Below are positions 1 through 64,000 of a stretch of 64,000 bases of DNA, piece after piece. This DNA is from Streptomyces sp. NBC_01408 (GTDB taxonomy: Bacteria; Actinomycetota; Actinomycetes; Streptomycetales; Streptomycetaceae), in NCBI RefSeq assembly GCF_026340255.1, contig NZ_JAPEPJ010000001.1:4309501-4373500 (forward strand), in the 5' to 3' direction. The notes beneath the pieces are model-generated. The model was not told where the DNA came from, made no database searches, and saw only the letters and a list, made by a program, of their open reading frames with translations. Both the position numbers and the translations under genes were made by a program. Each line of letters opens with the position of its first letter. Within the stretch, counting starts at the first letter, position 1.

Positions 1-91
1 CTTCGAGGTCGAGACCTGGCAGGGCACCGAGCAGCGCGCGGAGGCCGACCCGCTGACCGCCCCCACCGACTCGGACGACTGCGGCTGCTGA
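1..91 (+). CDS. C-terminal end of an unidentified protein (5' truncated by window)
   Basis: Only the last 29 residues are inside the window, ending at the TGA at 89-91. The tail is acidic and closes with a small Cys cluster (DCGCC), which could bind a metal or form disulfides, but there is too little to assign a family. The high-GC codon use matches the rest of the window, so the frame is probably real. It converges on the DUF885 gene, with a strong hairpin between them. Confidence 0.5.
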   Translation, partial: FEVETWQGTEQRAEADPLTAPTDSDDCGC

Positions 92-110
92 ACCGCCGCC
101 CCGCACGCGG

Positions 111-148
111 ACGGGCCGCCCGCTCCTCGGGGGAGGCGGGCGGCCCGT
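111..148. terminator. Bidirectional hairpin between convergent genes
   Basis: A perfect 13-bp inverted repeat (ACGGGCCGCCCGC and its complement) encloses a 12-nt loop. It lies 19 nt after the stop of the left partial gene and 53 nt after the stop of the convergent DUF885 gene. There is no T-tract, which is usual for actinomycete terminators. Confidence 0.65.
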
Positions 149-189
149 ACGCGTGAGGTGTCACGCGTGAGGTGTCACGCGTGGCGTGT
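149..189. repeat. Short tandem repeat, 14-bp unit
   Basis: Two exact copies of ACGCGTGAGGTGTC at 149-162 and 163-176 are followed by a decayed third copy. It sits between the hairpin and the end of the DUF885 gene. No function is evident. Confidence 0.6.
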
Positions 190-200
190 GCCGCGCGGGA

Positions 201-1907
201 TCAGAGCTTCGAGAGCTCGTCCACCAGGTCGTCCAGGCCCAGCGAACCCTGCGACAGCGCCGCCATGTGCCAGGCCTTCAGGTCGAAGGAGTCACCGTGC
301 GCCGCCCGGGCGTTGTCCCGGCCCAGCAGCCAGGCGCGCTCGCCGAGCTTGTACCCGATGGCCTGCCCCGGCATCGACAGGTAGCGCGTCAGCTCGCTCT
401 CGACGAAGTCCGCCGGACGCCCGCTGTGCAGCCCGAAGAACTCCTGCGCCAGGTCCACCGTCCAGCGCTCGCCCGGGTGGAACGGCGAGTCGGCCGGGAT
501 CTCCAGACCCAGGTGCATGCCGATGTCCACGATCACCCGCGCGGCCCGCATCATCTGGCAGTCCAGGTAACCCAGGCGCTGCTCCGCGTCCTTGAGGTAG
601 CCCAGCTCGTCCATCAGCCGCTCCGCGTACAGGGCCCAGCCCTCGCAGTTGGCGCTGACCCAGCCGACGGTGGACTGGTAGCGGGAGAGCTGGTCCGCCA
701 CGTGCGTCCACTGCGCCAGCTGGAGGTGGTGGCCCGGAACGCCCTCGTGGTACCAGGTGGAGACCAGGTCGTACACGGGGAAGCGGGTCCGGCCCATGGT
801 CGGCAGCCAGGTGCGGCCCGGACGGGAGAAGTCCTCCGACGGGTTGGTGTAGTACGGAGCCGCCGCACCGCCCGGCGGGGCGATCATGGACTCGACCCGC
901 TTGACCCGCTCGGCGAGTTCGAAGTGGGTGCCGTCGAGGTTCTCGATCGCCTCGTCCATCAGGCCCTGGAGCCACGCCCGGACCTCGTCGACCCCCTCGA
1001 TGTGGGTGCCGTGCTCGTCCAGGTGGCGCAGCGCCTCCCAGGGGCCGGAGCCCGGCAGGATCTTGGCCGCCTCCGCCTTCATCTCGCCGAGCAGCCGGTG
1101 GTACTCCGACCAGCCGTACGCGTAGGCCTCGTCGAGGTCCAGGTCGGTGCCGTTGAAGTAGCGCGACCAGCGGGCGTAGCGCTCGCGCCCCACCGTGTCC
1201 GGTGCGTCCGCCACGGCCGGGGCGTACACGTCGCGCATCCAGTCGCGGAGTTCGACGACGGCCGCCGTGGCGGTGGCCGCCGCCTCGTCCAGCTCCGCGC
1301 GCAGCGCCTCGGGCCCCTCGGCGGCGAACGCGCCGAAGAAGTCGCGGGCGCCGTCGTCGTCCTGGCCGGCCCAGGTGGTGAGCTGCTCGACGAACGTGGC
1401 GGCCGGGCGCGGACCGCCGTACAGCCCGCGCTCCAGGCCGAGCGCGAGGCTCTCGCGGTAGCCGGCGTACGCGGCCGGTACGGCGCGCAGCCGCTCCGCG
1501 ATCGCGGCCCACTCCTCGTCGGTGTCGGCGGGGGTCAGGGTGAAGACCTCGCGGACGGAGTGGGCCGGGGAGTGGATGTTGCTGACGGCGCGCAGGCTCT
1601 CGTCGGCCTCGTGCACCGCGAGCTCGGCGGTCAGCCGCTCCCGCAGCAGGCGCGCGCAGCGGCGCTCGGCGTCACTGTCCGCGCCGGGCAGCTTCTCCGC
1701 GGCGTCGAGGCGGGCGAGGGTGGCGCGGGACAGCTCGGCTGCCGCCGCGGAGCCCGCGGGAGAGAAGTCCGGGAGCTTGCTGGAGCTCGCGGCGACACCG
1801 AGGTAGGTGCCCGTGATCGGATCGAGGACGATGAGGTCGTCGACGTACGCGTCGGCTACCTGGCGGGGCAGCCGGGTGGCGCTGCCGCTGTGGAGGATCT
1901 CTGACAT
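201..1907 (-). CDS. DUF885 family protein (probable metallopeptidase-like)
   Basis: A 568-residue protein of the DUF885 family, about the usual length. The C-terminal half carries the signature HEGVPGHH in the context WYHEGVPGHHLQLAQ, an HExxH-like motif that suggests a zinc-dependent hydrolase; the family substrate is not established. I see no signal peptide or membrane segment, so it is probably cytoplasmic. The start is placed at MSEIL, where similarity to the family should begin; an in-frame ATG 13 codons upstream is possible, and neither has a good Shine-Dalgarno. TTGACA on the minus strand at 1960-1955 could be a -35 box, but no convincing -10 follows. Transcription runs toward the hairpin at 111-148. 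Confidence 0.85.
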   Translation of the reverse strand: MSEILHSGSATRLPRQVADAYVDDLIVLDPITGTYLGVAASSSKLPDFSPAGSAAAAELSRATLARLDAAEKLPGADSDAERRCARLLRERLTAELAVHEADESLRAVSNIHSPAHSVREVFTLTPADTDEEWAAIAERLRAVPAAYAGYRESLALGLERGLYGGPRPAATFVEQLTTWAGQDDDGARDFFGAFAAEGPEALRAELDEAAATATAAVVELRDWMRDVYAPAVADAPDTVGRERYARWSRYFNGTDLDLDEAYAYGWSEYHRLLGEMKAEAAKILPGSGPWEALRHLDEHGTHIEGVDEVRAWLQGLMDEAIENLDGTHFELAERVKRVESMIAPPGGAAAPYYTNPSEDFSRPGRTWLPTMGRTRFPVYDLVSTWYHEGVPGHHLQLAQWTHVADQLSRYQSTVGWVSANCEGWALYAERLMDELGYLKDAEQRLGYLDCQMMRAARVIVDIGMHLGLEIPADSPFHPGERWTVDLAQEFFGLHSGRPADFVESELTRYLSMPGQAIGYKLGERAWLLGRDNARAAHGDSFDLKAWHMAALSQGSLGLDDLVDELSKL

Positions 1908-2039
1908 GGGGCCATCTTCGTACGGCAGGTGTGGTCCCGTCATCATCGTTTACTGTCAACCTGCTGACCTGATCAGGACCAACGGCCCGGGCCCGGATCC
2001 CCTCCCGCGCGGTCCGGCGGAGCGGTCCGGGCCCGCCCC

Positions 2040-3482
2040 TCAGCGCTGCTGCCGCGGGCTGCGCCGGTCGCCCGGAAGCTCGCCCGGGGTCTCGCGCGTG
2101 AGCTCGTACGGGAGGCGGGAGCTGACCGGAGTCGCGTCCAGCCGGGCCGTGATCACCAGGGTGCCCTCCTCGATCTGGTAGTCGAGGGGAAGGCCGAGGC
2201 CGCGCATGGCGGCGACCATGCCGGTGTTGGAGGCCCGGGTGACGGCGTACACGCTGTCGCACCCGGCCTCGACGGCCAGCGCGATCAGCCGGCTCAGGAG
2301 TTCGGAGCCGATGCCGCGGCGCTGCCAGTCGTCCTCGATGAGGAGCGCGACCTCGGTCTCGTCGCCGTCCCACAGCAGGTGGCCGAGGGCGACCAGCTTG
2401 CCGGAGGCGGTGGTGGCGGCGAGGGTGCGGCCGAAGCGGGGGCTCAGCAGGTGTTCGAGGTAGCGGTCGGCGTCGGCGACGGGGCCGTGGTAGCGCAGCG
2501 ACAGGGTGCGCTCGGAGCAGCGGTCGTGCATCGCGCGGGCGGCCGCCTGGTCGGAGCCGTCGGCGCGGCGGACGGTGATCTCGTTGCCCTCGGGCAGGGT
2601 CAGCACGTCCTGGCTGCGCGGGATGCGGGGTCCGAGCCGGGCGTCGAGCTCGACCAGGGCGCGGGCCCGGGCGAACTCGGTCGGGGTGAAGGGCAGGTAG
2701 GGCCGCTCCACGGTGATCGCGCCGCCGGAAGGGTCGCGCAGCCGCATGACGGTGGCTTCCAGGACCCCTTCGACCGGGGCGTCGGCGCCCGCGTTGGGCC
2801 GGCCCGAGAGGGTGGTCGCCGGGATCGAGTGGATGGTGCAGCGGCCGAGGAGCTGGCGCAGTGCGAGGGGGAGTTCGGCGGCGTCCAGGGCGGTGCGGGT
2901 GGCCAGGCCCAGGACGCGCGTCGGGGTGTCGACGAGGTCGTGGGCGTCGGCGCGCTCGATCCAGGTGCTGTGGCCGCCGGCCCGGGCGACGGCGCGGGTG
3001 AGCTCGGCGGAGGGCAGCTGCTGCGGCGCGCGCAGCAGGAACTCGTCGACCGTCCCGCCCTCGGGGAGCGGGTGGGTCTGGAGGGTCAGGATGTCGACAC
3101 CGTTGTGGGCGAGGGTCGTGCAGAGCGCGGCCAGGGAGCCGGGTTCGTCCCGTACGGTCGTCCGCATGCGCCACAGCGCGGCGCTCGCCCCGGCCGTGAG
3201 GGGTGCGGCCGTGGGGTACGGCGCCGGATCCGTGGGCGCTGTGGTGTCCGGCGGCGGCGCATGGCTGTGGCGCCGCGCCCACCATGTGTGGAACGCGGCG
3301 GTCACGAGGAGTGCGACGGCCGAGGCGACCAGCAGGACCGGGCCCCTGGGACCGTGCACGACGAGGTTCGCGATGGCGTCGGCGACCGCGACGGCGCAGA
3401 ACAGCGCGGCCAGTTCGACGAGGTCACGGCGCCAGTGGTGGCGGTGGGGACGGTGGGCGGGGGCGGGGATACGCTCAGTCAT
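2040..3482 (-). CDS. Membrane-anchored ACT-like / GNAT acetyltransferase
   Basis: A 480-residue protein. After a His/Arg-rich start there are two hydrophobic segments (about residues 20-75) that should anchor it in the membrane. Residues ~100-250 resemble ACT regulatory domains (DEPGSLAALCTTLAHNGVDI). The C-terminal ~170 residues are a GNAT fold, with the acetyl-CoA stretch read as DDWQRRGIGSELLSRLIALA. In such architectures the ACT part senses a small ligand and the GNAT part acetylates protein or small-molecule amines; substrate and ligand are unknown here. Start is at MTERIP; an ATG two codons upstream is an alternative. It is followed 132 nt later by the DUF885 gene on the same strand. 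Confidence 0.8.
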   Translation of the reverse strand: MTERIPAPAHRPHRHHWRRDLVELAALFCAVAVADAIANLVVHGPRGPVLLVASAVALLVTAAFHTWWARRHSHAPPPDTTAPTDPAPYPTAAPLTAGASAALWRMRTTVRDEPGSLAALCTTLAHNGVDILTLQTHPLPEGGTVDEFLLRAPQQLPSAELTRAVARAGGHSTWIERADAHDLVDTPTRVLGLATRTALDAAELPLALRQLLGRCTIHSIPATTLSGRPNAGADAPVEGVLEATVMRLRDPSGGAITVERPYLPFTPTEFARARALVELDARLGPRIPRSQDVLTLPEGNEITVRRADGSDQAAARAMHDRCSERTLSLRYHGPVADADRYLEHLLSPRFGRTLAATTASGKLVALGHLLWDGDETEVALLIEDDWQRRGIGSELLSRLIALAVEAGCDSVYAVTRASNTGMVAAMRGLGLPLDYQIEEGTLVITARLDATPVSSRLPYELTRETPGELPGDRRSPRQQR

Positions 3483-3641
3483 GCACATCACTGTGGCCCA
3501 GGGGTGTTGCGTGATCACGAACGATCTGTGACCGACTGGTTAAGTATCCATCTGGCCGATTTCATCCAGTTTTCTGGGCCCTGTCCGGAATCCGGGGTCC
3601 GTGTTCTGGCCGGGGCCCGTGTGTTCCTATTGACCTATGGG

Positions 3642-3682
3642 CCCACTGTCCTCGGCCCCACTGTCCTCGGCCCCACTGCCCT
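3642..3682. repeat. 15-bp tandem repeat at the end of the phoD-like gene
   Basis: CCCACTGTCCTCGGC is repeated exactly at 3642 and 3657, and partly at 3672, running into the stop codon of the phosphatase gene. It looks like local slippage. The third, imperfect copy forms the last codons of the phosphatase. Confidence 0.6.
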
Positions 3683-5249
3683 ACTGGCCCACGCGCCCGG
3701 GACGGAGCGTCTGGGTGAAGAGCACGCCGCCGCCCTGGCGCCGCAACCGGACGGTCAGCTCCCCGCCGGCCCCGTCGATGTCCACCTCGCCGTAGTACGG
3801 CGGGTTCTCCGAGGGGGACATGTTGGCGACCGGAGCCGACTGGACGTACGCCGTCTCCGGGCCGAAGGTGGCGTCGAGACGCCCGGCCGGGAAGCCGCCG
3901 GCGCCGATCGGGCCCGAGACGAACTCCCAGAAGGGCGCGAAGTCGGTGAAGGCCGCGCGCTCGGGGGCGTAGTGGTTGGCAGCGGTGTAGTGGACGTCGG
4001 CGGTGAGCCACACGGTGCCGGTGATGCGCTGGTGCTTGATGTGGCGCAGGAGTTCGGCGATCTGGAGCTCGCGGCCCAGCGGGGCCCCCGGGTCGCCCTG
4101 TGCGACGGCCTCGAAGTTCGCGGCCCCGCCGGCGACCACGATGCCCAGCGGCATATCGGCGGCGATGACCTTCCAGGTGGCGCGGGAGCGGGAGAGCTCG
4201 CGCCGCAGCCAGGCCAGCTGCTCGGGGCCGAGGATGCCGATCGGGTCCTCGGTCTGTGTGCCGGGGGAGTTGGCGTTGCGGTAGGTGCGCATGTCGAGCA
4301 CGAAGACGTCGAGCAGCGGGCCGTACCGCATCACCCGGTACATCCGGCCCTCCGCGCGGCCGCCGCGCAGATCGGTGACGGGGAAGTACTCGCCGAAGGC
4401 CTGGCGGGCGCGGGCGGCGAGGGTGTCCGCCTCCCTGACCGTGTACCGGGGGTCGTCGATGAGCTGGCCGGGGTACCAGTTGTTGCGCACCTCGTGGTCG
4501 TCCCACTGGGCGAGGACCGGGACCTGGGCGTTGAAGCCGCGCAGGTTGCCGTCGAGCAGGTTGTAGCGGAAGTTTCCGCGGAACTCGGCGAGGGTCTCGG
4601 CGACCTTCGCCTTCTCCTCGGTGGTGATGTTGCGCCAGAGGCTGCCGTCGCGCAGGGGGACGGAGGGCTGGATGGGGCCGTCGGCGTAGATCGTGTCCCC
4701 GCTGAAGAGGAAGAAGTCGGGGTCGCGCAGCCGCATCTCCTCGAAGACGCGGTAGCCGCCGAGATCGGGGTTGATGCCCCAGCCCTGGCCCGCCAGGTCC
4801 CCGGACCACAGGAAGCGCACGTCCTGGCGGCGGGAGACGGGGGTGGTGCGGAAGGTCCCGTGGACCGGTTCGCCGGTGCGGCGCGGGTCCTCGGGGTCGG
4901 CCAGGAGCACCCGGTAGTGGACCTGCTGCCCGGGCGGCAGGTCGCGCAGGACGGTGGTCCCGGTGAAGTCGGTGGACGGGCCGAGCAGCGGGCCGCGGTG
5001 GCGGCGTACGGCGTAGCGGAACGACTCGCTCGGGGAGGTCTCGACGTACATCCGCGCCAGGCGGTCGGAGCGCGTCCAGACGGTGGCCGAATGAGCGGTG
5101 ATCTCGCCGGACTGGACGCCCCAGGCCGCGCTCGGGCGGCCGGAACGGGCGAAGGCCGGGGCCCCGACCACCGGTGTGGCGAGCAGTGCGGAGGACAGGG
5201 CGAGGGACCCGCCGAGGAGGGTCCGTCGGGTGTGCGGCATCGGTGCCAT
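3681..5249 (-). CDS. phoD: Alkaline phosphatase D family protein, Tat-exported
   Basis: A 522-residue secreted phosphodiesterase/phosphatase of the PhoD family. The N-terminus is a twin-arginine signal: RRTLLGG followed by a hydrophobic stretch and an Ala-x-Ala site near VVGAPAFA. The body shows PhoD hallmarks: FLWSGDLAGQGWG, FFLFSGDTIYADGP, AQWDDHEVRNNW and a late WLTADVHYTAANHY metal-ligand region, expected to bind Fe/Ca. It probably releases phosphate from phosphodiesters outside the cell. The start chosen (MAPMPHTRR) has GGAG 8 nt upstream; an in-frame ATG 38 codons earlier would precede the Tat motif with an unlikely leader. I saw no clear PHO box upstream. Confidence 0.9.
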   Translation of the reverse strand: MAPMPHTRRTLLGGSLALSSALLATPVVGAPAFARSGRPSAAWGVQSGEITAHSATVWTRSDRLARMYVETSPSESFRYAVRRHRGPLLGPSTDFTGTTVLRDLPPGQQVHYRVLLADPEDPRRTGEPVHGTFRTTPVSRRQDVRFLWSGDLAGQGWGINPDLGGYRVFEEMRLRDPDFFLFSGDTIYADGPIQPSVPLRDGSLWRNITTEEKAKVAETLAEFRGNFRYNLLDGNLRGFNAQVPVLAQWDDHEVRNNWYPGQLIDDPRYTVREADTLAARARQAFGEYFPVTDLRGGRAEGRMYRVMRYGPLLDVFVLDMRTYRNANSPGTQTEDPIGILGPEQLAWLRRELSRSRATWKVIAADMPLGIVVAGGAANFEAVAQGDPGAPLGRELQIAELLRHIKHQRITGTVWLTADVHYTAANHYAPERAAFTDFAPFWEFVSGPIGAGGFPAGRLDATFGPETAYVQSAPVANMSPSENPPYYGEVDIDGAGGELTVRLRRQGGGVLFTQTLRPGRVGQ

Positions 5250-5468
5250 CGGTGCGTCTCCAGGGGCCGGCGAGGACGGGCCGGACCAGCGTGCCGCCGC
5301 ACACCGGCCCGGTCGCGTCCGCCACGCGAACCGCGGATGAACAGCCGTCAGCAGCTCTGCCATGCGGCTGCTGAGCGGCTCGGGTACTGAGGTGGTCAGC
5401 GGTTTCGCTGCTCAGGCGCTCTGCTGCTCTGCGGCTCCGCCGCTTCGGCGCTCCGCCGCTCTGCGGCT

Positions 5469-5519
5469 CCTCCGCTTCGGAGCTCAGCCGTTCCGGCGTT
5501 CGCCGCTCCGAAGCGGAGG
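5469..5519 (-). terminator. Hairpin after the alpha/beta hydrolase gene
   Basis: A perfect 15-bp inverted repeat (CCTCCGCTTCGGAGC at 5469-5483 and its complement at 5505-5519, 21-nt loop) starts 4 nt past the stop of the alpha/beta hydrolase. The DNA further downstream (5410-5468) is a low-complexity run of CGGCTCCGCCGCTTCGG-like units. Together these fill the gap between the hydrolase and the phosphatase. Confidence 0.7.
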
Positions 5520-5523
5520 GCGG

Positions 5524-6375
5524 TCAGGCGGGGACGCGGCCCGTGCTGCGGGCCGTGTCCAGGATCACCCGGGCGACCAGCGCGGGATCGTCGTTCATCG
5601 GGACGTGGCCGCAGCCGGGCAGCCGGACCAGCCGGGCGCCGGGCACGGTGTGCTTGGCGCGTACGCCCTGGCGGCGCAGCAGCAGCCGGTCCCGGCTGCC
5701 CCAGGCGATGGTGACGGGCAGGCCGGGGACGTCGTCGGTGAACCGTACGGAACCGCCCGCGGCCAGGGTCTGCGCGAAGCCGGTGGCATCGCGCAGGGCG
5801 AGGGTCTCCGCGACCACGGCCCCGGGCGAACGCCGGGCCGGGCGGGCGTAGATGGTGCCGGTGAGGGCGGCCCGGCCCGCGGCGCTGCGCGCGAGCCGCT
5901 CCACCGCCGGGCGGGGCAGCGCCTTGGCGCCCGCGCGCATCGCGAGGAGGGTGGCGAAGGCGTAGCGGCGCTCGCCCTGCGTCCAGAACCCGGCGGGGGA
6001 GAGGGCGGTGACCGAGCGGACGAGGCCGGAGCGGCCCATCTCCAGGGCGAGCAGCCCGCCGAGGGAGTTGCCCACGACGTGGGGGCGTTCGACGCCGAGG
6101 GCCGTGCACAGTGCCCCGAGTGCCGGAGCGACCGTTCCCAGGTCGTACGCAACCCCCTCGGGCAGCGGCTCCGAGGCGCCGAAGCCGGGCAGGTCGACGG
6201 CGATCACATCGTGCTCGGCGGCCAGGATGTCGGTCACCGGGTGCCAGGCCTGGAGGTGATGGCCTATGCCGTGCAGCAGGAGGAGCGGCTCGCCCGCGCC
6301 CTTGCGCTCGTAGGCGACGGTGGCGGTGCGGGCGCCGAGCGGCGAATCGATCGTGAAGGAGACCGTGGCGGTCAT
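5524..6375 (-). CDS. Alpha/beta-fold hydrolase
   Basis: A 283-residue cytoplasmic alpha/beta hydrolase of usual length. It shows the oxyanion-hole LLLLHGIGHHLQAW, the strand ending VIAVDLPGFGAS, the nucleophile elbow VVGNSLGGLLALEM (Ser in GNSLGG), and a late GCGHVPMNDDP with the catalytic His; the acid is probably in the WGSRDRLL region. Substrate cannot be told. The start ATG overlaps the stop of a 15-codon upstream reading frame (ATGA), and GAGGAGC lies 6 nt before it. The upstream region has two palindromes, AGTAGCTACT (6438-6447) and CTACCG-TC-CGGTAG (6455-6468), that may be operators. Confidence 0.87.
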   Translation of the reverse strand: MTATVSFTIDSPLGARTATVAYERKGAGEPLLLLHGIGHHLQAWHPVTDILAAEHDVIAVDLPGFGASEPLPEGVAYDLGTVAPALGALCTALGVERPHVVGNSLGGLLALEMGRSGLVRSVTALSPAGFWTQGERRYAFATLLAMRAGAKALPRPAVERLARSAAGRAALTGTIYARPARRSPGAVVAETLALRDATGFAQTLAAGGSVRFTDDVPGLPVTIAWGSRDRLLLRRQGVRAKHTVPGARLVRLPGCGHVPMNDDPALVARVILDTARSTGRVPA

Positions 6376-6419
6376 GCTGCTCCTCGTCGGGTGGACGCAT
6401 CCTCGTCGGGCGGACGCAT
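6372..6419 (-). other. Possible 15-residue leader ORF coupled to the hydrolase, built on a 19-bp tandem repeat
   Basis: Reading 6419 down gives MRPPDEDASTRRGAA and a TGA that overlaps the hydrolase ATG. The DNA here is two copies of a 19-bp unit (6382-6400 and 6401-6419, one mismatch), each carrying GACGAGG, so the second unit supplies the hydrolase Shine-Dalgarno. No Shine-Dalgarno precedes the leader ATG, so it would have to be leaderless or it is chance. Confidence 0.25.
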
Positions 6420-6556
6420 GTGAGACAGGCTGTCAGTAGTAGCTACTGCCATCACTACCGTCCGGTAGCCCTTGACTACAAGCCTTCGGAGCGCACGAGA
6501 ACATCCTATGAACGGCTTGATACGTATGCCCGATCTGCCCGGCAAAGGGATAAGCA

Positions 6557-6591
6557 TTGGTCTTGACCAAGGGGGTGCGCCGTCCTATCGT
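6557..6591 (+). promoter_or_regulatory. Promoter of the GntR gene overlapped by a DasR-type palindrome
   Basis: The sequence TTGGTCTTGACCAA (6557-6570) is a palindrome apart from its centre and matches the core of the DasR responsive element (TGGTCTAGACCA) at all but one base. It overlaps a good housekeeping promoter: TTGACC (6563-6568), 17-nt spacer, TATCGT (6586-6591). Binding would occlude the -35 box, so repression of the downstream GntR gene by itself or by DasR is the natural reading. Confidence 0.65.
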
Positions 6592-6680
6592 CGCAGGGAT
6601 AGTGCAGGAACCTTTAATAAACAAGGGCGCGGAACTGCCGCTGGAACACGGCGAGTGCAGCGATGGCAGGAGGAGTCAGG

Positions 6681-7451
6681 GTGGGGACCACGCAGCTCGA
6701 AACGGTGCCGGAGCCGAAGTACTGGCACCTCAAGACCGTCCTCAGCGAGGCGCTCGACCAGGACTTCGCCGTGGGCGAGGTGCTGCCGAACGAGCGTGAG
6801 CTCGCCGCCCGCTTCGGAGTTGCCCGCGCGACCCTGCGCCAGGCCCTGGAGCAGCTGGAACTCGAAGGCCGTCTGCAGCGCCGCCGCGGCGTCGGAACCA
6901 CCGTCGCCCCGCCGCGCGTCGGCGTGGCCGTCGGGACCGCGCAGCACAGCTGGCCCGGCGAGGGCGTCGACGGCTGGGAGCCGGTGGACGCGGCCGAAGG
7001 CGTGGCGCCCGCGGCTGTCGTGAGGCTCCTCGGCACCGGCGGCGGTTTCGCCGCCGACCAGCCGGTGCACACCGTGCGCCGGACCCGGGTCGCGCACGGG
7101 CAGGCCGTCGCCGCCGAGCTGCTGTACGTGCCGGCCGCCTCCGTGCCCGGACTGCCCGCCATCGAGGCCCCGGCCGGACCCGCCCGCGCCCGCACCGTCC
7201 TGCGCGAACTGCAGCGGTTGGTCCTGGACGGCCAGGACCGCTCGGTGGAGCTGGGCTCCGCCCGCGCCGACGACGCCAAGGAACTCGACCGCCTGCCTGG
7301 CGCCCCGGTGCTCCTGGTCACCACCCGCTACTTCACGGCCGCGGGCACGGCCGCCGTCTCGGTCGCCACCTACCGGGCGGACACCTGCCGCCTCACCTTC
7401 GGGGACTCGGGCGCCGTCGAGATCACCCACGAACCCCGCGTCGCTTCCTGA
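6681..7451 (+). CDS. GntR/HutC-family transcriptional regulator
   Basis: A 256-residue regulator. Residues ~10-75 form the GntR winged helix-turn-helix (PNERELAARFGVARATLRQALEQLELEGRLQRRRGVGT). The rest is a UTRA-like ligand domain, though it lacks strong matches to sugar-phosphate binding sites, so its ligand is unknown. The helix-turn-helix resembles that of DasR, which fits the DasR-type palindrome over its own promoter. Start is set at the GTG 7 nt after a perfect AGGAGG; an ATG six codons upstream has no such site. It stands alone, with a ROK regulator convergent downstream beyond a repeat-filled gap. Confidence 0.82.
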   Translation: MGTTQLETVPEPKYWHLKTVLSEALDQDFAVGEVLPNERELAARFGVARATLRQALEQLELEGRLQRRRGVGTTVAPPRVGVAVGTAQHSWPGEGVDGWEPVDAAEGVAPAAVVRLLGTGGGFAADQPVHTVRRTRVAHGQAVAAELLYVPAASVPGLPAIEAPAGPARARTVLRELQRLVLDGQDRSVELGSARADDAKELDRLPGAPVLLVTTRYFTAAGTAAVSVATYRADTCRLTFGDSGAVEITHEPRVAS

Positions 7452-7483
7452 CGCTCGCGGCGCCTTGCGCCTGGGTGCCGGGC

Positions 7484-7637
7484 GCCGTGTGACGAGCCGG
7501 TGCTGGGCCGGTGCTGGGGTGCCGCGCGCCGGGGCGGTGCCGTGTGACGAGCCGGTGCCGGATGCCCCTGGGGGTGCCGGACTCGGTGCCGGATGCGGTG
7601 CGGGTGCCGTGTGACGAGCCGGTGTCGGATGCCCCTG
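7484..7637. repeat. Direct repeats between the GntR and ROK genes
   Basis: The core GCCGTGTGACGAGCCGGTG occurs at 7484, 7539 and, after one further unit, 7606. The last two copies extend for about 34 nt, including CGGATGCCCCTG. The repeats fill most of the 276-nt gap (7452-7727) between convergent genes; nothing else is visible there. Confidence 0.65.
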
Positions 7638-7727
7638 CTGGGTGCGGCAGCCCGGTGACGAGGCCGCCCGGTGCTGTGCCGGGCGGCTCCGGACCGGCTT
7701 CCCGGTGGCGGGGTCGGGGTGGCCGGG

Positions 7728-8885
7728 TCAGCGGCGGCGGGCCGTGACCGTCTTCTCCACGGCGAACAGCTCCTCCTCGACGTGTTCCATCGCGAGCCGC
7801 AGCGCTCCGGTGGCCACGGCCGCCTCGCCGAGCAGGGACAGGGTCACCCGGGGCGGGCGCAGGCAGTAACGTTCCAGCTCCTGGCGCAGAGGCCCCAGCA
7901 CCCCGTCCAGCCCGGCCGCCCAGCCGCCGACCACGACCAGCTCGGGGTCCATGGCCAGGACCAGTGCCGCCACGTCGTGCACCAGCCGCTGCAGGAACCG
8001 CTCCACGGCGGCCACGGCCCGCTCGTCGCCCCGCTTGGCCATCGCGAAGACCTCGGCGACCGCGGGCTCGTCCAGCGGGTGCAGGGGTTCGCCCGTGGTC
8101 GACAGCAGTTTCTCCGGCGTCACCTCGCGGCCCAGCAGGTGCAGCGCGCCGATCTCACCGGCTGCCCCACCGAAGCCACGGTGCAGCCGTCCGCCGATCA
8201 GCGAACCGGCGCCCGGGCTGAGCCCCGCCATCACGAACACGATGTCGTCGGTGTCCCGCGCGGCCCCCTTCCAGTGCTCGGCGACCGCCGCCGCGTTGGC
8301 GTCGTTCTCCACCTGGACCGGGCAGCGGAACGAGCGCCGCAGCCGGTCCCCGAGCGGCAGCCCGGTCCAGCCCGGCAGCGCCGTCCCGAGGCGGACCGTT
8401 CCGTCGGCCTCCACGATCCCGGGGCTGCCGACCCCGACCGCCCGCAGGGAGTCCCGGGGCACACCCGCCCGGCGCAACAGATCGGCGACCGCCGACCGCA
8501 CCCGTTCCAGGCGCTCGTCGGCCGAGGCCGTCTCGGCGACGTCCTTGGTACCGGCGCCGATGACCCGCCCGTCCAGCCCGGACAGGAGCACCGCGATCCG
8601 GTGCGAGCCGATCTCGATGCCCAGCAGATGCCCGGCCTCGGCCCGGAACCGGAAGCGCCTGGCCGGTCGCCCCTGCCGCCGCGCACCCTCCTCCGCGTCG
8701 GCCTCGACCACGAGCCCGGTCCCGATCAGCCCTTCCACGACCCCCTCGACGGTGGGCCGGGAGAGCCCGGTCACCCGGGTGAGGTCGGTGAGGGTCGGTG
8801 ATTCGGCCGCGCGCAGTGCCCTCAGGACCACGGCGGAATTGATCCGCCGGAGCAGAGAGGGGTCCCCGCCGGTCAGCTGCCCCAA
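7728..8885 (-). CDS. ROK-family transcriptional regulator (kinase-type motifs incomplete)
   Basis: A 385-residue protein. Residues ~10-70 form a MarR-like winged helix (SPTLTDLTRVTGLSRPTVEGVVEGLI). The rest is a ROK sugar-kinase fold, with VENDANAAAVAEHW and RLHRGFGGAAGEIGALHLLG. Known ROK repressors such as NagC and XylR bind a sugar or sugar-phosphate. Here the zinc-binding CxCGxxGC motif after GEIG is absent and the usual His of GEIGH is displaced, so I infer a pure regulator rather than a glucokinase. It is transcribed alone; no palindrome stood out in the 98 nt upstream. Confidence 0.85.
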   Translation of the reverse strand: MGQLTGGDPSLLRRINSAVVLRALRAAESPTLTDLTRVTGLSRPTVEGVVEGLIGTGLVVEADAEEGARRQGRPARRFRFRAEAGHLLGIEIGSHRIAVLLSGLDGRVIGAGTKDVAETASADERLERVRSAVADLLRRAGVPRDSLRAVGVGSPGIVEADGTVRLGTALPGWTGLPLGDRLRRSFRCPVQVENDANAAAVAEHWKGAARDTDDIVFVMAGLSPGAGSLIGGRLHRGFGGAAGEIGALHLLGREVTPEKLLSTTGEPLHPLDEPAVAEVFAMAKRGDERAVAAVERFLQRLVHDVAALVLAMDPELVVVGGWAAGLDGVLGPLRQELERYCLRPPRVTLSLLGEAAVATGALRLAMEHVEEELFAVEKTVTARRR

Positions 8886-8983
8886 CGTGTGTCCTCCCAG
8901 CTAGCGAGCTTGTCAGCCGGATCGTACTGCCCACCAGGTGCGGCGGCGAGAAGCAGCCCCCCATCGGCCGGAACCGGTCTCCC

Positions 8984-9634
8984 TCAGGCCGGGGCGACGA
9001 ACCCCGACTCGTACGCCGTGATCACCGCCTGGGTCCGGTCCCGCGCCCCCAGCTTCCCCAGGATCGCGCTGACGTGCGACTTCACCGTCTCCGCGCCGAT
9101 GATCAGCTGGGAGGCGATCTCGACGTTCGTCAGCCCCCGCGCCATGAGCCGCAGGACCGCCTCCTCCCGCTCGGTCAGCGCGGCCCGCTCCAGCACCGCC
9201 CTGGCCTGCCGGTTCCCGTACTCCGCGGCCAGGGCCCGCACCGCCGCCGGGAAGAGCAGTGTCTCGCCCTCCGCCACCAGCCGTACCGCGTGCACGATCT
9301 CCGAAGGCCGGGCGCGCTTCAGCAGGAACCCGTCGGCGCCGGCCCGCAGGGCCTGGTACACGTACTCGTCGTTCTCGAAGGTGGTCACCACGAGGATCTT
9401 CGGCGGGGAGTCCACCGACCGCAGGACCGCCCGGGTCGCCTCGATGCCGTCGAGCAGCGGCATCCGTACGTCCATCGCCACGACGTCCGGCCTCAGCTGC
9501 CGTACGAGCGGGACGACGGAGGCACCGTCGGCGGCCTCGCCCACGACTTCGATATCGGGCTGGGCGTCCAGGACGGCGCGCAGACCCGCGCGCACCAGGG
9601 GTTCGTCATCGACGATGAGTACGGTAACCGGCAT
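8984..9634 (-). CDS. NarL/LuxR-type response regulator
   Basis: A 216-residue response regulator. The receiver domain has the acidic pair at D9-D10, the phosphoacceptor D55 in VVAMDVRMPLLDG and a conserved Lys near FLLKRARP. The C-terminal LuxR helix-turn-helix reads LTEREEAVLRLMARGLTNVEIASQL, followed by AETVKSHVSAILGKL. Start is the ATG 4 nt after the histidine kinase stop, so the two are translated together. Its likely targets are the divergent ABC exporter genes and its own operon, through the palindromes at 10849-10889. Confidence 0.92.
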   Translation of the reverse strand: MPVTVLIVDDEPLVRAGLRAVLDAQPDIEVVGEAADGASVVPLVRQLRPDVVAMDVRMPLLDGIEATRAVLRSVDSPPKILVVTTFENDEYVYQALRAGADGFLLKRARPSEIVHAVRLVAEGETLLFPAAVRALAAEYGNRQARAVLERAALTEREEAVLRLMARGLTNVEIASQLIIGAETVKSHVSAILGKLGARDRTQAVITAYESGFVAPA

Positions 9635-9638
9635 CCCG

Positions 9639-10817
9639 TCAGCGTATTCGCTCCAGGGGAAGCCGTGCGCGTACCCTCCAACTGCCCTCGTGCGGCCCGG
9701 TTTCGGCCTCACCGCCGAGCAGCGCGGCCCGCTCCCGCATGCCGCGCAGACCGCTGCCGCGGCCCGTCATCAGCGTGGGGCCTGCCGGGAGCGGGTTGGT
9801 GACCTCCAAGTCCAGCCTCCCCACCGCCATTTCGATCCGTACCCGGACCGGAACCGGCCCGCTGTGCCGCAGTACGTTGGTCAGCGCCTCCTGAAGGATC
9901 CGGTACCCCTCCCGGGTGACCGGGCCCGGCAACGTCTCCAGCGGACCGGACAGTTCGGCGTCCACCGAGGCGCCGGAAGCACGCGCCGACTCCAGCAGCC
10001 GGTCCGCGTCGGCCAGGGTGGGGCGCTGGGAAGGAGGCTGCGCGGACTCGCGGAGCACCAGCAGCACCCGCTCCAGGTCCTCCATCGCTGCCCGTCCGGT
10101 CTCCTCGATCGCGCACAGCGCGCGCTCGGTGAACGCCGGGTCGCCCGCGGCCCGGGCGGCTCCCGCCTGGACCACCGCCACGGTGAGCGCGTGCCCGATG
10201 GAGTCGTGCAACTCCCGTGCGATCCGCGTCCGTTCCAGCAGCTGCTCCGTACGGGCCTCCAGTGCGCTGAGCCGCTCGGCCGCCGAAGGCCCCAGGAGCC
10301 GGGCCGCTATGGCCGTGACGGCCCTGCCGAGCAGGACCACGATGACCAGCAGCAGGATCAACGGAACCGGCACGAGGAGGACGGCCAGCCAGCGGGGAGG
10401 GACGAAGGGCAGGATCACCACGTCCGCCCCGAGCGTGCCCCCCGCGCCGACGATGACGAGTTCCAGGGTCATCACCGGCAGCCACACCGTCGCCATCATG
10501 GCCACGCCCGCCAGCACCAGGCGTATCTCCAGCCAGGCAACCGTTCGCCAGCGGTCCCCCCAACGGGCGGACGCCGTGGTGCTGATGGAACCGTCGTGCC
10601 GGCCCCGCTCGTGCGGGGTCAGCAGGAACTGGGCCTGCAGCCCCTCGGCCAGCCGCACCCAAGGGAGCAGCCCGAACGGCGCGACGATCAGGGCGGGCAT
10701 CCACGGCCAGGCAGGCTCTATGAACATCCAGATGGACACGATCAGGATGGGCACGAGCAGGTGCAGCCAGCGGGTGTACGTGACACCGCGGAACGGCGCA
10801 CGAAGCAGGAGAGACAT
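9639..10817 (-). CDS. Two-component sensor histidine kinase (HisKA_3 type)
   Basis: A 392-residue membrane kinase. About four hydrophobic segments lie between residues 15 and 170. The dimerisation/phosphoacceptor helix RIARELHDSIGHALTVAVVQ carries the phosphorylated His at 204, and the HATPase domain has YRILQEALTNVLRHSG (N box) and GRGSGLRGMRERAALLGG (G box). There is no large extracellular loop, so it probably senses the membrane itself or the adjacent transporter, as in cell-envelope stress systems. It is divergent from an ABC exporter pair, an arrangement common in antibiotic-sensing modules. Confidence 0.9.
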   Translation of the reverse strand: MSLLLRAPFRGVTYTRWLHLLVPILIVSIWMFIEPAWPWMPALIVAPFGLLPWVRLAEGLQAQFLLTPHERGRHDGSISTTASARWGDRWRTVAWLEIRLVLAGVAMMATVWLPVMTLELVIVGAGGTLGADVVILPFVPPRWLAVLLVPVPLILLLVIVVLLGRAVTAIAARLLGPSAAERLSALEARTEQLLERTRIARELHDSIGHALTVAVVQAGAARAAGDPAFTERALCAIEETGRAAMEDLERVLLVLRESAQPPSQRPTLADADRLLESARASGASVDAELSGPLETLPGPVTREGYRILQEALTNVLRHSGPVPVRVRIEMAVGRLDLEVTNPLPAGPTLMTGRGSGLRGMRERAALLGGEAETGPHEGSWRVRARLPLERIR

Positions 10818-10848
10818 GTCCTCATCCTGGCAGTCGGAACACGGGGTC

Positions 10849-10889
10849 CGTCTCCCCCGTGCGGGGGAGACGATCCCCCCACGTGGGGG
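10849..10889. promoter_or_regulatory. Two adjacent palindromes between the TCS and ABC operons
   Basis: CGTCTCCCCCG-TG-CGGGGGAGACG (10849-10872, 11-bp perfect arms) is followed by the perfect palindrome CCCCCACGTGGGGG (10876-10889). They lie 31 nt from the kinase start and 36 nt from the ATPase start, so a bound regulator could control both directions. The NarL-type regulator encoded next door is the obvious candidate. Confidence 0.6.
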
Positions 10890-10925
10890 AGGTCAAGGGG
10901 TGGGGCCGACGGCGAACCTTGAGAC

Positions 10926-11837
10926 ATGAACAGCATCGAGATCCGAGAACTGACCAGGGAATACGGCTCCACCCGTGCCGTGGACCGCCTCACCTTCGAC
11001 GTGCTGCCAGGTCGGGTCACCGGCTTCCTGGGCCCCAACGGCGCCGGCAAGTCGACCACGATGCGGCTGCTGCTCGGGCTGGACCGGGCCACAGCCGGTA
11101 CGGCCACCGTCGGGGGACGGAAGTTCACCACCTTCACCGACCCGCTGCGCCGGGTCGGGGCGCTCCTGGACCCGCAGTCCATCCACGGCGGACGCACTGC
11201 CCGCGACCACTTGCGTCTCCTCGCCGCCACGAACCGGATACCGGCGCGGCGGGTGGAGGAGGTCCTGGAGCAGGCGGGGATAGCCTCGGCGGCCAAGCGC
11301 CGGGTGAAGACTTTCTCGCTGGGCATGCGCCAGCGCCTGGGCATCGCCGCCGCCCTGTTGGGTGATCCCGGAGTGCTGCTGCTCGACGAACCGACGAACG
11401 GCCTCGACCCCGAGGGCATCATCTGGATCCGCGAGCTGATGCGCGGACTCGCCGCCGAGGGGCGGACCGTACTGGTCTCCAGCCACCTCATGTCCGAGAC
11501 GGCGACGTTGGCCGACCACCTGATCGTGCTGGGCGCGGGCAGGCTGCTGGCCGACACCTCGATGGAGGAGTTCATCGAGGCGCGCAGCACCCCCCGGGTG
11601 CGGCTGCGCACCTCGGACCCGATCCGGCTGCGTGCCGCCCTCGCCCGCGACGGCTTCGAGCTGGTGGACGCCGGCGGCGGGCGCTGGACCGTCGACGGCA
11701 TACAGGCGGAACGGCTCGGTGCCATGGCTGCCCGGGAGGGCATCCCGATGCTGGAGCTCGCAGACGAACGCGCCTCGCTGGAGCAGGCCTACCTCGATCT
11801 CACCGCCGACCATGCCCAGTTCGCCGCCACCCACTGA
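10926..11837 (+). CDS. ABC exporter ATP-binding subunit (DrrA-like)
   Basis: A 303-residue ATPase with a complete catalytic set: Walker A GPNGAGKST, signature LGMRQRLGIA, Walker B LLLDEPTNGLD and the switch His in VLVSSHLMSE. The C-terminal ~80 residues form the accessory domain typical of DrrA/CcmA exporters. It works with the permease encoded 37 nt downstream to move a drug, lipid or peptide out of the cell. The divergent two-component system makes inducible antibiotic efflux the leading guess; the substrate is unknown. Confidence 0.9.
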   Translation: MNSIEIRELTREYGSTRAVDRLTFDVLPGRVTGFLGPNGAGKSTTMRLLLGLDRATAGTATVGGRKFTTFTDPLRRVGALLDPQSIHGGRTARDHLRLLAATNRIPARRVEEVLEQAGIASAAKRRVKTFSLGMRQRLGIAAALLGDPGVLLLDEPTNGLDPEGIIWIRELMRGLAAEGRTVLVSSHLMSETATLADHLIVLGAGRLLADTSMEEFIEARSTPRVRLRTSDPIRLRAALARDGFELVDAGGGRWTVDGIQAERLGAMAAREGIPMLELADERASLEQAYLDLTADHAQFAATH

Positions 11838-11874
11838 CCGACCCCGCTTTCCCCGCACTTCAGGAGGCTTCGCC

Positions 11875-12624
11875 ATGACTGCCGCTCTGCCCACCCTGCC
11901 CGTCCTGCACTCGGAATGGATCAAGATCCGGTCCCTCCGGGGCACGTTCGGAGCCCTGATAGCCGTCTTCGTCGCCACGGTGGGGATCCAGGTGCTGACG
12001 GCGGCGGCGATCGGCCAGGCCGAGGCGGGCAGCATGGGTGAAGACCCGCTCCTCGCCGCCTTCTACGGACTCAACTTCGGTCAGATAGCGGCCATCGTCT
12101 TCGGGGCGAACGCCTTCTCCGCCGAGTTCCACAACGGGGCGCTCCGCACCAGCTTCACCGCCGTGCCCCACCGCACCCGCTTCTACCTGTCGAAGATCTC
12201 GATGGTGGGCGGACTGGCCCTGGTCATGGGACAGGTCACCGGGTTCGTCACCTTCGTGGCCGGCCAGTCGTTCATGGGCCCCTACGCCCTCGAACTGGGT
12301 GACCCGGGTGCCGTCCGGGCCATCGTCGGCAGCGGGATCTACCTGACCGTCGTCGCCCTGCTCTCGGCCGGGCTGACTGCGCTGCTGCGCAGCGGCGTGG
12401 CCGTGACGAGCCTGCTCATACCCTTCTTCCTCATCGTGTCCTTCGTCGTCGGTGAGGCCGTGGGCGGGTTCGGGCAGTACATGCCGGACCGTGCCGGGCA
12501 GATGGTGATGCGGGTCGAGCCGCACGGTGACCTCGGCCCGTGGAGCGGGCTGGGCGTGATGGCGCTGTGGGCCGCGGTCGCAGTGGTCGCCGGCTGGATC
12601 GCGGTGCGCCGACGGGACGCGTGA
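11875..12624 (+). CDS. ABC exporter permease subunit
   Basis: A 249-residue membrane protein with six predicted hydrophobic segments. It begins with the typical ABC2-type opening (VLHSEWIKIRSLRGTFGAL), and the second segment is followed by AEFHNGALRTSFTAVPHRTRFYLSK, a conserved intracellular stretch in this permease class. Start is the ATG with AGGAGG 7 nt upstream; the reading frame is open further back but that part is a shadow of the ATPase gene. It pairs with the ATPase upstream. Confidence 0.88.
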   Translation: MTAALPTLPVLHSEWIKIRSLRGTFGALIAVFVATVGIQVLTAAAIGQAEAGSMGEDPLLAAFYGLNFGQIAAIVFGANAFSAEFHNGALRTSFTAVPHRTRFYLSKISMVGGLALVMGQVTGFVTFVAGQSFMGPYALELGDPGAVRAIVGSGIYLTVVALLSAGLTALLRSGVAVTSLLIPFFLIVSFVVGEAVGGFGQYMPDRAGQMVMRVEPHGDLGPWSGLGVMALWAAVAVVAGWIAVRRRDA

Positions 12625-12664
12625 CGCCGGACCAGTTGTCAGTGGCGGTCGGGATACTGACGGT

Positions 12665-13102
12665 ATGACCACGGCAGAGCATCTCGACACGATCGACCGG
12701 CTGCGGGTGACGGACTTCCCGCCCGAGCCGGTCTGGTCCGGTGGGCAGAGCAGCGGCCCGGGTTACCACCTGGTACAGATCGGCTGGACCGCGGACTTCA
12801 GCGAGGACGGCGGAGCCGGCCGGGCCGAGGCGACCGACCAGATCAACGCCGAGTACGGGGCACTGACCCAGGCCCTGACCGACCGGTGGGGGGAGGTGCA
12901 GGTGTTCAGCGTGGAGTCGCTCAGAGCCAGGGGGCTCGAGGGGGAGGAGATACCGGAGCCCTGGGACAAGGTGAGCGGCAGCACCGACCATGTGCACGCG
13001 TGGCAGGTGGAGGGCAGGTGGCTCGTGGCCTACGTGGCGCAGTGGGACGGCGGTGAACCGTACACGCTGATGGCAGCGGTCACAGTGACCGACCCGCCGT
13101 AG
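12665..13102 (+). CDS. Uncharacterised 145-residue protein
   Basis: A soluble, acidic protein with no signal peptide or membrane segment. I do not recognise a family. It is rich in Trp in the second half (WGEVQVFSVES, HVHAWQVEGRWLVAYVAQWDGG), suggesting a compact beta-sheet fold. Codon bias is typical of the host, so it is a real gene. It starts 40 nt after the ABC permease and could be read from the same transcript, although the gap holds ordinary sequence and no evident Shine-Dalgarno. Confidence 0.65.
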   Translation: MTTAEHLDTIDRLRVTDFPPEPVWSGGQSSGPGYHLVQIGWTADFSEDGGAGRAEATDQINAEYGALTQALTDRWGEVQVFSVESLRARGLEGEEIPEPWDKVSGSTDHVHAWQVEGRWLVAYVAQWDGGEPYTLMAAVTVTDPP

Positions 13103-13172
13103 CCCGGCGGACGGTGGGGCAGGGCGGGCAGGGCGGGCAGGACAGCGGGTCAGGCTCGGTCAAAGAGCCCCG

Positions 13173-13354
13173 GTGCCGAGCCGTATCGTCCTGGGGCTGG
13201 GCGCGGCTACCGCCCCCGCAGCCGTTGCCGCCCCTGAGGTTATCGAGGTCGAGGTGTGGGGCCCAACTATGAGAAGTGTGTGGCACCGGGCACCACATGG
13301 CTGGGGTCGGCGAAGAAGATCGACGGGGCCCACTACGTCCACCGCACCTGCTAG
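13173..13354 (+). pseudogene. Decayed secreted-protein gene (DUF6355-like remnant)
   Basis: In one frame 13173 onward reads as a signal peptide (RIVLGLGAATAPAAVAAP). In another frame 13238-13354 ends in GPNYEKCVAPGTTWLGSAKK and HYVHRTC with a TAG, which looks like the C-terminus of small secreted Cys-containing proteins of the DUF6355 type. The middle of the gene is missing and the frames do not join, so this is a deletion plus frameshift remnant. The rest of 13103-13469 holds GGGGCGGGCA-like and GGGGGA-rich low-complexity DNA and nothing else I can support. Confidence 0.5.
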
Positions 13355-13469
13355 CCCGCACATGCAAGGGGGGACGGGGGAGAGGGGGGATGGGGGAGAG
13401 GCGGGCGGAGCGGTGCTCGCCCCGGAGTCCTCGCGCGTCTTGAGCCGGTGGCGCGGTCGGCGGAGTGGG

Positions 13470-14018
13470 TCAGGGGGTTTCGGGGGATTCCGCGGCCGCG
13501 CGGAGGCGGGCGTACTCCTGGGCCATGGTTTCGGCGGTCCAGTGGGCGTTGAGGCCGCTGGGGTTGGGGAGGGCCCAGATGCGGGTGGAGCCGATGGTTC
13601 GGTCCTGAGGGCCGATCTGTGCCTTCCGCTCGCCGAAGGCGGTGCGGTAGGCGGTGACCCCGACGACCGCCAGCCACTGGGGGCGCAGGAGTTCCACCTT
13701 GGCCCTCAGGATGCGGCCGCCCTCGCGGAACTCCTCGGCGCTGAGTTCGTCGGCGCGCGCCGTGGCGCGGGCCACGACGTTGGTGATGCCGAGCCGGTAG
13801 GTCAGCAGTTCCTCCTGCTCACCGGGGGCCAGGCGGCGCGGCGTGAAGCCCGACAGGTGCAGGACGGGCCAGAAGCGGTTGCCGGGGCGGGCGAAGTGGT
13901 GACCCGTCGCGGCGGAGAGGAGCCCGGGGTTGATACCGCAGAACAACACGCGAAGACCACCCGCGACCACGTCCGGGAGGACGCGGTCGCGGGCGGCGGT
14001 CAGCTCGTCGGGGGTCAG
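13470..14018 (-). CDS. mug: Mismatch-specific (G:T/U) DNA glycosylase
   Basis: A uracil-DNA-glycosylase-superfamily enzyme that removes U or T opposite G. Motifs are VLFCGINPGLLSAATGHHFARPGNRFW (motif A, with Asn) and the late ALPNPSGLNAH. I place the start at a CTG at 14018, giving 182 residues. Its first residues (LTPDELTAARDRV) look like the genuine N-terminus and the codon overlaps the purB stop (CTGA), implying translational coupling. A more conservative start is the GTG at 13970, which would cut 16 residues just before the first strand. Confidence 0.85.
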   Translation of the reverse strand: MTPDELTAARDRVLPDVVAGGLRVLFCGINPGLLSAATGHHFARPGNRFWPVLHLSGFTPRRLAPGEQEELLTYRLGITNVVARATARADELSAEEFREGGRILRAKVELLRPQWLAVVGVTAYRTAFGERKAQIGPQDRTIGSTRIWALPNPSGLNAHWTAETMAQEYARLRAAAESPETP

Positions 14019-15448
14019 AGGATCGACCCCGGCGTGTACCCGGCGGCCTCCGGGTGCTGCTTGGCGATCGCCTCGATACGGGAGACCACCGCGGCGACCT
14101 GGTCACCGGCGGCGCCCGTGAAGGACAGCTTGTCGGCCATCAGGGCGTCGAGCTGGGCCCGGTCCAGCGGCATCCGCTCGTCGGCGGCCAGCTTGTCCAG
14201 CAGCTCGTTGCGCTCGGCGCCCTGCTCGCGCATGGCGAGCGCGGAGGCCACCGCGTGCTCCTTGATGACCTCGTGGGCGGCCTCGCGGCCCACCCCGGCC
14301 CGCACCGCGCCCATCAGGACCTTGGTGGTCGCCAGGAACGGCAGGTAGCGGTCCAGTTCCCGGGCGACGACCGCGGGGAAGGCGCCGAACTCGTCCAGGA
14401 CGGTCAGGAACGTCTCCAGCAGGCCGTCGAAGGCGAAGAAGGCGTCCGGCAGGGCCACGCGGCGGACCACGGAGCAGGAGACGTCGCCCTCGTTCCACTG
14501 GTCGCCGGCCAGCTCGCCGGTCATCGAGGCGTAGCCGCGCAGGATGACCATCAGGCCGTTCACGCGCTCGCAGGAGCGGGTGTTCATCTTGTGCGGCATC
14601 GCGGAGGAGCCGACCTGGCCGGGCTTGAAGCCCTCGGTGACCAGCTCGTGGCCGGCCATCAGGCGGATCGTCTTGGCGATCGACGACGGGGCGGCGGCCA
14701 GCTGCACCAGCGCGGTGACCACGTCGTAGTCGAGCGAGCGGGGGTAGACCTGGCCGACCGAGGTGAAGGCCTGGGCGAAGCCGAGGTGGGCGGCGATGCG
14801 CTGTTCCAGGTCGGCGAGCTTGGCGGCGTCGCCGCCGAGCAGGTCGAGCATGTCCTGGGCGGTGCCGACCGGGCCCTTGATCCCGCGCAGCGGGTAGCGG
14901 CCCAGCAGGTCCTCGAGGCGGTCGTAGGCGACCAGCAGCTCGTCGGCGGCCGTCGCGAAGCGCTTGCCCAGGGTGGTCGCCTGCGCGGCCACGTTGTGGG
15001 AGCGGCCGGCCATGACCAGCTCGGCGTGCTCGCCCGCCAGCTTGCCGAGGCGGGACAGGACGGCGACCGTGCGGTCACGTGCCAGTTCCAGCGAGAGCCG
15101 GATCTGGAGCTGCTCCACGTTCTCGGTCAGGTCGCGCGAGGTCATGCCCTTGTGGACGTGCTCGTGACCGGCGAGGGCGTTGAACTCCTCGATGCGGGCC
15201 TTGACGTCGTGTCGGGTGACCTTCTCGCGCTCGGCGATGGAGGCGAGGTCGACCGTCTCCAGGACGCGCTCATAGTCCGCGAGGGCGGCGTCCGGAACCT
15301 CGATACCGAGGTCCTTCTGGGCGCGCAGCACGGCGAGCCACAGCCGCCGCTCCAGCGTCACCTTGTACTCGGGGGACCACAGGACGGCAAGCTCCGCGGA
15401 GGCGTAGCGGCCGGCCAGGACATTGGGGATGCGGGGCTTGGCTGTCAC
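14015..15448 (-). CDS. purB: Adenylosuccinate lyase
   Basis: A 477-residue enzyme of the fumarase/aspartase superfamily that acts twice in purine synthesis: SAICAR to AICAR, and adenylosuccinate to AMP. The superfamily signature reads GSSAMPHKMNTRSCERV. Other conserved parts are GMTSRDLTENVEQLQIR and AGRSHNVAAQATTLGKRF. Length fits bacterial PurB. Start is the GTG (MTAKPRI). TAGAAT ends 8 nt before that GTG, so the mRNA is likely leaderless or nearly so. The DNA glycosylase gene overlaps its stop. Confidence 0.95.
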   Translation of the reverse strand: MTAKPRIPNVLAGRYASAELAVLWSPEYKVTLERRLWLAVLRAQKDLGIEVPDAALADYERVLETVDLASIAEREKVTRHDVKARIEEFNALAGHEHVHKGMTSRDLTENVEQLQIRLSLELARDRTVAVLSRLGKLAGEHAELVMAGRSHNVAAQATTLGKRFATAADELLVAYDRLEDLLGRYPLRGIKGPVGTAQDMLDLLGGDAAKLADLEQRIAAHLGFAQAFTSVGQVYPRSLDYDVVTALVQLAAAPSSIAKTIRLMAGHELVTEGFKPGQVGSSAMPHKMNTRSCERVNGLMVILRGYASMTGELAGDQWNEGDVSCSVVRRVALPDAFFAFDGLLETFLTVLDEFGAFPAVVARELDRYLPFLATTKVLMGAVRAGVGREAAHEVIKEHAVASALAMREQGAERNELLDKLAADERMPLDRAQLDALMADKLSFTGAAGDQVAAVVSRIEAIAKQHPEAAGYTPGSIL

Positions 15449-15456
15449 GTGTAGGG

Positions 15457-15462
15457 ATTCTA
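15457..15462 (-). promoter_or_regulatory. -10 box of purB, implying a near-leaderless mRNA
   Basis: On the minus strand TAGAAT (15462-15457) ends 8 nt before the GTG start of purB; TAAACG lies 17 nt upstream as a weak -35. With normal spacing transcription would start within about 0-2 nt of the start codon. No Shine-Dalgarno precedes purB, which agrees. Confidence 0.5.
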
Positions 15463-15519
15463 CTTGGGCCGCGGCTGTGCGTTTACGCAGGTAGGGGCCC
15501 CGACTCCGATTGTGCCTTG

Positions 15520-16311
15520 CTACGAGAGCCGCTCGCCCCCGGAGGCCTCGTACGGCAGCAGTTCCGGGCGCTTGGCCGGGCGGCCGTCCCCGGAGGAGCG
15601 GCCCGTCAGACGGCGGCCGACCCAGGGCAGCAGGTGCTGCCGGGCGAAGCTCAGGTCCTGGGAGCGGCGCAGGGCCCAGCCCGGGGGCGCGGAGGCGGGC
15701 AGTTCGGTGCGCCAGTCCTCCTCGGGCGGCAGGCCCAGGGACTGCCAGACGGCCTCCGCCACCCGGCGGTGGCCCTCGGCCGTCAGGTGCAGCCGGTCCA
15801 CGTCCCACATCCGCGGATCCGCGAGCGCGGCAGCCCCGTACAGGTCCACGACCACGGCGCCGTGCCGGGCCGCGAGCTCCTCGATGACGGCGAAGAGCTC
15901 CTGCATGCGCGGACGGAAACGTTCCATCACCGGCCCGTTGCGTCCCGGGGAGCGCATCAGCACGAGCTTCTTGCAGGAGGGGGCCAGCAGCTCCACCGCC
16001 TCTTCCAGGTGCCCGCGCACCCGGCCCATGTCGACCTTGGGGCGCAGCGCGTCGTTCAGACCGCCCACCAGGGTCACCACGTCGGCGCCCATGGCCGCGG
16101 CCAGGGGTACCTGATCCTCGGCGATCTGTCCGATCAGCTTCCCGCGGACGGCGAGGTTCGCGTAGGCGAAACCGGGCTCGCGTGCGGCGAGCCGGGCGGC
16201 CAGCAGGTCGGCCCAGCCGCGGTAGGAGCCGTCCGGGAGCAGGTCGGACATCCCCTCGGTGAAGGAGTCACCGACCGCGACAAAACTGGTGTAAGAGGCA
16301 TTCATCTCCAT
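15520..16311 (-). CDS. SGNH/GDSL hydrolase
   Basis: A 263-residue lipase/esterase-type hydrolase. Block I is FVAVGDSFTEGMSD with the catalytic Ser, block III VVTLVGGLNDALRP provides the Gly/Asn oxyanion residues, and block V is DRLHLTAEGHRRVAEAVW with the Asp and His. No signal peptide is seen, so it is cytoplasmic. The substrate could be a lipid, an acetylated sugar or a CoA thioester. MEMNAS is taken as the start; the second Met is equally possible. Just upstream of purB on the same strand, but purB has its own promoter. Confidence 0.88.
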   Translation of the reverse strand: MEMNASYTSFVAVGDSFTEGMSDLLPDGSYRGWADLLAARLAAREPGFAYANLAVRGKLIGQIAEDQVPLAAAMGADVVTLVGGLNDALRPKVDMGRVRGHLEEAVELLAPSCKKLVLMRSPGRNGPVMERFRPRMQELFAVIEELAARHGAVVVDLYGAAALADPRMWDVDRLHLTAEGHRRVAEAVWQSLGLPPEEDWRTELPASAPPGWALRRSQDLSFARQHLLPWVGRRLTGRSSGDGRPAKRPELLPYEASGGERLS

Positions 16312-16380
16312 GACGGAGCGATGCTACCGGTCGGTACCCCGGCCCCGCAGGGCCGGGGACCCACCAGCCTCCGACGCGGC

Positions 16381-17406
16381 CTACGCCGAAGCGGGTCTGC
16401 CGAACAGCTCGCGCAGCACGTCCTCCATCGTGACCAGGCCGGCCATGGTCCCGTCCGCCCCCAGCACGGCCGCCAGATGCGTACGGCTGCGCCGCATGGC
16501 GGTCAGTACGTCGTCCAGCGGAGTCTCGGCGCGGACCTGGGCGATGGGCCGCAGCGCCGACAGCGGGAACGGTTCGTCCCGCTCCGGCCCCGCCGCGTCC
16601 AGGGCGTCCTTCACGTGCAGGTAGCCCAGGATCCGGTGCTGTGCGTCGATCACGGGGAAGCGGGAGTAGCCGGACGTCGCCGACAGCCGCTCCAGGTCGG
16701 CCGGAGAGATGCCCAGCCAGGCGGCGACCACGTGGTCCGCCGGCAGCACCACATCGGTGACCGGCCGTCGGCCCAGCTCCAGGGCGTCGTGCAGCCGCTC
16801 GCTCGCCCGGTCGTCGAGGAGCCCCGCGTCACTGGAGTCCTTGACCATCCGGGCCAGCTCGTCGTCCGTGAACGTGGCGGCCACCTCGTCCTTCACCTCC
16901 ACCCGCAGCAGGCGCAGCAGGGCGTTGGCGAAGGCGTTGATCGCGAAGATCACCGGCTTCAGCGCCCGGGTGAGGGTCACCAGGGGCGGTCCCAGCAGCA
17001 GGGCGGTGCGCACCGGCTCCGCCAGTGCCACGTTCTTCGGCACCATCTCGCCGAACAGCATGTGCAGGTAGGTGGCCAGTGCCAGCGCCACCACGAAGGA
17101 GATCGCGTGCGTCAGGCCCGCGGGCACCCCGACCAGGTCGAACAGCGGGGTCAGCAGGTGCGCGATGGCGGGCTCGGCCACCACACCCAGCACCAGGGTG
17201 CACAGCGTGATGCCCAGCTGCGCCGCCGCCATCATGGCCGACACGTGCTCCAGGCCCCACAGGACGGCTCGGGCCCGCCGGTCGCCCTCCTCGGCGTACG
17301 GCTCGATCTGGCTGCGCCGGACCGAGATCAGCGCGAACTCCGCGCCGACGAAGAAGGCGTTGACGACCAGGGTCGCCAGGCCGATCAGCAATTGGATCAC
17401 GGTCAT
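16381..17406 (-). CDS. CNNM/CBS-pair membrane protein (hemolysin family)
   Basis: A 341-residue protein with an N-terminal CNNM (DUF21) transmembrane domain: three or four hydrophobic segments, and the conserved LFGEMVPKNVAL in the region of the ion-binding site. A cytoplasmic CBS pair follows (TDVVLPADHVVAAW; MAGLVTMEDVLRELFG). Bacterial CNNM proteins such as CorC/MpfA are associated with Mg2+ export. It lacks the C-terminal transporter-associated domain carried by its neighbour. Its ATG overlaps the stop of that neighbour by 4 nt, so the two are coupled and may form a heterodimer. Confidence 0.88.
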   Translation of the reverse strand: MTVIQLLIGLATLVVNAFFVGAEFALISVRRSQIEPYAEEGDRRARAVLWGLEHVSAMMAAAQLGITLCTLVLGVVAEPAIAHLLTPLFDLVGVPAGLTHAISFVVALALATYLHMLFGEMVPKNVALAEPVRTALLLGPPLVTLTRALKPVIFAINAFANALLRLLRVEVKDEVAATFTDDELARMVKDSSDAGLLDDRASERLHDALELGRRPVTDVVLPADHVVAAWLGISPADLERLSATSGYSRFPVIDAQHRILGYLHVKDALDAAGPERDEPFPLSALRPIAQVRAETPLDDVLTAMRRSRTHLAAVLGADGTMAGLVTMEDVLRELFGRPASA

Positions 17407-18743
17407 CGGTCCCCCTCCGAACCCTGGGTCCCGGCCGGTCCGTCCGGCGCGTGCAGCAGCACCCGCGCGGCCCGCCGCCCGCTGGCGTCCACCACGTCCA
17501 GCCGCCAGCCGTCCAGCTCCAGGCTGTCGCCCACCGCCGGGATCCGTCCGAGCTCGGTCGCTATCAGGCCGGCCAGGGTCTCGTACGGGCCGTCCGGCAC
17601 CCGCAGTCCGATCCGCTGGAGCTGGTCGGTGCGCGCGGCGCCGTCGGCGGAGTAGAGCAGCCGTCCGGAGGCGTCCGTACCGGCCGATGCCAGGTCGGGG
17701 GTCTCGTGCGGGTCGTGCTCGTCGCGGACCTCGCCCACGACCTCCTCGACGATGTCCTCCAGCGTGGCCACGCCGGCCGTGCCGCCGTACTCGTCGATGA
17801 CCACGGCCATCGTGCGCTTGCCGGACAGCCGGTCCAGCAGCCGGTCCACGGTCAGGGACTCCGGTACGAGCAGCGGCTCGCGCATCAGGTGCGACACCGG
17901 GGTGCGGTGGCGGTCCGTCGCGGGCAGGGCCAGTACGTCCTTGATGTGGACGGTGCCGACGACGGTGTCGAGGCTCCCCCGGTAGACCGGGAAGCGGGAC
18001 AGGCCGGTGGCCAGCGTCGCGTTCGCCACGTCCTCGGCCGTGGCCTGCGCGTCGAGGGCGGTGACCTGGACGCGCGGGGTCATCACGTTCTCCGCGGTCA
18101 GGTCCGCCAGGTTCAGGGTCCGCACGAACAGCTCGGCGGTGTCCTTCTCCAGCGCGCCGGCCTTGGCCGAGTGCCGGGCCAGCGCGACCAGCTCCTGCGG
18201 GGTGCGGGCCGAGGCCAGCTCCTCGGCCGGCTCCATGCCGAGGCGGCGCACCATGTGGTTCGCCGTGCTGTTCAGATGGCCGATGAGCGGTTTGAAGGCC
18301 CGGCTGAAGACGCGCTGCATGGTGGCCACGCGTTTGGCGATCGCCAGCGGGGAGGAGATCGCCCAGTTCTTGGGCACGAGCTCGCCGACGACCATCAGGA
18401 CGATGGTCGACAGCACGGTGCCGATGACCAGGGCGGTGGAGGAGGCGGCGCCGGACGACATGCCGAGCGCCTGGAACGGGCCCTGGAGCAGGGCGGCGAT
18501 CGAGGGCTTGGAGATCATGCCGATGACCAGGCCGGTCACGGTGATGCCGAGCTGGGCGCCGGAGAGCTGGAAGGTCAGGCTGCGGACGGCGGCCAGGGCG
18601 CTGTCGGCCCCGCGCTCACCCCGCTCGACGGCCCGTTCGAGCTCGCTGCGCTCGACGGTGGTCAGCGAGAACTCGGCCGCGACGAAGACCCCACAGGCAA
18701 GACAGAGCAGCAGCGCCACGAGGAGCAGGAGCACTTCGGTCAT
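17403..18743 (-). CDS. CNNM/CBS-pair membrane protein with CorC/HlyC domain
   Basis: A 446-residue paralogue of the downstream gene. It has a CNNM membrane domain (residues ~1-200, with VVGELVPKNWAIS), a CBS pair (ENVMTPRVQVTALD; VIDEYGGTAGVATLEDIVEEVVGEV) and a CorC_HlyC domain at the C-terminus (ELDGWRLDVVDASGRRAARVLL). This is the full-length form of the pair; ion export (Mg2+ or Co2+) is the family's known association. No signal for regulation was found in the 100 nt upstream. Confidence 0.9.
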   Translation of the reverse strand: MTEVLLLLVALLLCLACGVFVAAEFSLTTVERSELERAVERGERGADSALAAVRSLTFQLSGAQLGITVTGLVIGMISKPSIAALLQGPFQALGMSSGAASSTALVIGTVLSTIVLMVVGELVPKNWAISSPLAIAKRVATMQRVFSRAFKPLIGHLNSTANHMVRRLGMEPAEELASARTPQELVALARHSAKAGALEKDTAELFVRTLNLADLTAENVMTPRVQVTALDAQATAEDVANATLATGLSRFPVYRGSLDTVVGTVHIKDVLALPATDRHRTPVSHLMREPLLVPESLTVDRLLDRLSGKRTMAVVIDEYGGTAGVATLEDIVEEVVGEVRDEHDPHETPDLASAGTDASGRLLYSADGAARTDQLQRIGLRVPDGPYETLAGLIATELGRIPAVGDSLELDGWRLDVVDASGRRAARVLLHAPDGPAGTQGSEGDR

Positions 18744-18947
18744 CGGTCGGTCACCTCCGTCCCATGATCGGCCAGGAGGAGGGGTGTCGCGCGATGTCGC
18801 ATACCGGAATGCCGGGGACTGGGAGGCTCGCCCATGGGCGGACGCTCACACCTTTCGTTCGAGTGGACTGGTGACCACATGGTAAAGGACGGGCAAAGGG
18901 AGACCGTCATCCTTCTGGTGGAGCGGACCGGATGATGGGATCCGGGC

Positions 18948-19373
18948 ATGAACGATCTTCACATCGGCCCTGCGGCGGCAGCCGAACTCAGCTCCGTACT
19001 CGACTTCTGGAAGAGCGCGGCCGAAGGGACGAGTATCAGCGACGACCTCGCCGGGATCGAGCGTCTCCACGAGCGGGACCCCCACGCGCTGCTGCTCGCC
19101 CGCCGCGACGGTGAACTCGTCGGCACGGTGATCGCCGGGTTCGACGGCTGGCGCTGCCACCTCTACCGGCTCGCGGTCCACCCGGGGCACCGCAGGCAGG
19201 GCATAGGCACGGCGCTGCTCGCCGCCGCCGAGGAGCGGTTCGCGGAGCTCGGCGGGCGGCGCGCGGACGCGATGGTGCTCGACCGCAACGAGCAGGCGCA
19301 CCCGGCGTGGGCAGCGGCCGGATACGGGCCCCAGGAGCAGTGGACCCGCTGGGTCAAGCCGCTCGGCCGCTGA
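18948..19373 (+). CDS. GNAT family N-acetyltransferase
   Basis: A 141-residue single-domain GNAT. The acetyl-CoA motif is LAVHPGHRRQGIGTALLAAAEERFAELG, and the final motif GYGPQEQWTRWVK is also typical. The size and the DGWRCHLYRLAVHP strand resemble RimI-like or YpeA-like acetyltransferases. The substrate is unknown. It converges on the methyltransferase gene with only 3 nt between stops, so their transcripts must overlap. Confidence 0.87.
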   Translation: MNDLHIGPAAAAELSSVLDFWKSAAEGTSISDDLAGIERLHERDPHALLLARRDGELVGTVIAGFDGWRCHLYRLAVHPGHRRQGIGTALLAAAEERFAELGGRRADAMVLDRNEQAHPAWAAAGYGPQEQWTRWVKPLGR

Positions 19374-19376
19374 TCC

Positions 19377-20042
19377 TCACCCGGGGGAGCGGCGGGCGGA
19401 GCCGATCACGCAGTACGAGGTGGGCAGGGCCGGACCGCGCTCCGGCAGCCGGAAGGCGCGGTGCGAGACGATCCGGAAGCCCGCGGCCTCGATCGAGGCG
19501 AGCGGGTCGCGGGAGGTGTGGCAGCCGCCGAAGAGGCGGGGCCAGACGGTCCGGTCCAGCGCGCGCTGGACGGCAGCCATGCCGGGCCCCGGGGCCAGGC
19601 CGTGTTCGAGGAAGCGCAGTTCGGCGTCGGGGCGCAGGACGCGGTGCAGCTCGGCGAGGGTGCGCGGGAGGTCCCGTACGGTGCACAGCACCAGGGAGGC
19701 GACGGCGGCGTCGAAGGCCTCGCTCTTGACCGGGAGGGCTTCGGCGACACCGGGTACGACGTCCACCGGGACCTCGGCGCGCAGGGCGGCGGAGACCGCG
19801 AGCCGGCGGAGGGTGCGCTCCGGTTCGACGGCCACCACCTCGGAGACGGCGCGCGGGTAGTGGGCGAAGTTCAGGCCGTTGCCGGAGCCGATCTCGATCA
19901 CGCGGCCGGAGACGCCGTGCAGCAGCTCGCGGCGGAGGGCGGCGATGCCGTGGGTTTCGGCGGTGGCGCTGGCGCGGGCGTAGAACCGGGCGAAGAGCGG
20001 GTGGTGCACGGAGTCGGGGGGCGGTTTGCTGCGCGGCGACAT
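19377..20042 (-). CDS. Class I SAM-dependent methyltransferase (UbiE-like)
   Basis: A 221-residue methyltransferase. Motif I is VIEIGSGNGLNFAHYP, acidic strand 2 is EVVAVEPERTLRRLA, and the post-motif strand is AFDAAVASLVLCTVRDLPRTL. The C-terminal FGGCHTSRDPLASIEAAGF resembles the human METTL7/bacterial UbiE-related set. Small molecule or lipid thiol/quinone substrates are known in the set; the substrate here is open. The start has GGGAGG upstream. Confidence 0.87.
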   Translation of the reverse strand: MSPRSKPPPDSVHHPLFARFYARASATAETHGIAALRRELLHGVSGRVIEIGSGNGLNFAHYPRAVSEVVAVEPERTLRRLAVSAALRAEVPVDVVPGVAEALPVKSEAFDAAVASLVLCTVRDLPRTLAELHRVLRPDAELRFLEHGLAPGPGMAAVQRALDRTVWPRLFGGCHTSRDPLASIEAAGFRIVSHRAFRLPERGPALPTSYCVIGSARRSPG

Positions 20043-20140
20043 GACGGACCTCCCGGGGCGGGGGACGGGGCGCATACCTTCAGCGTGCCCTTTCCGCTGG
20101 CGCTCATCCCTGGTGGGGTGGTGCTGCGCCGCCGCTGCCG

Positions 20141-20231
20141 GGGCTCCGCCCCGGGCCCCCGCGTCACCCGCGCCGCCGCTGCCGGGGGCTCTGCCCCCGG
20201 GCCCCCGCGCCTCAAACGCCGGCGGGGCTGG
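20141..20231. repeat. Partial copy of the dispersed GC-rich inverted-repeat element
   Basis: The 28-nt arm that begins CCCGCGCCTCAAACGCC (20204-20231) is identical to the right arm at 42613-42640 and differs at one base from that at 40202-40229. It is preceded by two GGGGCTCTGCCCCGG-like hairpins. Its place just past bioD, between bioD and the methyltransferase start, suggests transcription-terminating hairpins. Confidence 0.6.
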
Positions 20232-20247
20232 TGGTGGCTGGGTTCGG

Positions 20248-20967
20248 TTAGGCCGGCCAGGTGGTCAGGAAGGACTGGGGGGACCAGGTTCCGTGCAGGG
20301 GGGCGGCCAGCCATGAGGGGGCCGCGGTGCGGAAGGCGGGCGGGGGGGTGGAGCCCGCGCCGTGCGGGATCGCGCCCAGCAGCGGCAGGTCCGAGACCTT
20401 CGGGAGGTCCGCGAGGTTGCACCGGGAGGCCAGGTCCGGGGACGCGGGCCAGCTGCCGACCACCAGGCCCAGTCCGGTGAGGTCCCGGGCCCGGAGGGCT
20501 TCCGCCGTCAGGGCGGCGGAATTGAGGGTTCCGAGGCCTGCGGGGGCCACCACCAGCACCGGGGCGCCGATCAGCCGGGCCGCGTCCGCGAGGGTGTGGC
20601 CTTCCTCGTCGAAGCGGACGAGCAGTCCGCCCGCGCCCTCCACGAGCACCAGGTCGTGGTCCCGGGACAGCCGTTCCGCGGCCTGCGCGATGTCCGCAGG
20701 CGAGAGCGTCGGCAGCCCCGACCGGCGGGCCGCGGTGTCCGGGGCCAACGGCTCCGGGTAGCGGGCCAGTTCCACCGCCGTGACGGTGGGGCCCGCCAGC
20801 CGGACGGCCTCGGCGGCGTCCCCCGGCTCGTCCGGGCCCACGCCGGTCTGGGCGGGCTTGAGCACCGCCACCGAGAGGCCGGCGGCCACCGCGGCGGCGG
20901 CGATCGCCGAGGTGACCACCGTCTTGCCGATCTCCGTGCCCGTGCCGGACACGACCAGTACGGACAT
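20248..20967 (-). CDS. bioD: Dethiobiotin synthetase
   Basis: A 239-residue P-loop enzyme that closes the ureido ring of dethiobiotin from 7,8-diaminononanoate, CO2 and ATP. It opens with GTGTEIGKTVVTSA (Walker A), has VLKPAQTGV and VLVEGAGGLLVRF, and ends with a C-terminal part typical of actinomycete BioD. It starts one nucleotide after the bioA stop (TGA-G-ATG) and is the last gene of bioB-bioA-bioD. Confidence 0.93.
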   Translation of the reverse strand: MSVLVVSGTGTEIGKTVVTSAIAAAAVAAGLSVAVLKPAQTGVGPDEPGDAAEAVRLAGPTVTAVELARYPEPLAPDTAARRSGLPTLSPADIAQAAERLSRDHDLVLVEGAGGLLVRFDEEGHTLADAARLIGAPVLVVAPAGLGTLNSAALTAEALRARDLTGLGLVVGSWPASPDLASRCNLADLPKVSDLPLLGAIPHGAGSTPPPAFRTAAPSWLAAPLHGTWSPQSFLTTWPA

Positions 20968-20968
20968 C

Positions 20969-22291
20969 TCAGCCTTCCCGCGCCGCCGCGCACACCGCGC
21001 GGCAGATGCGGGCGACGTCGCCGTCGCCGGTGACGAAGGGCGGCATGGTGTAGATCAGGTCCCGGAAGGGGCGCAGCCACACGCCTTCCCGGACCGCCGC
21101 CCGGGTGGCGGCCGCCACGTCGGCCTCGTGGTCCAGCTGGACCACGCCGATGGCGCCCAGCACGCGTACGTCCCGGACCCCGGGCAGGGCGGCCGCCTCC
21201 GCAAGGCCCTCGCGCAGGCCCGCTTCGATCCGCTTGACCTCCCGGGCCCAGTCCTGGCCCAGCAGCAGGTCGACGGAGGCCAGGGCGACGGCGGTGGCCA
21301 GGGGGTTGCCCATGAAGGTCGGCCCGTGGGCCAGCACCGGGACCTCGCCCTGCGAGATCCCCTGCGCGACCCGCTCGGTGCACAGGGCCGCGGCTAGCGT
21401 GAGGTACCCGCCGGTCAGCGACTTGCCCACGCACAGCACGTCGGGCGTGATCCCGGCGTGGTCGGCCGCGAAGAGCGCGCCCGTACGGCCGAAGCCCGTG
21501 GCGATCTCGTCCAGGACCAGCAGGACCCCGTACTCGTCGCAGAGCTCGCGCAGCACCCGCAGGTATCCGGGGTTGTGGAAGCGCATGCCGCCCGCGCCCT
21601 GCACCACCGGCTCCACGATCACGGCGGCCAGCTCGTGCGCGTGCGCGGCGATCAGGCTGCGCAGGTGGGCGGCGTACGCGGGGTCGACGGGCGTGTCGAA
21701 GCCGCCGGGCGGCGCGTCCGCGAAGACCTGCTGGGGCAGGTGCCCCTGCCACAGCTCGTGCATCCCGCCCTGGGGATCGCAGACGGCCATCGGCTGCCAG
21801 GTGTCCCCGTGGTAGCCGCCGCGCCAGGTCAGCAGCCGGGTCTTGCCCGTCCGTCCCAGCGAACGCCAGTACTGGAGGGACATCTTGACCGCGACCTCGA
21901 CGGCGACCGAGCCCGAGTCGGCGAGGAAGACGTGCTCCAGGCCGGCCGGGGTGATCTCCACCAGCTTCGCGGCCAGCCGGACGGCGGGCTCGTGGGTGAG
22001 CCCGCCGAACATCACGTGTGACATCCGGCCCAGCTGGCCGGTCACGGCCTCGTTCAGCACCGGGTGGTTGTACCCGTGGATCGCCGACCACCAGGAGGAC
22101 ATGCCGTCGACCAGCTCGTCCTGCCCCTCGGCCGGGGCGGCGAGCCGCAGCCGGACACCCGAGGCGGAGGAGACGACCAGCGGCTCCTGCCGCCCGGGCA
22201 TGGGGCCGTACGGGTGCCAGACGTGCTGCCGGTCCAGAGCGAGCAGCTCCTCGACCGGCAGCGGGTCGTGCGCGGCGTGCGGATCAGGCAT
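20969..22291 (-). CDS. bioA: Adenosylmethionine--8-amino-7-oxononanoate transaminase
   Basis: A 440-residue PLP enzyme that transfers the SAM amino group to KAPA, giving DAPA. Signature parts are [25 protein letters not shown], and [14 protein letters not shown] followed by [12 protein letters not shown], with the PLP Lys. Its ATG lies 8 nt inside the end of bioB, and bioD follows directly, so the three genes form one translationally coupled operon. Confidence 0.95.
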
Positions 22292-23549
22292 TGGGGGCGA
22301 GATCCGTTCCCGCTCCACGACGGCGCACCGCCACCAGGTCGGACCGCACCTCACCGGCGCCGGCCTGCGCGGCCGCCGGTACCGGCGCCGGCTCCTGGGC
22401 GGCGGGCGCGTGCCCGGAGCAGCCGCCGCAGGCCGAGCCGCAGCCCGCCCCGTCGGCCGCACCGGAGGGAGCCGCCGGGCCGCAGACCGAGGCGCCGCCG
22501 CCGTGCGATCCGCAGCCCCCGGCCGTAGCGGCCTCCGCCACGTCGGCGCGGTGCGCGGGAAGGGTCGTCGTACCGGCGCCCTCCACCTCGAAACCGGCGT
22601 CCGCGATCATGTCGAGGTCGGCCTGGCCGGCCTGGCCCTCACTGGTGAGGTAGTCGCCCAGGAAGATCGAGTTGACCAGGTGCAGGGCCAGCGGCTGCAT
22701 CGTGCGCAGGTGCACCTCGCGGCCGCCCGCGAGCCGGACCTCGACGTCGGGGCAGACGAAGCGCACCATGGCCAGGATCCGCAGGGCGCGCTGCGGGGTG
22801 AGGTTCCACTCCTTGGCGAGCGGGGTGCCCTCGAAGGGGATCAGGAAGTTGACCGGCACCGAGTCCGGGTCCAGCTCGCGCAGCGAGTAGACGACGTCGA
22901 CCAGGTCCTCGTCGCTCTCGCCCATGCCCGCGATCAGGCCGGAGCAGGCGGACAGGCCGGCGGCGTGCGCCTTCTGCACCGTGTCGACCCGGTCCGCGTA
23001 GGTGTGGGTCTTGGTGATCTGGCCGTACGTCGCCTCGGAGGTGTTGAGGTTGTGGTTGTACGCGTCCGCGCCCGCGTCGCGCAGCCGCTCCGCCTGGCCG
23101 TCCGAGAGCAGGCCGAGGCAGGCGCAGACCTCGACGCCCTCGTTCTGCTCCTTGATCGCCGCGATGGTCTTCCCGACGCGGTCCACGTCCCGGTCCGTCG
23201 GACCGCGGCCGCTCGCCACCAGGCAGACCCGCTTGGCGCCGCCCGCGACACCGGCCGCCGCGGCCTGGGAGGCCTCCTCCGGCTTCAGCCAGGTGTACTT
23301 GAGGATCTCGGCCTTGGAGCCCAGACGCTGGGAGCAGTACGAGCAGTCCTCGGGGCACAGGCCCGACTTCAGGTTGACCAGGTAGTTCAGCTTGACCCGA
23401 CGACCGAACCACTGGCGGCGCACCTTGCCGGCCGCGGCCACCACGTCGAGCAGTTCGTCGTCAGAGGTCGCCAGTACGGCGAGTGCCTCTTCGCGGGTCG
23501 GCAGCTCGCGCCGCAGCCCCTTGTCAACCAAGGTGTTCAGCAGATCCAT
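22284..23549 (-). CDS. bioB: Biotin synthase with Cys/Gly-rich C-terminal tail
   Basis: A 421-residue radical-SAM enzyme that inserts sulfur into dethiobiotin. The [4Fe-4S] cysteines are C65, C69 and C72 (CPEDCSYC), and the [2Fe-2S] cluster cysteines and Arg are in the region NLKSGLC-to-RRGA. The catalytic part ends near residue 335. About 90 extra residues follow, including [14 protein letters not shown] and [12 protein letters not shown], rich in Cys, Gly and His. Tails of this kind occur in Streptomyces BioB; the role is unknown, possibly cluster storage or delivery. It is first in bioB-bioA-bioD and divergent from bioF. Confidence 0.94.
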
Positions 23550-23705
23550 GACGCCGATCCTGGACCACACGACCACTCCCGGCCAAGGAGAGAATGAACA
23601 ACATGGCGTGATCCGAGTGTGTGTATCGCCACACCTGACGCTCAAGTCACGGCCGTTAAGGTCGGGCAGGTCTGTGGACTGCCGACAAAAACCGAGGACG
23701 CGCCG
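23550..23705. promoter_or_regulatory. Divergent bioB / bioF promoter region
   Basis: This 156-nt gap must hold both promoters. For bioF, CTGACG (23635-23640) and TAAGGT (23657-23662) with a 16-nt spacer are acceptable, and GAGG lies before its ATG. For bioB no clear pair was found. I could not identify a BioQ- or BirA-type operator with confidence. Confidence 0.4.
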
Positions 23706-24878
23706 ATGCCCCAGCACAGCCCCGATCCCGTGGACGTCTTCGCCTGGATTGATGACGCCGAACGGGTCCGCGAGCAGGCAGGACTGGTGCGGACGCTGCG
23801 ACCGCGCCCGGCCTCCTCGCCGCTCCTCGACCTCGCGAGCAACGACTACCTCGGTCTGTCCAGGCACCCCGGGACCGTCCGCGGGGCACGTGAGGCGGCC
23901 GAGCGCTGGGGGGCCGGAGCCACTGGATCGCGGCTGGTGACGGGTACGACCGAGCTTCATGCCGAGCTCGAGCGGGAGCTCGCCGCCTTCTGCGGGTTCG
24001 AGGCGGCGCTGGTGCTCTCCTCCGGCTACGCGGCCAACCTCGCGGCCGTGACCGCGCTCAGCGACCGGGGCACCCTGGTGGTCTCCGACGCCGGGAACCA
24101 CGCCTCGATCGTCGACGGCTGCCGCCTCTCGCGCGCCGAGACCGCGGTGATCCCGCACTCCGACCCGGACACCGCGCGCAAGACCCTCGCCACCCACACG
24201 GGCCGGGCGCTGCTGGTCAGCGACTCGGTCTTCTCCGTCGACGGGGACGCGGCCCCGCTCGCGGCGTACGCGGCGGCCTGCCGGGACGAGGGTGCGGCCC
24301 TGGTCGTGGACGACGCGCACGGGCTGGGCGTACTGGGCGAGGGCGGCCGGGGCGCCCTGCACGCGGCCGGGCTCGCGGGCGCGCCGGGGGTGGTGGCCAC
24401 GCTGACGCTCTCGAAGTCCCTGGGCAGCCAGGGCGGCGCGGTGCTCGGCCCGGCCAAGGTGATCCGGCACCTGGTCAACACGGCCCGGACCTTCATCTTC
24501 GACACCGGGCTCGCGCCCGCCGCCGTGGGCGCGGCGCTGGCGAGCCTGCGCCTGCTCCAGCGGGAACCGGAACGCGCGGCGCGGGCCCGCGAGGTGGCCG
24601 CCGAGCTGTACGGGCGGCTCACCGCGTCCGGCCTGACCGCGGCCCGGCCGGACGCGGCCGTGGTGTCGGTGCGGGCCCCGTCGGCTTCGGCGGCACTGCG
24701 CTGGGCCGCCGACTGCCGCGAGGCAGGTCTGTCCGTGGGCTGCTTCCGCCCGCCGTCGGTGCCGGACGGCATCTCCCGGCTGCGGCTGACCGCCCGGGCC
24801 GATCTCACGGGGGAGGAGATCAACCGGGCCGTCGGGACGATCCTGGGGACCGCGCCCGCCGGGGCCACGGACCGGTAG
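23706..24878 (+). CDS. bioF: 8-amino-7-oxononanoate synthase
   Basis: A 390-residue alpha-oxoamine synthase that condenses pimeloyl thioester with alanine to give KAPA. Conserved parts include [44 protein letters not shown] and the PLP Lys in [13 protein letters not shown]. It begins at the ATG after GAGG. It is divergent from bioBAD and its stop lies 6 nt from the DUF397 gene on the other strand. With bioA, bioD and bioB the window holds the complete late pathway; early pimeloyl genes are not here. Confidence 0.94.
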
Positions 24879-24884
24879 GCGGGG

Positions 24885-25106
24885 TTACTGGAGCAGGTCC
24901 GCCCGGACCGAGGCGAGGAAGCCGTCCCAGGCCGGCCCGGTGAAGAGCACGGCCGGGCCGTCCGTCCGCTTGGAGTCGCGGACGGCGAGCAGGCCGCCGT
25001 TGAGGGCGGCCGCTTCCACACAGTTGTTCATTCCGGTGCTGCGGCTGCTCCGCCGCCACCGCGCGCTGTTCAGAAGTCCGCTGGTGGATAAGGGGGTTGC
25101 GGACAC
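24885..25106 (-). CDS. DUF397 family protein
   Basis: A 73-residue DUF397 protein with the family pattern WRRSSRSTGMNNCVEAA and VRDSK, ending WDGFLASVRADLL. The GTG start has AAGGAGG 7 nt upstream. In streptomycetes these small proteins are encoded beside WhiJ-type regulators and are thought to antagonise them, by analogy with toxin-antitoxin-like or developmental switches. Here it lies 12 nt downstream of such a regulator, in the same operon. Confidence 0.9.
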   Translation of the reverse strand: MSATPLSTSGLLNSARWRRSSRSTGMNNCVEAAALNGGLLAVRDSKRTDGPAVLFTGPAWDGFLASVRADLLQ

Positions 25107-25118
25107 GGGGGTGCCTCC

Positions 25119-26003
25119 TTACGCGTCGTCAGCGAGTGAGCTGATGAGATCCGACGAGTCCTGGGGCGGGAGGGCGTGCGCCTGGATGGTGCGGAACGCG
25201 GCGCTGTACGCCTCTAGGTCTTCCTTCCGCTCCAGATAGAGGCTACTCGTCAAATGGTCGAGTACCACCACATCCAGATCAGCGATGTTCGGAAATGAGA
25301 AGATGACGAACGGTCCGGTGAGGCCGAGATGTCCCCCCACGCTGAACGGAAGTACCTGCAACCGCACTTGGGGCAGGCGTCCCACCTCCACCAGGTGCCT
25401 CAGCTGTTCCTTCATCACCCCGGGCCCGCCGATCTGACGGCGCAGCACCGCCTCGTCCAGGACCGCGCTCAGCTCCAGCGGGGGATCGGCCCGCAGCACC
25501 GACTGCCGTGCCAGCCGTACGTCGACCAGCGCGTCCACCTTCGGCTCGGGCAGCCCGCCCAGCGCGGCCCGGGTCACGGCCCGCGCGTATCCGGGGGTCT
25601 GCAGCAGCCCCGGCACCACGGAGAGCTCCACCGTACGGGCCGACCGGGCGCCGGCCTCCAGGCTGATGAAGTCCCGGTACTCCTGGGGCAGCAGCCCCCG
25701 GTAGTCGTGCCACCACTGGCGGCCCCGCCCGGTGTCGCCGCTCGGGCCGGGGCCCGCCGCCGAAGCCGACAGGGCCTCCAGCAGGGCCCGCTGCTGGGCG
25801 CTCACGATCTCCCCGTAGGCGTCCAGCAGCAGCCGGATGTCCTCGGGCTTGACGCCGCTGCGCCCCGTCTCGATGCGGCTGATCTTCGACTGGTGCCACC
25901 CCACGATCCGGGCCGCCTCACCACTGGTGAGTCCGGACCGGTCGCGCAGGGCACGCAGTTCCTCGCCGAGCTTGCGTCGGCGCACCGCGGGACCGTGCTG
26001 CAC
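25119..26003 (-). CDS. WhiJ-type XRE regulator (HTH_31 + DUF5753)
   Basis: A 294-residue protein. Residues ~5-65 are an XRE helix-turn-helix (LRALRDRSGLTSGEAARIVGWHQSKISRIETG). The rest is DUF5753, recognisable by YRDFISLEAGARSARTVELSVVPGLLQTPGYARAV and VRLARQSVL. Start is the GTG preceded by AAGGAGG. These regulators occur as families of paralogues beside DUF397 and RsbW-like genes and influence sporulation and antibiotic production. All three partners are present here, the ATPase on the opposite strand. Confidence 0.9.
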   Translation of the reverse strand: MQHGPAVRRRKLGEELRALRDRSGLTSGEAARIVGWHQSKISRIETGRSGVKPEDIRLLLDAYGEIVSAQQRALLEALSASAAGPGPSGDTGRGRQWWHDYRGLLPQEYRDFISLEAGARSARTVELSVVPGLLQTPGYARAVTRAALGGLPEPKVDALVDVRLARQSVLRADPPLELSAVLDEAVLRRQIGGPGVMKEQLRHLVEVGRLPQVRLQVLPFSVGGHLGLTGPFVIFSFPNIADLDVVVLDHLTSSLYLERKEDLEAYSAAFRTIQAHALPPQDSSDLISSLADDA

Positions 26004-26088
26004 ACCCGCCTCCTTCCACCGGCACAGCTCGCACCAGTCTGCCGTCCAAATACGCTCTTCCGTAGCAGAGTTCACCGCATTGAGGGAC

Positions 26089-26104
26089 AGATATATGCAT
26101 ATCT
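26089..26104. promoter_or_regulatory. AT-rich palindrome between regulator and ATPase genes
   Basis: AGATATATGCATATCT contains the perfect palindrome ATATGCATAT (26093-26102). A 12-base AT-rich run is striking in this ~72% GC context. It lies 86 nt from the WhiJ-like start and 97 nt from the ATPase start, so it may be a shared promoter/operator bound by the XRE protein. No clean -35/-10 pair could be read. Confidence 0.5.
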
Positions 26105-26200
26105 TGGGGGATCGGCAGAAACGGCGGCACCATGGGTGGCACTCTGGCGTCCAGCACAGATCCGGGGCGGCTTGGCCCCGGTGGGAAAGGGACCGTCGCC

Positions 26201-26653
26201 ATGGCAGATCACCAGGAAGCATCCGTCACTCTGCCGAGCGATCCGGCCTCGGTCGCCGCCGCCCGCCGCTATGTCGCGGAGGTGCTGGGCGAATGGGGAC
26301 TGCCCGATGACGCCGACACCGCGGACAGTGTCAGACTGATCGTCTCGGAGCTCGCCACCAACGCGGTCCAGCACACCTTCGGCCAGTCGCCCACCTTCAC
26401 CGTCGACGTCCGGCTGGAGCGCGGGGAGTGGCTCCGCGTCGGAGTGACCGACAGCCACCCGCGCTGGCCCAAGCGGCTGCCCGCCGCGGTGCAGCAGGAC
26501 AACGGCCGCGGGATGGTCATCATCCGGTGGCTCACCGCGGAAGCGGGCGGCCGGCTCTCGGTCACCCCCACCGAGGAAGGCGGCAAGACGGTGTGGATCG
26601 CCTTGCCCTGGACGGTCGGGGCCCCGGCGGGGAGCGCCGTCACAGGCTGCTGA
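26201..26653 (+). CDS. RsbW/SpoIIAB-like ATP-binding protein
   Basis: A 150-residue GHKL ATPase of the anti-sigma-factor kinase type. The N box reads RLIVSELATNAVQH, the G1 box VGVTDSHPRWPK and the G2 area NGRGMVIIRWLTAEAGGR. Proteins of this type may phosphorylate an anti-anti-sigma factor or bind a sigma factor. The sequence starts MADHQEAS; a longer frame upstream adds residues without Shine-Dalgarno. Together with the divergent XRE and DUF397 genes it makes the standard streptomycete trio. Confidence 0.88.
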   Translation: MADHQEASVTLPSDPASVAAARRYVAEVLGEWGLPDDADTADSVRLIVSELATNAVQHTFGQSPTFTVDVRLERGEWLRVGVTDSHPRWPKRLPAAVQQDNGRGMVIIRWLTAEAGGRLSVTPTEEGGKTVWIALPWTVGAPAGSAVTGC

Positions 26654-26708
26654 ACCGCGTCGGGGTCAGGCGACCGGGTGGGGTCGGCGGGACCGGCGGC
26701 GGCCGGTC

Positions 26709-27107
26709 TCAGCCGAGTTCGCGCTCCGCGGTGCTCCGCTCGATGCACAGCTCGTTGCCCTCGGGGTCGGCCAGCACGACCCAGCCCAGGACCCCGTCCG
26801 GCGCGCGCCGGTCGTCCACGAGCTTCGCGCCGAGCCCCATCAGCCGCTCCACGGTCTCGTCCCGCGTGCCGGTCGACGGCTGGATGTCCAGGTGGACCCG
26901 GTTCTTGAGGGACTTGGCGTCGGGGACGCGGATGAAGAGCAGCCCGGGCACGCCGGGCTGCGCCGGCTCCGGCACGAGGAGGATCTCGTCGTCGCCCTCC
27001 TCGTCGTCCGGGTGGATCTGGAAGCCGGTCACGGCGGACCAGAACCGTGCGACCGCGTAGGGGTCGAGGGAGTCGAAGGTGATGTGCCGGACGGGGTTGA
27101 AGAACAC
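26709..27107 (-). CDS. VOC (glyoxalase/dioxygenase fold) family protein
   Basis: A 132-residue protein with two beta-alpha-beta-beta-beta modules. It starts VRHITFDSLDPYAVARFWSAVTG, then VHLDIQPSTGTRDETVERLMGLGAK, and ends VLADPEGNELCIE, which supplies the usual C-terminal Glu ligand. It belongs to the glyoxalase-like set; the substrate is not evident, and such proteins can be lyases, dioxygenases or drug-binding proteins. Standalone gene; the start is a GTG preceded by GAGGAGAC. Confidence 0.83.
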   Translation of the reverse strand: MFFNPVRHITFDSLDPYAVARFWSAVTGFQIHPDDEEGDDEILLVPEPAQPGVPGLLFIRVPDAKSLKNRVHLDIQPSTGTRDETVERLMGLGAKLVDDRRAPDGVLGWVVLADPEGNELCIERSTAERELG

Positions 27108-27223
27108 GCGTCTCCTCGGTGAAAGCCGTCTGAGCTCTGCTGGAAGGCTGCCCGCGGGGCCGCCTGACGGCCGTATACGGAACGGGGTTTGCCCGGCCCG
27201 GCCGCTGAACCGAGTGTCTCCCC

Positions 27224-27248
27224 GAAACGTGGGTTAACTCAACGGAAA
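27224..27248 (+). promoter_or_regulatory. Possible GlnR-like site upstream of ureA
   Basis: GTTAA-CTCAAC-GGAAA (27233-27248) follows a GAAAC at 27224-27228. This loosely fits gTnAc-N6-GaAAc. GlnR is known to repress ureA in Streptomyces coelicolor, so a site is expected here, but the match is imperfect. Apart from this and the palindrome at 27379, the 346-nt gap 27108-27453 shows no gene. Confidence 0.25.
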
Positions 27249-27378
27249 AACGGGGCCCCTAGCGTGGCAGCCACGTTCCTCCGCCAATGATCACCCATGA
27301 TCCGGTAAAGCTGCGGTGGTCGGGACGGAAAGCCTTTTCCTGTGTTGGGCAAGACACGCTTGGCTCGGATATGCGCAG

Positions 27379-27407
27379 GTCAACAGAGTGTTGACGGCAA
27401 GTAAGGT
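27379..27407 (+). promoter_or_regulatory. ureA promoter with a 7-3-7 palindromic operator
   Basis: GTCAACAGAGTGTTGAC (27379-27395) is a perfect inverted repeat with a 3-nt centre. A -10-like TAAGGT lies at 27402-27407, so the palindrome covers the -35 region. The ureA start is about 47 nt downstream. The bound factor is unknown; the pattern is not the Nur 6-5-6 pattern. Confidence 0.5.
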
Positions 27408-27453
27408 CGCCCCGGCACGATGTTGATCTTGTCCCGGAAGCTTGGTGATTCGT

Positions 27454-27756
27454 GTGCATCTGACACCGCACGAGCAGGAAAGACTGCTCATCCACGTGGC
27501 CGCCGACGTGGCCGCGAAACGCAGGGCCCGAGGGGTCCGCCTCAACCATCCCGAAGCGGTCGCCCTGATCACCTCGCACATCCTCGAAGGCGCCCGCGAC
27601 GGCCGCACCGTGGCCGAGCTGATGGCCTCCGGCCGTACCGTCCTGCGCCGCGAGGAGGTCATGGAGGGCATCCCCGAGATGATCCACGACGTCCAGGTCG
27701 AGGCGACCTTCCCGGACGGCACCAAACTCGTCACCGTCCACGACCCCATCGTCTGA
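27454..27756 (+). CDS. ureA: Urease subunit gamma
   Basis: A 100-residue subunit of the nickel enzyme urease (urea to ammonia and CO2). The sequence [38 protein letters not shown] and [18 protein letters not shown] is diagnostic. Start is put at the GTG giving the usual MxLTPHEQ opening; a GTG at 27445 and TTG at 27442 are in frame, with GGAAG just before them, and would add 3-4 residues. First gene of ureABCFGD. Confidence 0.94.
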
Positions 27757-27769
27757 AGGGCGAACCCGC

Positions 27770-28081
27770 ATGATCCCCGGCGAAATCGCCTACGGGGACG
27801 GCCCGGTGCTCCTCAACGAGGGCCGCCCCGTCACCCGTCTCGTCGTCCTCAACTCCGCCGACCGGCCCGTCCAGGTCGGCTCCCACTACCACTTCGCCGA
27901 GGCCAACCCCGGACTCGACTTCGACCGCCCCGCCGCCCGCGGGCTCCGGCTCAACGTCGCCGCCGGCACCGCCGTCCGCTTCGAACCGGGCATCCCGGTC
28001 GCGGTGGAACTCGTACCGCTGGGCGGACTGCGCACCGTAACGGGACTGCGCGGGGAGACCGGGGGGCCGCTCGATGGCTGA
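27770..28081 (+). CDS. ureB: Urease subunit beta
   Basis: A 103-residue subunit with the family pattern [35 protein letters not shown] and [14 protein letters not shown]. It starts 13 nt after ureA and its stop lies inside ureC, a short overlap typical of the operon. Confidence 0.94.
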
Positions 28082-29795
28082 GATCTCGCGCCAGGAGTAC
28101 GCCGACCTGTTCGGGCCGACCGCCGGTGACCGGATCCGGCTGGCCGACACCGACCTCTTCGTCGAGATCGAGGAGGACCTCAGTGGCGGACCCGGCCGGT
28201 CCGGCGACGAGGCGGTCTTCGGCGGCGGCAAGGTCATCCGCGAGTCCATGGGCCAGGCCCGCACCACCCGCGCCGAGGGGGCCGCGGACACCGTGATCAC
28301 CGGGGTCGTCGTCCTCGACCACTGGGGCGTCGTCAAGGCCGACCTCGGCATCCGCGACGGCCGGATCTGCGGCATCGGCAAGGCCGGCAATCCCGACACC
28401 ATGGACGGGGTGGACCCCGCCCTGGTCATCGGCCCGGAGACGGAGATCATCGCCGGCAACGGGAAGATCGTCACGGCCGGGGCCATCGACGCCCACGTGC
28501 ACTTCATCTCCCCGACGATCATCGAGGAGGCCCTGGCCTCGGGGATCACCACCCTCGTCGGCGGCGGCACCGGGCCGGCCGAGGGAACCAAGGCCACCAC
28601 CGTCACCCCCGGACCCTGGCACCTCGCCCGGATGTTCGCCGCGCTGGAGGCCTACCCCGTCAACATCGGTCTGCTCGGCAAGGGCAACACCATGTCCCGC
28701 GAGGGCATGCACTCCCAACTGCGCGGCGGCGCCCTCGGGTTCAAGATCCACGAGGACTGGGGGTCCACCCCCGCCGTCATCGACGCCTGCCTGAGCGTCT
28801 GCGAGGAGACCGGCGTCCAGGTCGCCATCCACACCGACACGCTCAACGAGGCCGGATTCGTGGGCGACACCCTCGCCGCCATCGGCGGGCGCACCATCCA
28901 CTCGTACCACACCGAGGGAGCCGGCGGCGGGCACGCCCCCGACATCATCACCGTGGTCTCCGAGCCGAACATCCTGCCCAGCTCCACCAACCCCACCCGG
29001 CCGCACACCGTCAACACCGTCGAGGAACACCTCGACATGCTGATGGTCTGCCACCACCTCAACCCGGCCGTCCCCGAGGACCTCGCCTTCGCCGAGTCCC
29101 GCATCCGGCCCTCGACCATCGCCGCCGAGGACGTCCTGCACGACCTCGGGGCGATCTCCATCATCTCCTCCGACTCCCAGGCCATGGGCCGCGTCGGCGA
29201 GGTCGTCCTGCGCACCTGGCAGACGGCCCACGTGATGAAGAAGCGCCGGGGCTTCCTGCCCGGCGACGGGCCCGCCGACAACCACCGGGCCCGCCGCTAC
29301 GTCGCCAAGTACACGATCAACCCGGCCGTGGCCCAGGGCCTCGCCCGCGAGATCGGCTCCGTCGAGACCGGCAAACTCGCCGACCTGGTCTTGTGGAACC
29401 CCGCCTTCTTCGGGGTCAAGCCCGAAGTGGTCATCAAGGGCGGCCAGATCGCCTACGCGCAGATGGGCGACGCCAACGCCTCCATCCCCACCCCCCAGCC
29501 GGTGCTGCCCCGGCCGATGTTCGGCGCCCACGGGCGCGCACCCGGCCTCAACTCGCTCAACTTCACCGCGCAGGCCGCACTCGACGACGGACTGCCCGAA
29601 CGGCTCGGACTCGGCAAGCAGTTCGTGGCCATCGAGAGCACCCGCAAGGTCAGCAAGTCGGACATGCGCAACAACGACGCCATGCCGAGGGTGGAGGTCG
29701 ATGCCGACACCTTCACCGTCAGCATCGACGGGGAAGCCGTGGAACCGGCGCCCGCGACCGAACTGCCCATGGCCCAGCGATACTTCCTCTTCTGA
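28074..29795 (+). CDS. ureC: Urease subunit alpha
   Basis: A 573-residue catalytic subunit, the usual length. Nickel ligands and carbamate are visible: HVHFISP (H141 and H143), the carbamylated Lys K224 in [10 protein letters not shown], and [12 protein letters not shown] and [13 protein letters not shown] with further His. The flap MVCHHLNP and [11 protein letters not shown] are also present. It starts with ATG overlapping ureB by 8 nt. All catalytic residues I can check are intact, so the enzyme should be active if supplied with nickel. Confidence 0.96.
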
Positions 29796-29811
29796 TGACG
29801 GGCCTCACCCG

Positions 29812-30486
29812 ATGAGCCTCGCCGCCCTGCTCGTCCTCGCCGACGGCCGCTTCCCCGCCGGGGGCCACGCCCACTCCGGCGGGGCCGAAGCCGCCTGCAA
29901 GGCGGGCCGGATCCGCGACGCGGCCACCCTGGAGGAGTTCTGCCGGGGCCGACTGCACACCGCGGGCCTCACCGCCGCCGGCCTCGCCGCCGCCGCGGCC
30001 CTCGGACTCGACCCGGCGGAGCTCGACGCCGCCGCCGACGCCCGCACCCCTTCGCCCGCGCTGCGCACCGCGGCCCGGCGGCTGGGCCGGCAGCTGATGC
30101 GGGCCGCCCGGGCCACCTGGCCCTCCCCCGAACTGGAGGAACTGGCCGCCGCCTTCCCGCGCGGAGCCCATCAGCCCGTCGTGCTCGGCGTCACCGCCCG
30201 GGCGGCCGGGCTCGGACCGCGCGACGCGGCGCACGTGGCGGCGTACGAGGCGGTCGGCGGGCCCGCGACCGCGACCGTCCGGCTGCTGGGCCTGGACCCC
30301 TTCGAGGCGAGCGGGGTCCTGGCCCGCCTCGCCCCGGAGCTGGACGCAGTCGCCGCCCGGGCGGAGCGGGCCGCGCTGCGCGCCCGCTCGGAGGGCCCGG
30401 ACGCCCTGCCCGCGGCCTCCTCACCCCTGCTGGAGATCGCGGCAGAGATCCATGCCGACTGGGCGGTACGGCTCTTCGCCTCCTGA
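29812..30486 (+). CDS. ureF: Urease accessory protein UreF
   Basis: A 224-residue all-helical GTPase-activating partner of UreG. The opening ALLVLADGRFPAGGHAHSGGAEAACKAG is the UreF hallmark. The rest is Ala-rich helix, as expected in actinomycetes. It begins 16 nt after ureC. Confidence 0.9.
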   Translation: MSLAALLVLADGRFPAGGHAHSGGAEAACKAGRIRDAATLEEFCRGRLHTAGLTAAGLAAAAALGLDPAELDAAADARTPSPALRTAARRLGRQLMRAARATWPSPELEELAAAFPRGAHQPVVLGVTARAAGLGPRDAAHVAAYEAVGGPATATVRLLGLDPFEASGVLARLAPELDAVAARAERAALRARSEGPDALPAASSPLLEIAAEIHADWAVRLFAS

Positions 30487-30531
30487 ACCGGCGCCCCGCC
30501 GGCCGTCCCGACCACCCCAAGGAGACCCCTG

Positions 30532-31227
30532 ATGCACCTCGACCACGCCGTGACCTACCCCCAGCGGCACACCCACGGCGCCGCGCCGCTGCGGGCCGAC
30601 GGCTCGCGCCGCGCCCTGCGCATCGGACTCGGCGGACCCGTCGGCTCCGGCAAGACCGCCACCGTCGCCGCGCTCTGCCGCGCCCTGCGCGCCGAGTTCT
30701 CCATGGCCGTCGTCACGAACGACATCTACACGCGGGAGGACGCCGAGTTCCTGCTCCGGGAGGCCGTGCTGCCGCCCGAGCGGATCACCGCCGTGGAGAC
30801 CGGGGCCTGTCCGCACACCGCCATCCGCGACGACATCTCCGCCAACCTGGAGGCCGTGGAAGAACTGGAGGAGGCCTTCCGGGAGAGCGGTCCGCTCGAC
30901 CTGATCCTCGTCGAGTCCGGCGGGGACAACCTCACCGCCACCTTCTCCCGCGGCCTGGCCGACGCCCAGATCTTCGTCATCGACGTGGCCGGCGGGGACG
31001 ACATCCCGCGCAAGGGCGGCCCCGGCGTCACCACCGCCGACCTCCTCGTCGTCAACAAGACCGACCTCGCCCCCCACGTCGGCTCCGACCTGGACCGGAT
31101 GGCCCGCGACGCCGCCGAGCAGCGCGGCGAACTGCCCGTCGCCTTCCAGTCGCTGCGCGGCCCGGACGGAGTGGCCCCGGTGGCCGCCTGGGTGCGCGAG
31201 CGGATCGCCGCCTGGACCGTACGGTGA
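30532..31227 (+). CDS. ureG: Urease accessory GTPase UreG
   Basis: A 231-residue SIMIBI GTPase that delivers nickel. It shows [18 protein letters not shown] (P-loop), [29 protein letters not shown] with the CPH metal motif, [12 protein letters not shown] and [12 protein letters not shown]. The N-terminus has several His ([15 protein letters not shown]) that may store nickel. AAGGAG precedes the ATG at 9 nt spacing. Confidence 0.95.
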
Positions 31228-32072
31228 CCAGCGCGCCCGCCCTCGCTCCGCCGGCCGCCGCCCCTTCCACCCCGCCGGCCCCCGTCCCGCCGGTCCCCGC
31301 CCCGGAGCCGCCGCCCGCGGCGGGCCTGCGCGCCACCGCCCGGATCCACGCCGTCGCCGACGGGCGCGGCTCCACCGCCCTGCCCCTGCTGGCCGGGGAG
31401 GGGCCGCTCGCGCTGCGCCGCACCCGCGGCCGCGGGGCCGAGGCCGGGGTCATGCTGGTCGGCGCGATGAGCGCCCCGCTGGGCGGGGACCACCTCACCG
31501 TCGAGGTCACCGCCGGGCCCGCGGCCCGCCTCGCCCTCGCCTCGGCGGCGGCGACGCTGGCGCTGCCCGGCCGAGGTGGCGAGCCCGCGCGGTACGACGT
31601 ACGGCTCGACCTGGCGGAGGGGGCCTCGGTGCGCTGGCTGCCCGAGCCGCTGGTCTCCGTGCGGGGCAGCGACCTGAGGGTGCGCACGCGGGCCGAACTC
31701 GCCCCCACCGCACGGCTGCTGCTGCGCGAGGAGCAGGTGCTGGGCCGGACCGGGGAGCCCCCGGGCCTGCTGCGCAGCCGGCTCACCGTCGGCCTCGGCG
31801 GCCGTCCGCTGCTGGACCAGGAACTCACCTGCGGGCCCGGGGCGCCCGGCGGCTGGGACGGCCCGGCGGGGCTGGCGGGCCACCGGGCGCTCGGCCAGCT
31901 CCTGGTCGTGGACCCGGCCTTCGCCGGGGCGCCGCCCGCGGCCGGGCCGCTGGGGGAGTTCGCCGCGGTGACCCCGCTGGCCGGCCCGGCCGTACTCGTG
32001 ACGGCCCTGGCCCCGGACGCCCTGCGGCTGCGTGAACTGCTCGACACGGCCCTGCGTTCCTACGGCTGGTGA
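31224..32072 (+). CDS. ureD: Urease accessory protein UreD
   Basis: A 282-residue scaffold protein that recruits apo-urease. It has [41 protein letters not shown] and [16 protein letters not shown]. Its GTG overlaps the ureG stop (GTGA). The N-terminal 40 residues are a Pro/Ala stretch. It ends the operon; ureE, the nickel chaperone, is absent, as usual in streptomycetes. Confidence 0.9.
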
Positions 32073-32268
32073 CCGGGGCCTCCCGCCTCAGGGCGAATCG
32101 GACACCGCTCAGCGGTACACGCCTCCCCGGTTATCGGGTTGGCAAAGAACCGGGCCGCGCTCTGTCGCCCGGTACGGGTGAGCGACAAGGATCCCCTTGC
32201 GCCCCGATGACCGGGCCTGACCGAACCATGCTGCCCACGGCGGCACTTGACGCAGGGGGAACCACCAC

Positions 32269-33933
32269 GTGATACGTACCGCGACGCTGGGGAGCGCCGC
32301 CACTCTCATCACCGGCGCACTCGCGGCGGGCCTGTTGCTCGCACCGCCCGCCGGAGCGGCTCCGGCCGACCGTGACAACGGGGCCGCGGAGGCGGCGGGC
32401 GTGAAGATCGCCGCCGCCCGCGCCGCGCACACCGGGATCGACTGGAAGGACTGTCCCGCCGACTGGGGCTTCGAGAAGCCCATCCAGTGCGGCTGGGTGA
32501 AGGTCCCGCTCGACTACAGCAAGCCGTTCGGCAAGACCATCGACCTCGCGGTCGACCGGATCGCCAGCACGGGCACCAAGGAGGAGCGCCAGGGCGCGCT
32601 CGTCTACAACCCGGGCGGCCCCGGCGGCTCGGGCATGCGCTTCCCGCGCCGGGTCACCACCCAGAGCCCGCTGTGGGTGAACACCGCGAAGGCCTACGAC
32701 TTCGTGGGCTTCGACCCCCGCGGCGTCGGCCACTCGGCGCCCATCTCCTGCATCGACCCGCAGGAGTTCGTGAAGGCCCCCAAGGCCGACCCGGTCCCGT
32801 CCGGCGAGGCCGACAAGCGCGCCCAGCGCAAGCTCGCGGCCGAGTACGCGGACGGCTGCAAGGAGCGCAGCGGCGAGATGCTGCCGCACATGACCACCCC
32901 GAACACCGCGCGCGACCTGGACGTCATCCGGGCGGCCCTCGGCGAGCAGAAGCTGAACTTCCTCGGCGTCTCCTACGGCACCTACATCGGCGGGGTCTAC
33001 GCGACCCTGTTCCCGACCCACGTGCGCCGCATGATCGTCGACAGCGTGGTCGACCCGGACCGGGACAACATCTGGTACGAGGCCAACCTCGGCCAGGACG
33101 TCGCCTTCCAGACCCGCTGGAACGACTGGCAGGACTGGGTCGCCGCGAACGACGCCGTCTTCCACATCGGCGACACCCGCGCCAAGGTCGAGGCCAAGTA
33201 CCAGGAGCTGCGCGCCGCGGCCAAGGCGAACCCGATCGGCGGGGTCGTCGGCCCCGCCGAGCTGATCGGCTTCTTCCAGGGCGCCCCGTACTACGACTCC
33301 TCCTGGGTGCCCGTCGCCCAGACCTGGAGCAAGTACCTCGCCGGCGACACCCAGGCGCTGGTCGACGCGATCGCCCCGGACATGTCCGACCTCAAGGGCA
33401 ACGCGGCGACCGAGAACGGCAACGCCGTGTACACCGCGGTCGAGTGCGCCGACGCGAAGTGGCCCACCAGCTGGGCGAAGTGGGACCGGGACAACACCAG
33501 GCTGCACGCCAAGTACCCGTTCCTGACCTGGTCGAACGCCTGGATGAACCTGCCCTGCGCGACCTGGAAGTCCAAGCAGAGCACCCCGATCGAGGTCGGT
33601 GCCAAGCGCGGCCTGCCGCCGGTGCTGATCGTCCAGTCCGAGCGGGACGCGGCCACGCCGTACAAGGGCGCCGTCTCGCTGCACAAGCGGCTGGCCGGCT
33701 CGCGCCTGATCACCGAGCGGGGCGCGGGCTCGCACGGGGTCACCAGCGTGGTGAACCCCTGTATCAACACCCGGGTGGACGCCTACCTGCTGACGGGCAA
33801 GGTCGACACCAAGGACGTGACGTGCGACCCGCACGCCACCCCGGTCGCCCCGGCCCCGGCCGCCGCGAAGTCCCTCGGCCAGGCCCCGGCCTCGGACCTC
33901 CTGGCGCACGAGGAGCTCCCGGCCGTCCGCTAG
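32269..33933 (+). CDS. Secreted alpha/beta hydrolase, tripeptidyl aminopeptidase type (S33)
   Basis: A 554-residue exported peptidase. A Sec signal peptide with an Ala-x-Ala site covers residues ~1-30 ([12 protein letters not shown]). The mature part has VYNPGGPGGSGMRFP, FVGFDPRGVGHSAPI, the nucleophile LGVSYGTYIGGVYA, the acid in VQSERDAATPYKG and the His in GAGSHGV, with the TAP-like C-terminal domain. Members remove N-terminal tripeptides from extracellular proteins, for example in S. lividans. Start GTG; no clear Shine-Dalgarno beyond GGGGGAA. Confidence 0.9.
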   Translation: MIRTATLGSAATLITGALAAGLLLAPPAGAAPADRDNGAAEAAGVKIAAARAAHTGIDWKDCPADWGFEKPIQCGWVKVPLDYSKPFGKTIDLAVDRIASTGTKEERQGALVYNPGGPGGSGMRFPRRVTTQSPLWVNTAKAYDFVGFDPRGVGHSAPISCIDPQEFVKAPKADPVPSGEADKRAQRKLAAEYADGCKERSGEMLPHMTTPNTARDLDVIRAALGEQKLNFLGVSYGTYIGGVYATLFPTHVRRMIVDSVVDPDRDNIWYEANLGQDVAFQTRWNDWQDWVAANDAVFHIGDTRAKVEAKYQELRAAAKANPIGGVVGPAELIGFFQGAPYYDSSWVPVAQTWSKYLAGDTQALVDAIAPDMSDLKGNAATENGNAVYTAVECADAKWPTSWAKWDRDNTRLHAKYPFLTWSNAWMNLPCATWKSKQSTPIEVGAKRGLPPVLIVQSERDAATPYKGAVSLHKRLAGSRLITERGAGSHGVTSVVNPCINTRVDAYLLTGKVDTKDVTCDPHATPVAPAPAAAKSLGQAPASDLLAHEELPAVR

Positions 33934-33935
33934 AC

Positions 33936-33974
33936 CGTCCGACCGGCCCGTCCGACCGGCCCGTCCGACCGGCT
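33936..33974. repeat. 13-bp tandem repeat, three units
   Basis: CGTCCGACCGGCC occurs twice exactly, and a third time with one change, immediately after the peptidase stop. It lies between convergent genes. No hairpin function is obvious. Confidence 0.6.
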
Positions 33975-34025
33975 CGTCGACAGCCCGACCGCCGGTCCCC
34001 GGGCCGGTCCGGCACGGGAGAAGGC

Positions 34026-34736
34026 TCAGCGCGAGGTGCGCCGGGCCTTCTTCCGTTCGGCCTCTTCCTCGGCCTTGACCTCGGCCGCGTACCGGTCCAC
34101 GTACTCCTGGCCGGACAGTCCGAGGATCGCGTACATGATCTCGTCGGTGACGGCCCGCAGGACGGCCCGCTCGCCCTCCAGCCCCGCGTAGCGGGAGAAG
34201 TCCATCGGCTCACCGAAGCGGATCGTCACCCGCCGGATCTTCGGGATCTTCTGCCCGGGCGGCTGGATCTCGAAGGTGCCGACCATCGCACACGGTACGA
34301 CGGGCACCCCGGCGCCCAGCGCCATCGCGGCCACGCCCACCTTGCCCTTGTACAGCCGCCCGTCGTGCGAGCGCGTGCCCTCCGGGTAGATGCCCAGGAG
34401 CTCCTCCTTGGCCAGCACGCCGAGCCCCTCGCGCAGGGCGGCCTGTCCGGCGTCCTTGCCGGAGCGGTCCACGGGGATCTGCCCGGCGCTGCGGAAGAAC
34501 GCGGCGGTGAGCCGGCCCTTGACCCCGGGGCCGGTGAAGTACTCGGCCTTCGCGAGGAAGGTGATCCGCCGCTTGAGGATCGCGGGCATCAGGAAATGAT
34601 CGGAGAACGACAGGTGGTTGCCCGCGATGATCGCGGCCCCCTCCGTCGGGATGTTCTCCAGTCCCTCGATCCGCGGGCGGAACAGCAGCCTCAGCAGCGG
34701 ACCGAGCAACACGTGCTTGAGCAAGTGGTAGAACAC
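34026..34736 (-). CDS. 1-acyl-sn-glycerol-3-phosphate acyltransferase (PlsC family)
   Basis: A 236-residue membrane-associated acyltransferase. Block I is GNHLSFSDHFL (H41 and D46, the NHx4D motif), block II FLAKAEYFTGPGVKGRL, block III GIYPEGTRSHDGRLYKGKVG, block IV VVPCAMVGTFEI. It transfers an acyl group to lysophosphatidic acid or a related acceptor in phospholipid synthesis. The C-terminus is a Lys/Arg/Glu-rich helix that may contact the membrane. Start is GTG. It lies on the same strand as a small membrane protein and the CtaG gene upstream. Confidence 0.9.
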   Translation of the reverse strand: MFYHLLKHVLLGPLLRLLFRPRIEGLENIPTEGAAIIAGNHLSFSDHFLMPAILKRRITFLAKAEYFTGPGVKGRLTAAFFRSAGQIPVDRSGKDAGQAALREGLGVLAKEELLGIYPEGTRSHDGRLYKGKVGVAAMALGAGVPVVPCAMVGTFEIQPPGQKIPKIRRVTIRFGEPMDFSRYAGLEGERAVLRAVTDEIMYAILGLSGQEYVDRYAAEVKAEEEAERKKARRTSR

Positions 34737-34835
34737 CAGGCCGCTCCCGTCGATGTCCCGTTGTCACGGCCATCGTACGGACAGTCAGTCCCGGTCCGGC
34801 AGCTCAGGGACCGCCTTGATCGCACCCTGTCTTGA

Positions 34836-34994
34836 TCACACGCTGCGGGAGGCGGCCATTCCGGCGGTCAGCAGCCCCAGCACCACCCAGCCGAACCACA
34901 GCCAGCCGTTGCTGCCGAGGGCCACGGAGTACACGGCGACGGCCACCAGAGCGGCGAAGGTCATGACAGCCATCGCCTTAACAGATCCGGTCAT
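34836..34994 (-). CDS. Small two-segment membrane protein
   Basis: A 52-residue protein (MTGSVKAMAVMTF... to SRSV) with two hydrophobic stretches separated by GSNGW. It begins 32 nt after the CtaG stop on the same strand, so it is likely co-transcribed. I do not recognise a named family; a small partner of cytochrome oxidase assembly is possible, but inferred only from position. Confidence 0.6.
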   Translation of the reverse strand: MTGSVKAMAVMTFAALVAVAVYSVALGSNGWLWFGWVVLGLLTAGMAASRSV

Positions 34995-35026
34995 GCCCCA
35001 TGGTCGCGCGCCGAGGCGCCGACGCG

Positions 35027-35983
35027 CTACTGGCCACGCGCTTGGAGCGAGGCCAGATACGCGTTGTACGCCGCCAGCTCCTGGTCCCCGTCGCGGTCCG
35101 CGGCCCGGTCGGAACGCTTCGCCGCCCGCTGCTCGGAGTGGTACCACTGGAAGACCAGCGCGATCAGCACCAGCACCGAGGGGATCTCGCTGAAGGCCCA
35201 CGCGATACCGCCGCCCCACTGCTGGTCGAGCAGTGGATCGATGCCGAGGGATGCGGGCGGGTTCGCGTACGTCTTGATCATCGGCTCGCTCGCCATCATC
35301 AGCGCGATGCCGAAGAAGGCGTGGAAGGGCATCCCGGCGAAGAGCTCCAGCATGCGCATCACGTACCCCGGCCGGTGCGGGCCCGGGTCGATGCCCATGA
35401 TCGGCCAGAAGAAGATCAGGCCGACGGCGAGGAAGTGCAGCATCATCGCGATGTGCCCGGTCCGGCTCTCCATCAGGAAGTCGAAGAGCGGGGTGAAGTA
35501 CAGGGCGTAGAGGCTGGCGATGAACATCGGGATCGTGAAGGCCGGGTGCGTGATGATCCGCATGTACCGGCTGTGCAGCAGCATCAGGAGCAGCTCGCGC
35601 GGCCCCTTGGTGCCGCGCGCGGCCGGCGGCAGCGCGCGCAGCGCCAGTGTCATCGGCGCGCCGAGCAGCAGCAGGATCGGGGTGATCATGCTGATCACCA
35701 TGTGCTGGACCATGTGCACGCTGAACATGACCATGCCGTAGTCATTCAGCTTCGTGCACATCACCAGGATCACGCTCAGCACACCGAGCGTGAACGCGAT
35801 GGTCCGGCCCACCGGCCAGGAGTCCCCGCGCCGGCGCAGCCGCAGCACGCCCCATCCGTACAGGGCGAGCGCCAGCACCGAGCCGATCAGGAAGAAGGAG
35901 TCGAAGGAGAACTCCAGACCACGCCCGAGAGTGAAGGGCGGCAGGTCCATGTCCATGTCCATGCCGTGCCCGCTGTGATCCAT
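35027..35983 (-). CDS. ctaG: Cytochrome c oxidase assembly protein (CtaG/caa3 type)
   Basis: A 318-residue integral membrane protein with about seven hydrophobic segments. The opening MDHSGHGMDMDMD is a His/Met cluster fit for copper. Conserved residues include SVHMVQHMVISMITPILLLLGAP, HPAFTIPMFIASLYALYF and MLHFLAVGLIFFWP, typical of the caa3_CtaG family involved in copper delivery to the oxidase. Start is set at this His/Met stretch, preceded by GGGAG; the frame continues upstream without a plausible start. Confidence 0.87.
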   Translation of the reverse strand: MDHSGHGMDMDMDLPPFTLGRGLEFSFDSFFLIGSVLALALYGWGVLRLRRRGDSWPVGRTIAFTLGVLSVILVMCTKLNDYGMVMFSVHMVQHMVISMITPILLLLGAPMTLALRALPPAARGTKGPRELLLMLLHSRYMRIITHPAFTIPMFIASLYALYFTPLFDFLMESRTGHIAMMLHFLAVGLIFFWPIMGIDPGPHRPGYVMRMLELFAGMPFHAFFGIALMMASEPMIKTYANPPASLGIDPLLDQQWGGGIAWAFSEIPSVLVLIALVFQWYHSEQRAAKRSDRAADRDGDQELAAYNAYLASLQARGQ

Positions 35984-36072
35984 CTGTTCACTCCCTTGAC
36001 TGTGGCGCCCCACCACAGTAATGCCGCCCCCGGACGCATCCGCGCCCGGGGCCGCCACTCACCCCGCGGGAG

Positions 36073-37098
36073 TCACAGGACGTTCTGCGCCTCGGCGTAC
36101 CGGTCCGACGGGACCGTCTTGAGGGTCTGCACCGCATCGGCGAGCGGAACCATGACGATGTCCGTGCCGCGCAGCGCGGTCAGCATGCCGAACTCGCCCC
36201 GGTGCGCCGCCTCCACGGCGTGCCAGCCGAAGCGGGTGGCGAGCACCCGGTCGTACGCGGTGGGCGTGCCGCCGCGCTGGACGTGGCCCAGGATCACCGG
36301 CCGGGCCTCCTTGCCGAGGCGGTCCTCCAGCTCGACGGCGAGCGTGTTGCCGATGCCGGCGAACCGCTCGTGCCCGTACATGTCCGTGCCGCCCTCTTCG
36401 AAGCGCATCGAGCCGGGGCGCGGCTTGGCACCCTCGGCGACCACGACGATCGCGAAGCGCTTGCCCGCGGAGAAGCGCTCGCCGACGATCGCCGTCAGCT
36501 CGTCGATGTCGAAGGGGCGCTCCGGGACGACGATCGCGTGCGCGCCGGCCGCCATGCCGGAGTGCAGGGCGATCCACCCGGTGTGGCGGCCCATGACCTC
36601 CACCACCATCACGCGCTGGTGGGACTCGGCGGTGGTCTTCAGCCGGTCCAGCGCCTCGGTGGCGACCCCGACGGCGGTGTCGAAGCCGAAGGTGACGTCG
36701 GTGGACGCGATGTCGTTGTCGATGGTCTTCGGGACGCCGACGATCGGCAGACCGGCCTGCGAGAGCAGGTGGGCGGCCTTCAGGGTGCCCTCGCCGCCGA
36801 TCGGGATGATGGCGTCCAGACCCAGGTCGGCGACGTGGCCGCGGGCGCGCTCCACACCGTCGCGCAGGTGCGCGGGCTGGACCCGGGAGGAGCCGAGGAT
36901 CGTGCCGCCGCGGGCCAGGATGCCGCCGACGGCGTCGAGGTCGAGCTTGCGGTAATCCGCCTCCAGGAGGCCCTTCCAGCCGTCGTGGAAGCCGATCACC
37001 TCGTCGCCGTGGTCGACGACGGCTCGGTGCACGACGGAGCGGATGACCGCATTCAGGCCGGGGCAGTCGCCACCGGAAGTGAGCACACCAATGCGCAT
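36073..37098 (-). CDS. pfkA: 6-phosphofructokinase
   Basis: A 341-residue glycolytic kinase. Key motifs are GVLTSGGDCPGLNAVIRSVV, PIGGEGTLKAA, GVPKTIDNDIASTDVTFGFDTAV and MVVEVMGRHTGWIALHSG. The Gly in GGEGT (instead of Asp) suggests ATP as phosphoryl donor, while the Lys in PKTIDND is a PPi-enzyme trait; this combination is usual in actinobacterial PFKs, so the donor is likely ATP but not certain. Transcribed alone; terminators of the gatD operon lie upstream. Confidence 0.92.
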   Translation of the reverse strand: MRIGVLTSGGDCPGLNAVIRSVVHRAVVDHGDEVIGFHDGWKGLLEADYRKLDLDAVGGILARGGTILGSSRVQPAHLRDGVERARGHVADLGLDAIIPIGGEGTLKAAHLLSQAGLPIVGVPKTIDNDIASTDVTFGFDTAVGVATEALDRLKTTAESHQRVMVVEVMGRHTGWIALHSGMAAGAHAIVVPERPFDIDELTAIVGERFSAGKRFAIVVVAEGAKPRPGSMRFEEGGTDMYGHERFAGIGNTLAVELEDRLGKEARPVILGHVQRGGTPTAYDRVLATRFGWHAVEAAHRGEFGMLTALRGTDIVMVPLADAVQTLKTVPSDRYAEAQNVL

Positions 37099-37237
37099 GG
37101 CAGGAAGAGACCTTTGCAACGTGGGCCGACGACCGGACCACGTCGTCCGGTGGGAACTACGGCCACCCTACAAGCGGTGGAGCGGTGGGCTGAACCATCC
37201 TCCACATGCTGGTCGCACTCGTCGTACGAAACCACGT

Positions 37238-37305
37238 CGGCCCGGTTCCCCCTAGGGAAAACCGGGCCGAACACATGATGACGGGGCCGCCCCGATGAGC
37301 GGCCC
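37238..37305 (-). terminator. Two hairpins after gatD
   Basis: GGGCCGC (37284-37290) and its complement (37299-37305) form a 7-bp stem just past gatD. A second, CGGCCCGGTT with its complement at 37260-37269, forms a 10-bp stem with further pairing inside. Both lie between gatD and pfkA, which have the same orientation, and should end the murT-gatD transcript. Confidence 0.6.
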
Positions 37306-37313
37306 GCAGGGCG

Positions 37314-38042
37314 CTACGCGGGCTGCGTCGCCGCCGCGATGCGCTCGGCGCGCAGCGCGTCGTACCACCGGTCGTCTATGGCCGGCAGCGCGTTCACGTC
37401 GAGGGCCAGCTTCAGCAGCAGGTCCGCGATGTGCGGGTTGCGCGCCATCACGGGGCCGTGCATGTAGGTGCCGAACACCGTGTCGTTGTACGCGCCTTCG
37501 GTGCCGTCGCCGGTGCCGTTGCCGCGGCCCATGCTCACCCGGGCGAACGGCCGCGCCGTCGGACCGAGGTGGGTGACGCCCTGGTGGTTCTCGAAGCCCG
37601 TCAGCTGCGGCAGGCCCAGGCGCGGGTCGATGTCCGCCAGGACGTCGCCGACGCACCGCTCGCCCTCGCCGCGCACGGTGACGACGTCCAGCAGGCCGAG
37701 GCCCTGCTGGCGCTCGCCCATGTCGTTCACGAACTCGTTGCCGAGGATCTGGTACCCGGCGCAGACGGAGAAGACGATCGCCCCGTTCGAGACGGCCCGC
37801 TCCAGACCGCCGTCGCGCAGCAGCCGCTCCGCGGCCAGCCGCTGCGGCCGGTCCTCACCGCCACCGATCAGGTAGATGTCGCCCGAGGTGGGGATCGGCT
37901 GGTCGCTGCGCACGTCCACGCGCTGCACGTCCAGGCCGCGCTGACGCGCCCGGCGCTCCACCACGAGGGCGTTGCCCTGGTCTCCGTACGTGCTGAGCAG
38001 GTCGGGGTAGACCCACACCAGACGCAGGCTGTTGTCGCTCAT
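37314..38042 (-). CDS. gatD: Lipid II isoglutaminyl synthase, glutaminase subunit
   Basis: A 242-residue class-I-type glutamine amidotransferase of the CobB/CobQ set. The nucleophile is C94 in VFSVCAGYQILGNEF and the His is H195 in YMHGPVMARNPH. GatD supplies ammonia to MurT, which amidates D-glutamate of lipid II to D-isoglutamine, a modification that matters for cross-linking. It begins 28 nt after the murT stop; the two form one enzyme. Confidence 0.92.
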   Translation of the reverse strand: MSDNSLRLVWVYPDLLSTYGDQGNALVVERRARQRGLDVQRVDVRSDQPIPTSGDIYLIGGGEDRPQRLAAERLLRDGGLERAVSNGAIVFSVCAGYQILGNEFVNDMGERQQGLGLLDVVTVRGEGERCVGDVLADIDPRLGLPQLTGFENHQGVTHLGPTARPFARVSMGRGNGTGDGTEGAYNDTVFGTYMHGPVMARNPHIADLLLKLALDVNALPAIDDRWYDALRAERIAAATQPA

Positions 38043-38070
38043 GCTCTTGTCCTCTGCGTTTCTGACGGGT

Positions 38071-39309
38071 CTAGTTGCCGACGCGGCGGCGTACGTCCTG
38101 GAAGGCGGTGTAGTTGGCGATCAGCTCGATCTGTCCGGGCGGCGCCAGCTGCACGGCCTCGTCGAGGGTCTCGCACACCCGGAAGTCCAGGCCGGCGACC
38201 TCCAGGCGGACCGCCAGGTCCAGCTTGCGGTCGCCGATCACGAAGATCGGGTGGCCCGCCAGGCGCGGGTAGTCCACGTCCCACAGCCAGGAGGTGTCGG
38301 TGCCGTCGGCGCCGCGCGCGTTCACCGAGAGGATCACCGGGGTCGGCGGCGGGTCGATCAGCGAGAACGTCTCCAGCCAGCCGGCCGGGTTCTTCGCGAG
38401 CAGCAGCCGCAGTTCGCGGCCCTGGAAGCTCACCACGTCGTAGCGGCCGGCCACGGCCTGCACCTGGTACATCCGCTCCAGCGCGACCTGCGGCGGGACG
38501 CCGAAGACCGCGGCCACGGCGGCCGAGGTGGCGGCGTTCGCCTTGTTGGCGCGGCCGGGCAGCTGGAGGTGGATCGGCCAGGCGCTGCCGTGCGGGTCGA
38601 GCACGTGGTCGCCGGAGAGCACCCAGCTGGGGGTGGGGCGGCGGAAACCGCACTCGCCGCAGAACCAGTCGTCGCCCGGGCGTTGCATCACGCCGCCGCA
38701 GGAGGGGCACGACCAGGCGTCGTCCTTCCACTCCTGGCCGGCCGCGACCCACACCACGTTCTGCGAGGAGGAGGCCGACCAGACGATCAGCGGGTCGTCG
38801 CAGTTCGCGACGATGACCGCCTTCGAGCCCGAGAGGCCCTCTCGCCACTTCTCCGCGAGCATGCGGGTCTCGGCGGCGCGGTCCAGCTGGTCGCGCGAGA
38901 GGTTCAGCAGGGCGATCACCTTGGGGGTGACGTCCCGGGCCACTCCGGCCAGGTACTTCTCGTCGACCTCGATGACGCCGTACTTGGCGTCCGAGCCGCC
39001 CGCCAGCGCCGAGGTGATGCCGGCCGGCATGTTCGCGCCCAGCGCGTTGGAGACGACCGGACCGCTGGCCCGCAGGGCCTCCGCGATCAGCCGGGTCGTC
39101 GTGGTCTTGCCGTTCGTCGCGGAGACGAGGACGACATCGAGATGCTGCGCCAGCGCTCCGAGGAGATCGGGGTCGAGCCTGAGTGCGACCTTGCCACCGA
39201 TCACCGATCCGCTTCCGCGTCCCGCGGCCCGCGACACCGCCGCCGCGGCCTTGCCCGCCGTCACGGCCAGCTTGGCCCGCGGCGAAAGCGGCTCTGTGTT
39301 GCCTGCCAT
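38071..39309 (-). CDS. murT: Lipid II isoglutaminyl synthase, Mur-ligase-like subunit
   Basis: A 412-residue Mur ligase homologue that activates the D-Glu carboxyl of lipid II. The P-loop is VSATNGKTTTTRLIAEAL. A four-Cys zinc ribbon inserted in the middle domain (CPSC...CGEC) is a MurT feature. A C-terminal DUF1727 domain follows (FSLIDPPPTPVILSVNARGADGTDTSWLWDVDY). AAGGAGGACAAGG precedes the ATG. It is divergent from def. Confidence 0.93.
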   Translation of the reverse strand: MAGNTEPLSPRAKLAVTAGKAAAAVSRAAGRGSGSVIGGKVALRLDPDLLGALAQHLDVVLVSATNGKTTTTRLIAEALRASGPVVSNALGANMPAGITSALAGGSDAKYGVIEVDEKYLAGVARDVTPKVIALLNLSRDQLDRAAETRMLAEKWREGLSGSKAVIVANCDDPLIVWSASSSQNVVWVAAGQEWKDDAWSCPSCGGVMQRPGDDWFCGECGFRRPTPSWVLSGDHVLDPHGSAWPIHLQLPGRANKANAATSAAVAAVFGVPPQVALERMYQVQAVAGRYDVVSFQGRELRLLLAKNPAGWLETFSLIDPPPTPVILSVNARGADGTDTSWLWDVDYPRLAGHPIFVIGDRKLDLAVRLEVAGLDFRVCETLDEAVQLAPPGQIELIANYTAFQDVRRRVGN

Positions 39310-39432
39310 CGTCCCTTGTCCTCCTTGCGTCGGTCGGCCCCAGCCTATCCAGTACCTGCCGGAGCCTTGACCGCGGCGCCCCCACCCCGCCACAGATCTC
39401 CTCATATAGTCGCCCGTCGTACCCTTACGGCC

Positions 39433-39987
39433 ATGCGACAGCGCCCCATCCCCGGTACCTCCGGCATCGTCCGCACCATGAGCCTGCTGGGCGATCCGGT
39501 GCTCCACTCGGCCTGCGCGGAGGTCACCGAGTTCGGTCCGGCCCTCGACCGGCTCATCGAGGACATGTTCGCGACGATGTACGCCCACCAGGGCGTAGGC
39601 CTCGCCGCGAACCAGATCGGGGTCGGGCAGCGGGTGTTCGTCTACGACTGCCCCGACGACGAGGACGTCCGGCACGTCGGGCACGTCGTCAACCCCCGCC
39701 TGGTCGTTGCCGACGGGGACGAGTTCCTCGGGCCGGAGGGCTGTCTGTCGCTGCCGGGGCTGGAGGCGGGGACGGCCCGCTTCGACCGGGCGGTCGTCGA
39801 AGGGGTCACCTCCGACGGGGCCGCGGTCCGGATCACCGGGACCGGGTTCTTCGCGCGCTGCCTTCAGCACGAGTGCGATCACCTGGGCGGCGCGGTGTAC
39901 GCGGACCGCGTGACGGGGCTGCGGGCGCGGCGCCTGCGGCGGGCGATCCGCAAGGCCCCGTGGCGCGCCGGCCCGCTGCGCGGCTAG
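39433..39987 (+). CDS. def: Peptide deformylase
   Basis: A 184-residue metalloenzyme that removes the formyl group from nascent proteins. All three motifs are intact: GVGLAANQIG, EGCLSLPG with the metal Cys, and QHECDHLGG with the HExxH-type metal ligands. Type I/III length. Start ATG at MRQRPIPG. It is divergent from murT-gatD with 123 nt between starts. Confidence 0.94.
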   Translation: MRQRPIPGTSGIVRTMSLLGDPVLHSACAEVTEFGPALDRLIEDMFATMYAHQGVGLAANQIGVGQRVFVYDCPDDEDVRHVGHVVNPRLVVADGDEFLGPEGCLSLPGLEAGTARFDRAVVEGVTSDGAAVRITGTGFFARCLQHECDHLGGAVYADRVTGLRARRLRRAIRKAPWRAGPLRG

Positions 39988-40020
39988 CCGCATCCGGCCT
40001 CGGCTCGTCCGGCCGAATTC

Positions 40021-40400
40021 GGCCTTGCCTGGCCAAACCTGGCCTGGTCTGGCCAACCCTGGCCTGGCCTCGCCTGGCCAAGCCCAGCTTCGCGAACGCG
40101 GCCTCGGGCGGCAGCATTCCAGCCTCGCCGGCGTTTGAGGCGCGGGTCCGGGCGGAGCCCGGTGCCCGGCGGAGCCGGGTTCCTGGGGCTCTGCCCCAGA
40201 CCCCGCGCCTCAAACGCCGGCGAGGCTGGAGTTGCCCCCCGGCGAGGCTGGAGTTGCCCCCCGGCGGGGCTGGAGTTGCCCCCGGCGGAGGCGGGATGGT
40301 CGGGCCTGGGCTGGAGGTGGCCCCGGTGGAGGCGGGGTGGTCGGGCCTGGGCTGGAAGTGGCCCCGGCGGAGCCGAGATGGTCCGGCCGAAGCTGGAACG
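40021..40400. repeat. Repeat-rich intergenic region including inverted-repeat element copy 1
   Basis: The 414-nt gap between def and the TetR gene contains no gene. It holds three layers. CCTGGCC-type short repeats fill 40021-40082. A ~110-bp element with perfect 28-bp inverted arms spans 40119-40229. GGCTGGAGTTGCCCCCCGGC tandem units (three of ~22 bp) and two ~45-bp units with GGTCGGGCCTGGGCTGG fill 40219-40400. The element is nearly identical to 42530-42640. Confidence 0.75.
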
Positions 40401-40401
40401 G

Positions 40402-41046
40402 CTAGAAGCCGGGGCCGTCCGCGCGGTTGCCGGCGGTGGCCAGGCGACCCCACAGGAGGTCGGTGAGGCCGGCGACCAACTCCTCGCGGGAGCAAGGGCG
40501 TTCACCGAGCCACCAGTCGCCGGCCGCGTGCATCATGCCGACGATGCCGTGGCCCCAGACACGGGCGAGGCGTTCGCCGCCCGGGCCGAGGTCCACCCGT
40601 TCGCCGATCACCTGGGCCAGTTCCTCGCCGAGCCGGCGCAGCAGCGGCGCCGAGTGCTGGCCGACGTCGAAACCACGCTCGGTGGCCTGCGCGTCCTCGG
40701 CCGGGTGCATCAGGAAGCGGTAGACCTGCGGGCGGGCCTCGATGGCGGCGAGGTAGGTCTCGAGGGTGGCCTCCACGCGCTGCCGACGTTCGGCCGGGGC
40801 GTCGAGCGCCGCGCGCAGGGAGTCGAGCAGGGCGTCCGTGTGCCGGACGGCGAGCGCCTGGTAGAGACCGGCCTTGTCGCCGAAGTGCCGGTAGAGGATG
40901 GGCTTGGTGATGCCCGCCTCCGCCGCGATGGCGTTCATGGACGCCTTGGGTCCGTCCCTGAGTACGACCCGGTCGGCCGCTTCGAGCAGTTCCCGCCGCC
41001 GCCGTTCGGCCGCTCCCGGCTCGCCGGCCCGCTGCGTGATCTCCAT
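40402..41046 (-). CDS. TetR-family transcriptional regulator
   Basis: A 214-residue repressor. The N-terminal helix-turn-helix is ASMNAIAAEAGITKPILYRHFGDKAGLYQALA. A C-terminal ligand domain of the TetR_C class follows, with RFLMHPAEDAQATE. Start ATG has GGGAGAG upstream. It is divergent from an acyl-CoA dehydrogenase and most likely controls it in response to a fatty acyl-CoA, through the inverted repeats at 41168-41217. The inducer is inferred. Confidence 0.87.
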   Translation of the reverse strand: MEITQRAGEPGAAERRRRELLEAADRVVLRDGPKASMNAIAAEAGITKPILYRHFGDKAGLYQALAVRHTDALLDSLRAALDAPAERRQRVEATLETYLAAIEARPQVYRFLMHPAEDAQATERGFDVGQHSAPLLRRLGEELAQVIGERVDLGPGGERLARVWGHGIVGMMHAAGDWWLGERPCSREELVAGLTDLLWGRLATAGNRADGPGF

Positions 41047-41157
41047 GACCTGTTTCTCTCCCCGCCCTTGCGATGTGCGTGACGCCCACGCAACGTAACA
41101 CCCCGCACACCCTGGCGATCGAATCGGCGGCCGCCTCCCGGGTGGTCCCGGCCCTGC

Positions 41158-41217
41158 TTGACAGTGCTTACTCGCTGGTAACAGACTGTGGCCGCCGTGG
41201 TGGTTACCGGTAGTAAC
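41158..41217 (+). promoter_or_regulatory. Operator/promoter between TetR and acyl-CoA dehydrogenase
   Basis: GTTAC-CGGTA-GTAAC (41203-41217) is a perfect 5-5-5 inverted repeat, and TTAC-TCGCTG-GTAA (41168-41181) is a related copy. TTGACA at 41158-41163 is a perfect -35 box; the -10 may be TAACAG at 41179-41184, with a short 15-nt spacer. The two repeats are what a TetR dimer would bind, and they flank the start of transcription. Confidence 0.6.
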
Positions 41218-41252
41218 ATGCACTTGGACGAGCACAGACAGCTGGAGGGGAC

Positions 41253-42485
41253 ATGGCGGAGTTCACCATGGAGCTCAACGACGACCAGAAGCAGGTACGG
41301 GACTGGATCCACGGCTTCGCCGCCGATGTGATCCGGCCCGCGGCCGCGGAATGGGACGAGCGCGAAGAGACTCCCTGGCCCGTCATCCAGGAGGCCGCGA
41401 AGGTCGGCATCTACTCGCTGGACTTCTACGCCCAGCAGTTCTTCGACCCCACCGGCCTCGGCATCCCGATGGCCATGGAGGAGCTCTTCTGGGGCGACGC
41501 GGGCATCGCACTGTCGATCGTCGGCACCGGCCTCGCGGCCATCGGCGTCGTCGCCAACGGCACCGAGGAGCAGATCGGCACGTGGATCCCGCAGATGTAC
41601 GGGACCCCGGACGACGTGAAGGTCGCCGCCTTCTGCTCCTCCGAGCCGGACGCGGGCTCCGACGTGGGCGCGATGCGCACCCGCGCCGTCTACGACCAGG
41701 CCAAGGACGAGTGGGTGCTGAACGGCACCAAGACCTGGGCGACCAACGGCGGCATAGCCAACGTCCACATCGTCGTGGCCGTCGTCGACCCGGAGCTGGG
41801 CAGCAAGGGGCACGCCTCCTTCATCGTGCCGCCGAACACGCCGGGCCTCGCCCAGGGGCAGAAGTTCAAGAAGCACGGCATCCGGGCCTCGCACACAGCC
41901 GAGGTGGTACTGGAGGACGTACGGGTCCCCGGCTCCTGCCTCCTCGGCGGCAAGGAGAAGCTGGACGAGCGGCTCGCCCGGGCCCGTGAGCGGGCGCGCA
42001 GCGGAGGCGCCGGCGAGCGGGTGAAGAACGCTGCCATGGCCACCTTCGAAGCCTCGCGGCCGGCGGTCGGCGCCATGGCCGTCGGCACCGCGCGCGCCGC
42101 GTACGAGGTGGCCCTCGACTACGCGAAGACCCGCACCCAGTTCGGCCGCCCGATCATCGACAACCAGGGCGTGGCCTTCCAGCTCGCCGACATGCGGACC
42201 CAGATCGACGCGGCCCGGCTGCTCGTGTGGCGGGCCTCCTGGATGGCGGTCGCGGGCCGGCCCTTCACCTCGGCGGAGGGCTCGATGTCGAAGCTCTTCG
42301 CGAGCGAGGTGGCCAAGAAGGTCACCGCCCAGGCGGTCCAGATCCTCGGCGGCAACGGCTTCACCCGCGAGTACCCGGTGGAGCGCATGCACCGCGACAG
42401 CGCCATTTACACCATCTTCGAGGGGACGAGCGAGATCCAGCGGCTGGTGATCGCGCGGACGATCTCCGACATGCCGATCCGCTAG
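41253..42485 (+). CDS. Acyl-CoA dehydrogenase
   Basis: A 410-residue flavoenzyme. Conserved parts are AAFCSSEPDAGSDVGAM, TWATNGGIANVHIVV, KKHGIRASHTAEVVLEDVRVP and AQILGGNGFTREYPVERMHRD, with the catalytic Glu area EGTSEIQRLVIARTI. It oxidises an acyl-CoA to the 2,3-enoyl-CoA in fatty or branched-chain acid breakdown. AGGGGAC precedes the ATG. Regulated by the divergent TetR gene, by inference. Confidence 0.92.
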   Translation: MAEFTMELNDDQKQVRDWIHGFAADVIRPAAAEWDEREETPWPVIQEAAKVGIYSLDFYAQQFFDPTGLGIPMAMEELFWGDAGIALSIVGTGLAAIGVVANGTEEQIGTWIPQMYGTPDDVKVAAFCSSEPDAGSDVGAMRTRAVYDQAKDEWVLNGTKTWATNGGIANVHIVVAVVDPELGSKGHASFIVPPNTPGLAQGQKFKKHGIRASHTAEVVLEDVRVPGSCLLGGKEKLDERLARARERARSGGAGERVKNAAMATFEASRPAVGAMAVGTARAAYEVALDYAKTRTQFGRPIIDNQGVAFQLADMRTQIDAARLLVWRASWMAVAGRPFTSAEGSMSKLFASEVAKKVTAQAVQILGGNGFTREYPVERMHRDSAIYTIFEGTSEIQRLVIARTISDMPIR

Positions 42486-42529
42486 GCGCTGTGCCCGGAC
42501 GGACTCCCGCGCGGCCCCGCCGGGCAAAC

Positions 42530-42640
42530 CCAGCCTCGCCGGCGTTTGAGGCGCGGGTCCGGGCAGAGCCCGGTGCCCGGCGGAGCCGGGTTCCTGGGGC
42601 TCCGCCCCAGACCCCGCGCCTCAAACGCCGGCGGGGCTGG
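42530..42640. repeat. Inverted-repeat element copy 2 (terminator-like)
   Basis: 28-bp arms at 42530-42557 and 42613-42640 (one wobble position) enclose smaller hairpins built on GGCGGAGCCGGG and TGGGGCTCCGCCCCA. It shares almost all bases with the element at 40119-40229. It begins 44 nt after the dehydrogenase stop. Two trailing partial copies of the right arm (CGCCGGCGGGGCTGGGGAGG) follow at 42655-42700, up to the stop of the SRPBCC gene. Confidence 0.75.
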
Positions 42641-42679
42641 GGAGGCGCGCTCGAACGCCGGCGGGGCTGGGGAGGCGGC

Positions 42680-43150
42680 TCAAGCGCCGGCGAGGCTGGA
42701 GTTGCCGGGCCCAGGCGGAAGCAGGCGGCGCAGGGCGCGGGTGAAGAGGGCGCGGCCGGCCGCCGTGACCAGGGGGTCCAGGAGGCGGGGGAGCGGGCGT
42801 ACGCGCAGGGATTCGTGCCAGTGGACCTCGCTGCCCCCGGCGGGGTCCGGCCGGATCGCGATCTCCGCCCAGCCCGTCACCACCCGGCCGCGCTTCTCCA
42901 GTCGGACCAGTCCCGGCGCGCCCGCCGTCGTCGGGGCCTGCCAGACGACGACCTCCATCGGGTCGTCGAAGGTGATCCTGCCCACGCCCGTCCGCGCCGT
43001 GAAGACCGTTCCGACCCGGGTCGGGGGCGCCGTCCCGATGATCGTCCGGGTGAGGGGGACCTGCGCGCCGTGCCGTTCCCAGTCCGTCAGCCGCGACCAC
43101 GCCTCGGCCGGCGGGAGGAACGTGCGGTGAACGATCCGGATAACGGGCAT
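42680..43150 (-). CDS. SRPBCC (polyketide cyclase/dehydrase-like) family protein
   Basis: A 156-residue START-like fold protein: VIRIVHRTFLPPAEAWSRLTDWERHG, VGTVFTARTGVGRITFDDPMEVVVWQAP and SEVHWHESLRVRPL. These proteins bind hydrophobic ligands; ligand unknown. Start is set at MPVIRIV, the natural beginning of the fold; in-frame ATGs 3, 11 and 40 codons upstream exist without good Shine-Dalgarno. Its C-terminus is encoded by the trailing copies of the repeat element. Confidence 0.75.
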   Translation of the reverse strand: MPVIRIVHRTFLPPAEAWSRLTDWERHGAQVPLTRTIIGTAPPTRVGTVFTARTGVGRITFDDPMEVVVWQAPTTAGAPGLVRLEKRGRVVTGWAEIAIRPDPAGGSEVHWHESLRVRPLPRLLDPLVTAAGRALFTRALRRLLPPGPGNSSLAGA

Positions 43151-43305
43151 GAGCGCATGGTAATCGGGCATACACACCCTGAACTGGACCGCGAATATGG
43201 GTTCCGTCCAGGGGTGGCGATCAGCAATACTCACCGCCACCGTGGATCGCGGATTCGACCGGGTGACCACCGGCCCTCCCGCCCCACTCTGCGAGGAGGT
43301 GCGCC

Positions 43306-43491
43306 ATGTGCTCCCACCAGCCCCCCTGCCCTACGGCCGACAGCGCCGACCATGATGCCGCCCGCACGGTGGCCTTCCACCCCGAACAGGGCTGGAGCCT
43401 GCTCTGCAACGGCGCCGTCGTCTTCGACGACACCGGTGAACTGCTCCCCGACGGCCGCGCGGTGGAACCCCGCCGCCCGGCCCTTGTCTGA
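43306..43491 (+). CDS. DUF5999 family protein
   Basis: A 61-residue protein with the family pattern CSHQPPCPTADSADHDAAR, HPEQGWSLLCNGAVVF, DDTGELLPDGR. The Cys residues suggest a small zinc or disulfide protein; function is not known. GAGGAGG lies 8 nt upstream. A 30-residue peptide is encoded 13 nt downstream. Confidence 0.85.
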   Translation: MCSHQPPCPTADSADHDAARTVAFHPEQGWSLLCNGAVVFDDTGELLPDGRAVEPRRPALV

Positions 43492-43504
43492 GCGAGGAGG
43501 CAGC

Positions 43505-43597
43505 ATGCGCCAGCAGCTGATCCGCAAGCCCGTCCCGAAGCCCGCCCCCCGAGACCTGGACCTGCGCACACCGTCGGGCAGACCCCTCCCGTACTGA
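43505..43597 (+). CDS. 30-residue Arg/Pro-rich peptide
   Basis: MRQQLIRKPVPKPAPRDLDL... to GRPLPY. It is preceded by a strong GAGGAGG at 5 nt spacing and lies 13 nt downstream of the DUF5999 gene, so translation is likely. It is basic, Pro-rich and has no Cys. I do not recognise a family. It could be a small partner of the DUF5999 protein. Confidence 0.5.
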   Translation: MRQQLIRKPVPKPAPRDLDLRTPSGRPLPY

Positions 43598-43634
43598 CGG
43601 GAGCCCAGGAGTTACCCGGTCCACCGGCTGCCGC

Positions 43635-45731
43635 TCAGCCGGTGGACGCTGCCGCGCCGCCCAGGAACGCCGCCTCGAAGGCGGCGTCGCCGATCGCCTC
43701 CCGGGCCTGGCGTTCGCCCTGGTCCCGCAGGGCCGTCAGTGAGGGCGAGCCCATCTGTGGCCTGCCCACCGTGCGCCACCAGGCGTGCCCCGTGCCCAGC
43801 AGGCGGGCCGCCAGTTCCCCGTCACCCAGCGCCGCCACCGCCGCCGCCAGCAGGTCCAGCCCCAGCGCGATGCCGAAGCGGTCGCCGAGCAGCCGTTTCC
43901 CGGAGAGCATCGCCCTTACGTGCCGGGCGGCCTCCCCGTGGTGGCCGAGGCCCAGCGCCGACACCGCCAGGATGTAGTCCGCGTACGCCCGCAGCCAGCG
44001 CTCGCCCAGCTCCGCGCAGGCCTCCCGCAGGGCCCGGGCCTCCTCGGCCGCCTCCTCGTAGCGCTGGAGGTCGCACAGGGCGTACCCGGTGGCCAGCCGG
44101 CACAGGAGCCAGCCGGGCGCGCTGGTCCGGCCGCCGTGGCCCGCCCGGGCCCGCGGACCGGCGAGTTCCAGGGCCCGTACGGGGTCCCCAGGCATGAGCA
44201 CCGCCACGGCGTGCAGATAGGCCGCCCGCAGCTCCCGCTCGGGATCCGCCAGCCGGGCCGCCTCCCGGGTGCACTCCAGGCCCAGCTCCCGGGACGCGGC
44301 CAGGTCGCCCTGGAGCAGGGTCGTCAGCCCGAGCGCCCACAGCGCCTGGGTGTACGCGGCCCCGGTGTGCGGGGCGGCCCGCAGCGCCCGCTCGAGGAAG
44401 TTCCGGCCCTCGTGGACGTGCCCGCACGCGAACCAGAAGAACCACAGGGCCCCGGCCATTTCCAGCGCGGCCGTCGGGTCGGAGCCCAGCAGGTGCTCCA
44501 GGGCCGTACGCAGCTGCGGGTGCTCGGCGGTCGTCCTGCGGTACCAGTCCACCTGGGCCGGGCCAAGCCAGCCGCGGTCGGCGGCCTGGCAGAGGGCCGC
44601 GTACCAGTGGGCGTGGCGGTCGGCGGTGATCCGGACCTCGCCGAGCTCCTCCAGCCAGTCGTGCCCGTACTCGCGGATCGTGTCGAGCATCCGGTAACGG
44701 GTCCCGGCGCCCCGCTCGTCGGTGCACCGGACCACCGACTTGGCGACCAGGCCCGCCAGGACCCGCTCCACCCGCGAGGCGGGCAGCGGCCCGCCGGCGC
44801 ACACGGCGCGGGCCGCGGCGACGTCGAAGTCCCCGGTGAAGACGGAGAGCCGGGCCCACAGCAGGCGTTCCACCGGCTCGCACAGTTCGTGGCTCCAGCC
44901 GATCGTGGTCCGCATCGTCTGGTGCCGGGGCGGCAGCGCGGCCGGGGCGCCGGACAGCACGTCCAGGCGCGTGCCGAGCCGCTCGGCCATCTGCTCCAGG
45001 GTCCACAACCGCAGCCGGGCGCCGGCGAGTTCCAGCGCGAGCGGGATCCCGTCCAGGCGGCGGCACACCTCGACCGCGACGGCGGACCGCTCGGGGTCCT
45101 CGAAGGCGGCCGCAGCCCGGGCGGTCGCGGAGAGGGCGCGGGCCCGGAAGAGGACGAGGGCGTCGCTGTCGGGCCCCTCGCAGGGCAGCGGGCGGACTTC
45201 GACGAGGGTCTCGCCGGGGGAGCCGAGCGGCTCCCGGGAGGTGATCAGCACCGTCAAGCCAGGTGCGGACTGGAGGAGTTCGCCCACGAGGTGCCGGCAG
45301 TCGGCCACCAGGTGCTCGCAGGTGTCGAGGACGAGGAGGAGTTCCTTGTCGGCCATCCAGGCGCACAGCTCCTCGTCGAGGGGGCGCGCGGAGTGGTCGG
45401 CGAGGCCCACGGCGTGGGCGACCGTGGTGGTGAGCAGGCTGGGGTCGCGCAGCGGTGACAGCTCCACCCACCAGACGCCGTCGGGCCGCGCCTGGCGGGC
45501 GTCGGTGACGGCGCGCAGGGCGAGGCGGGACTTGCCCACACCGCCCACCCCGGTGAGGGTGACCAGTCTTCGCTCCCGCAACAGGTCGTGGATCAAGCCG
45601 AGTTCGTTCTCCCGGCCGACGAAGCTCGCCGATTCCGGCGGCAGGTTTCCCGGCACGGCGCCAGAGTCTGGCGCAGCGCCGCCGCCCGCGGATCCTGCCT
45701 GATTGTTGTTGACCGAGTACTCACCGAACAC
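43635..45731 (-). CDS. AfsR/LuxR-related NTPase with TPR-like C-terminus (no DNA-binding domain seen)
   Basis: A 698-residue STAND-type protein. The NB-ARC-like domain reads ESASFVGRENELGLIHDLL, TLTGVGGVGKSRLALRAV (Walker A), LLLVLDTCEHLV (Walker B) and VLITSREPLGSPGE. A helical TPR-like part follows (residues ~370-650). Related streptomycete proteins carry a SARP or LuxR DNA-binding domain; I find neither here, so it may act through a partner. GTG start. Standalone, downstream of the Fn3 lipoprotein gene on the same strand. Confidence 0.8.
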   Translation of the reverse strand: MFGEYSVNNNQAGSAGGGAAPDSGAVPGNLPPESASFVGRENELGLIHDLLRERRLVTLTGVGGVGKSRLALRAVTDARQARPDGVWWVELSPLRDPSLLTTTVAHAVGLADHSARPLDEELCAWMADKELLLVLDTCEHLVADCRHLVGELLQSAPGLTVLITSREPLGSPGETLVEVRPLPCEGPDSDALVLFRARALSATARAAAAFEDPERSAVAVEVCRRLDGIPLALELAGARLRLWTLEQMAERLGTRLDVLSGAPAALPPRHQTMRTTIGWSHELCEPVERLLWARLSVFTGDFDVAAARAVCAGGPLPASRVERVLAGLVAKSVVRCTDERGAGTRYRMLDTIREYGHDWLEELGEVRITADRHAHWYAALCQAADRGWLGPAQVDWYRRTTAEHPQLRTALEHLLGSDPTAALEMAGALWFFWFACGHVHEGRNFLERALRAAPHTGAAYTQALWALGLTTLLQGDLAASRELGLECTREAARLADPERELRAAYLHAVAVLMPGDPVRALELAGPRARAGHGGRTSAPGWLLCRLATGYALCDLQRYEEAAEEARALREACAELGERWLRAYADYILAVSALGLGHHGEAARHVRAMLSGKRLLGDRFGIALGLDLLAAAVAALGDGELAARLLGTGHAWWRTVGRPQMGSPSLTALRDQGERQAREAIGDAAFEAAFLGGAAASTG

Positions 45732-45794
45732 GGATGTATTGTGCGTGACCTTCGTTCACGGCAGTGCCGATCCGGCCAGAACCTCAGCCATGTT

Positions 45795-46751
45795 TCACGC
45801 TACGAGAACGATCCGCCGTTCCGCCGAGAAGGCGCCCCAGTTGCCGTCGGGCAGCCGGGCCCGCAGTTTCACGGCCCACACCGTACCGGCCGGCTCGGTC
45901 ACCGTCAGCCGGTGTTCGGCCTTGCCGCTCGGGATGGCGCCGGCACCGAACTGGATGACGGTCGTGGGCTGTTCGTTGACGTAGAGCTGGTACTCGCTGG
46001 TCTCCCGTCCGGTGTCGGGGGCCGTCCAGGTCAGTGTGACCGCGCCCGTCGACGCGACCGCGGTGAAATCGGCGGGCGCGGTGCCGGGCCCCTCGCCGGA
46101 GGCGGGCGGGGTCGTCACGTCCACCGCGGGACCGTCGGGGGAGGAGTTGTCCGCCCCGTCCCGGGCCCGGACGGTGAAGGTGTAGACGGTGTCCGGCTGG
46201 AGGCCGGTGAGGGCGGTGCCGCTCTCACCGGGGCCGGCGGTGTGGATCCGGACGCCGCCCTGGTAGACGTCGTACGCCGTCACGCCGGTGTCGTCCGTCG
46301 CCATGGACCAGGACACCCGGGCGGCGCGGGGCCCGGTCGCGCGGCCCGTGGTGGCCGCCGGGGCGGTGGGCGCCGCGCGGTCCTCGGCCTTGGCCGCAGG
46401 GGTGGTCACCTGGGCGGCCACCGTCTCCGGGGACAGGTTCCCGGCGGCGTCCTCGGCCCGGACGGCGAAGGCGTAACCGGTCTGCGGGGTGAGCCCGGTG
46501 ACGTCCGTCATGGTCTTCTCGGCGGGGAGCTCGCGGACCAGCCGGCCGGCCTGGAAGACCTGGTAGCCGGTCACCCCGTCGCCGGCCGCCGCAGCCTCCC
46601 ACATGACGTGCACGGTGGTGGCGCTGCCGGCCTGCGCGGTGAGCCCGGTCGGAGCGGGCGGGGGGTCGGTGTCGGCCGCGGTACACCCGGCCGACACGGC
46701 CAGGCCGCAGAGGGCCAGGCAGAGGGCGAGCGTGGGGGTGGTGCGTCGCAC
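45795..46751 (-). CDS. Fibronectin type III lipoprotein
   Basis: A 318-residue exported protein. The signal peptide ends in a lipobox, VSAGC, so it should be a membrane-anchored lipoprotein. Three Fn3-like domains follow, with TGLTAQAGSATTVHVMWEAA, ARVSWSMATDDTGVTAYDVY and VTLTWTAPDTGRETSEYQLY. GTG start with GGAGGAAGG upstream. It is divergent from nikA; the Nur-like site at 46903 lies 152 nt from its start. It may bind a ligand or the cell surface; no enzymatic domain is visible. Confidence 0.85.
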   Translation of the reverse strand: MRRTTPTLALCLALCGLAVSAGCTAADTDPPPAPTGLTAQAGSATTVHVMWEAAAAGDGVTGYQVFQAGRLVRELPAEKTMTDVTGLTPQTGYAFAVRAEDAAGNLSPETVAAQVTTPAAKAEDRAAPTAPAATTGRATGPRAARVSWSMATDDTGVTAYDVYQGGVRIHTAGPGESGTALTGLQPDTVYTFTVRARDGADNSSPDGPAVDVTTPPASGEGPGTAPADFTAVASTGAVTLTWTAPDTGRETSEYQLYVNEQPTTVIQFGAGAIPSGKAEHRLTVTEPAGTVWAVKLRARLPDGNWGAFSAERRIVLVA

Positions 46752-46898
46752 GGGGGTGCCTTCCTCCGCGTCCTCGTAAAGGTCTAGACATATATGGCAT
46801 GCGGACCGGAGGCGCGGCAAGACCCGTGCGCCTCCGGTCTGCCGGTCGGAAGTGGCCGCCGATGTGACCTGGTTCGTCTTCTTCTGTTCCCGTCTGGC

Positions 46899-46935
46899 AT
46901 TATTGCGATCTCTTTGCAATAGCGGATGATCGCAA
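46899..46935. promoter_or_regulatory. Nur-type nickel box upstream of nikA
   Basis: TTGCGA-TCTCT-TTGCAA (46903-46919) matches the 6-5-6 Nur consensus tTGCaa-N5-ttGCAA with one left-arm substitution. The flanking A/T extends it to TATTGC/GCAATA. A further half site, GATCGCAA (46928-46935), is the exact complement of TTGCGATC at 46903. CATTAT (46899-46904) is a likely -10 for nikA. Nickel-bound Nur would therefore shut off the transporter. Confidence 0.75.
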
Positions 46936-46952
46936 ACAGGGATGTGCACAGC

Positions 46953-48554
46953 ATGACGGCCCGGACAGTACGGGGAGTGGCCGGCGCGACGCTGGCCGCC
47001 GCACTCATCACGGGCGTGGCGGCCTGCTCGAACCCCTCCGGGGGTACCGCGGCGGGCACCGCGGGAGGGTCCGCCGCCGTGGTCGGCATCGCCACCGAGC
47101 CGGAGAGCCTCAGCCCGCTGCTCGGCTACGGCAAGGACGGCAACTCCAAGATCTTCGACGGGCTGCTCACGCACGACGCGGACATGAGGCTGCGGCCCGC
47201 GCTGGCCCAGGCCCTGCCCGAGGTCTCCGCGGACGGACGCACCTACACCTACGCGCTGCGCCAGGGCGTGAAGTTCAGCGACGGGGAGCCCTTCTCCGCC
47301 AAGGACGTCGTCTTCACCTACCGGACGATCCTCGACCCGAAGACGAACAACGCGTCGAAGACCGAGCTGGACGCCATCGAGTCCGTCGAGGCACGGGGCG
47401 AGGACACGGTCGTCTTCACGCTGAAGTACCCCTACGCGCCCTTCGCCGAGCGCACGGTGCTGCCGATCGCCCCCGAGCACGTGGCGGGCCGGCAGGACGT
47501 CAACAGCGGGGACTTCGCCACACGGCCCGTCGGCACCGGCCCCTACCTGCTCACCGGCTGGTCCAAGGGCGAGAAGCTCAGCTTCAAGGCCAACCCCGGG
47601 TACTGGGGCGGCGAACCCGCCGTGAAGAAGTTCACCATGGCCGTCATCAAGGACGACGACGTACGCGTCACCCGGCTGCGCTCCGGTGAGCTGGACGCGG
47701 CGATCCTGCCGCCCAACCTCGCCAAGGGCTTCGAGAAGGACAGGACGCGCACGACCTACGCGGCCAAGACCTTCGACTACCGCAACGTGACCCTGTCGAC
47801 ACAGCACAAGGTCACCGGTGACGTGGCCGTCCGCCAGGCGCTGGACATCGCCGTGGACCGGGGCGCCATGGTCGACAAGCTCCTCGAGGGCGCGGGCAAG
47901 CCCGCGTACGGCCCGGTGCCCACCGGCAGCCCGTGGTTCACGGCCGGCACCGAGCGCGCGTACGACCTGGACAGGGCGCGGCGGATCCTCGACGACGCGG
48001 GCTGGAAGGCGGGCGAGGACGGCATCCGCGTCAAGGACGGGGTCCGCGCCTCCTTCCCGCTCTGGTACACCTCCGGCGACAAGATCCGCCAGGACCACGC
48101 GCTCGCCTTCGCCTCCGATGCCAAGAAGGCCGGCATCGAGGTCAGGACCGAGGCCGGGACCTGGGAGGTCATCGAGCCCCGGATGAAGACCGAGGCGGTC
48201 CTCGCGGGCGGCGGCTCCCCGGCCGACCCGGACTTCGACCAGTACCAGCTGCTGACCTCCTCGCTCGCGGGCGACGGCTTCAACAACATGGCCTGGTACG
48301 ACAACGCGACTGTGGACCGGGCCCTCGGCGACGCCCGCAGGAGCGGCGACCCGGCCGCGCGCAAGGCGGCGTACGACACCGTGCAGCGCGAGCTCGTGAA
48401 GAACCCGGGCTACGTCTTCCTCACCCACATCGACCACCTGTACGTCGTGAACGACAAGTGGGAGGGGCTCACCACCCAGGTCGAGCCGCACGACCACGGC
48501 CTGGGCTCCGGCCCGTGGTGGAACGTCGAGAGCTGGAAGCCGAAGCAGAAGTGA
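46953..48554 (+). CDS. nikA: Nickel/peptide ABC transporter substrate-binding lipoprotein
   Basis: A 533-residue SBP_bac_5 protein. The signal peptide ends GVAAC (lipobox). The body has YGKDGNSKIFDGLLTHDADM, TYALRQGVKFSDGEPFSAKDVVFTYRTI and RPVGTGPYLLTGWSKGEKL, typical of the DppA/NikA family. By sequence alone it could bind a peptide or nickel; the Nur-type box and the five-gene nik order make nickel (perhaps as a chelate) the better call. Start at MTARTV after AGGGATG; an in-frame ATG at 46926 overlaps the Nur half site. Confidence 0.87.
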   Translation: MTARTVRGVAGATLAAALITGVAACSNPSGGTAAGTAGGSAAVVGIATEPESLSPLLGYGKDGNSKIFDGLLTHDADMRLRPALAQALPEVSADGRTYTYALRQGVKFSDGEPFSAKDVVFTYRTILDPKTNNASKTELDAIESVEARGEDTVVFTLKYPYAPFAERTVLPIAPEHVAGRQDVNSGDFATRPVGTGPYLLTGWSKGEKLSFKANPGYWGGEPAVKKFTMAVIKDDDVRVTRLRSGELDAAILPPNLAKGFEKDRTRTTYAAKTFDYRNVTLSTQHKVTGDVAVRQALDIAVDRGAMVDKLLEGAGKPAYGPVPTGSPWFTAGTERAYDLDRARRILDDAGWKAGEDGIRVKDGVRASFPLWYTSGDKIRQDHALAFASDAKKAGIEVRTEAGTWEVIEPRMKTEAVLAGGGSPADPDFDQYQLLTSSLAGDGFNNMAWYDNATVDRALGDARRSGDPAARKAAYDTVQRELVKNPGYVFLTHIDHLYVVNDKWEGLTTQVEPHDHGLGSGPWWNVESWKPKQK

Positions 48555-48562
48555 GCCGAGCC

Positions 48563-48637
48563 AGGGCCTGTCTTTCGGGTCGGGCCGGATCAACCACCGG
48601 ACACCGCGGGCCCGGCCTGACCCGAAAGGCAGGCCCT
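48563..48637. repeat. 26-bp inverted repeat between nikA and nikB
   Basis: Arms at 48563-48588 and 48612-48637 pair over 26 bp with two G-U wobbles; the core is CTTTCGGGTC/GACCCGAAAG. It fills the nikA-nikB gap, ending 2 nt before the nikB start. Such a stem would act as an attenuator or protect the nikA mRNA, so that the binding protein outnumbers the permease. It resembles a repeat family common in streptomycete intergenic DNA. Confidence 0.7.
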
Positions 48638-48639
48638 GA

Positions 48640-49641
48640 GTGACCTCCCGCTCCGGCCGCCTCCCCTGGGCGCCGATGGCGCGCATGGCGGGGCGGCGGA
48701 CCCTCTTCGCCGCCCCCGTCCTGCTCGCCGTCACCTTCGGGGTCTTCGCCGTCGCCGCGCTGGCCCCCTTCGACCCCGTCAAGGCGTACGCCGGCACCGC
48801 GGGCCTCACCGCCTCCCAGGACCGCCTCGACGAGCTGCGGGCCAACCTCGGCGTGGACCAGCCGCTGGTCACACGCTGGTGGGACTGGCTCACCTCGGCG
48901 CTCACCGGCGACCTCGGCACCTCCTCCGTGATGCGGCAGCCGGTGGCCGACGTCATCGCCGAACGGGTCGGCTGGTCCGCGCTGCTCGCCGCCTGCGCCT
49001 TCACCGTGGCGGTGCTCGCGGGCACGGCGCTCGGAGTGCTGGCCGCGCGCCGGCCGGGCGGTGCGCTGGACCGGGCCGTGTCCGGGCTCGCGTACACCCT
49101 GGAAGCGGCCCCGGCCTTCTGGCTGGGCCTGCTGGCCATCTGGTTCTTCTCGGTACGGCTGGGGGCCCTGCCCTCCGGGGGGCTGACGGACGCGGGCAGC
49201 GACGTGGTCACCCTCGGGCAGGTCGCCACGCACCTGGTCCTTCCCGCGCTGGTGCTGGGCGCCTCGCAACTCCCGTGGTTCTTCCTGTACGTCCGCCAGG
49301 GCGTGGCCGACGCGCTGGCGGAGGACCCCGTACGCGGGGCCCGCGCGCGGGGTCTGGCGGAGCGGACCGTGCTGCTCGGGCACGGGCTCCGCTCCGGCAT
49401 GCTGCCGATGCTGACCCTGGTCGGCTCGCGGGTCCCGGAACTGATCACCGGCGCGCTGCTGGTGGAGACCGTCTTCAGCTGGCCGGGCATCGCCGCGGCG
49501 ACCGTACAGGCGGCGACCTCGGTGGACTTCCCGCTGCTGGCGGCCCTGACCGTGCTGGCCACGGCGGCCGTGCTGGCGGGGAACCTGCTGTCCGACCTGC
49601 TCTACGGGCTGGCCGATCCGAGGGTGGGCTTCGATGGCTGA
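48640..49641 (+). CDS. nikB: Nickel ABC transporter permease NikB
   Basis: A 333-residue permease with six hydrophobic segments. The EAA-type loop reads DPVRGARARGLAERTVLLGHGLRSG. LGVDQPLVTRWWDWLTSALTGDLGTSS is the conserved periplasmic piece of the DppB/NikB class. GTG start, 85 nt after nikA across the hairpin; its 3' end overlaps nikC by 8 nt. Confidence 0.9.
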   Translation: MTSRSGRLPWAPMARMAGRRTLFAAPVLLAVTFGVFAVAALAPFDPVKAYAGTAGLTASQDRLDELRANLGVDQPLVTRWWDWLTSALTGDLGTSSVMRQPVADVIAERVGWSALLAACAFTVAVLAGTALGVLAARRPGGALDRAVSGLAYTLEAAPAFWLGLLAIWFFSVRLGALPSGGLTDAGSDVVTLGQVATHLVLPALVLGASQLPWFFLYVRQGVADALAEDPVRGARARGLAERTVLLGHGLRSGMLPMLTLVGSRVPELITGALLVETVFSWPGIAAATVQAATSVDFPLLAALTVLATAAVLAGNLLSDLLYGLADPRVGFDG

Positions 49642-50512
49642 GCCGACGGCCGGCCGGGTGTGGAAGTCTGCGGGCACCACCCGGCGTTCGACGCGGAAGC
49701 TGCGCGTGCGGGCCTCGGCGGTGACCGTCGCGCTGGTCGTGGCGGCGGTGCTGGTGGTCCCGCCGCTCGTGCGGCTGGACCAGCAGGCGGTCGACTTGTC
49801 GGCAAAGCTCCTTCCACCGTCCTGGGCCCATCCCTTCGGGACGGACGACGTCGGGCGCGACCTGCTGCTGAGGTGCGTCTACGGGCTGCGGGTCTCGCTG
49901 GGCATCGGCCTGGTGGCGGCGCTGGCCGCCACCGTGATCGGCACCGCCGTGGGCGCGGCGGCCGGTGCGCTGGGCGGCTGGACGGACCGCCTGGTGATGC
50001 GGTTGGTGGACGCGCTGTCCTCGATCCCGCACCTGCTGCTGGGCATCTTCATCGTGGCGATGTTCCGCCCGGGGGTGTGGCCGGTGGTCGCCTCCGTCGC
50101 CGCGACCCACTGGCTGTCGACGGCTCGCATCGTCCGCGCGGAGGTTCTGTCCCTGCGGGGCCGGCCCTACGTGGACGCGGCGGTCTCGGGCGGCGCCTCA
50201 CGGTGGCGGATCGCCGTACGGCACCTGGTGCCGGGCGTCCTCCCGCAGGCGGGCCTGGCCGCCGTGCTGATGGTCCCGCACGCGATGTGGCACGAGTCCG
50301 CGCTGTCCTTCCTGGGGCTGGGACTCCCGGCCCACCAGGCCAGCCTCGGCGGGCTCGTCCAGAGCGCCCGGGGTTCCCTGCTGGCCGGCGACTGGTGGCC
50401 CACGCTCTTCCCCGGCCTCCTGCTGATCGTCCCGACCCTGGCCATCGCGGGCCTCGCGGGCGCCTGGCGCGACCGCCTCAACCCCCGCCGCCGCTCGGAG
50501 CTGACCCTGTGA
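49634..50512 (+). CDS. nikC: Nickel ABC transporter permease NikC
   Basis: A 292-residue permease: FGTDDVGRDLLLRCVYGLRVSLGIG near the N-terminus and the EAA loop GASRWRIAVRHLVPGVLPQ. About six hydrophobic segments. It overlaps nikB by 8 nt and nikD by 4 nt (GTGA), so translation is coupled. Confidence 0.9.
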   Translation: MAEPTAGRVWKSAGTTRRSTRKLRVRASAVTVALVVAAVLVVPPLVRLDQQAVDLSAKLLPPSWAHPFGTDDVGRDLLLRCVYGLRVSLGIGLVAALAATVIGTAVGAAAGALGGWTDRLVMRLVDALSSIPHLLLGIFIVAMFRPGVWPVVASVAATHWLSTARIVRAEVLSLRGRPYVDAAVSGGASRWRIAVRHLVPGVLPQAGLAAVLMVPHAMWHESALSFLGLGLPAHQASLGGLVQSARGSLLAGDWWPTLFPGLLLIVPTLAIAGLAGAWRDRLNPRRRSELTL

Positions 50513-51105
50513 ACCACCCCCACCCCACCGGGCCCTCGGCGACCCCAGGGCCTGCCGCGCCTGAGCCCGCCGCGCCCCCGGCGTCCGCCGAGCCTGCGGC
50601 GCCTGAGCCCGCCGTGCCACCAGCGTCCGCCGGGCCTGCCGCGTCCGGGTCCGCCGCGACCCCGGGGCCTGCCGCGCCCTTCGGGCCTGCCGCGTCCGCC
50701 CCGACCTCGGGGCTTGCGGTGCCCGCCGTGCCTGCCGCTGCCGCGCCCGCCGCCCCCGCCGGGGTGGCCACGGCCCCGACCCCCGCCGCGCCTACCGCGC
50801 CCGCAGCATCCGCGTCCGCCCCGACCCCGGGGCTTGCCGCGCCTGCCGCGTCCGGGTCCGCCGCGCCCCGGGGGCCTGCCGGGCCCTCCGCGCCCCCGGG
50901 GCCTGCGGTGCCCGCCGCCCCCGCCGCCCCCGCCGGGGTCGCCACGGCCCCAGCGCCCGCCGCATCCGCCCCGATTCCGGGGCCCTCCGCCTCCGCCGCG
51001 CCTGCCGCGTTTGCCCCGACCCCGGGGCCCGTCGCCTCCGTCACGTCCGCCCCGACCCCGGGGCTTGCTGTGCCCGCCGCCCCCGCCGGGCCCTCCGCGT
51101 CCGCC
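50509..51105 (+). repeat. Pro/Ala-coding low-complexity repeat DNA at the start of nikD
   Basis: Units such as TCCGCCCCGACCCCGGGGCT recur at about 50816 and 51047, and with one change near 50697; GCCGGGGTGGCCACGGCCCC recurs with one change near 50757 and 50933. The DNA-level similarity shows recent expansion. The reading frame stays open throughout. Confidence 0.7.
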
Positions 51106-52464
51106 GTGGCGGATGTGCTCGTCGTCGAGGGGCTCTCCGTGCGCTTCCGCATGCCCGCGGGGCGGTACGTCGAGGCCGTCAGCGACGCCGGCTTCCGGCT
51201 CGGCCCCGGGGAGTGCCTGGCCCTCGTCGGGGAGAGCGGCTGCGGCAAGTCCGTGCTCGCCTCCGCCCTGCTCGGCCTGCTCCCGGGCAACGCCGAGACC
51301 GCGGGGTCGGCCCGCCTCGCCGACGGCCTCGACCTGCTCGCCGCCGACGAGCGGACCCTCGCCGAGACGGTACGGGGCCGCCGCGTCGGCCTGGTCCCGC
51401 AGAGCCCGGCGGCGCACCTCACCCCGGTCCGCACGGTCCGGGCCCACCTGGAGGAGGCCGTCCGGGAACTGGGCCCAAGCGAGCCGGCCGGCTCCACAGG
51501 CCGGGCCGGAGCGGCGGACGCGCCCCCGGACCACCCGGAACCGAAGACCCCGCCGGGGTCCCCACGGCGGCACCCGCGCACCGCCGCCAGGCTGCGCGGG
51601 GCTGCGCAGGGGGCTGCCGTCGGGGCCGAGATGGCGCCGGGGTCCCCGCGCCCGAGCACCGCCGCCGTCGGGCTGCGCCGGGCGGCACTGGAGGCGGCCG
51701 TTGGGGCCGGGATCGCGGCCGGGTCCCCGCGCCTGAGCACCACCGCCGCCGGCCGGCTGCGCGCGGCCGCGCAGGCGGCGGCCGCCCGCGCCGGGACCCG
51801 GCTGTGGTTCCCGCGCCCGCGCACCGCCGCCGGGCTGCGCGGGGCGGTGCTGGAGGCGGCCGTCCCGGCCGAGAACCCGCCGGGGTCCCGGCGCCCGCGT
51901 ACCGCCGCCGCCCGGCTGCGCGCAGCGGCACAGGCGGCGGCCGCCCGCACGGCCTTCCCCGCCACCCACCTCGACCGCTACCCGCACGAACTCTCCGGCG
52001 GCCTCGCCCAGCGCGCCGCCACCGCCCTCGCCCTCGTCGGCGACGCGCCGCTGCTGCTCGCGGACGAGCCGACCACGGGCCTCGACCGGGACCTCGTACA
52101 CCGCACCGCCGACGAGCTGCGCGCCCACACCCGGGACGCCGGCCGGGCGCTGCTGATGATCACGCACGACCTCGCCGCGGCGGAGCGCATCGCCGACACC
52201 GTCGCCGTCATGTACGCCGGACGGATCGTCGAACTGGCCCCGGCCCGGGCCTTCTTCGGCTCGCCCGGTCCCCGCCACCCCTACACCCGCGGGCTCCTCG
52301 AAGCCCTCCCCGAACGCGCCTTCACCCCCATCCCCGGCGCCCCGCCCGAACTCGGCGCCCTCCCGCCCGGCTGCGCCTTCGCCCCCCGCTGCGACCGCGC
52401 CGACGCGCTCTGCCGCGCCGAGCGGCCCGTGCTCACCGAAGGGCCGGCCTGCCACCATGCTTGA
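50509..52464 (+). CDS. nikD: Nickel ABC transporter ATPase NikD with N-terminal Pro/Ala extension and internal repeats
   Basis: A 651-residue ATPase, about twice the length of NikD/DppD (~300). The conserved parts are Walker A GESGCGKS (K247), Q-loop VPQSPAAHLTPVRTV, signature LSGGLAQRA (~495), Walker B LLLADEPTTGLD and the oligopeptide-type Cys tail (GCAFAPRCDRADALC). Residues 1-199 are almost only Pro, Ala, Ser, Gly. Residues 349-484, between the Q-loop and the signature, hold five repeats of ~27 residues. If translation began at GTG 51106 the extension would be lost, but the GTGA overlap with nikC supports 50509. Function may be altered or simply tolerant of the inserts. Confidence 0.8.
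   Translation: MNHPHPTGPSATPGPAAPEPAAPPASAEPAAPEPAVPPASAGPAASGSAATPGPAAPFGPAASAPTSGLAVPAVPAAAAPAAPAGVATAPTPAAPTAPAASASAPTPGLAAPAASGSAAPRGPAGPSAPPGPAVPAAPAAPAGVATAPAPAASAPIPGPSASAAPAAFAPTPGPVASVTSAPTPGLAVPAAPAGPSASAVADVLVVEGLSVRFRMPAGRYVEAVSDAGFRLGPGECLALVGESGCGKSVLASALLGLLPGNAETAGSARLADGLDLLAADERTLAETVRGRRVGLVPQSPAAHLTPVRTVRAHLEEAVRELGPSEPAGSTGRAGAADAPPDHPEPKTPPGSPRRHPRTAARLRGAAQGAAVGAEMAPGSPRPSTAAVGLRRAALEAAVGAGIAAGSPRLSTTAAGRLRAAAQAAAARAGTRLWFPRPRTAAGLRGAVLEAAVPAENPPGSRRPRTAAARLRAAAQAAAARTAFPATHLDRYPHELSGGLAQRAATALALVGDAPLLLADEPTTGLDRDLVHRTADELRAHTRDAGRALLMITHDLAAAERIADTVAVMYAGRIVELAPARAFFGSPGPRHPYTRGLLEALPERAFTPIPGAPPELGALPPGCAFAPRCDRADALCRAERPVLTEGPACHHA
51553..51960 (+). repeat. Five tandem ~81-bp repeats inside nikD
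   Basis: Units start at 51553, 51637, 51718, 51802 and 51880 (periods 84, 81, 84 and 78 bp, all multiples of three). Each encodes roughly P-G-S-P-R-x-R-T-A-A-x-L-R-x-A-A-x-x-A-A-x-A. The last one continues into the native TAFPATHLDRYPHELSGG. It appears that a normal helix next to the signature has been multiplied. Confidence 0.85.
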
Positions 52465-53116
52465 GCTCAAGGACATCACCGCCGGGTACGACCGCCGCGA
52501 GCCCGTCGTGCGCGGCGCGCACCTCACCCTGCGCCCCGGCGCGTCCCTCGGCCTGCTGGGCCCCAGCGGCTGCGGGAAGTCGACCCTCGCCCGGGTCGCC
52601 GCCCTGCTGCACCGTCCCGACCGGGGGAGCGTGACCCTGGACGGCCACGCCGTGACCGGCTTCCGCCACCGCGCCCCGCGCGCCCTGCGCACCGCGGTCG
52701 GCGTCGTCTTCCAGCAGCCGCGGCTGTCCGCCGACCCCCGGCTGCGGCTGTACGACCTCGTCGCCGAACCGCTGCGCGCGACGGGCCGTCGCAAGGAAGT
52801 GGAGGCGGCCGTCGGAGAGTTGGCCGAGCGTGTCGGCCTCGGCGCGGATCTGCTCACCCGCCGCCCCCACGAGGTCAGCGACGGCCAGCTCCAGCGCGCC
52901 TGCCTGGCCCGCGCCCTGGTGCTGCGTCCGCGCTGGCTGGTCTGCGACGAGATGACCGCGATGCTGGACGCCTCCACCACTGCCGCCCTGGTGGGGGTGG
53001 TCGAGGAGTACCGGGCCGAGTCGGGCGCCGGGCTCCTCGCGGTCGGGCACGATCCGGTGCTGCTCGCGCGCTGGTGCGACCGTACGACCCGCTGGGACGA
53101 GATCGTCAAGGACTGA
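52457..53116 (+). CDS. nikE: Nickel ABC transporter ATPase NikE
   Basis: A 219-residue ATPase: Walker A GPSGCGKSTLARVAAL, Q-loop VFQQPRLSADP, signature VSDGQLQRACLARAL and Walker B WLVCDEMTAMLD. The signature begins VSDG instead of LSGG. It is shorter than usual and lacks the C-terminal oligopeptide-type extension. It overlaps nikD by 8 nt and ends the operon. Confidence 0.88.
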   Translation: MLELKDITAGYDRREPVVRGAHLTLRPGASLGLLGPSGCGKSTLARVAALLHRPDRGSVTLDGHAVTGFRHRAPRALRTAVGVVFQQPRLSADPRLRLYDLVAEPLRATGRRKEVEAAVGELAERVGLGADLLTRRPHEVSDGQLQRACLARALVLRPRWLVCDEMTAMLDASTTAALVGVVEEYRAESGAGLLAVGHDPVLLARWCDRTTRWDEIVKD

Positions 53117-53215
53117 CCACCCGTCACGGACGGTCAACACCCGTACGGCGGACACGTCTTTCGCCCGAAGGCACCCCCTCCTGCGCCACCATGGCGCCGA
53201 GTAAGGAGGTTTCCG

Positions 53216-53410
53216 ATGGTGCTTTCCCTCTCCGTGGTCGTCCTGCTCCTCGTCCTCGCGTGGATCTTCGTGCGCAGCGGCGGGCTCAAGTTCTCGCACG
53301 CCCTCGTCTGCGTGCTGCTCGGCTTCTACCTCGCGAGCAGCAGCATGGCCGCGACCATCCACAACGGCCTGGCCGCCACCGCGAACGTGGTGTCCAGCCT
53401 CAAACCGTAG
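53216..53410 (+). CDS. Small membrane protein of unknown function
   Basis: A 64-residue protein with two hydrophobic segments (VLSLSVVVLLLVLAWIFV and HALVCVLLGFYLASSSMA) and the end TANVVSSLKP. AAGGAGG lies 6 nt upstream of the ATG, so it is well translated. I recall related short proteins in streptomycetes but cannot name a function. It lies 99 nt after nikE and 130 nt before the secreted propeller gene; the sequence between shows no terminator. Confidence 0.7.
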   Translation: MVLSLSVVVLLLVLAWIFVRSGGLKFSHALVCVLLGFYLASSSMAATIHNGLAATANVVSSLKP

Positions 53411-53540
53411 GGCGACTGTTGCGCGCTCGTGAATCATCCGGCACTTCCATGGACTCTTCGGACACCGCGATCTAGCGTCGGGCGGCGGCGCGATGTCAGA
53501 CGCATTGTCAACAACACGAAGAGGAACGGAGGAAGTCCGC

Positions 53541-55109
53541 ATGCTCCGAAGAACGCTGAACTGCGCCGTGGTCCCGGTGCTCGCAGCCTTCACGGTGCTG
53601 TACGGGATCTCCCCGGCGCAGGCCGAGGAGATACCCAAGGCGCCAGGCCACCGGCTGGTCAGCCATTACGACGGCAGCCCCGCCACCGCCGCTCCGCTGC
53701 CCGGCGAAGCCCCGCCGCAGCACCCCTTCCTCGCGCCCAACGGCCGCAGCGGCATGCACTCCGACGCGGCCGGGAGCGCCACCTCGCCCTGGTCCGGGCC
53801 GCTCGGCAGGAACCCGCAGGTGACCAGCGAGAAGATCGCCGCCCTCGGCGGCGAATGCGCCACCGCCACCTTCGACTCGGGCGGCCGGATCGTCACCGTC
53901 TGCGGCACCTTCTCCGGCTTCAAGGTCAAGCTCCTGGAGCCCCGTACGCTCGCCACGCTCGCGGAGTACCAGCTCCCGCAGCGTTCTTCGACGGTCGAGG
54001 CGATCACCTCGCTCGACTTCGCGAAGATCTTCAAGGACACCTCGGGCGGCGCCTACTTCTACCTGGACGACCAGGACCGGGCCGTGCTGGCCGACTCCCG
54101 CCAGCACATCCTGCGCCTGTCCCACGGCCAGGGCCCGGACGGCAGCTGGAAGTTCACCGTCGACGACGACTGGGACCTCACCGGCCAGGTCCCGCACGAC
54201 TGCGTCAGCTGGACCAACCTGCGGCCCAGCGGTACCTGCGATCCCGTCACCTCCGTGATGCCCGACTGGAACGGCCGCATCTGGTGGGTCACCCGCCAGG
54301 GTCGGGTGGGCACCGTGGACCCGGCGACCTCGCTGATCCGCTCCGTCCAGCTGCGGGGCGAGGAGATCCAGAACTCCTTCTCGGTCGCCGAGGACGGCGT
54401 CTCCATCGTCACCGACCACGCCCTCTACAGCTTCCGCGCCGGCGCAGACGGCACCCCCGAGGTGCAGTGGCGCCAGACGTACGACCGCGGCACCGCCGCC
54501 AAACCCGGTTCCGTGAACCAGGGTTCGGGCACCACCCCGGACCTCTTCGGCAACGGCTACGTCGCCATCACCGACAACGCCGACGACCGGATGAACGTCC
54601 TGGTCTACAAGCGGGGCGTGGACGTCCCCGCCGACCAGCGGCTGGTCTGCAAGGTCCCCGTCTTCGGATCCGGCGCCTCGACCACCGACAACTCCCTGAT
54701 CACCTGGGGAAACAGCATCGTCGTCGAGAACAACTACGGGTACGAGAACCCGACCACCCTGCTGCTGGGCAGATCCGTCGTCGGCGGGGCCAGCCGCATC
54801 GACGTCCGCGCCGACGGCAGCGGCTGCGACACCGTGTGGGAGAGCGGGATCCGCTCGCCATCGACCGTGCCCAAGCTCTCCACCGCCAACGGGCTGCTCT
54901 ACTTCTACGAGAAGGAGCCCAACGCCTGGGGCATCGACGCCTGGTACCTCACCGCGGTGGACTTCCGCACCGGCGAGCGGCGCTGGCGCCGGCTGACCGG
55001 CACCGGCCCGCTGTACGACAACAACTGGGCCCCGATCACCCTCGGCCCGGACGGCACCGCGTACATCGGCGTCTTCAACGGCATCGTCGCGGTCCGCGAC
55101 GGCGGCTGA
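53541..55109 (+). CDS. Secreted beta-propeller protein (PQQ/YncE-like)
   Basis: A 522-residue exported protein. The signal peptide covers ~32 residues (VVPVLAAFTVLYGISPAQAEE). The mature part is made of repeating beta-blades such as GRIVTVCGTFSGFKVKLLEP, GRVGTVDPATSLIRSVQL, NGLLYFYEKEPNAWGI and GTAYIGVFNGIVAVRDGG, as in quinoprotein-type propellers. I see no catalytic or PQQ site that I can name, so binding or scaffolding is as likely as catalysis. ACGGAGGA precedes the ATG. It ends at a clean hairpin. Confidence 0.75.
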   Translation: MLRRTLNCAVVPVLAAFTVLYGISPAQAEEIPKAPGHRLVSHYDGSPATAAPLPGEAPPQHPFLAPNGRSGMHSDAAGSATSPWSGPLGRNPQVTSEKIAALGGECATATFDSGGRIVTVCGTFSGFKVKLLEPRTLATLAEYQLPQRSSTVEAITSLDFAKIFKDTSGGAYFYLDDQDRAVLADSRQHILRLSHGQGPDGSWKFTVDDDWDLTGQVPHDCVSWTNLRPSGTCDPVTSVMPDWNGRIWWVTRQGRVGTVDPATSLIRSVQLRGEEIQNSFSVAEDGVSIVTDHALYSFRAGADGTPEVQWRQTYDRGTAAKPGSVNQGSGTTPDLFGNGYVAITDNADDRMNVLVYKRGVDVPADQRLVCKVPVFGSGASTTDNSLITWGNSIVVENNYGYENPTTLLLGRSVVGGASRIDVRADGSGCDTVWESGIRSPSTVPKLSTANGLLYFYEKEPNAWGIDAWYLTAVDFRTGERRWRRLTGTGPLYDNNWAPITLGPDGTAYIGVFNGIVAVRDGG

Positions 55110-55138
55110 TCACCGCCGTATCCCCTGCACGCACCTGT

Positions 55139-55171
55139 GTCCGGCCGGCACGCGACCCGTGCCGGCCGGAC
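55139..55171. terminator. Bidirectional hairpin
   Basis: GTCCGGCCGGCAC (55139-55151) and its exact complement (55159-55171) form a 13-bp stem with a 7-nt loop, between the propeller gene and the convergent Nudix-like gene. Confidence 0.75.
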
Positions 55172-55209
55172 CGGGGGCGGACCAGGGCCGGACCAGGGCG
55201 GGACCGGGC

Positions 55210-56217
55210 CTACACCGTGCCCCGGGCCTGCTCCAGGCGGCGCAGTACCCGCAGTTCCGCCGCCTCGACGTCCAGCCGGGCGGCCGGGTCGCCGCCGCGC
55301 CCGCGGACGGCGGCCCGTACCAACGCCAGGTAGAAGAGAGCGGGCGCGCACGGGGACCAGGCCTCGGCGGGCTTGTCCAGCATGAAGGACAGCACCGCAT
55401 CGGGATCGGCGGGTACGAAGGCGTACTCGTCGTGCTCCCACTTGTCCTCGACGCCCCGGCTCCAGCGGCGGCGCAGCGCCTCCTCGTCCAGGTCCTGGAG
55501 TTCGGCGCTGAAGAAGGCCGCCCACTGGTTGTTGCGCAGGTCCAGCCCGAAGCCGAGCAGCTCCAGGTCCACGGGGTCGGTCTCCTGGACCGCCAGCTCC
55601 TCGCGCAGGGCGCGGCGGGCCACGGCGTGCAGGCTGATCCGGCCGTCGGGCGCCAGGTCGTGGATGGCCGCCAGTCCCTCGTTCGCCGAGGAGTTCCAGC
55701 GCGACCGGTTGGGACCGACGACCTTGGAGCTGCGGTGCGAGAACAGCACCTTGCCGTCCGGGCCGGTGCGCACGGCGACGTTCACGCCGAAGCTGCAGAA
55801 CATGTACGGCGGCGCGTCGACCGGGTCCTGGCTCTCCAGGTATTGCTCGCGCAGCGTCAGCCCGTTCTTCTGGGCGCGGTCCAGGTTGATGGACGTGGTG
55901 AGGAAGTCGTAGTAGTCCGCGTCGCGCAGGGTGAGCGTGGCGACCGGCGCCTCCTGGTTGTCCGTACGCGTCACGACCAGCCGGTCCACGGCGAAGCGGG
56001 GGTTGTTCCAGCGGTGCGGCAGGCCCGCCGCCTCCTTGCGCCGCTCCTCGTCCTCGATGGCCCGCCGCCAGCCCGCGATCTCCTCGGGGAACTCCACCCG
56101 CTCCGGAACGTGGTGGACGCGGACGTTCTCCTCGCTGATCGGACGCGTCCCGTCCCCCTCGAAGACATGGCAGTCGGTCTGCCGGCCGGCCAGACTGAAC
56201 CTGTCGCGCTGCGCCAT
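55210..56217 (-). CDS. Nudix-like protein divergent from the caspase-like gene
   Basis: A 335-residue soluble protein. Its middle (~residues 150-265) looks like a Nudix fold: beta strands, then the helix ARRALREELAV, which keeps the paired Glu of the Nudix box, then LLGFGLDLRNNQWAAFFSAEL. The first Glu and the GG of the box are missing, so hydrolysis is doubtful and nucleotide-derivative binding possible. The N-terminal third (~150 residues) is charged and unrecognised. ATG at 56217 with GAAGGGAC upstream; only 35 nt separate it from the divergent caspase-like start. Confidence 0.7.
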   Translation of the reverse strand: MAQRDRFSLAGRQTDCHVFEGDGTRPISEENVRVHHVPERVEFPEEIAGWRRAIEDEERRKEAAGLPHRWNNPRFAVDRLVVTRTDNQEAPVATLTLRDADYYDFLTTSINLDRAQKNGLTLREQYLESQDPVDAPPYMFCSFGVNVAVRTGPDGKVLFSHRSSKVVGPNRSRWNSSANEGLAAIHDLAPDGRISLHAVARRALREELAVQETDPVDLELLGFGLDLRNNQWAAFFSAELQDLDEEALRRRWSRGVEDKWEHDEYAFVPADPDAVLSFMLDKPAEAWSPCAPALFYLALVRAAVRGRGGDPAARLDVEAAELRVLRRLEQARGTV

Positions 56218-56252
56218 CAAAGTCCCTTCACGCATGGGTAGTTGATGAGAGT

Positions 56253-59200
56253 ATGACCCAGGCTGAGGATCTCGGGGGAGGGGCCTGGGTGGGGGTGGGG
56301 GGCGTGTCCCGGCTCGCGGAACGCGGCGCGTACCGGCGTGAAGGACTGATCGCGACGGTCGCCGTCGCCGAGTACGACCATCCCGCGCGGCCCGGCGGCC
56401 GCGAGACCCTCGCGCACGTCGAGGGCGTCCGCGGCCGGGTCGCCGAACTCGCCGGCGGGCGGCTGGGGTTCGGACACCGGATGCGGCTGGACGACGCCGG
56501 GACCACTCGCGCCGGACTGTGGGCCGGACTCGACGCCTTCCGGGCGCACGGCGCGCGCCGCAAGATCCTGTACTGGACGGGCCACGGCATCGACCGGGGC
56601 GCCGCGGGCTACTTCCTGGCCTGCCGCGACACATGGGCCGCGGGCGGCTTCGACGGCGGCCGGGCGCTCGCCGTCACCGACCTGGTCGACCGCCTCCTGG
56701 ATCCCGCCGACGGGGCCGACACCCTGCTGGTCATCGACGCCTGCTCGGCGCACGGCCACCTGCCCGAGGCCCTCGACCGCGCCCTGAGCAAGGAGCGTGA
56801 GGCCGTCGGACGGGCCTACCGCGAGCGTGCGGGCGGTTTCGTCGTGGTCGGTACGTCGGGCGTCGGCCGGGTCATCCCGGAGGGCCGCTGGGTGGAGTGG
56901 CTGGAGCAGGTGATCGCCAGCCCCGACCTGGAGATGAAGGACCACGCCAGACCCCTGGACCCCTCGGCCCTCTACCTGCCCGTGCAGTACCTGCTGGAGG
57001 GGATCGACGGGGCCGCAGCCGCATCCGGGCTGGACGAGCCGGAGGAGCGGCCGGGCCACGTAGAGGTCCGCTCGCTGCCCAACAGCTTCCTGCACAACCC
57101 GTACTACGCCGACGAGGGGGAGGTGCGCGGCACGGCCCTGCTCGGGGACGACGACCCCTACCCCTGGCTGGGCGCCGAGCACTTCGGGCTGGAGGACGGC
57201 GGCGAACTGGAGCGGACCTTCTCCGGCCGGCACGGGCCGCTGAGCCGGCTGGTCCGCTGGCTGGAGACCTACCAACAGGGACTGCTCGTGGTCACGGGTC
57301 CCGCCGGCTGCGGGAAGACCGCCCTGCTCGGACGCCTCGCCCTGATGTCCGTCCCCCGCAAGTGCGACCGGCTGGACCCGCCGCCGCCCCCGCAGGTACG
57401 CCCGCGCCCCGGCACCGTCCACGCCCTCGTCTCCTGCCGGGGCCAGTCCCTGACCACCCTGACCAGAGCCCTGTGGGAGCTGCTCACCGCCTTCGAGGGC
57501 ATGGCCGCCCCGCCGGCGGGCACGGTCACGGTGCAGCACACCCTCGCGGCGATCGGCGCGCTCGTGGCCCGCGAAGGCGCCGTCAACCTCGTCTTCGACG
57601 GCCTGGACGAGGCGATGCCCGAGCAGGGCCACGAGATCGCCCGCCACCTGCTCAACCCGCTCTCGCGCAGTGCGGGCGTCAAGGTCGTCGTCGGCACCCG
57701 CCCCCAGCCCCGCCAGCAGATCGCCTACCGGGAGCCGGACGAGAGCCTGTTGCAGACCCTGGACCGGACGGCCCCCTCCCTGGTCCTCGACGAGGACGAG
57801 GAGACCGAGCGGGACATCGCCGACATGGTGGAGGCCGTCCTCGCCACGGAGGGATCGCCGTACGCGGAACCGGGCGCCGAGGCCGAGCGGACCGCCGCCG
57901 CCACGCGCATCGCCGAGGAGAGCGGCCGGCTGTTCCTGATCGCCCGGCTCATCGCCGCCGAACTGGTCCGCCGCCCGCGGCGCGTTCCCGAGGACCGGCT
58001 GGTGGAGCACATCCGGGCCGGCGGCGCCGGACTGCGCGACCGGCTCGCCGACGAGATCGGCCACCTCAGCGCCGCCGGAACCCTGCGCACCGCCGAACTC
58101 CTGCGCCCCCTGGCCCTCGTCCAGGGCCCGGGCCTGTCCCACGGGACCGCCGAGGACAGCGGGCTCTGGCTCGGCCTGGCCAACGCCCTGCGCGACGACG
58201 GCACCCCCGAACTCGACCCCCAGGCCCTGCGCCGCGTCCTCACCGCGGCCACCGGAAGCCTCGTGACCGGGCAGGTGGAACCCGAAGGCGGCACGGCCTG
58301 GTGCCTGGCCCATCCCAGCTACGGGGCCTACCTCCTGGAGAGCGCCGGTCTGGACCCCGCCGACGGACACCGCCGCCTCGTCGACACCCTGCGCGCCCAG
58401 GACGCGGACGCCTGGGAGCAGGCCCACCCCTACGTCCGCCGGTACCTGGGGGCGCACGCCGCGGGCGCCGGCTCCGGCCTGCTGGAACTGCTCTTCGACG
58501 ACCCGGACTTCCTCGTGCACACCGACCCGGACGTGCTGCTGCCGCTCACCACCGCGGTGCTGCGCGACTGCGAGGGCGCGGCCCTGTACGCGCGCGTCGC
58601 CGACGAGTTCCGCTTCCGCACCACCGCCGGGGAACGCCGGGCCCTGCTCCTCGCGACGGCGTTCGTCAGCCACCGCCCCGGCCTGTACGCACGATTACGC
58701 GCCCGGCCGGGTTTCGCCGCCCTGCCGTGGCGCGAACTGTGGACCGACGCGCCTCCCGAACCGCTGGAGCTGCGCTGGCCGGCCCCGCTCGGCGGGGCCC
58801 GCGCCGTGAGCTGGAGCGCCGCCGACCGGGGGCGGACGCTCTCCGTCGCCGGCCAGGGCGAGATCGTGGTGCAGGACGCGTTCACCGGCAAACGCCTCCT
58901 CACCCGCCGCACCACCGTGGAGCGCGGCGGTCGGCGCGAGGCACTCACCGAGGTCCGGGAACTGGGCACCGGAGCCCACCGGGTGACGGCCGCGCGCGAC
59001 AGCGGGGCCGTCCACTTCTGGGTCGGACCCGAACGCCTCCCCTCACAGGCCTACCGGTGGGGCGGCGCGCCGCACAGTCTGACGGCCGTCCGGTGCGAGG
59101 ACACCGCGCTGACCGTGGTGGCCGACGGCCGCCTCACCTGGGCCTGGCGCTGGCCGTACCAGGGCCGCCCCGGCGACGGCGGCCTCGCGGACGTCAGCGA

Positions 59201-60758
59201 CGCCGCCGCCGGGCGGACCGCCCTGCTCCACCTGGACGGCCGCAGCTTCCTGCTCCTGGCCGGCACCGACGTGACCCTGCGCGAGCTGCACCCCAAGGCC
59301 CGCGGCGGAGCCGGACTCCTCGGCGGGAGCTGGGTGCTGCGCGAGGGCGGCAGACCGGTCTACGCGGCCGGGGCCCTGCCCGACGCCACGGGCGGCGCCG
59401 CCTGGCTGGCCGCGGCCGACGGCCAGACGGTGACGGTGTGGCGGCTCACCCTCGGCCCGGACGGGACCGCCACCGCCGGCCCCGGCTGGGGGACCCCGCT
59501 CACCCTCGGCTCCAAGGCCCGCGGCCTGGCCCTGGGCCGGCTCGGGGACCGGCCCGCGATTGCCCTGCACGAGGGCGGGGCGGTCCGGATCCGGGTCCTG
59601 GACGAGGCCGCGCTGGAGTGCTCCTTCCCGCTGCGCAGCCAGCGCGAGCCCGAGGCCCTCGCCTTCGACCCGGGCGGCTCGGGCCTGGTCGCCGCCGGTG
59701 ACGGGCCCGACGTACGGCTGCTGGACGCCGCCTCCGCCGTGCGCGCGGGCCGCCGGGCCCGGCGCCGCGCCCACCACGAGCGTCCCGTGGTCGCGCTGGC
59801 CGCCGGACCCGGCGAAGCCGCCCTGCTGTGCCGGGCCTGGGGCGGCGAGGTCCTCGTAGGCCTCACGGCCGGGCCGGGCGCCGCGGCGGACCCGGTGGTC
59901 CTGCCGCACGAGCACGCCGTCACCGCCGTACGGGCCCTGGGGGACGCGGGCCAGTGGGTGGTGGCGGTGGCGGCGGGCCGGCGCATCCACCTGTGGCGGC
60001 TCGCCGCCGGGCTCGGGACGTACGAGCAGGGGGAACCGCTCGAACTGGGCGGAGACGCGGGCGCCAAGGTGCCCGGGATCGGCCTCACCGCCGCCGACGG
60101 CGCGGTGCGGCTCTTCGTCCCGGTGGGCGGCGGGGTGAAGTGCTGGACCGCCACGGGCACGCACCTGCGGGAGGCCGGCTCCGCGCACGCGGGGATCCTG
60201 GTCTGCGGCCTCGCGGCGCGCACCATGCGGGACGGTTCCACCTGGGTCGTCACGGACGTGGGCGACCGGTACCGGCTGTGGCGCGGCACGTACGACGGAC
60301 TCGCCGAGGCGGGCGGCACCCAGGTCTGGCACCCCACCGCACCGGCCGTCCTGGGCGAGTACCTCGTGGACGGCGAGTCGATCCCGCTGCTCGCCTGGGC
60401 CGAGGGCCCCCTGGTCCAGCTCGCCGATTGCACCGGCAGACGCTGGAAGCGGACCACCGTCCAGGCGGGGGCGCCCGGCCCCACGGTGCTGGCCTTCTCC
60501 GGCGGCCCCGAGCGCCCCCTGCTCCTGACCGGCGGGGGCGAACGCTCCCTGACCGTCTGGGACGTGCGCCACGGAGCCTGGCTGCCCGAACTGACCGTCC
60601 CCTACCGCGGCATGGACGTGGCCACCCTCGAAGCCGTCTTCGACGAGGAGCGCGGCATCACGCTCGCGCTCCAGGCGCTCCAGCGCTGCGACCTGGTCCG
60701 GCTGCGCGCCGCCCTGCCGCCCCGCCCGCCGGGGCGCAGGAGAACGGCGCGCCTGTGA
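56253..60758 (+). CDS. Caspase-like / STAND-type ATPase / beta-propeller protein
   Basis: A 1501-residue three-part protein. (1) Residues ~1-240 form a caspase-like (C14) peptidase: H111 in ILYWTGHGID and C164 in LLVIDACSAHG. (2) Residues ~325-520 are a NACHT/STAND-like ATPase: Walker A VVTGPAGCGKTALL (K355), Walker B VNLVFDGLDEA (D449), then VKVVVGTRP. An all-helical stretch follows. (3) Residues ~830-1490 are degenerate WD40-like blades (GSGLVAAGDGPDVRLLDAAS; LTGGGERSLTVWDVRHG). Such proteins sense something with the propeller, oligomerise through the ATPase and activate the protease. No Shine-Dalgarno is evident. The LCAT-like gene follows. Confidence 0.85.
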   Translation: MTQAEDLGGGAWVGVGGVSRLAERGAYRREGLIATVAVAEYDHPARPGGRETLAHVEGVRGRVAELAGGRLGFGHRMRLDDAGTTRAGLWAGLDAFRAHGARRKILYWTGHGIDRGAAGYFLACRDTWAAGGFDGGRALAVTDLVDRLLDPADGADTLLVIDACSAHGHLPEALDRALSKEREAVGRAYRERAGGFVVVGTSGVGRVIPEGRWVEWLEQVIASPDLEMKDHARPLDPSALYLPVQYLLEGIDGAAAASGLDEPEERPGHVEVRSLPNSFLHNPYYADEGEVRGTALLGDDDPYPWLGAEHFGLEDGGELERTFSGRHGPLSRLVRWLETYQQGLLVVTGPAGCGKTALLGRLALMSVPRKCDRLDPPPPPQVRPRPGTVHALVSCRGQSLTTLTRALWELLTAFEGMAAPPAGTVTVQHTLAAIGALVAREGAVNLVFDGLDEAMPEQGHEIARHLLNPLSRSAGVKVVVGTRPQPRQQIAYREPDESLLQTLDRTAPSLVLDEDEETERDIADMVEAVLATEGSPYAEPGAEAERTAAATRIAEESGRLFLIARLIAAELVRRPRRVPEDRLVEHIRAGGAGLRDRLADEIGHLSAAGTLRTAELLRPLALVQGPGLSHGTAEDSGLWLGLANALRDDGTPELDPQALRRVLTAATGSLVTGQVEPEGGTAWCLAHPSYGAYLLESAGLDPADGHRRLVDTLRAQDADAWEQAHPYVRRYLGAHAAGAGSGLLELLFDDPDFLVHTDPDVLLPLTTAVLRDCEGAALYARVADEFRFRTTAGERRALLLATAFVSHRPGLYARLRARPGFAALPWRELWTDAPPEPLELRWPAPLGGARAVSWSAADRGRTLSVAGQGEIVVQDAFTGKRLLTRRTTVERGGRREALTEVRELGTGAHRVTAARDSGAVHFWVGPERLPSQAYRWGGAPHSLTAVRCEDTALTVVADGRLTWAWRWPYQGRPGDGGLADVSDAAAGRTALLHLDGRSFLLLAGTDVTLRELHPKARGGAGLLGGSWVLREGGRPVYAAGALPDATGGAAWLAAADGQTVTVWRLTLGPDGTATAGPGWGTPLTLGSKARGLALGRLGDRPAIALHEGGAVRIRVLDEAALECSFPLRSQREPEALAFDPGGSGLVAAGDGPDVRLLDAASAVRAGRRARRRAHHERPVVALAAGPGEAALLCRAWGGEVLVGLTAGPGAAADPVVLPHEHAVTAVRALGDAGQWVVAVAAGRRIHLWRLAAGLGTYEQGEPLELGGDAGAKVPGIGLTAADGAVRLFVPVGGGVKCWTATGTHLREAGSAHAGILVCGLAARTMRDGSTWVVTDVGDRYRLWRGTYDGLAEAGGTQVWHPTAPAVLGEYLVDGESIPLLAWAEGPLVQLADCTGRRWKRTTVQAGAPGPTVLAFSGGPERPLLLTGGGERSLTVWDVRHGAWLPELTVPYRGMDVATLEAVFDEERGITLALQALQRCDLVRLRAALPPRPPGRRRTARL

Positions 60759-60796
60759 TCGGCCCCACCCCACCGGCTTCCGTCACGCGCACACCA

Positions 60797-60824
60797 CCAC
60801 CGGCACACCGCCACCGGCACACCG
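60797..60824. repeat. 14-bp tandem repeat, two units
   Basis: CCACCGGCACACCG occurs twice in tandem in the 100-nt gap between the caspase-like gene and the lipase gene. No other structure is seen there. Confidence 0.5.
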
Positions 60825-60858
60825 CCCCCACCTCGACCACTGAACGGGAGAACCCGCC

Positions 60859-62316
60859 TTGCGCCACGACCTCGTCGTCTACGTCCCCGGCATCCTCGGC
60901 AGCCGCCTCACCCGCGACGGCAAGGACGTATGGCACCAGTCCCTGCGCACGGCGCTGCACATGGCCAAGGAGCTGGCGGTCCATCCGCGCGGTCCGGGCG
61001 CGGCCTTCGACCGGCTCGCGCTGCCGCCGGGCATCGGGGACCACCGGCCCGAGACGCCCTGGGAGGTCGCGGCCGACGGGCTGGTCAAGACGCCGTCCGC
61101 GCTGCCGGGCCTGCTGTCCTTCCTCGGCTATCCCGACATCCGGGCCATGGCCGGGGACCTGCACGAGGAGCAGTACCTCGCCTTCACCTACGACTGGCGG
61201 CTCTCGAACCGGCTCACCGCGGCCGACCTGAAGACCGCCGTCGAACGCGCCCTGACCCGGTGGCGTGAGCGCGTGCGCGACCACTATCCGCAAGCCGCCG
61301 ACGAACCCCGGGTGATCTTCCTGTGCCATTCCATGGGCGGCCTCGTCACCCGCTACTACCTGGAGTGCCTCGGCGGCCGGGACACGGCCCGCTCCCTGGT
61401 CACCCTCGGGACCCCGCACCGGGGAGCCGCCAAGGCGGTGCGCTTCCTGACCCGCAACGGCATCGGCCCCGGTGACGACCAGCGGCTGCTGGGGCGCAAG
61501 GCGCTCACCCTGGCCGGGAAATGGCTCAACCCCGCCCTCGCCGAGCTGTGCCGCGGCTTCCCCTCCGTCGGGCAGCTGCTGCCCGTGTACAAGGCCGTGA
61601 TGCTGCCCGGCCTGACCCGCACCCGCTACCTCGACGACGAGGGCATCGCCGTACCGGACCTCCCCTCGGAGCTGGTCAAGGACGCTTTCGCCTTCCACAC
61701 CGAGTTCGAGGACGCGCTCGCGCGCAACCGGCGCCGCAGCGGGGAGAGCGGGCTCCCGTACAAGGTCCACTGTCTGGGCGGGCGCTCCCACCCCACCGTC
61801 CACGGCGTCCTGCTGGCCCCGGAAGGCCTGAAGTTCCCCACCGCGCTCGACGACGCGGAACCGTGGACCGGCGACGGCACGGTGCCCGAGGAGTCGGCGT
61901 TCGCCGGGTGGGCCCTGGAGGAGATGAGCGACGCGGTCTGGAGCGGACACCGGCACGTGGACCTGACCGGTGCGGACACCGTGGGGCACCAGCTGTCGGC
62001 CATCGTCCGGGGCCGCGGCGCCGGCCAGACGCTCACCGGCGAGGAGGAGTTCGGCGTCCTCGCGCCCGAATTCTCGGTGACGGGCGAGCCGTTCGAGGTC
62101 CTGGTCGAGGGAGCCCGGTCCGGCCGGCCCGTCAGCGTCAGCCTGTCCGCGTCCGGGGGCGGGCCGGCCGGCGAACCGGTCCCGCTCACCCCCGACGGCA
62201 GCGGCCTGCTGCGCGCCGCGCTCACGGCACCGTCCGCCGGCACGTGGGTGCTGCGGCTGGAGGCCCAGGGCCCCTACGCCGTGCACCGCGAGGTCCTCAC
62301 GGTCGTGGACGCGTGA
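60859..62316 (+). CDS. LCAT-like alpha/beta hydrolase (lipase/acyltransferase)
   Basis: A 485-residue protein without signal peptide. It starts VVYVPGILGSRLTRDGKDVW, the LCAT/PDAT opening. The nucleophile is S158 in FLCHSMGGLVTRYYLE; the first Gly of the usual GHSMG is Cys. The acid is probably D339 in GDGTVPEESA and the His H364 or H366 in GHRHVDLTG. A ~90-residue C-terminal beta domain follows (EEFGVLAPEFSVTGEPFEVLVEG). TTG start with GGGAG. It lies 100 nt after the caspase-like gene on the same strand. A membrane-lipid-cleaving effector is a plausible but unproved role. Confidence 0.83.
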   Translation: MRHDLVVYVPGILGSRLTRDGKDVWHQSLRTALHMAKELAVHPRGPGAAFDRLALPPGIGDHRPETPWEVAADGLVKTPSALPGLLSFLGYPDIRAMAGDLHEEQYLAFTYDWRLSNRLTAADLKTAVERALTRWRERVRDHYPQAADEPRVIFLCHSMGGLVTRYYLECLGGRDTARSLVTLGTPHRGAAKAVRFLTRNGIGPGDDQRLLGRKALTLAGKWLNPALAELCRGFPSVGQLLPVYKAVMLPGLTRTRYLDDEGIAVPDLPSELVKDAFAFHTEFEDALARNRRRSGESGLPYKVHCLGGRSHPTVHGVLLAPEGLKFPTALDDAEPWTGDGTVPEESAFAGWALEEMSDAVWSGHRHVDLTGADTVGHQLSAIVRGRGAGQTLTGEEEFGVLAPEFSVTGEPFEVLVEGARSGRPVSVSLSASGGGPAGEPVPLTPDGSGLLRAALTAPSAGTWVLRLEAQGPYAVHREVLTVVDA

Positions 62317-62344
62317 GACGCCGGGAGGGGTACCGCCCGAGAGC

Positions 62345-63196
62345 TCAGTCCTCGCAGGTGGGCACCCCTTCCAGCCACGCGGCCCCACGGACGTAGATGT
62401 TGCTGACCCAGGCCCGGTAGTCGGGCAGGTAGGACCAGGCGTCGTTGGTGTAGCCGTCCGAGGTGACCTCCTCCGCGTGCTTCTGGCAGCCGACCCGGAT
62501 CGTCGTCGGCCCGGGGAAGGCGTAGACGCGTTCGGCCCGGACGGACGGCTGGGCCTTGGTCCAGACTCCGGTGCCCCATGTCTGGAAGACGTGACCGGTC
62601 ACCGGACCCGCGTCGATCCGGACCGCGCCGTAGTAGTCGCCGGACAGCCGGACGTCACTGACCATCAGCTTCGTGCCGGACTGGCGGGCCTCGGCCATCT
62701 TGCCCGCACCGAGGTAGACGGCGATGTGGTGCAGCTGCCGGGAGGTGCCCCACACCAGCAGGTCACCGGGGAGCAGCGGGCCGAGGCCCTGGGCGGCGGT
62801 GAAGCGTCCGGCGGCCCGGTGCGTGTAGTACTGGCTGCTGGCGACCCCGTTGAGGATGTCCGACCCGGCGGCCTGGGCGTAGGCGTGGCGGACCAGCCCC
62901 GAGCAGTCGAAACCCAGCCGCTCGGGATCGTGTTCGCTGGCCGGGTCGCTCGGGTCCACCTGCCCGTACGTGGCACCGGGCTGCGGACCGTGGCCGCCGC
63001 CCCAGGTGTACCAGACGTCGGCGTCGACCTGCGCGCAGGCCGCGGCGACGGCTCTTTCGGCGGTGGCGGAGGCTCCCGGCGCCCGTACGGCACACGAGCC
63101 GTCGGCGGCGGCCGCCGGGGAGGGCGCGGAGAGGGGGAGGGCGAGCAGGGCGAACAGGGCGATGAGCGGGCCGAAGAGAGTGGACCGGCGCAGCAT
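62345..63196 (-). CDS. Secreted NlpC/P60 family hydrolase
   Basis: A 283-residue exported protein. Signal peptide ~31 residues (FALLALPLSAPSPAAAADG). The catalytic domain has YTWGGG, LGFDCSGLVRHAY (C98) and LHHIAVYLG (H156 or H157), as in endopeptidases that cut peptidoglycan stems. The last ~60 residues (VGCQKHAEEV to YRAWVSNIYVRG) look like an SH3-type wall-binding domain. Convergent with the LCAT-like gene. Confidence 0.88.
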   Translation of the reverse strand: MLRRSTLFGPLIALFALLALPLSAPSPAAAADGSCAVRAPGASATAERAVAAACAQVDADVWYTWGGGHGPQPGATYGQVDPSDPASEHDPERLGFDCSGLVRHAYAQAAGSDILNGVASSQYYTHRAAGRFTAAQGLGPLLPGDLLVWGTSRQLHHIAVYLGAGKMAEARQSGTKLMVSDVRLSGDYYGAVRIDAGPVTGHVFQTWGTGVWTKAQPSVRAERVYAFPGPTTIRVGCQKHAEEVTSDGYTNDAWSYLPDYRAWVSNIYVRGAAWLEGVPTCED

Positions 63197-63417
63197 GCGG
63201 GGCCTCGATTCTGTGTGGGGTCGGTCGTCGGACGCGGATCTCGGGAGGGGCCGGGCGGGTCGCCCTGCGCTCGCCCGTGCAGTTCGTGCGGCGCTCCCCC
63301 CGACGCAGCCTGGGGGCCGCCGCCCCCGCGCGTCGAGGCTCCGGCGGCGCACCACCCGAACGGGCAACGGGAAACCCCTGGGAAACCCCCGCCCGGCCGA
63401 CCGGGGGAGCACCCGCG

Positions 63418-64000
63418 TCACGACTCCTCGCACGCGGGACCGGCGGAGCCGGAGGAGCCGGGCAGGAGCGCGGCCGACCGCCGCGCGCCGAGCTCCGCGC
63501 GCAGCCGGCAGATCTCCGCCAGCCGCTCTCCGGCGTCCAGGTCCCACAGCCGCACGGTCCCGTCGGTGCTGCTGCTGGCCACCGTCCGCCCGTCGGGTGC
63601 GAAGACGACGCCCCACACCGCGTTCGAGTGCCCCGTCAGCGTGGCCGCGAGCCGGCGCCCGGCCACGTCCCACAGCCGCACCGTACGGTCGTTGCCGCTG
63701 GACGCGAGCGTGCGCCCGTCGGGGGAGAAGGAGATGCCCCGCGCGGAACCGGTGTGCCCCGTCAGCTCCGCCACGAGGAGGTGCCGCCCGGCGTCCCACA
63801 GGCGTACGGTCCCGTCGTTGCCGCTGCTCGCCAGGGACCGGCCGTCCGGGCCGAAGGCCACCCCCCGCACCGCCCCCGTATGACCGGTGAGCGTGGCCAG
63901 CGGACGGCGGGCCGGCACGTCCCACAGCCGCACGGTCAGATCGTCGCCGGCGCTCGCCAGGGTGCGCCCGTCGGGGCTGAACACCACGTCGTTGGCGAAG
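63418..64000 (-). CDS. WD40-repeat protein, C-terminal part only
   Basis: The gene enters from beyond the right edge and ends at 63418. Four consecutive WD40 blades are visible (VVFSPDGRTLASAGDDLTVRLWD and GHTGAVRGVAFGPDGRSLAS, repeated), ending with an amphipathic tail (LAEICRLRAELGARRSAALL). Blades are near-identical, unlike the degenerate ones of the caspase-like protein. Streptomycete proteins of this kind often have an N-terminal protease or NTPase domain; that part is outside the window. Confidence 0.85.
   Translation of the reverse strand, partial: FANDVVFSPDGRTLASAGDDLTVRLWDVPARRPLATLTGHTGAVRGVAFGPDGRSLASSGNDGTVRLWDAGRHLLVAELTGHTGSARGISFSPDGRTLASSGNDRTVRLWDVAGRRLAATLTGHSNAVWGVVFAPDGRTVASSSTDGTVRLWDLDAGERLAEICRLRAELGARRSAALLPGSSGSAGPACEES

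Follow-up and report, generated by a model that had tools for sequence, protein, structure and literature searches.

The metazoan apoptosome and inflammasome (APAF1, NLRs) join an NTPase switch, a propeller or repeat sensor and a caspase output, and TIR-caspase Thoeris carries a linked TIR gene. In the article sections covered here, further bacterial systems are described. In canu, a MALT1-like caspase activates a linked pro-enzyme, an MBL-type nuclease, which gives an experimental precedent for a bacterial caspase-to-effector cascade (PMC12799240). The CARD-NLR systems (Lysobacter; LypABC of Caulobacter) comprise a protease, an NLR-like ATPase and an effector, phospholipase effectors included (PMC13236601). 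From multicellular actinobacteria, Kaur et al. (2020) reported EACC1-caspase systems and the VMAP (MoxR-vWA) ternary systems, in which the caspase always has a neighbouring alpha/beta-hydrolase, and named Nudix as a possible NAD/ADPr handler (PMC7159879).

The window, i.e. the whole stretch of 64,000 nucleotides of Streptomyces sp. NBC_01408 that was analysed, has a GC content of 0.70-0.78 per 4 kb and carries, towards its end, three genes that form a conserved, self-contained module. Its features are the following.

55210..56217, minus strand: NUDT22-like gene (predicted Nudix fold), 335 aa, with the Nudix-box remnant RRALREELAV.
56218..56252: intergenic gap of 35 nt between divergent ATG starts (~70 nt should the GTG at 56289 be the caspase start).
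56253..60758, plus strand: gene for a caspase - NACHT/STAND NTPase - WD40-like propeller protein, 1501 aa.
56310..57107, plus strand: predicted caspase-fold domain, residues ~20-285, with H111 (56583-56585) and C164 (56742-56744), from AF2, Foldseek, VIA and alignments.
57210..57752, plus strand: NACHT/STAND NTPase core, residues ~320-500, with Walker A K355 and Walker B D449, from Pfam NACHT and AAA_22.
58770..60704, plus strand: degenerate WD40-type propeller region, residues ~840-1484, from profile matches to solved WD40 propellers.
60859..62316, plus strand: LCAT-like alpha/beta-hydrolase lipase, 485 aa, TTG start, with S158, D339 and H366, from Pfam LCAT.

The module and its related loci share with the systems of Kaur et al. 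the multicellular actinobacterial host and the recurring STAND, propeller, SLATT and pentapeptide parts, but here protease, NTPase and propeller lie in one protein, and a divergent NUDT22-like gene is not mentioned in the covered sections of that article, supplements being outside scope (PMC7159879). The module does not belong to the EACC1 two-gene system, whose defining parts are a caspase of the EACC1 type and, upstream of it, an EACC1 protein with a single TM segment: the NF047832 model scored 14.9 bits against a cut-off of 140, and the upstream neighbour shows no hydrophobic segment and has a predicted NUDT22 fold. VMAP membership was likewise rejected, as no MoxR, vWA or EACC1 gene was found among the five window proteins scanned with Pfam and none is common to most of the related loci. 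CARD-NLR systems, as described in the covered sections, use a trypsin-like protease and a CARD, whereas the window has a protease domain of predicted caspase fold, fused to NACHT and a propeller, and an LCAT lipase; membership was rejected on the protease. The canu effector is an MBL-type nuclease, and the covered sections describe neither a STAND-propeller fusion nor a NUDT22 protein (PMC12799240); no MBL-type pro-nuclease and no TIR were found among the five scanned window proteins, so that the defining parts of canu and TIR-caspase Thoeris are missing there, TIR fusions being present only in relatives. The likeness to the apoptosome and inflammasome is an analogy only, the window protein holding protease, switch and sensor in one chain with a lipase as putative effector. 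The parts and the plan are of known kinds, and among the papers listed by a literature search, with supplements outside its scope, none treats this fixed NUDT22/caspase-STAND/LCAT combination.

The 1501-residue protein described in an earlier note on this DNA is encoded at 56253-60758, and H111, C164, K355 and D449 stand where they had been placed. On the minus strand, the frame starting at MAQRDRF places the Nudix-like gene at 55210-56217 and leaves 35 nt to the ATG at 56253; the 474-aa version of this frame in the ORF list was rejected because its start is placed too far upstream. The head-to-head arrangement over 35 nt therefore stands between the ATG starts. The nearest homologues of the caspase protein are from Streptomyces sp. 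NPDC048255 (96%) and S. xanthophaeus (87%). Since conserved caspase sequence sets in around residue 16-20 and the closest two homologues are shorter by 15 and 17 residues, the GTG near 56289 is a plausible alternative start, and the gap as given in the note may widen to ~70 nt. The lipase starts 100 nt past the caspase stop, and its TTG start is supported by the 29 of 30 aligned homologues that begin at one common column. Elsewhere in the window we observed an NlpC/P60 peptidase frame just downstream of the module (62345-63925, minus strand) and, by eye, a WD40-repeat frame that runs off the window end (63418-64000, minus strand), a urease gene run (27442-32072) and a separate STAND-type regulator frame (FVGRENEL..GVGGVGKS, 43635-45731).

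We then examined the large protein domain by domain. As the caspase claim had rested on motifs, residues 1-320 were modelled with AF2 from an alignment of 34 rows, giving a pLDDT of 87.0 and a pTM of 0.84. Among the 50 Foldseek and 50 VIA matches listed for this model, all were caspases, paracaspases or metacaspases; the predicted fold together with the His/Cys dyad places the domain in the caspase superfamily (clan CD). Over the window protein and 53 homologues, H111 is conserved in 53/54 (one gap) and C164 in 51/54 (P0147, P0164 and P0165 differing), and both K355 and D449 in 54/54. In 43 genome loci the corresponding counts are 42 for His, 41 for Cys and 43 for each Walker residue, a set that is biased toward an intact His because one of the two scan patterns, ILYWTGHG, contains the His motif. 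The catalytic pair, whose loss from an alignment would have spoken against the earlier proposal, is thus conserved. The central part scored 27.2 bits with Pfam NACHT (cut-off 26.7) and 35.3 bits with AAA_22 (cut-off 27), which, with the Walker A and B residues, identifies a STAND/NACHT NTPase as proposed. The propeller is of a degenerate WD40 type: WD40 remained below threshold in Pfam (E 0.0026), and the family profile of the C-terminal part matched solved WD40 propellers (PkwA, E 4.5e-15). It is also the least conserved part of the protein, with a mean identity of 0.41 compared to 0.48-0.52 for the other parts.

The lipase scored 31.3 bits with Pfam LCAT (PF02450; cut-off 21) and possesses the S158/D339/H366 triad, and the above-cut-off profile and the Ser-Asp-His triad bear out the LCAT-like assignment made from the letters. 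A simple hydropathy scan, which includes no signal-peptide prediction, showed no hydrophobic segment. By eye, the C-terminal domain is beta-rich. One relative, P0284, is an LCAT lipase fused to TIR.

The upstream neighbour gave nothing above cut-off in Pfam, and its profile matched no PDB sequence at E 1 or E 10. Its NUDT22 likeness was revealed solely by fold search, in which human NUDT22 matched the window protein over nearly its full length at 17-18% identity in the structural alignment; the predicted model thus points to a NUDT22 fold across the full chain. The window protein differs in being bacterial and linked to a caspase-STAND gene. Its Nudix-box remnant retains R202, E206 and E207, the usual first Glu being Ala203, and human NUDT22 itself has a non-conventional Nudix box (PMC5688067, in the part covered). 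The label Nudix-like hence stands as to the predicted fold and is narrowed to NUDT22-like with a degenerate box. The protein shows no hydrophobic segment. It is the most conserved component of the three, with a mean identity of 0.68 compared to 0.45 and 0.48 for the other two. A relative, P0115, has a NUDT22-like domain fused to TIR, and in two further NUDT22-like relatives, P0076 and P0088, an N-terminal segment resembles, by eye, a degenerate kinase lobe. Public databases mostly name this family 'translation initiation factor 2', a name for which we found no support.

The multi-component arrangement was investigated in 43 loci, obtained from one genome scan with the caspase alignment through two peptide patterns, which favours close relatives. 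The Nudix-like gene lies head-to-head with the caspase gene in 40 of them, and 38 present both neighbours in the order Nudix(-)/caspase-STAND(+)/lipase(+), so that the caspase-like gene does not mostly lack its neighbours and the multi-component claim holds; every one of the 38 loci with a downstream lipase also has the Nudix gene. Among the remainder, the contig ends before the lipase position in L028 and L036, L040 is a short fragment of a metagenome-assembled genome with neither neighbour seen, and L042 is a distant relative (26%) with the lipase upstream and no Nudix. The one open, full-length caspase-STAND gene with neither neighbour, L026 (9491-14605), has lost its catalytic Cys, with DIR in place of DAC. 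The lipase match begins at most 10 nt from the caspase stop in 20 of the 38 loci that have both neighbours, which points to an operon.

Hardly any flanking gene recurs from one locus to another, and where one does, the loci are for the most part related ones, in twos or small sets; no further gene is common to most of the 43 flanks. The gene calls came from a crude GC3 caller, which also served for the neighbourhoods of the second NUDT22-like group below and for the window frames read by eye; two of its clusters, c4 and c7, are artefacts that lie antisense within the Nudix gene. The pairwise distances of the three proteins co-vary, with Pearson coefficients of 0.957, 0.941 and 0.969 and Spearman coefficients of 0.940, 0.921 and 0.914, species kinship included, over 39 rows. 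These rows are the complete three-gene loci drawn from L001-L043, L070, L072 and the window, with L021, L037 and L042 dropped.

A Nudix profile run against 246 genomes of the genus, which overlap the 43 loci, matched 29 at E 1e-3 and 26 strongly. The strong matches number 27, of which 15 are system-type and 12 belong to another group (G091 has one of each), so that occurrence is patchy, with system-type Nudix in 15/246 genomes. Scored from this side, a caspase-STAND relative is adjacent in 14 of the 15, those in G034, G039, G082 and G242 being only 27-30% identical, and a lipase follows in 12, the caspase of G034 and G039 running into the contig end; in G195 the system-type Nudix has neither. 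A sample spanning the class gave matches at E 1e-20 in 4 of 296 genomes: the centre genome G001, two of the caspase-free group, and L088, an N-terminally truncated Nudix remnant with neither caspase nor lipase. Where carriers of the Nudix and the lipase are named, they belong to Streptomyces, Kitasatospora and a handful of further filamentous actinomycetes, among them Streptosporangium, Nonomuraea and Actinocorallia. The Nudix gene was also found on five plasmid records, of which S. clavuligerus pSCL4 carries the Nudix, caspase, lipase and pentapeptide genes, the NBC_01724 plasmid a Nudix with neither caspase nor lipase beside an IS5 transposase, and the NBC_01361 plasmid a Nudix of the caspase-free group. 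The unrelated flanks, the co-divergence and the plasmid copy support a self-contained module that is probably horizontally mobile.

The second NUDT22-like group (L055-L066, 12 loci) shows no caspase or lipase in the fetched stretches. Ten of these loci share one conserved chromosomal neighbourhood, six of the 12 matches are listed with one internal stop, and L057, the one examined, has an N-terminal hydrophobic segment. Caspase-free Nudix genes were also found in L069, plasmid L075 and the truncated L088.

To place the lipase in its wider family, its profile was run against 121 genomes of the genus, which gave 40 matches, seven of them from the Nudix system. For 20 of the other 33 the surroundings were fetched: an adjacent ORF matched the NTPase profile in 11 (L119, L120, L122, L123, L125, L126, L132-L134, L137 and L138), eight of which also matched the caspase profile, and none of the 20 contained a NUDT22 match. 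The lipase comes first in seven of these pairs, three are divergent, and the caspase comes first in one (L119). Judged by regular expression only, the His motif was present in two and the Cys motif in none of the eight caspase-profile ORFs, and these caspase domains may accordingly be divergent or inactive. As they occur without NUDT22, the pairs indicate that the combination of LCAT and STAND extends beyond this module, which agrees with the pairing of caspases and alpha/beta-hydrolases in the covered sections of Kaur et al. (PMC7159879), and it is the NUDT22 partner that marks the lineage of the window module. No gene pair is strictly obligatory, since both caspase-free Nudix genes (L069, L075, L088) and Nudix-free LCAT-STAND pairs exist.

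Two sub-lineages carry an additional membrane protein. In nine of the 43 loci (L029, L031, L033-L035, L038, L039, L041 and L043) a two-TM gene homologous to DUF4231, which we take to be the SLATT family, stands beside the NUDT22-like gene; of two members scanned with Pfam, one scored above cut-off and one below. In 18 of the 43, the gene after the lipase encodes a protein with pentapeptide repeats and a hydrophobic segment at its C-terminus, as judged from a Pfam scan of one member and hydropathy scans of three. Ser to Ala/Gly and/or His to Asn changes break the lipase triad in 15 of the 18 loci (L008-L017, L019, L021, L027, L030 and L032), whereas it is intact in L003, L004 and L007. No such break was seen in 24 further lipases, which come from the window, L070, L072 and 21 of the 43 loci. 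The clade with the dead lipase carries the TM protein and has kept its caspase dyad; L021 combines the His-to-Asn change with a disrupted caspase frame. In a quick caspase tree of 39 rows, with L021 outside and a long L070 branch that raised a long-branch warning, the pentapeptide gene was gained once (17 rows) and lipase death is nested within that clade (14 rows). The nesting implies about one event rather than 15, which the Fisher p for the association leaves out of account, and an effector swap as statistically proven was therefore rejected, the tree needing just one gain and one loss. Nevertheless, membrane protein first, lipase decay second and dyad kept is the order that effector replacement predicts, which suggests a swap. 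With the triad broken in 15/18 loci of one clade, lipolysis is not required in every version.

A function in cell death or conflict is most likely, and we lean, with some reserve, towards a cell-death module of the NLR/apoptosome-like kind, made up of three genes, horizontally mobile and found in Streptomyces and its close relatives. In its favour we count the conserved order, the signs of mobility, the co-divergence, the conserved dyad and Walker residues, the variable propeller and the effector decay, together with the single case of L026, which lacks both neighbours and also lost its Cys. Against it count that PADLOC returned no hit, that no phage record showed a Nudix match and that the lipase triad is broken in one clade. 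By analogy with canu (PMC12799240) and the CARD-NLR phospholipases (PMC13236601), as covered here, we infer a path from sensing through the caspase to a membrane-acting executor. The trigger sensed by the propeller would probably be a foreign cue or one of damage; the NACHT/STAND NTPase may then oligomerise, and induced proximity would activate the N-terminal caspase, which could switch on the neighbouring membrane-attacking effector by proteolysis. This effector would be the LCAT-like lipase in the window version, with the DUF4231/SLATT two-TM or the pentapeptide-repeat/TM protein as putative added effector in the sub-lineages, and the outcome would be membrane damage and the death or arrest of the hyphal compartment. 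The NUDT22-like protein may act enzymatically on a nucleotide, possibly a UDP-sugar, or sense it, and in this way set or release a brake. The TIR fusions P0115 and P0284 and the DUF4231 neighbours fit nucleotide-linked conflict systems.

It is possible, though not probable, that the Nudix protein is instead an antitoxin or brake that counteracts caspase-STAND toxicity, either directly or through the destruction of an activating nucleotide, with no sensing. The divergent gene in 40/43 loci, its strongest conservation among the three components and its absence from L026, where the caspase Cys is lost, agree with such a brake, but L026 is a single natural case, Nudix persists without caspase elsewhere, and the TIR fusion P0115 suggests a sensor or effector-linked role.

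An unlikely reading is surveillance of the envelope, in which the NUDT22-like protein reads pools of UDP-sugars, the precursors of the cell wall, and caspase and lipase together remodel or kill upon envelope attack by, for example, antibiotics or competitors. The predicted fold would suit it, NUDT22 converting UDP-glucose, whose hydrolysis is known for the human enzyme (PMC10101856, in the part covered), as would partner proteins that are lipases or TM-bearing; the Nudix box, however, is degenerate, and NUDT22-like proteins also occur away from caspase genes.

Developmental programmed death, whereby the module would kill or recycle the substrate mycelium during sporulation with no phage role, appears unlikely as well. 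Although the named carriers are all filamentous actinomycetes and class-wide Nudix matches are only 4/296 (E 1e-20), a function at the core of development would be expected in nearly all genomes and in conserved synteny, and system-type Nudix is found in 15/246 genomes of the genus, the module sitting at changing sites and having a plasmid copy. Chance neighbours of unrelated function, which the caspase alone in L026 and the Nudix without caspase in L069, L075 and the fragment L088 might recall, are highly improbable and were rejected on the order shared by 38/43 loci despite unrelated flanks and on the co-divergence.

The cell-death module has a more specific form, tentative and somewhat unlikely as it stands, namely a bacterial immune module akin to an inflammasome, with nucleotide-sugar (UDP-sugar-like) chemistry as its gate. 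The NUDT22-like protein would make, destroy or read the signal that licenses the caspase-NLR, and the membrane effectors, a lipase, a SLATT-type pore or a pentapeptide/TM protein, would be interchangeable. We know of no earlier immune role for the NUDT22 fold, and this would, if true, be the first. The NUDT22 link offers an unexpected, testable nucleotide-sugar angle on cell-death systems of bacteria, and it gives the proteins now labelled 'translation initiation factor 2' their first structural framework. What was a guess from a single genome is now a defined recurrent module whose sub-lineages can be tested side by side, and a caspase-STAND-propeller protein with a dedicated lipase provides a compact model of the way in which caspases could bring about killing in bacteria.
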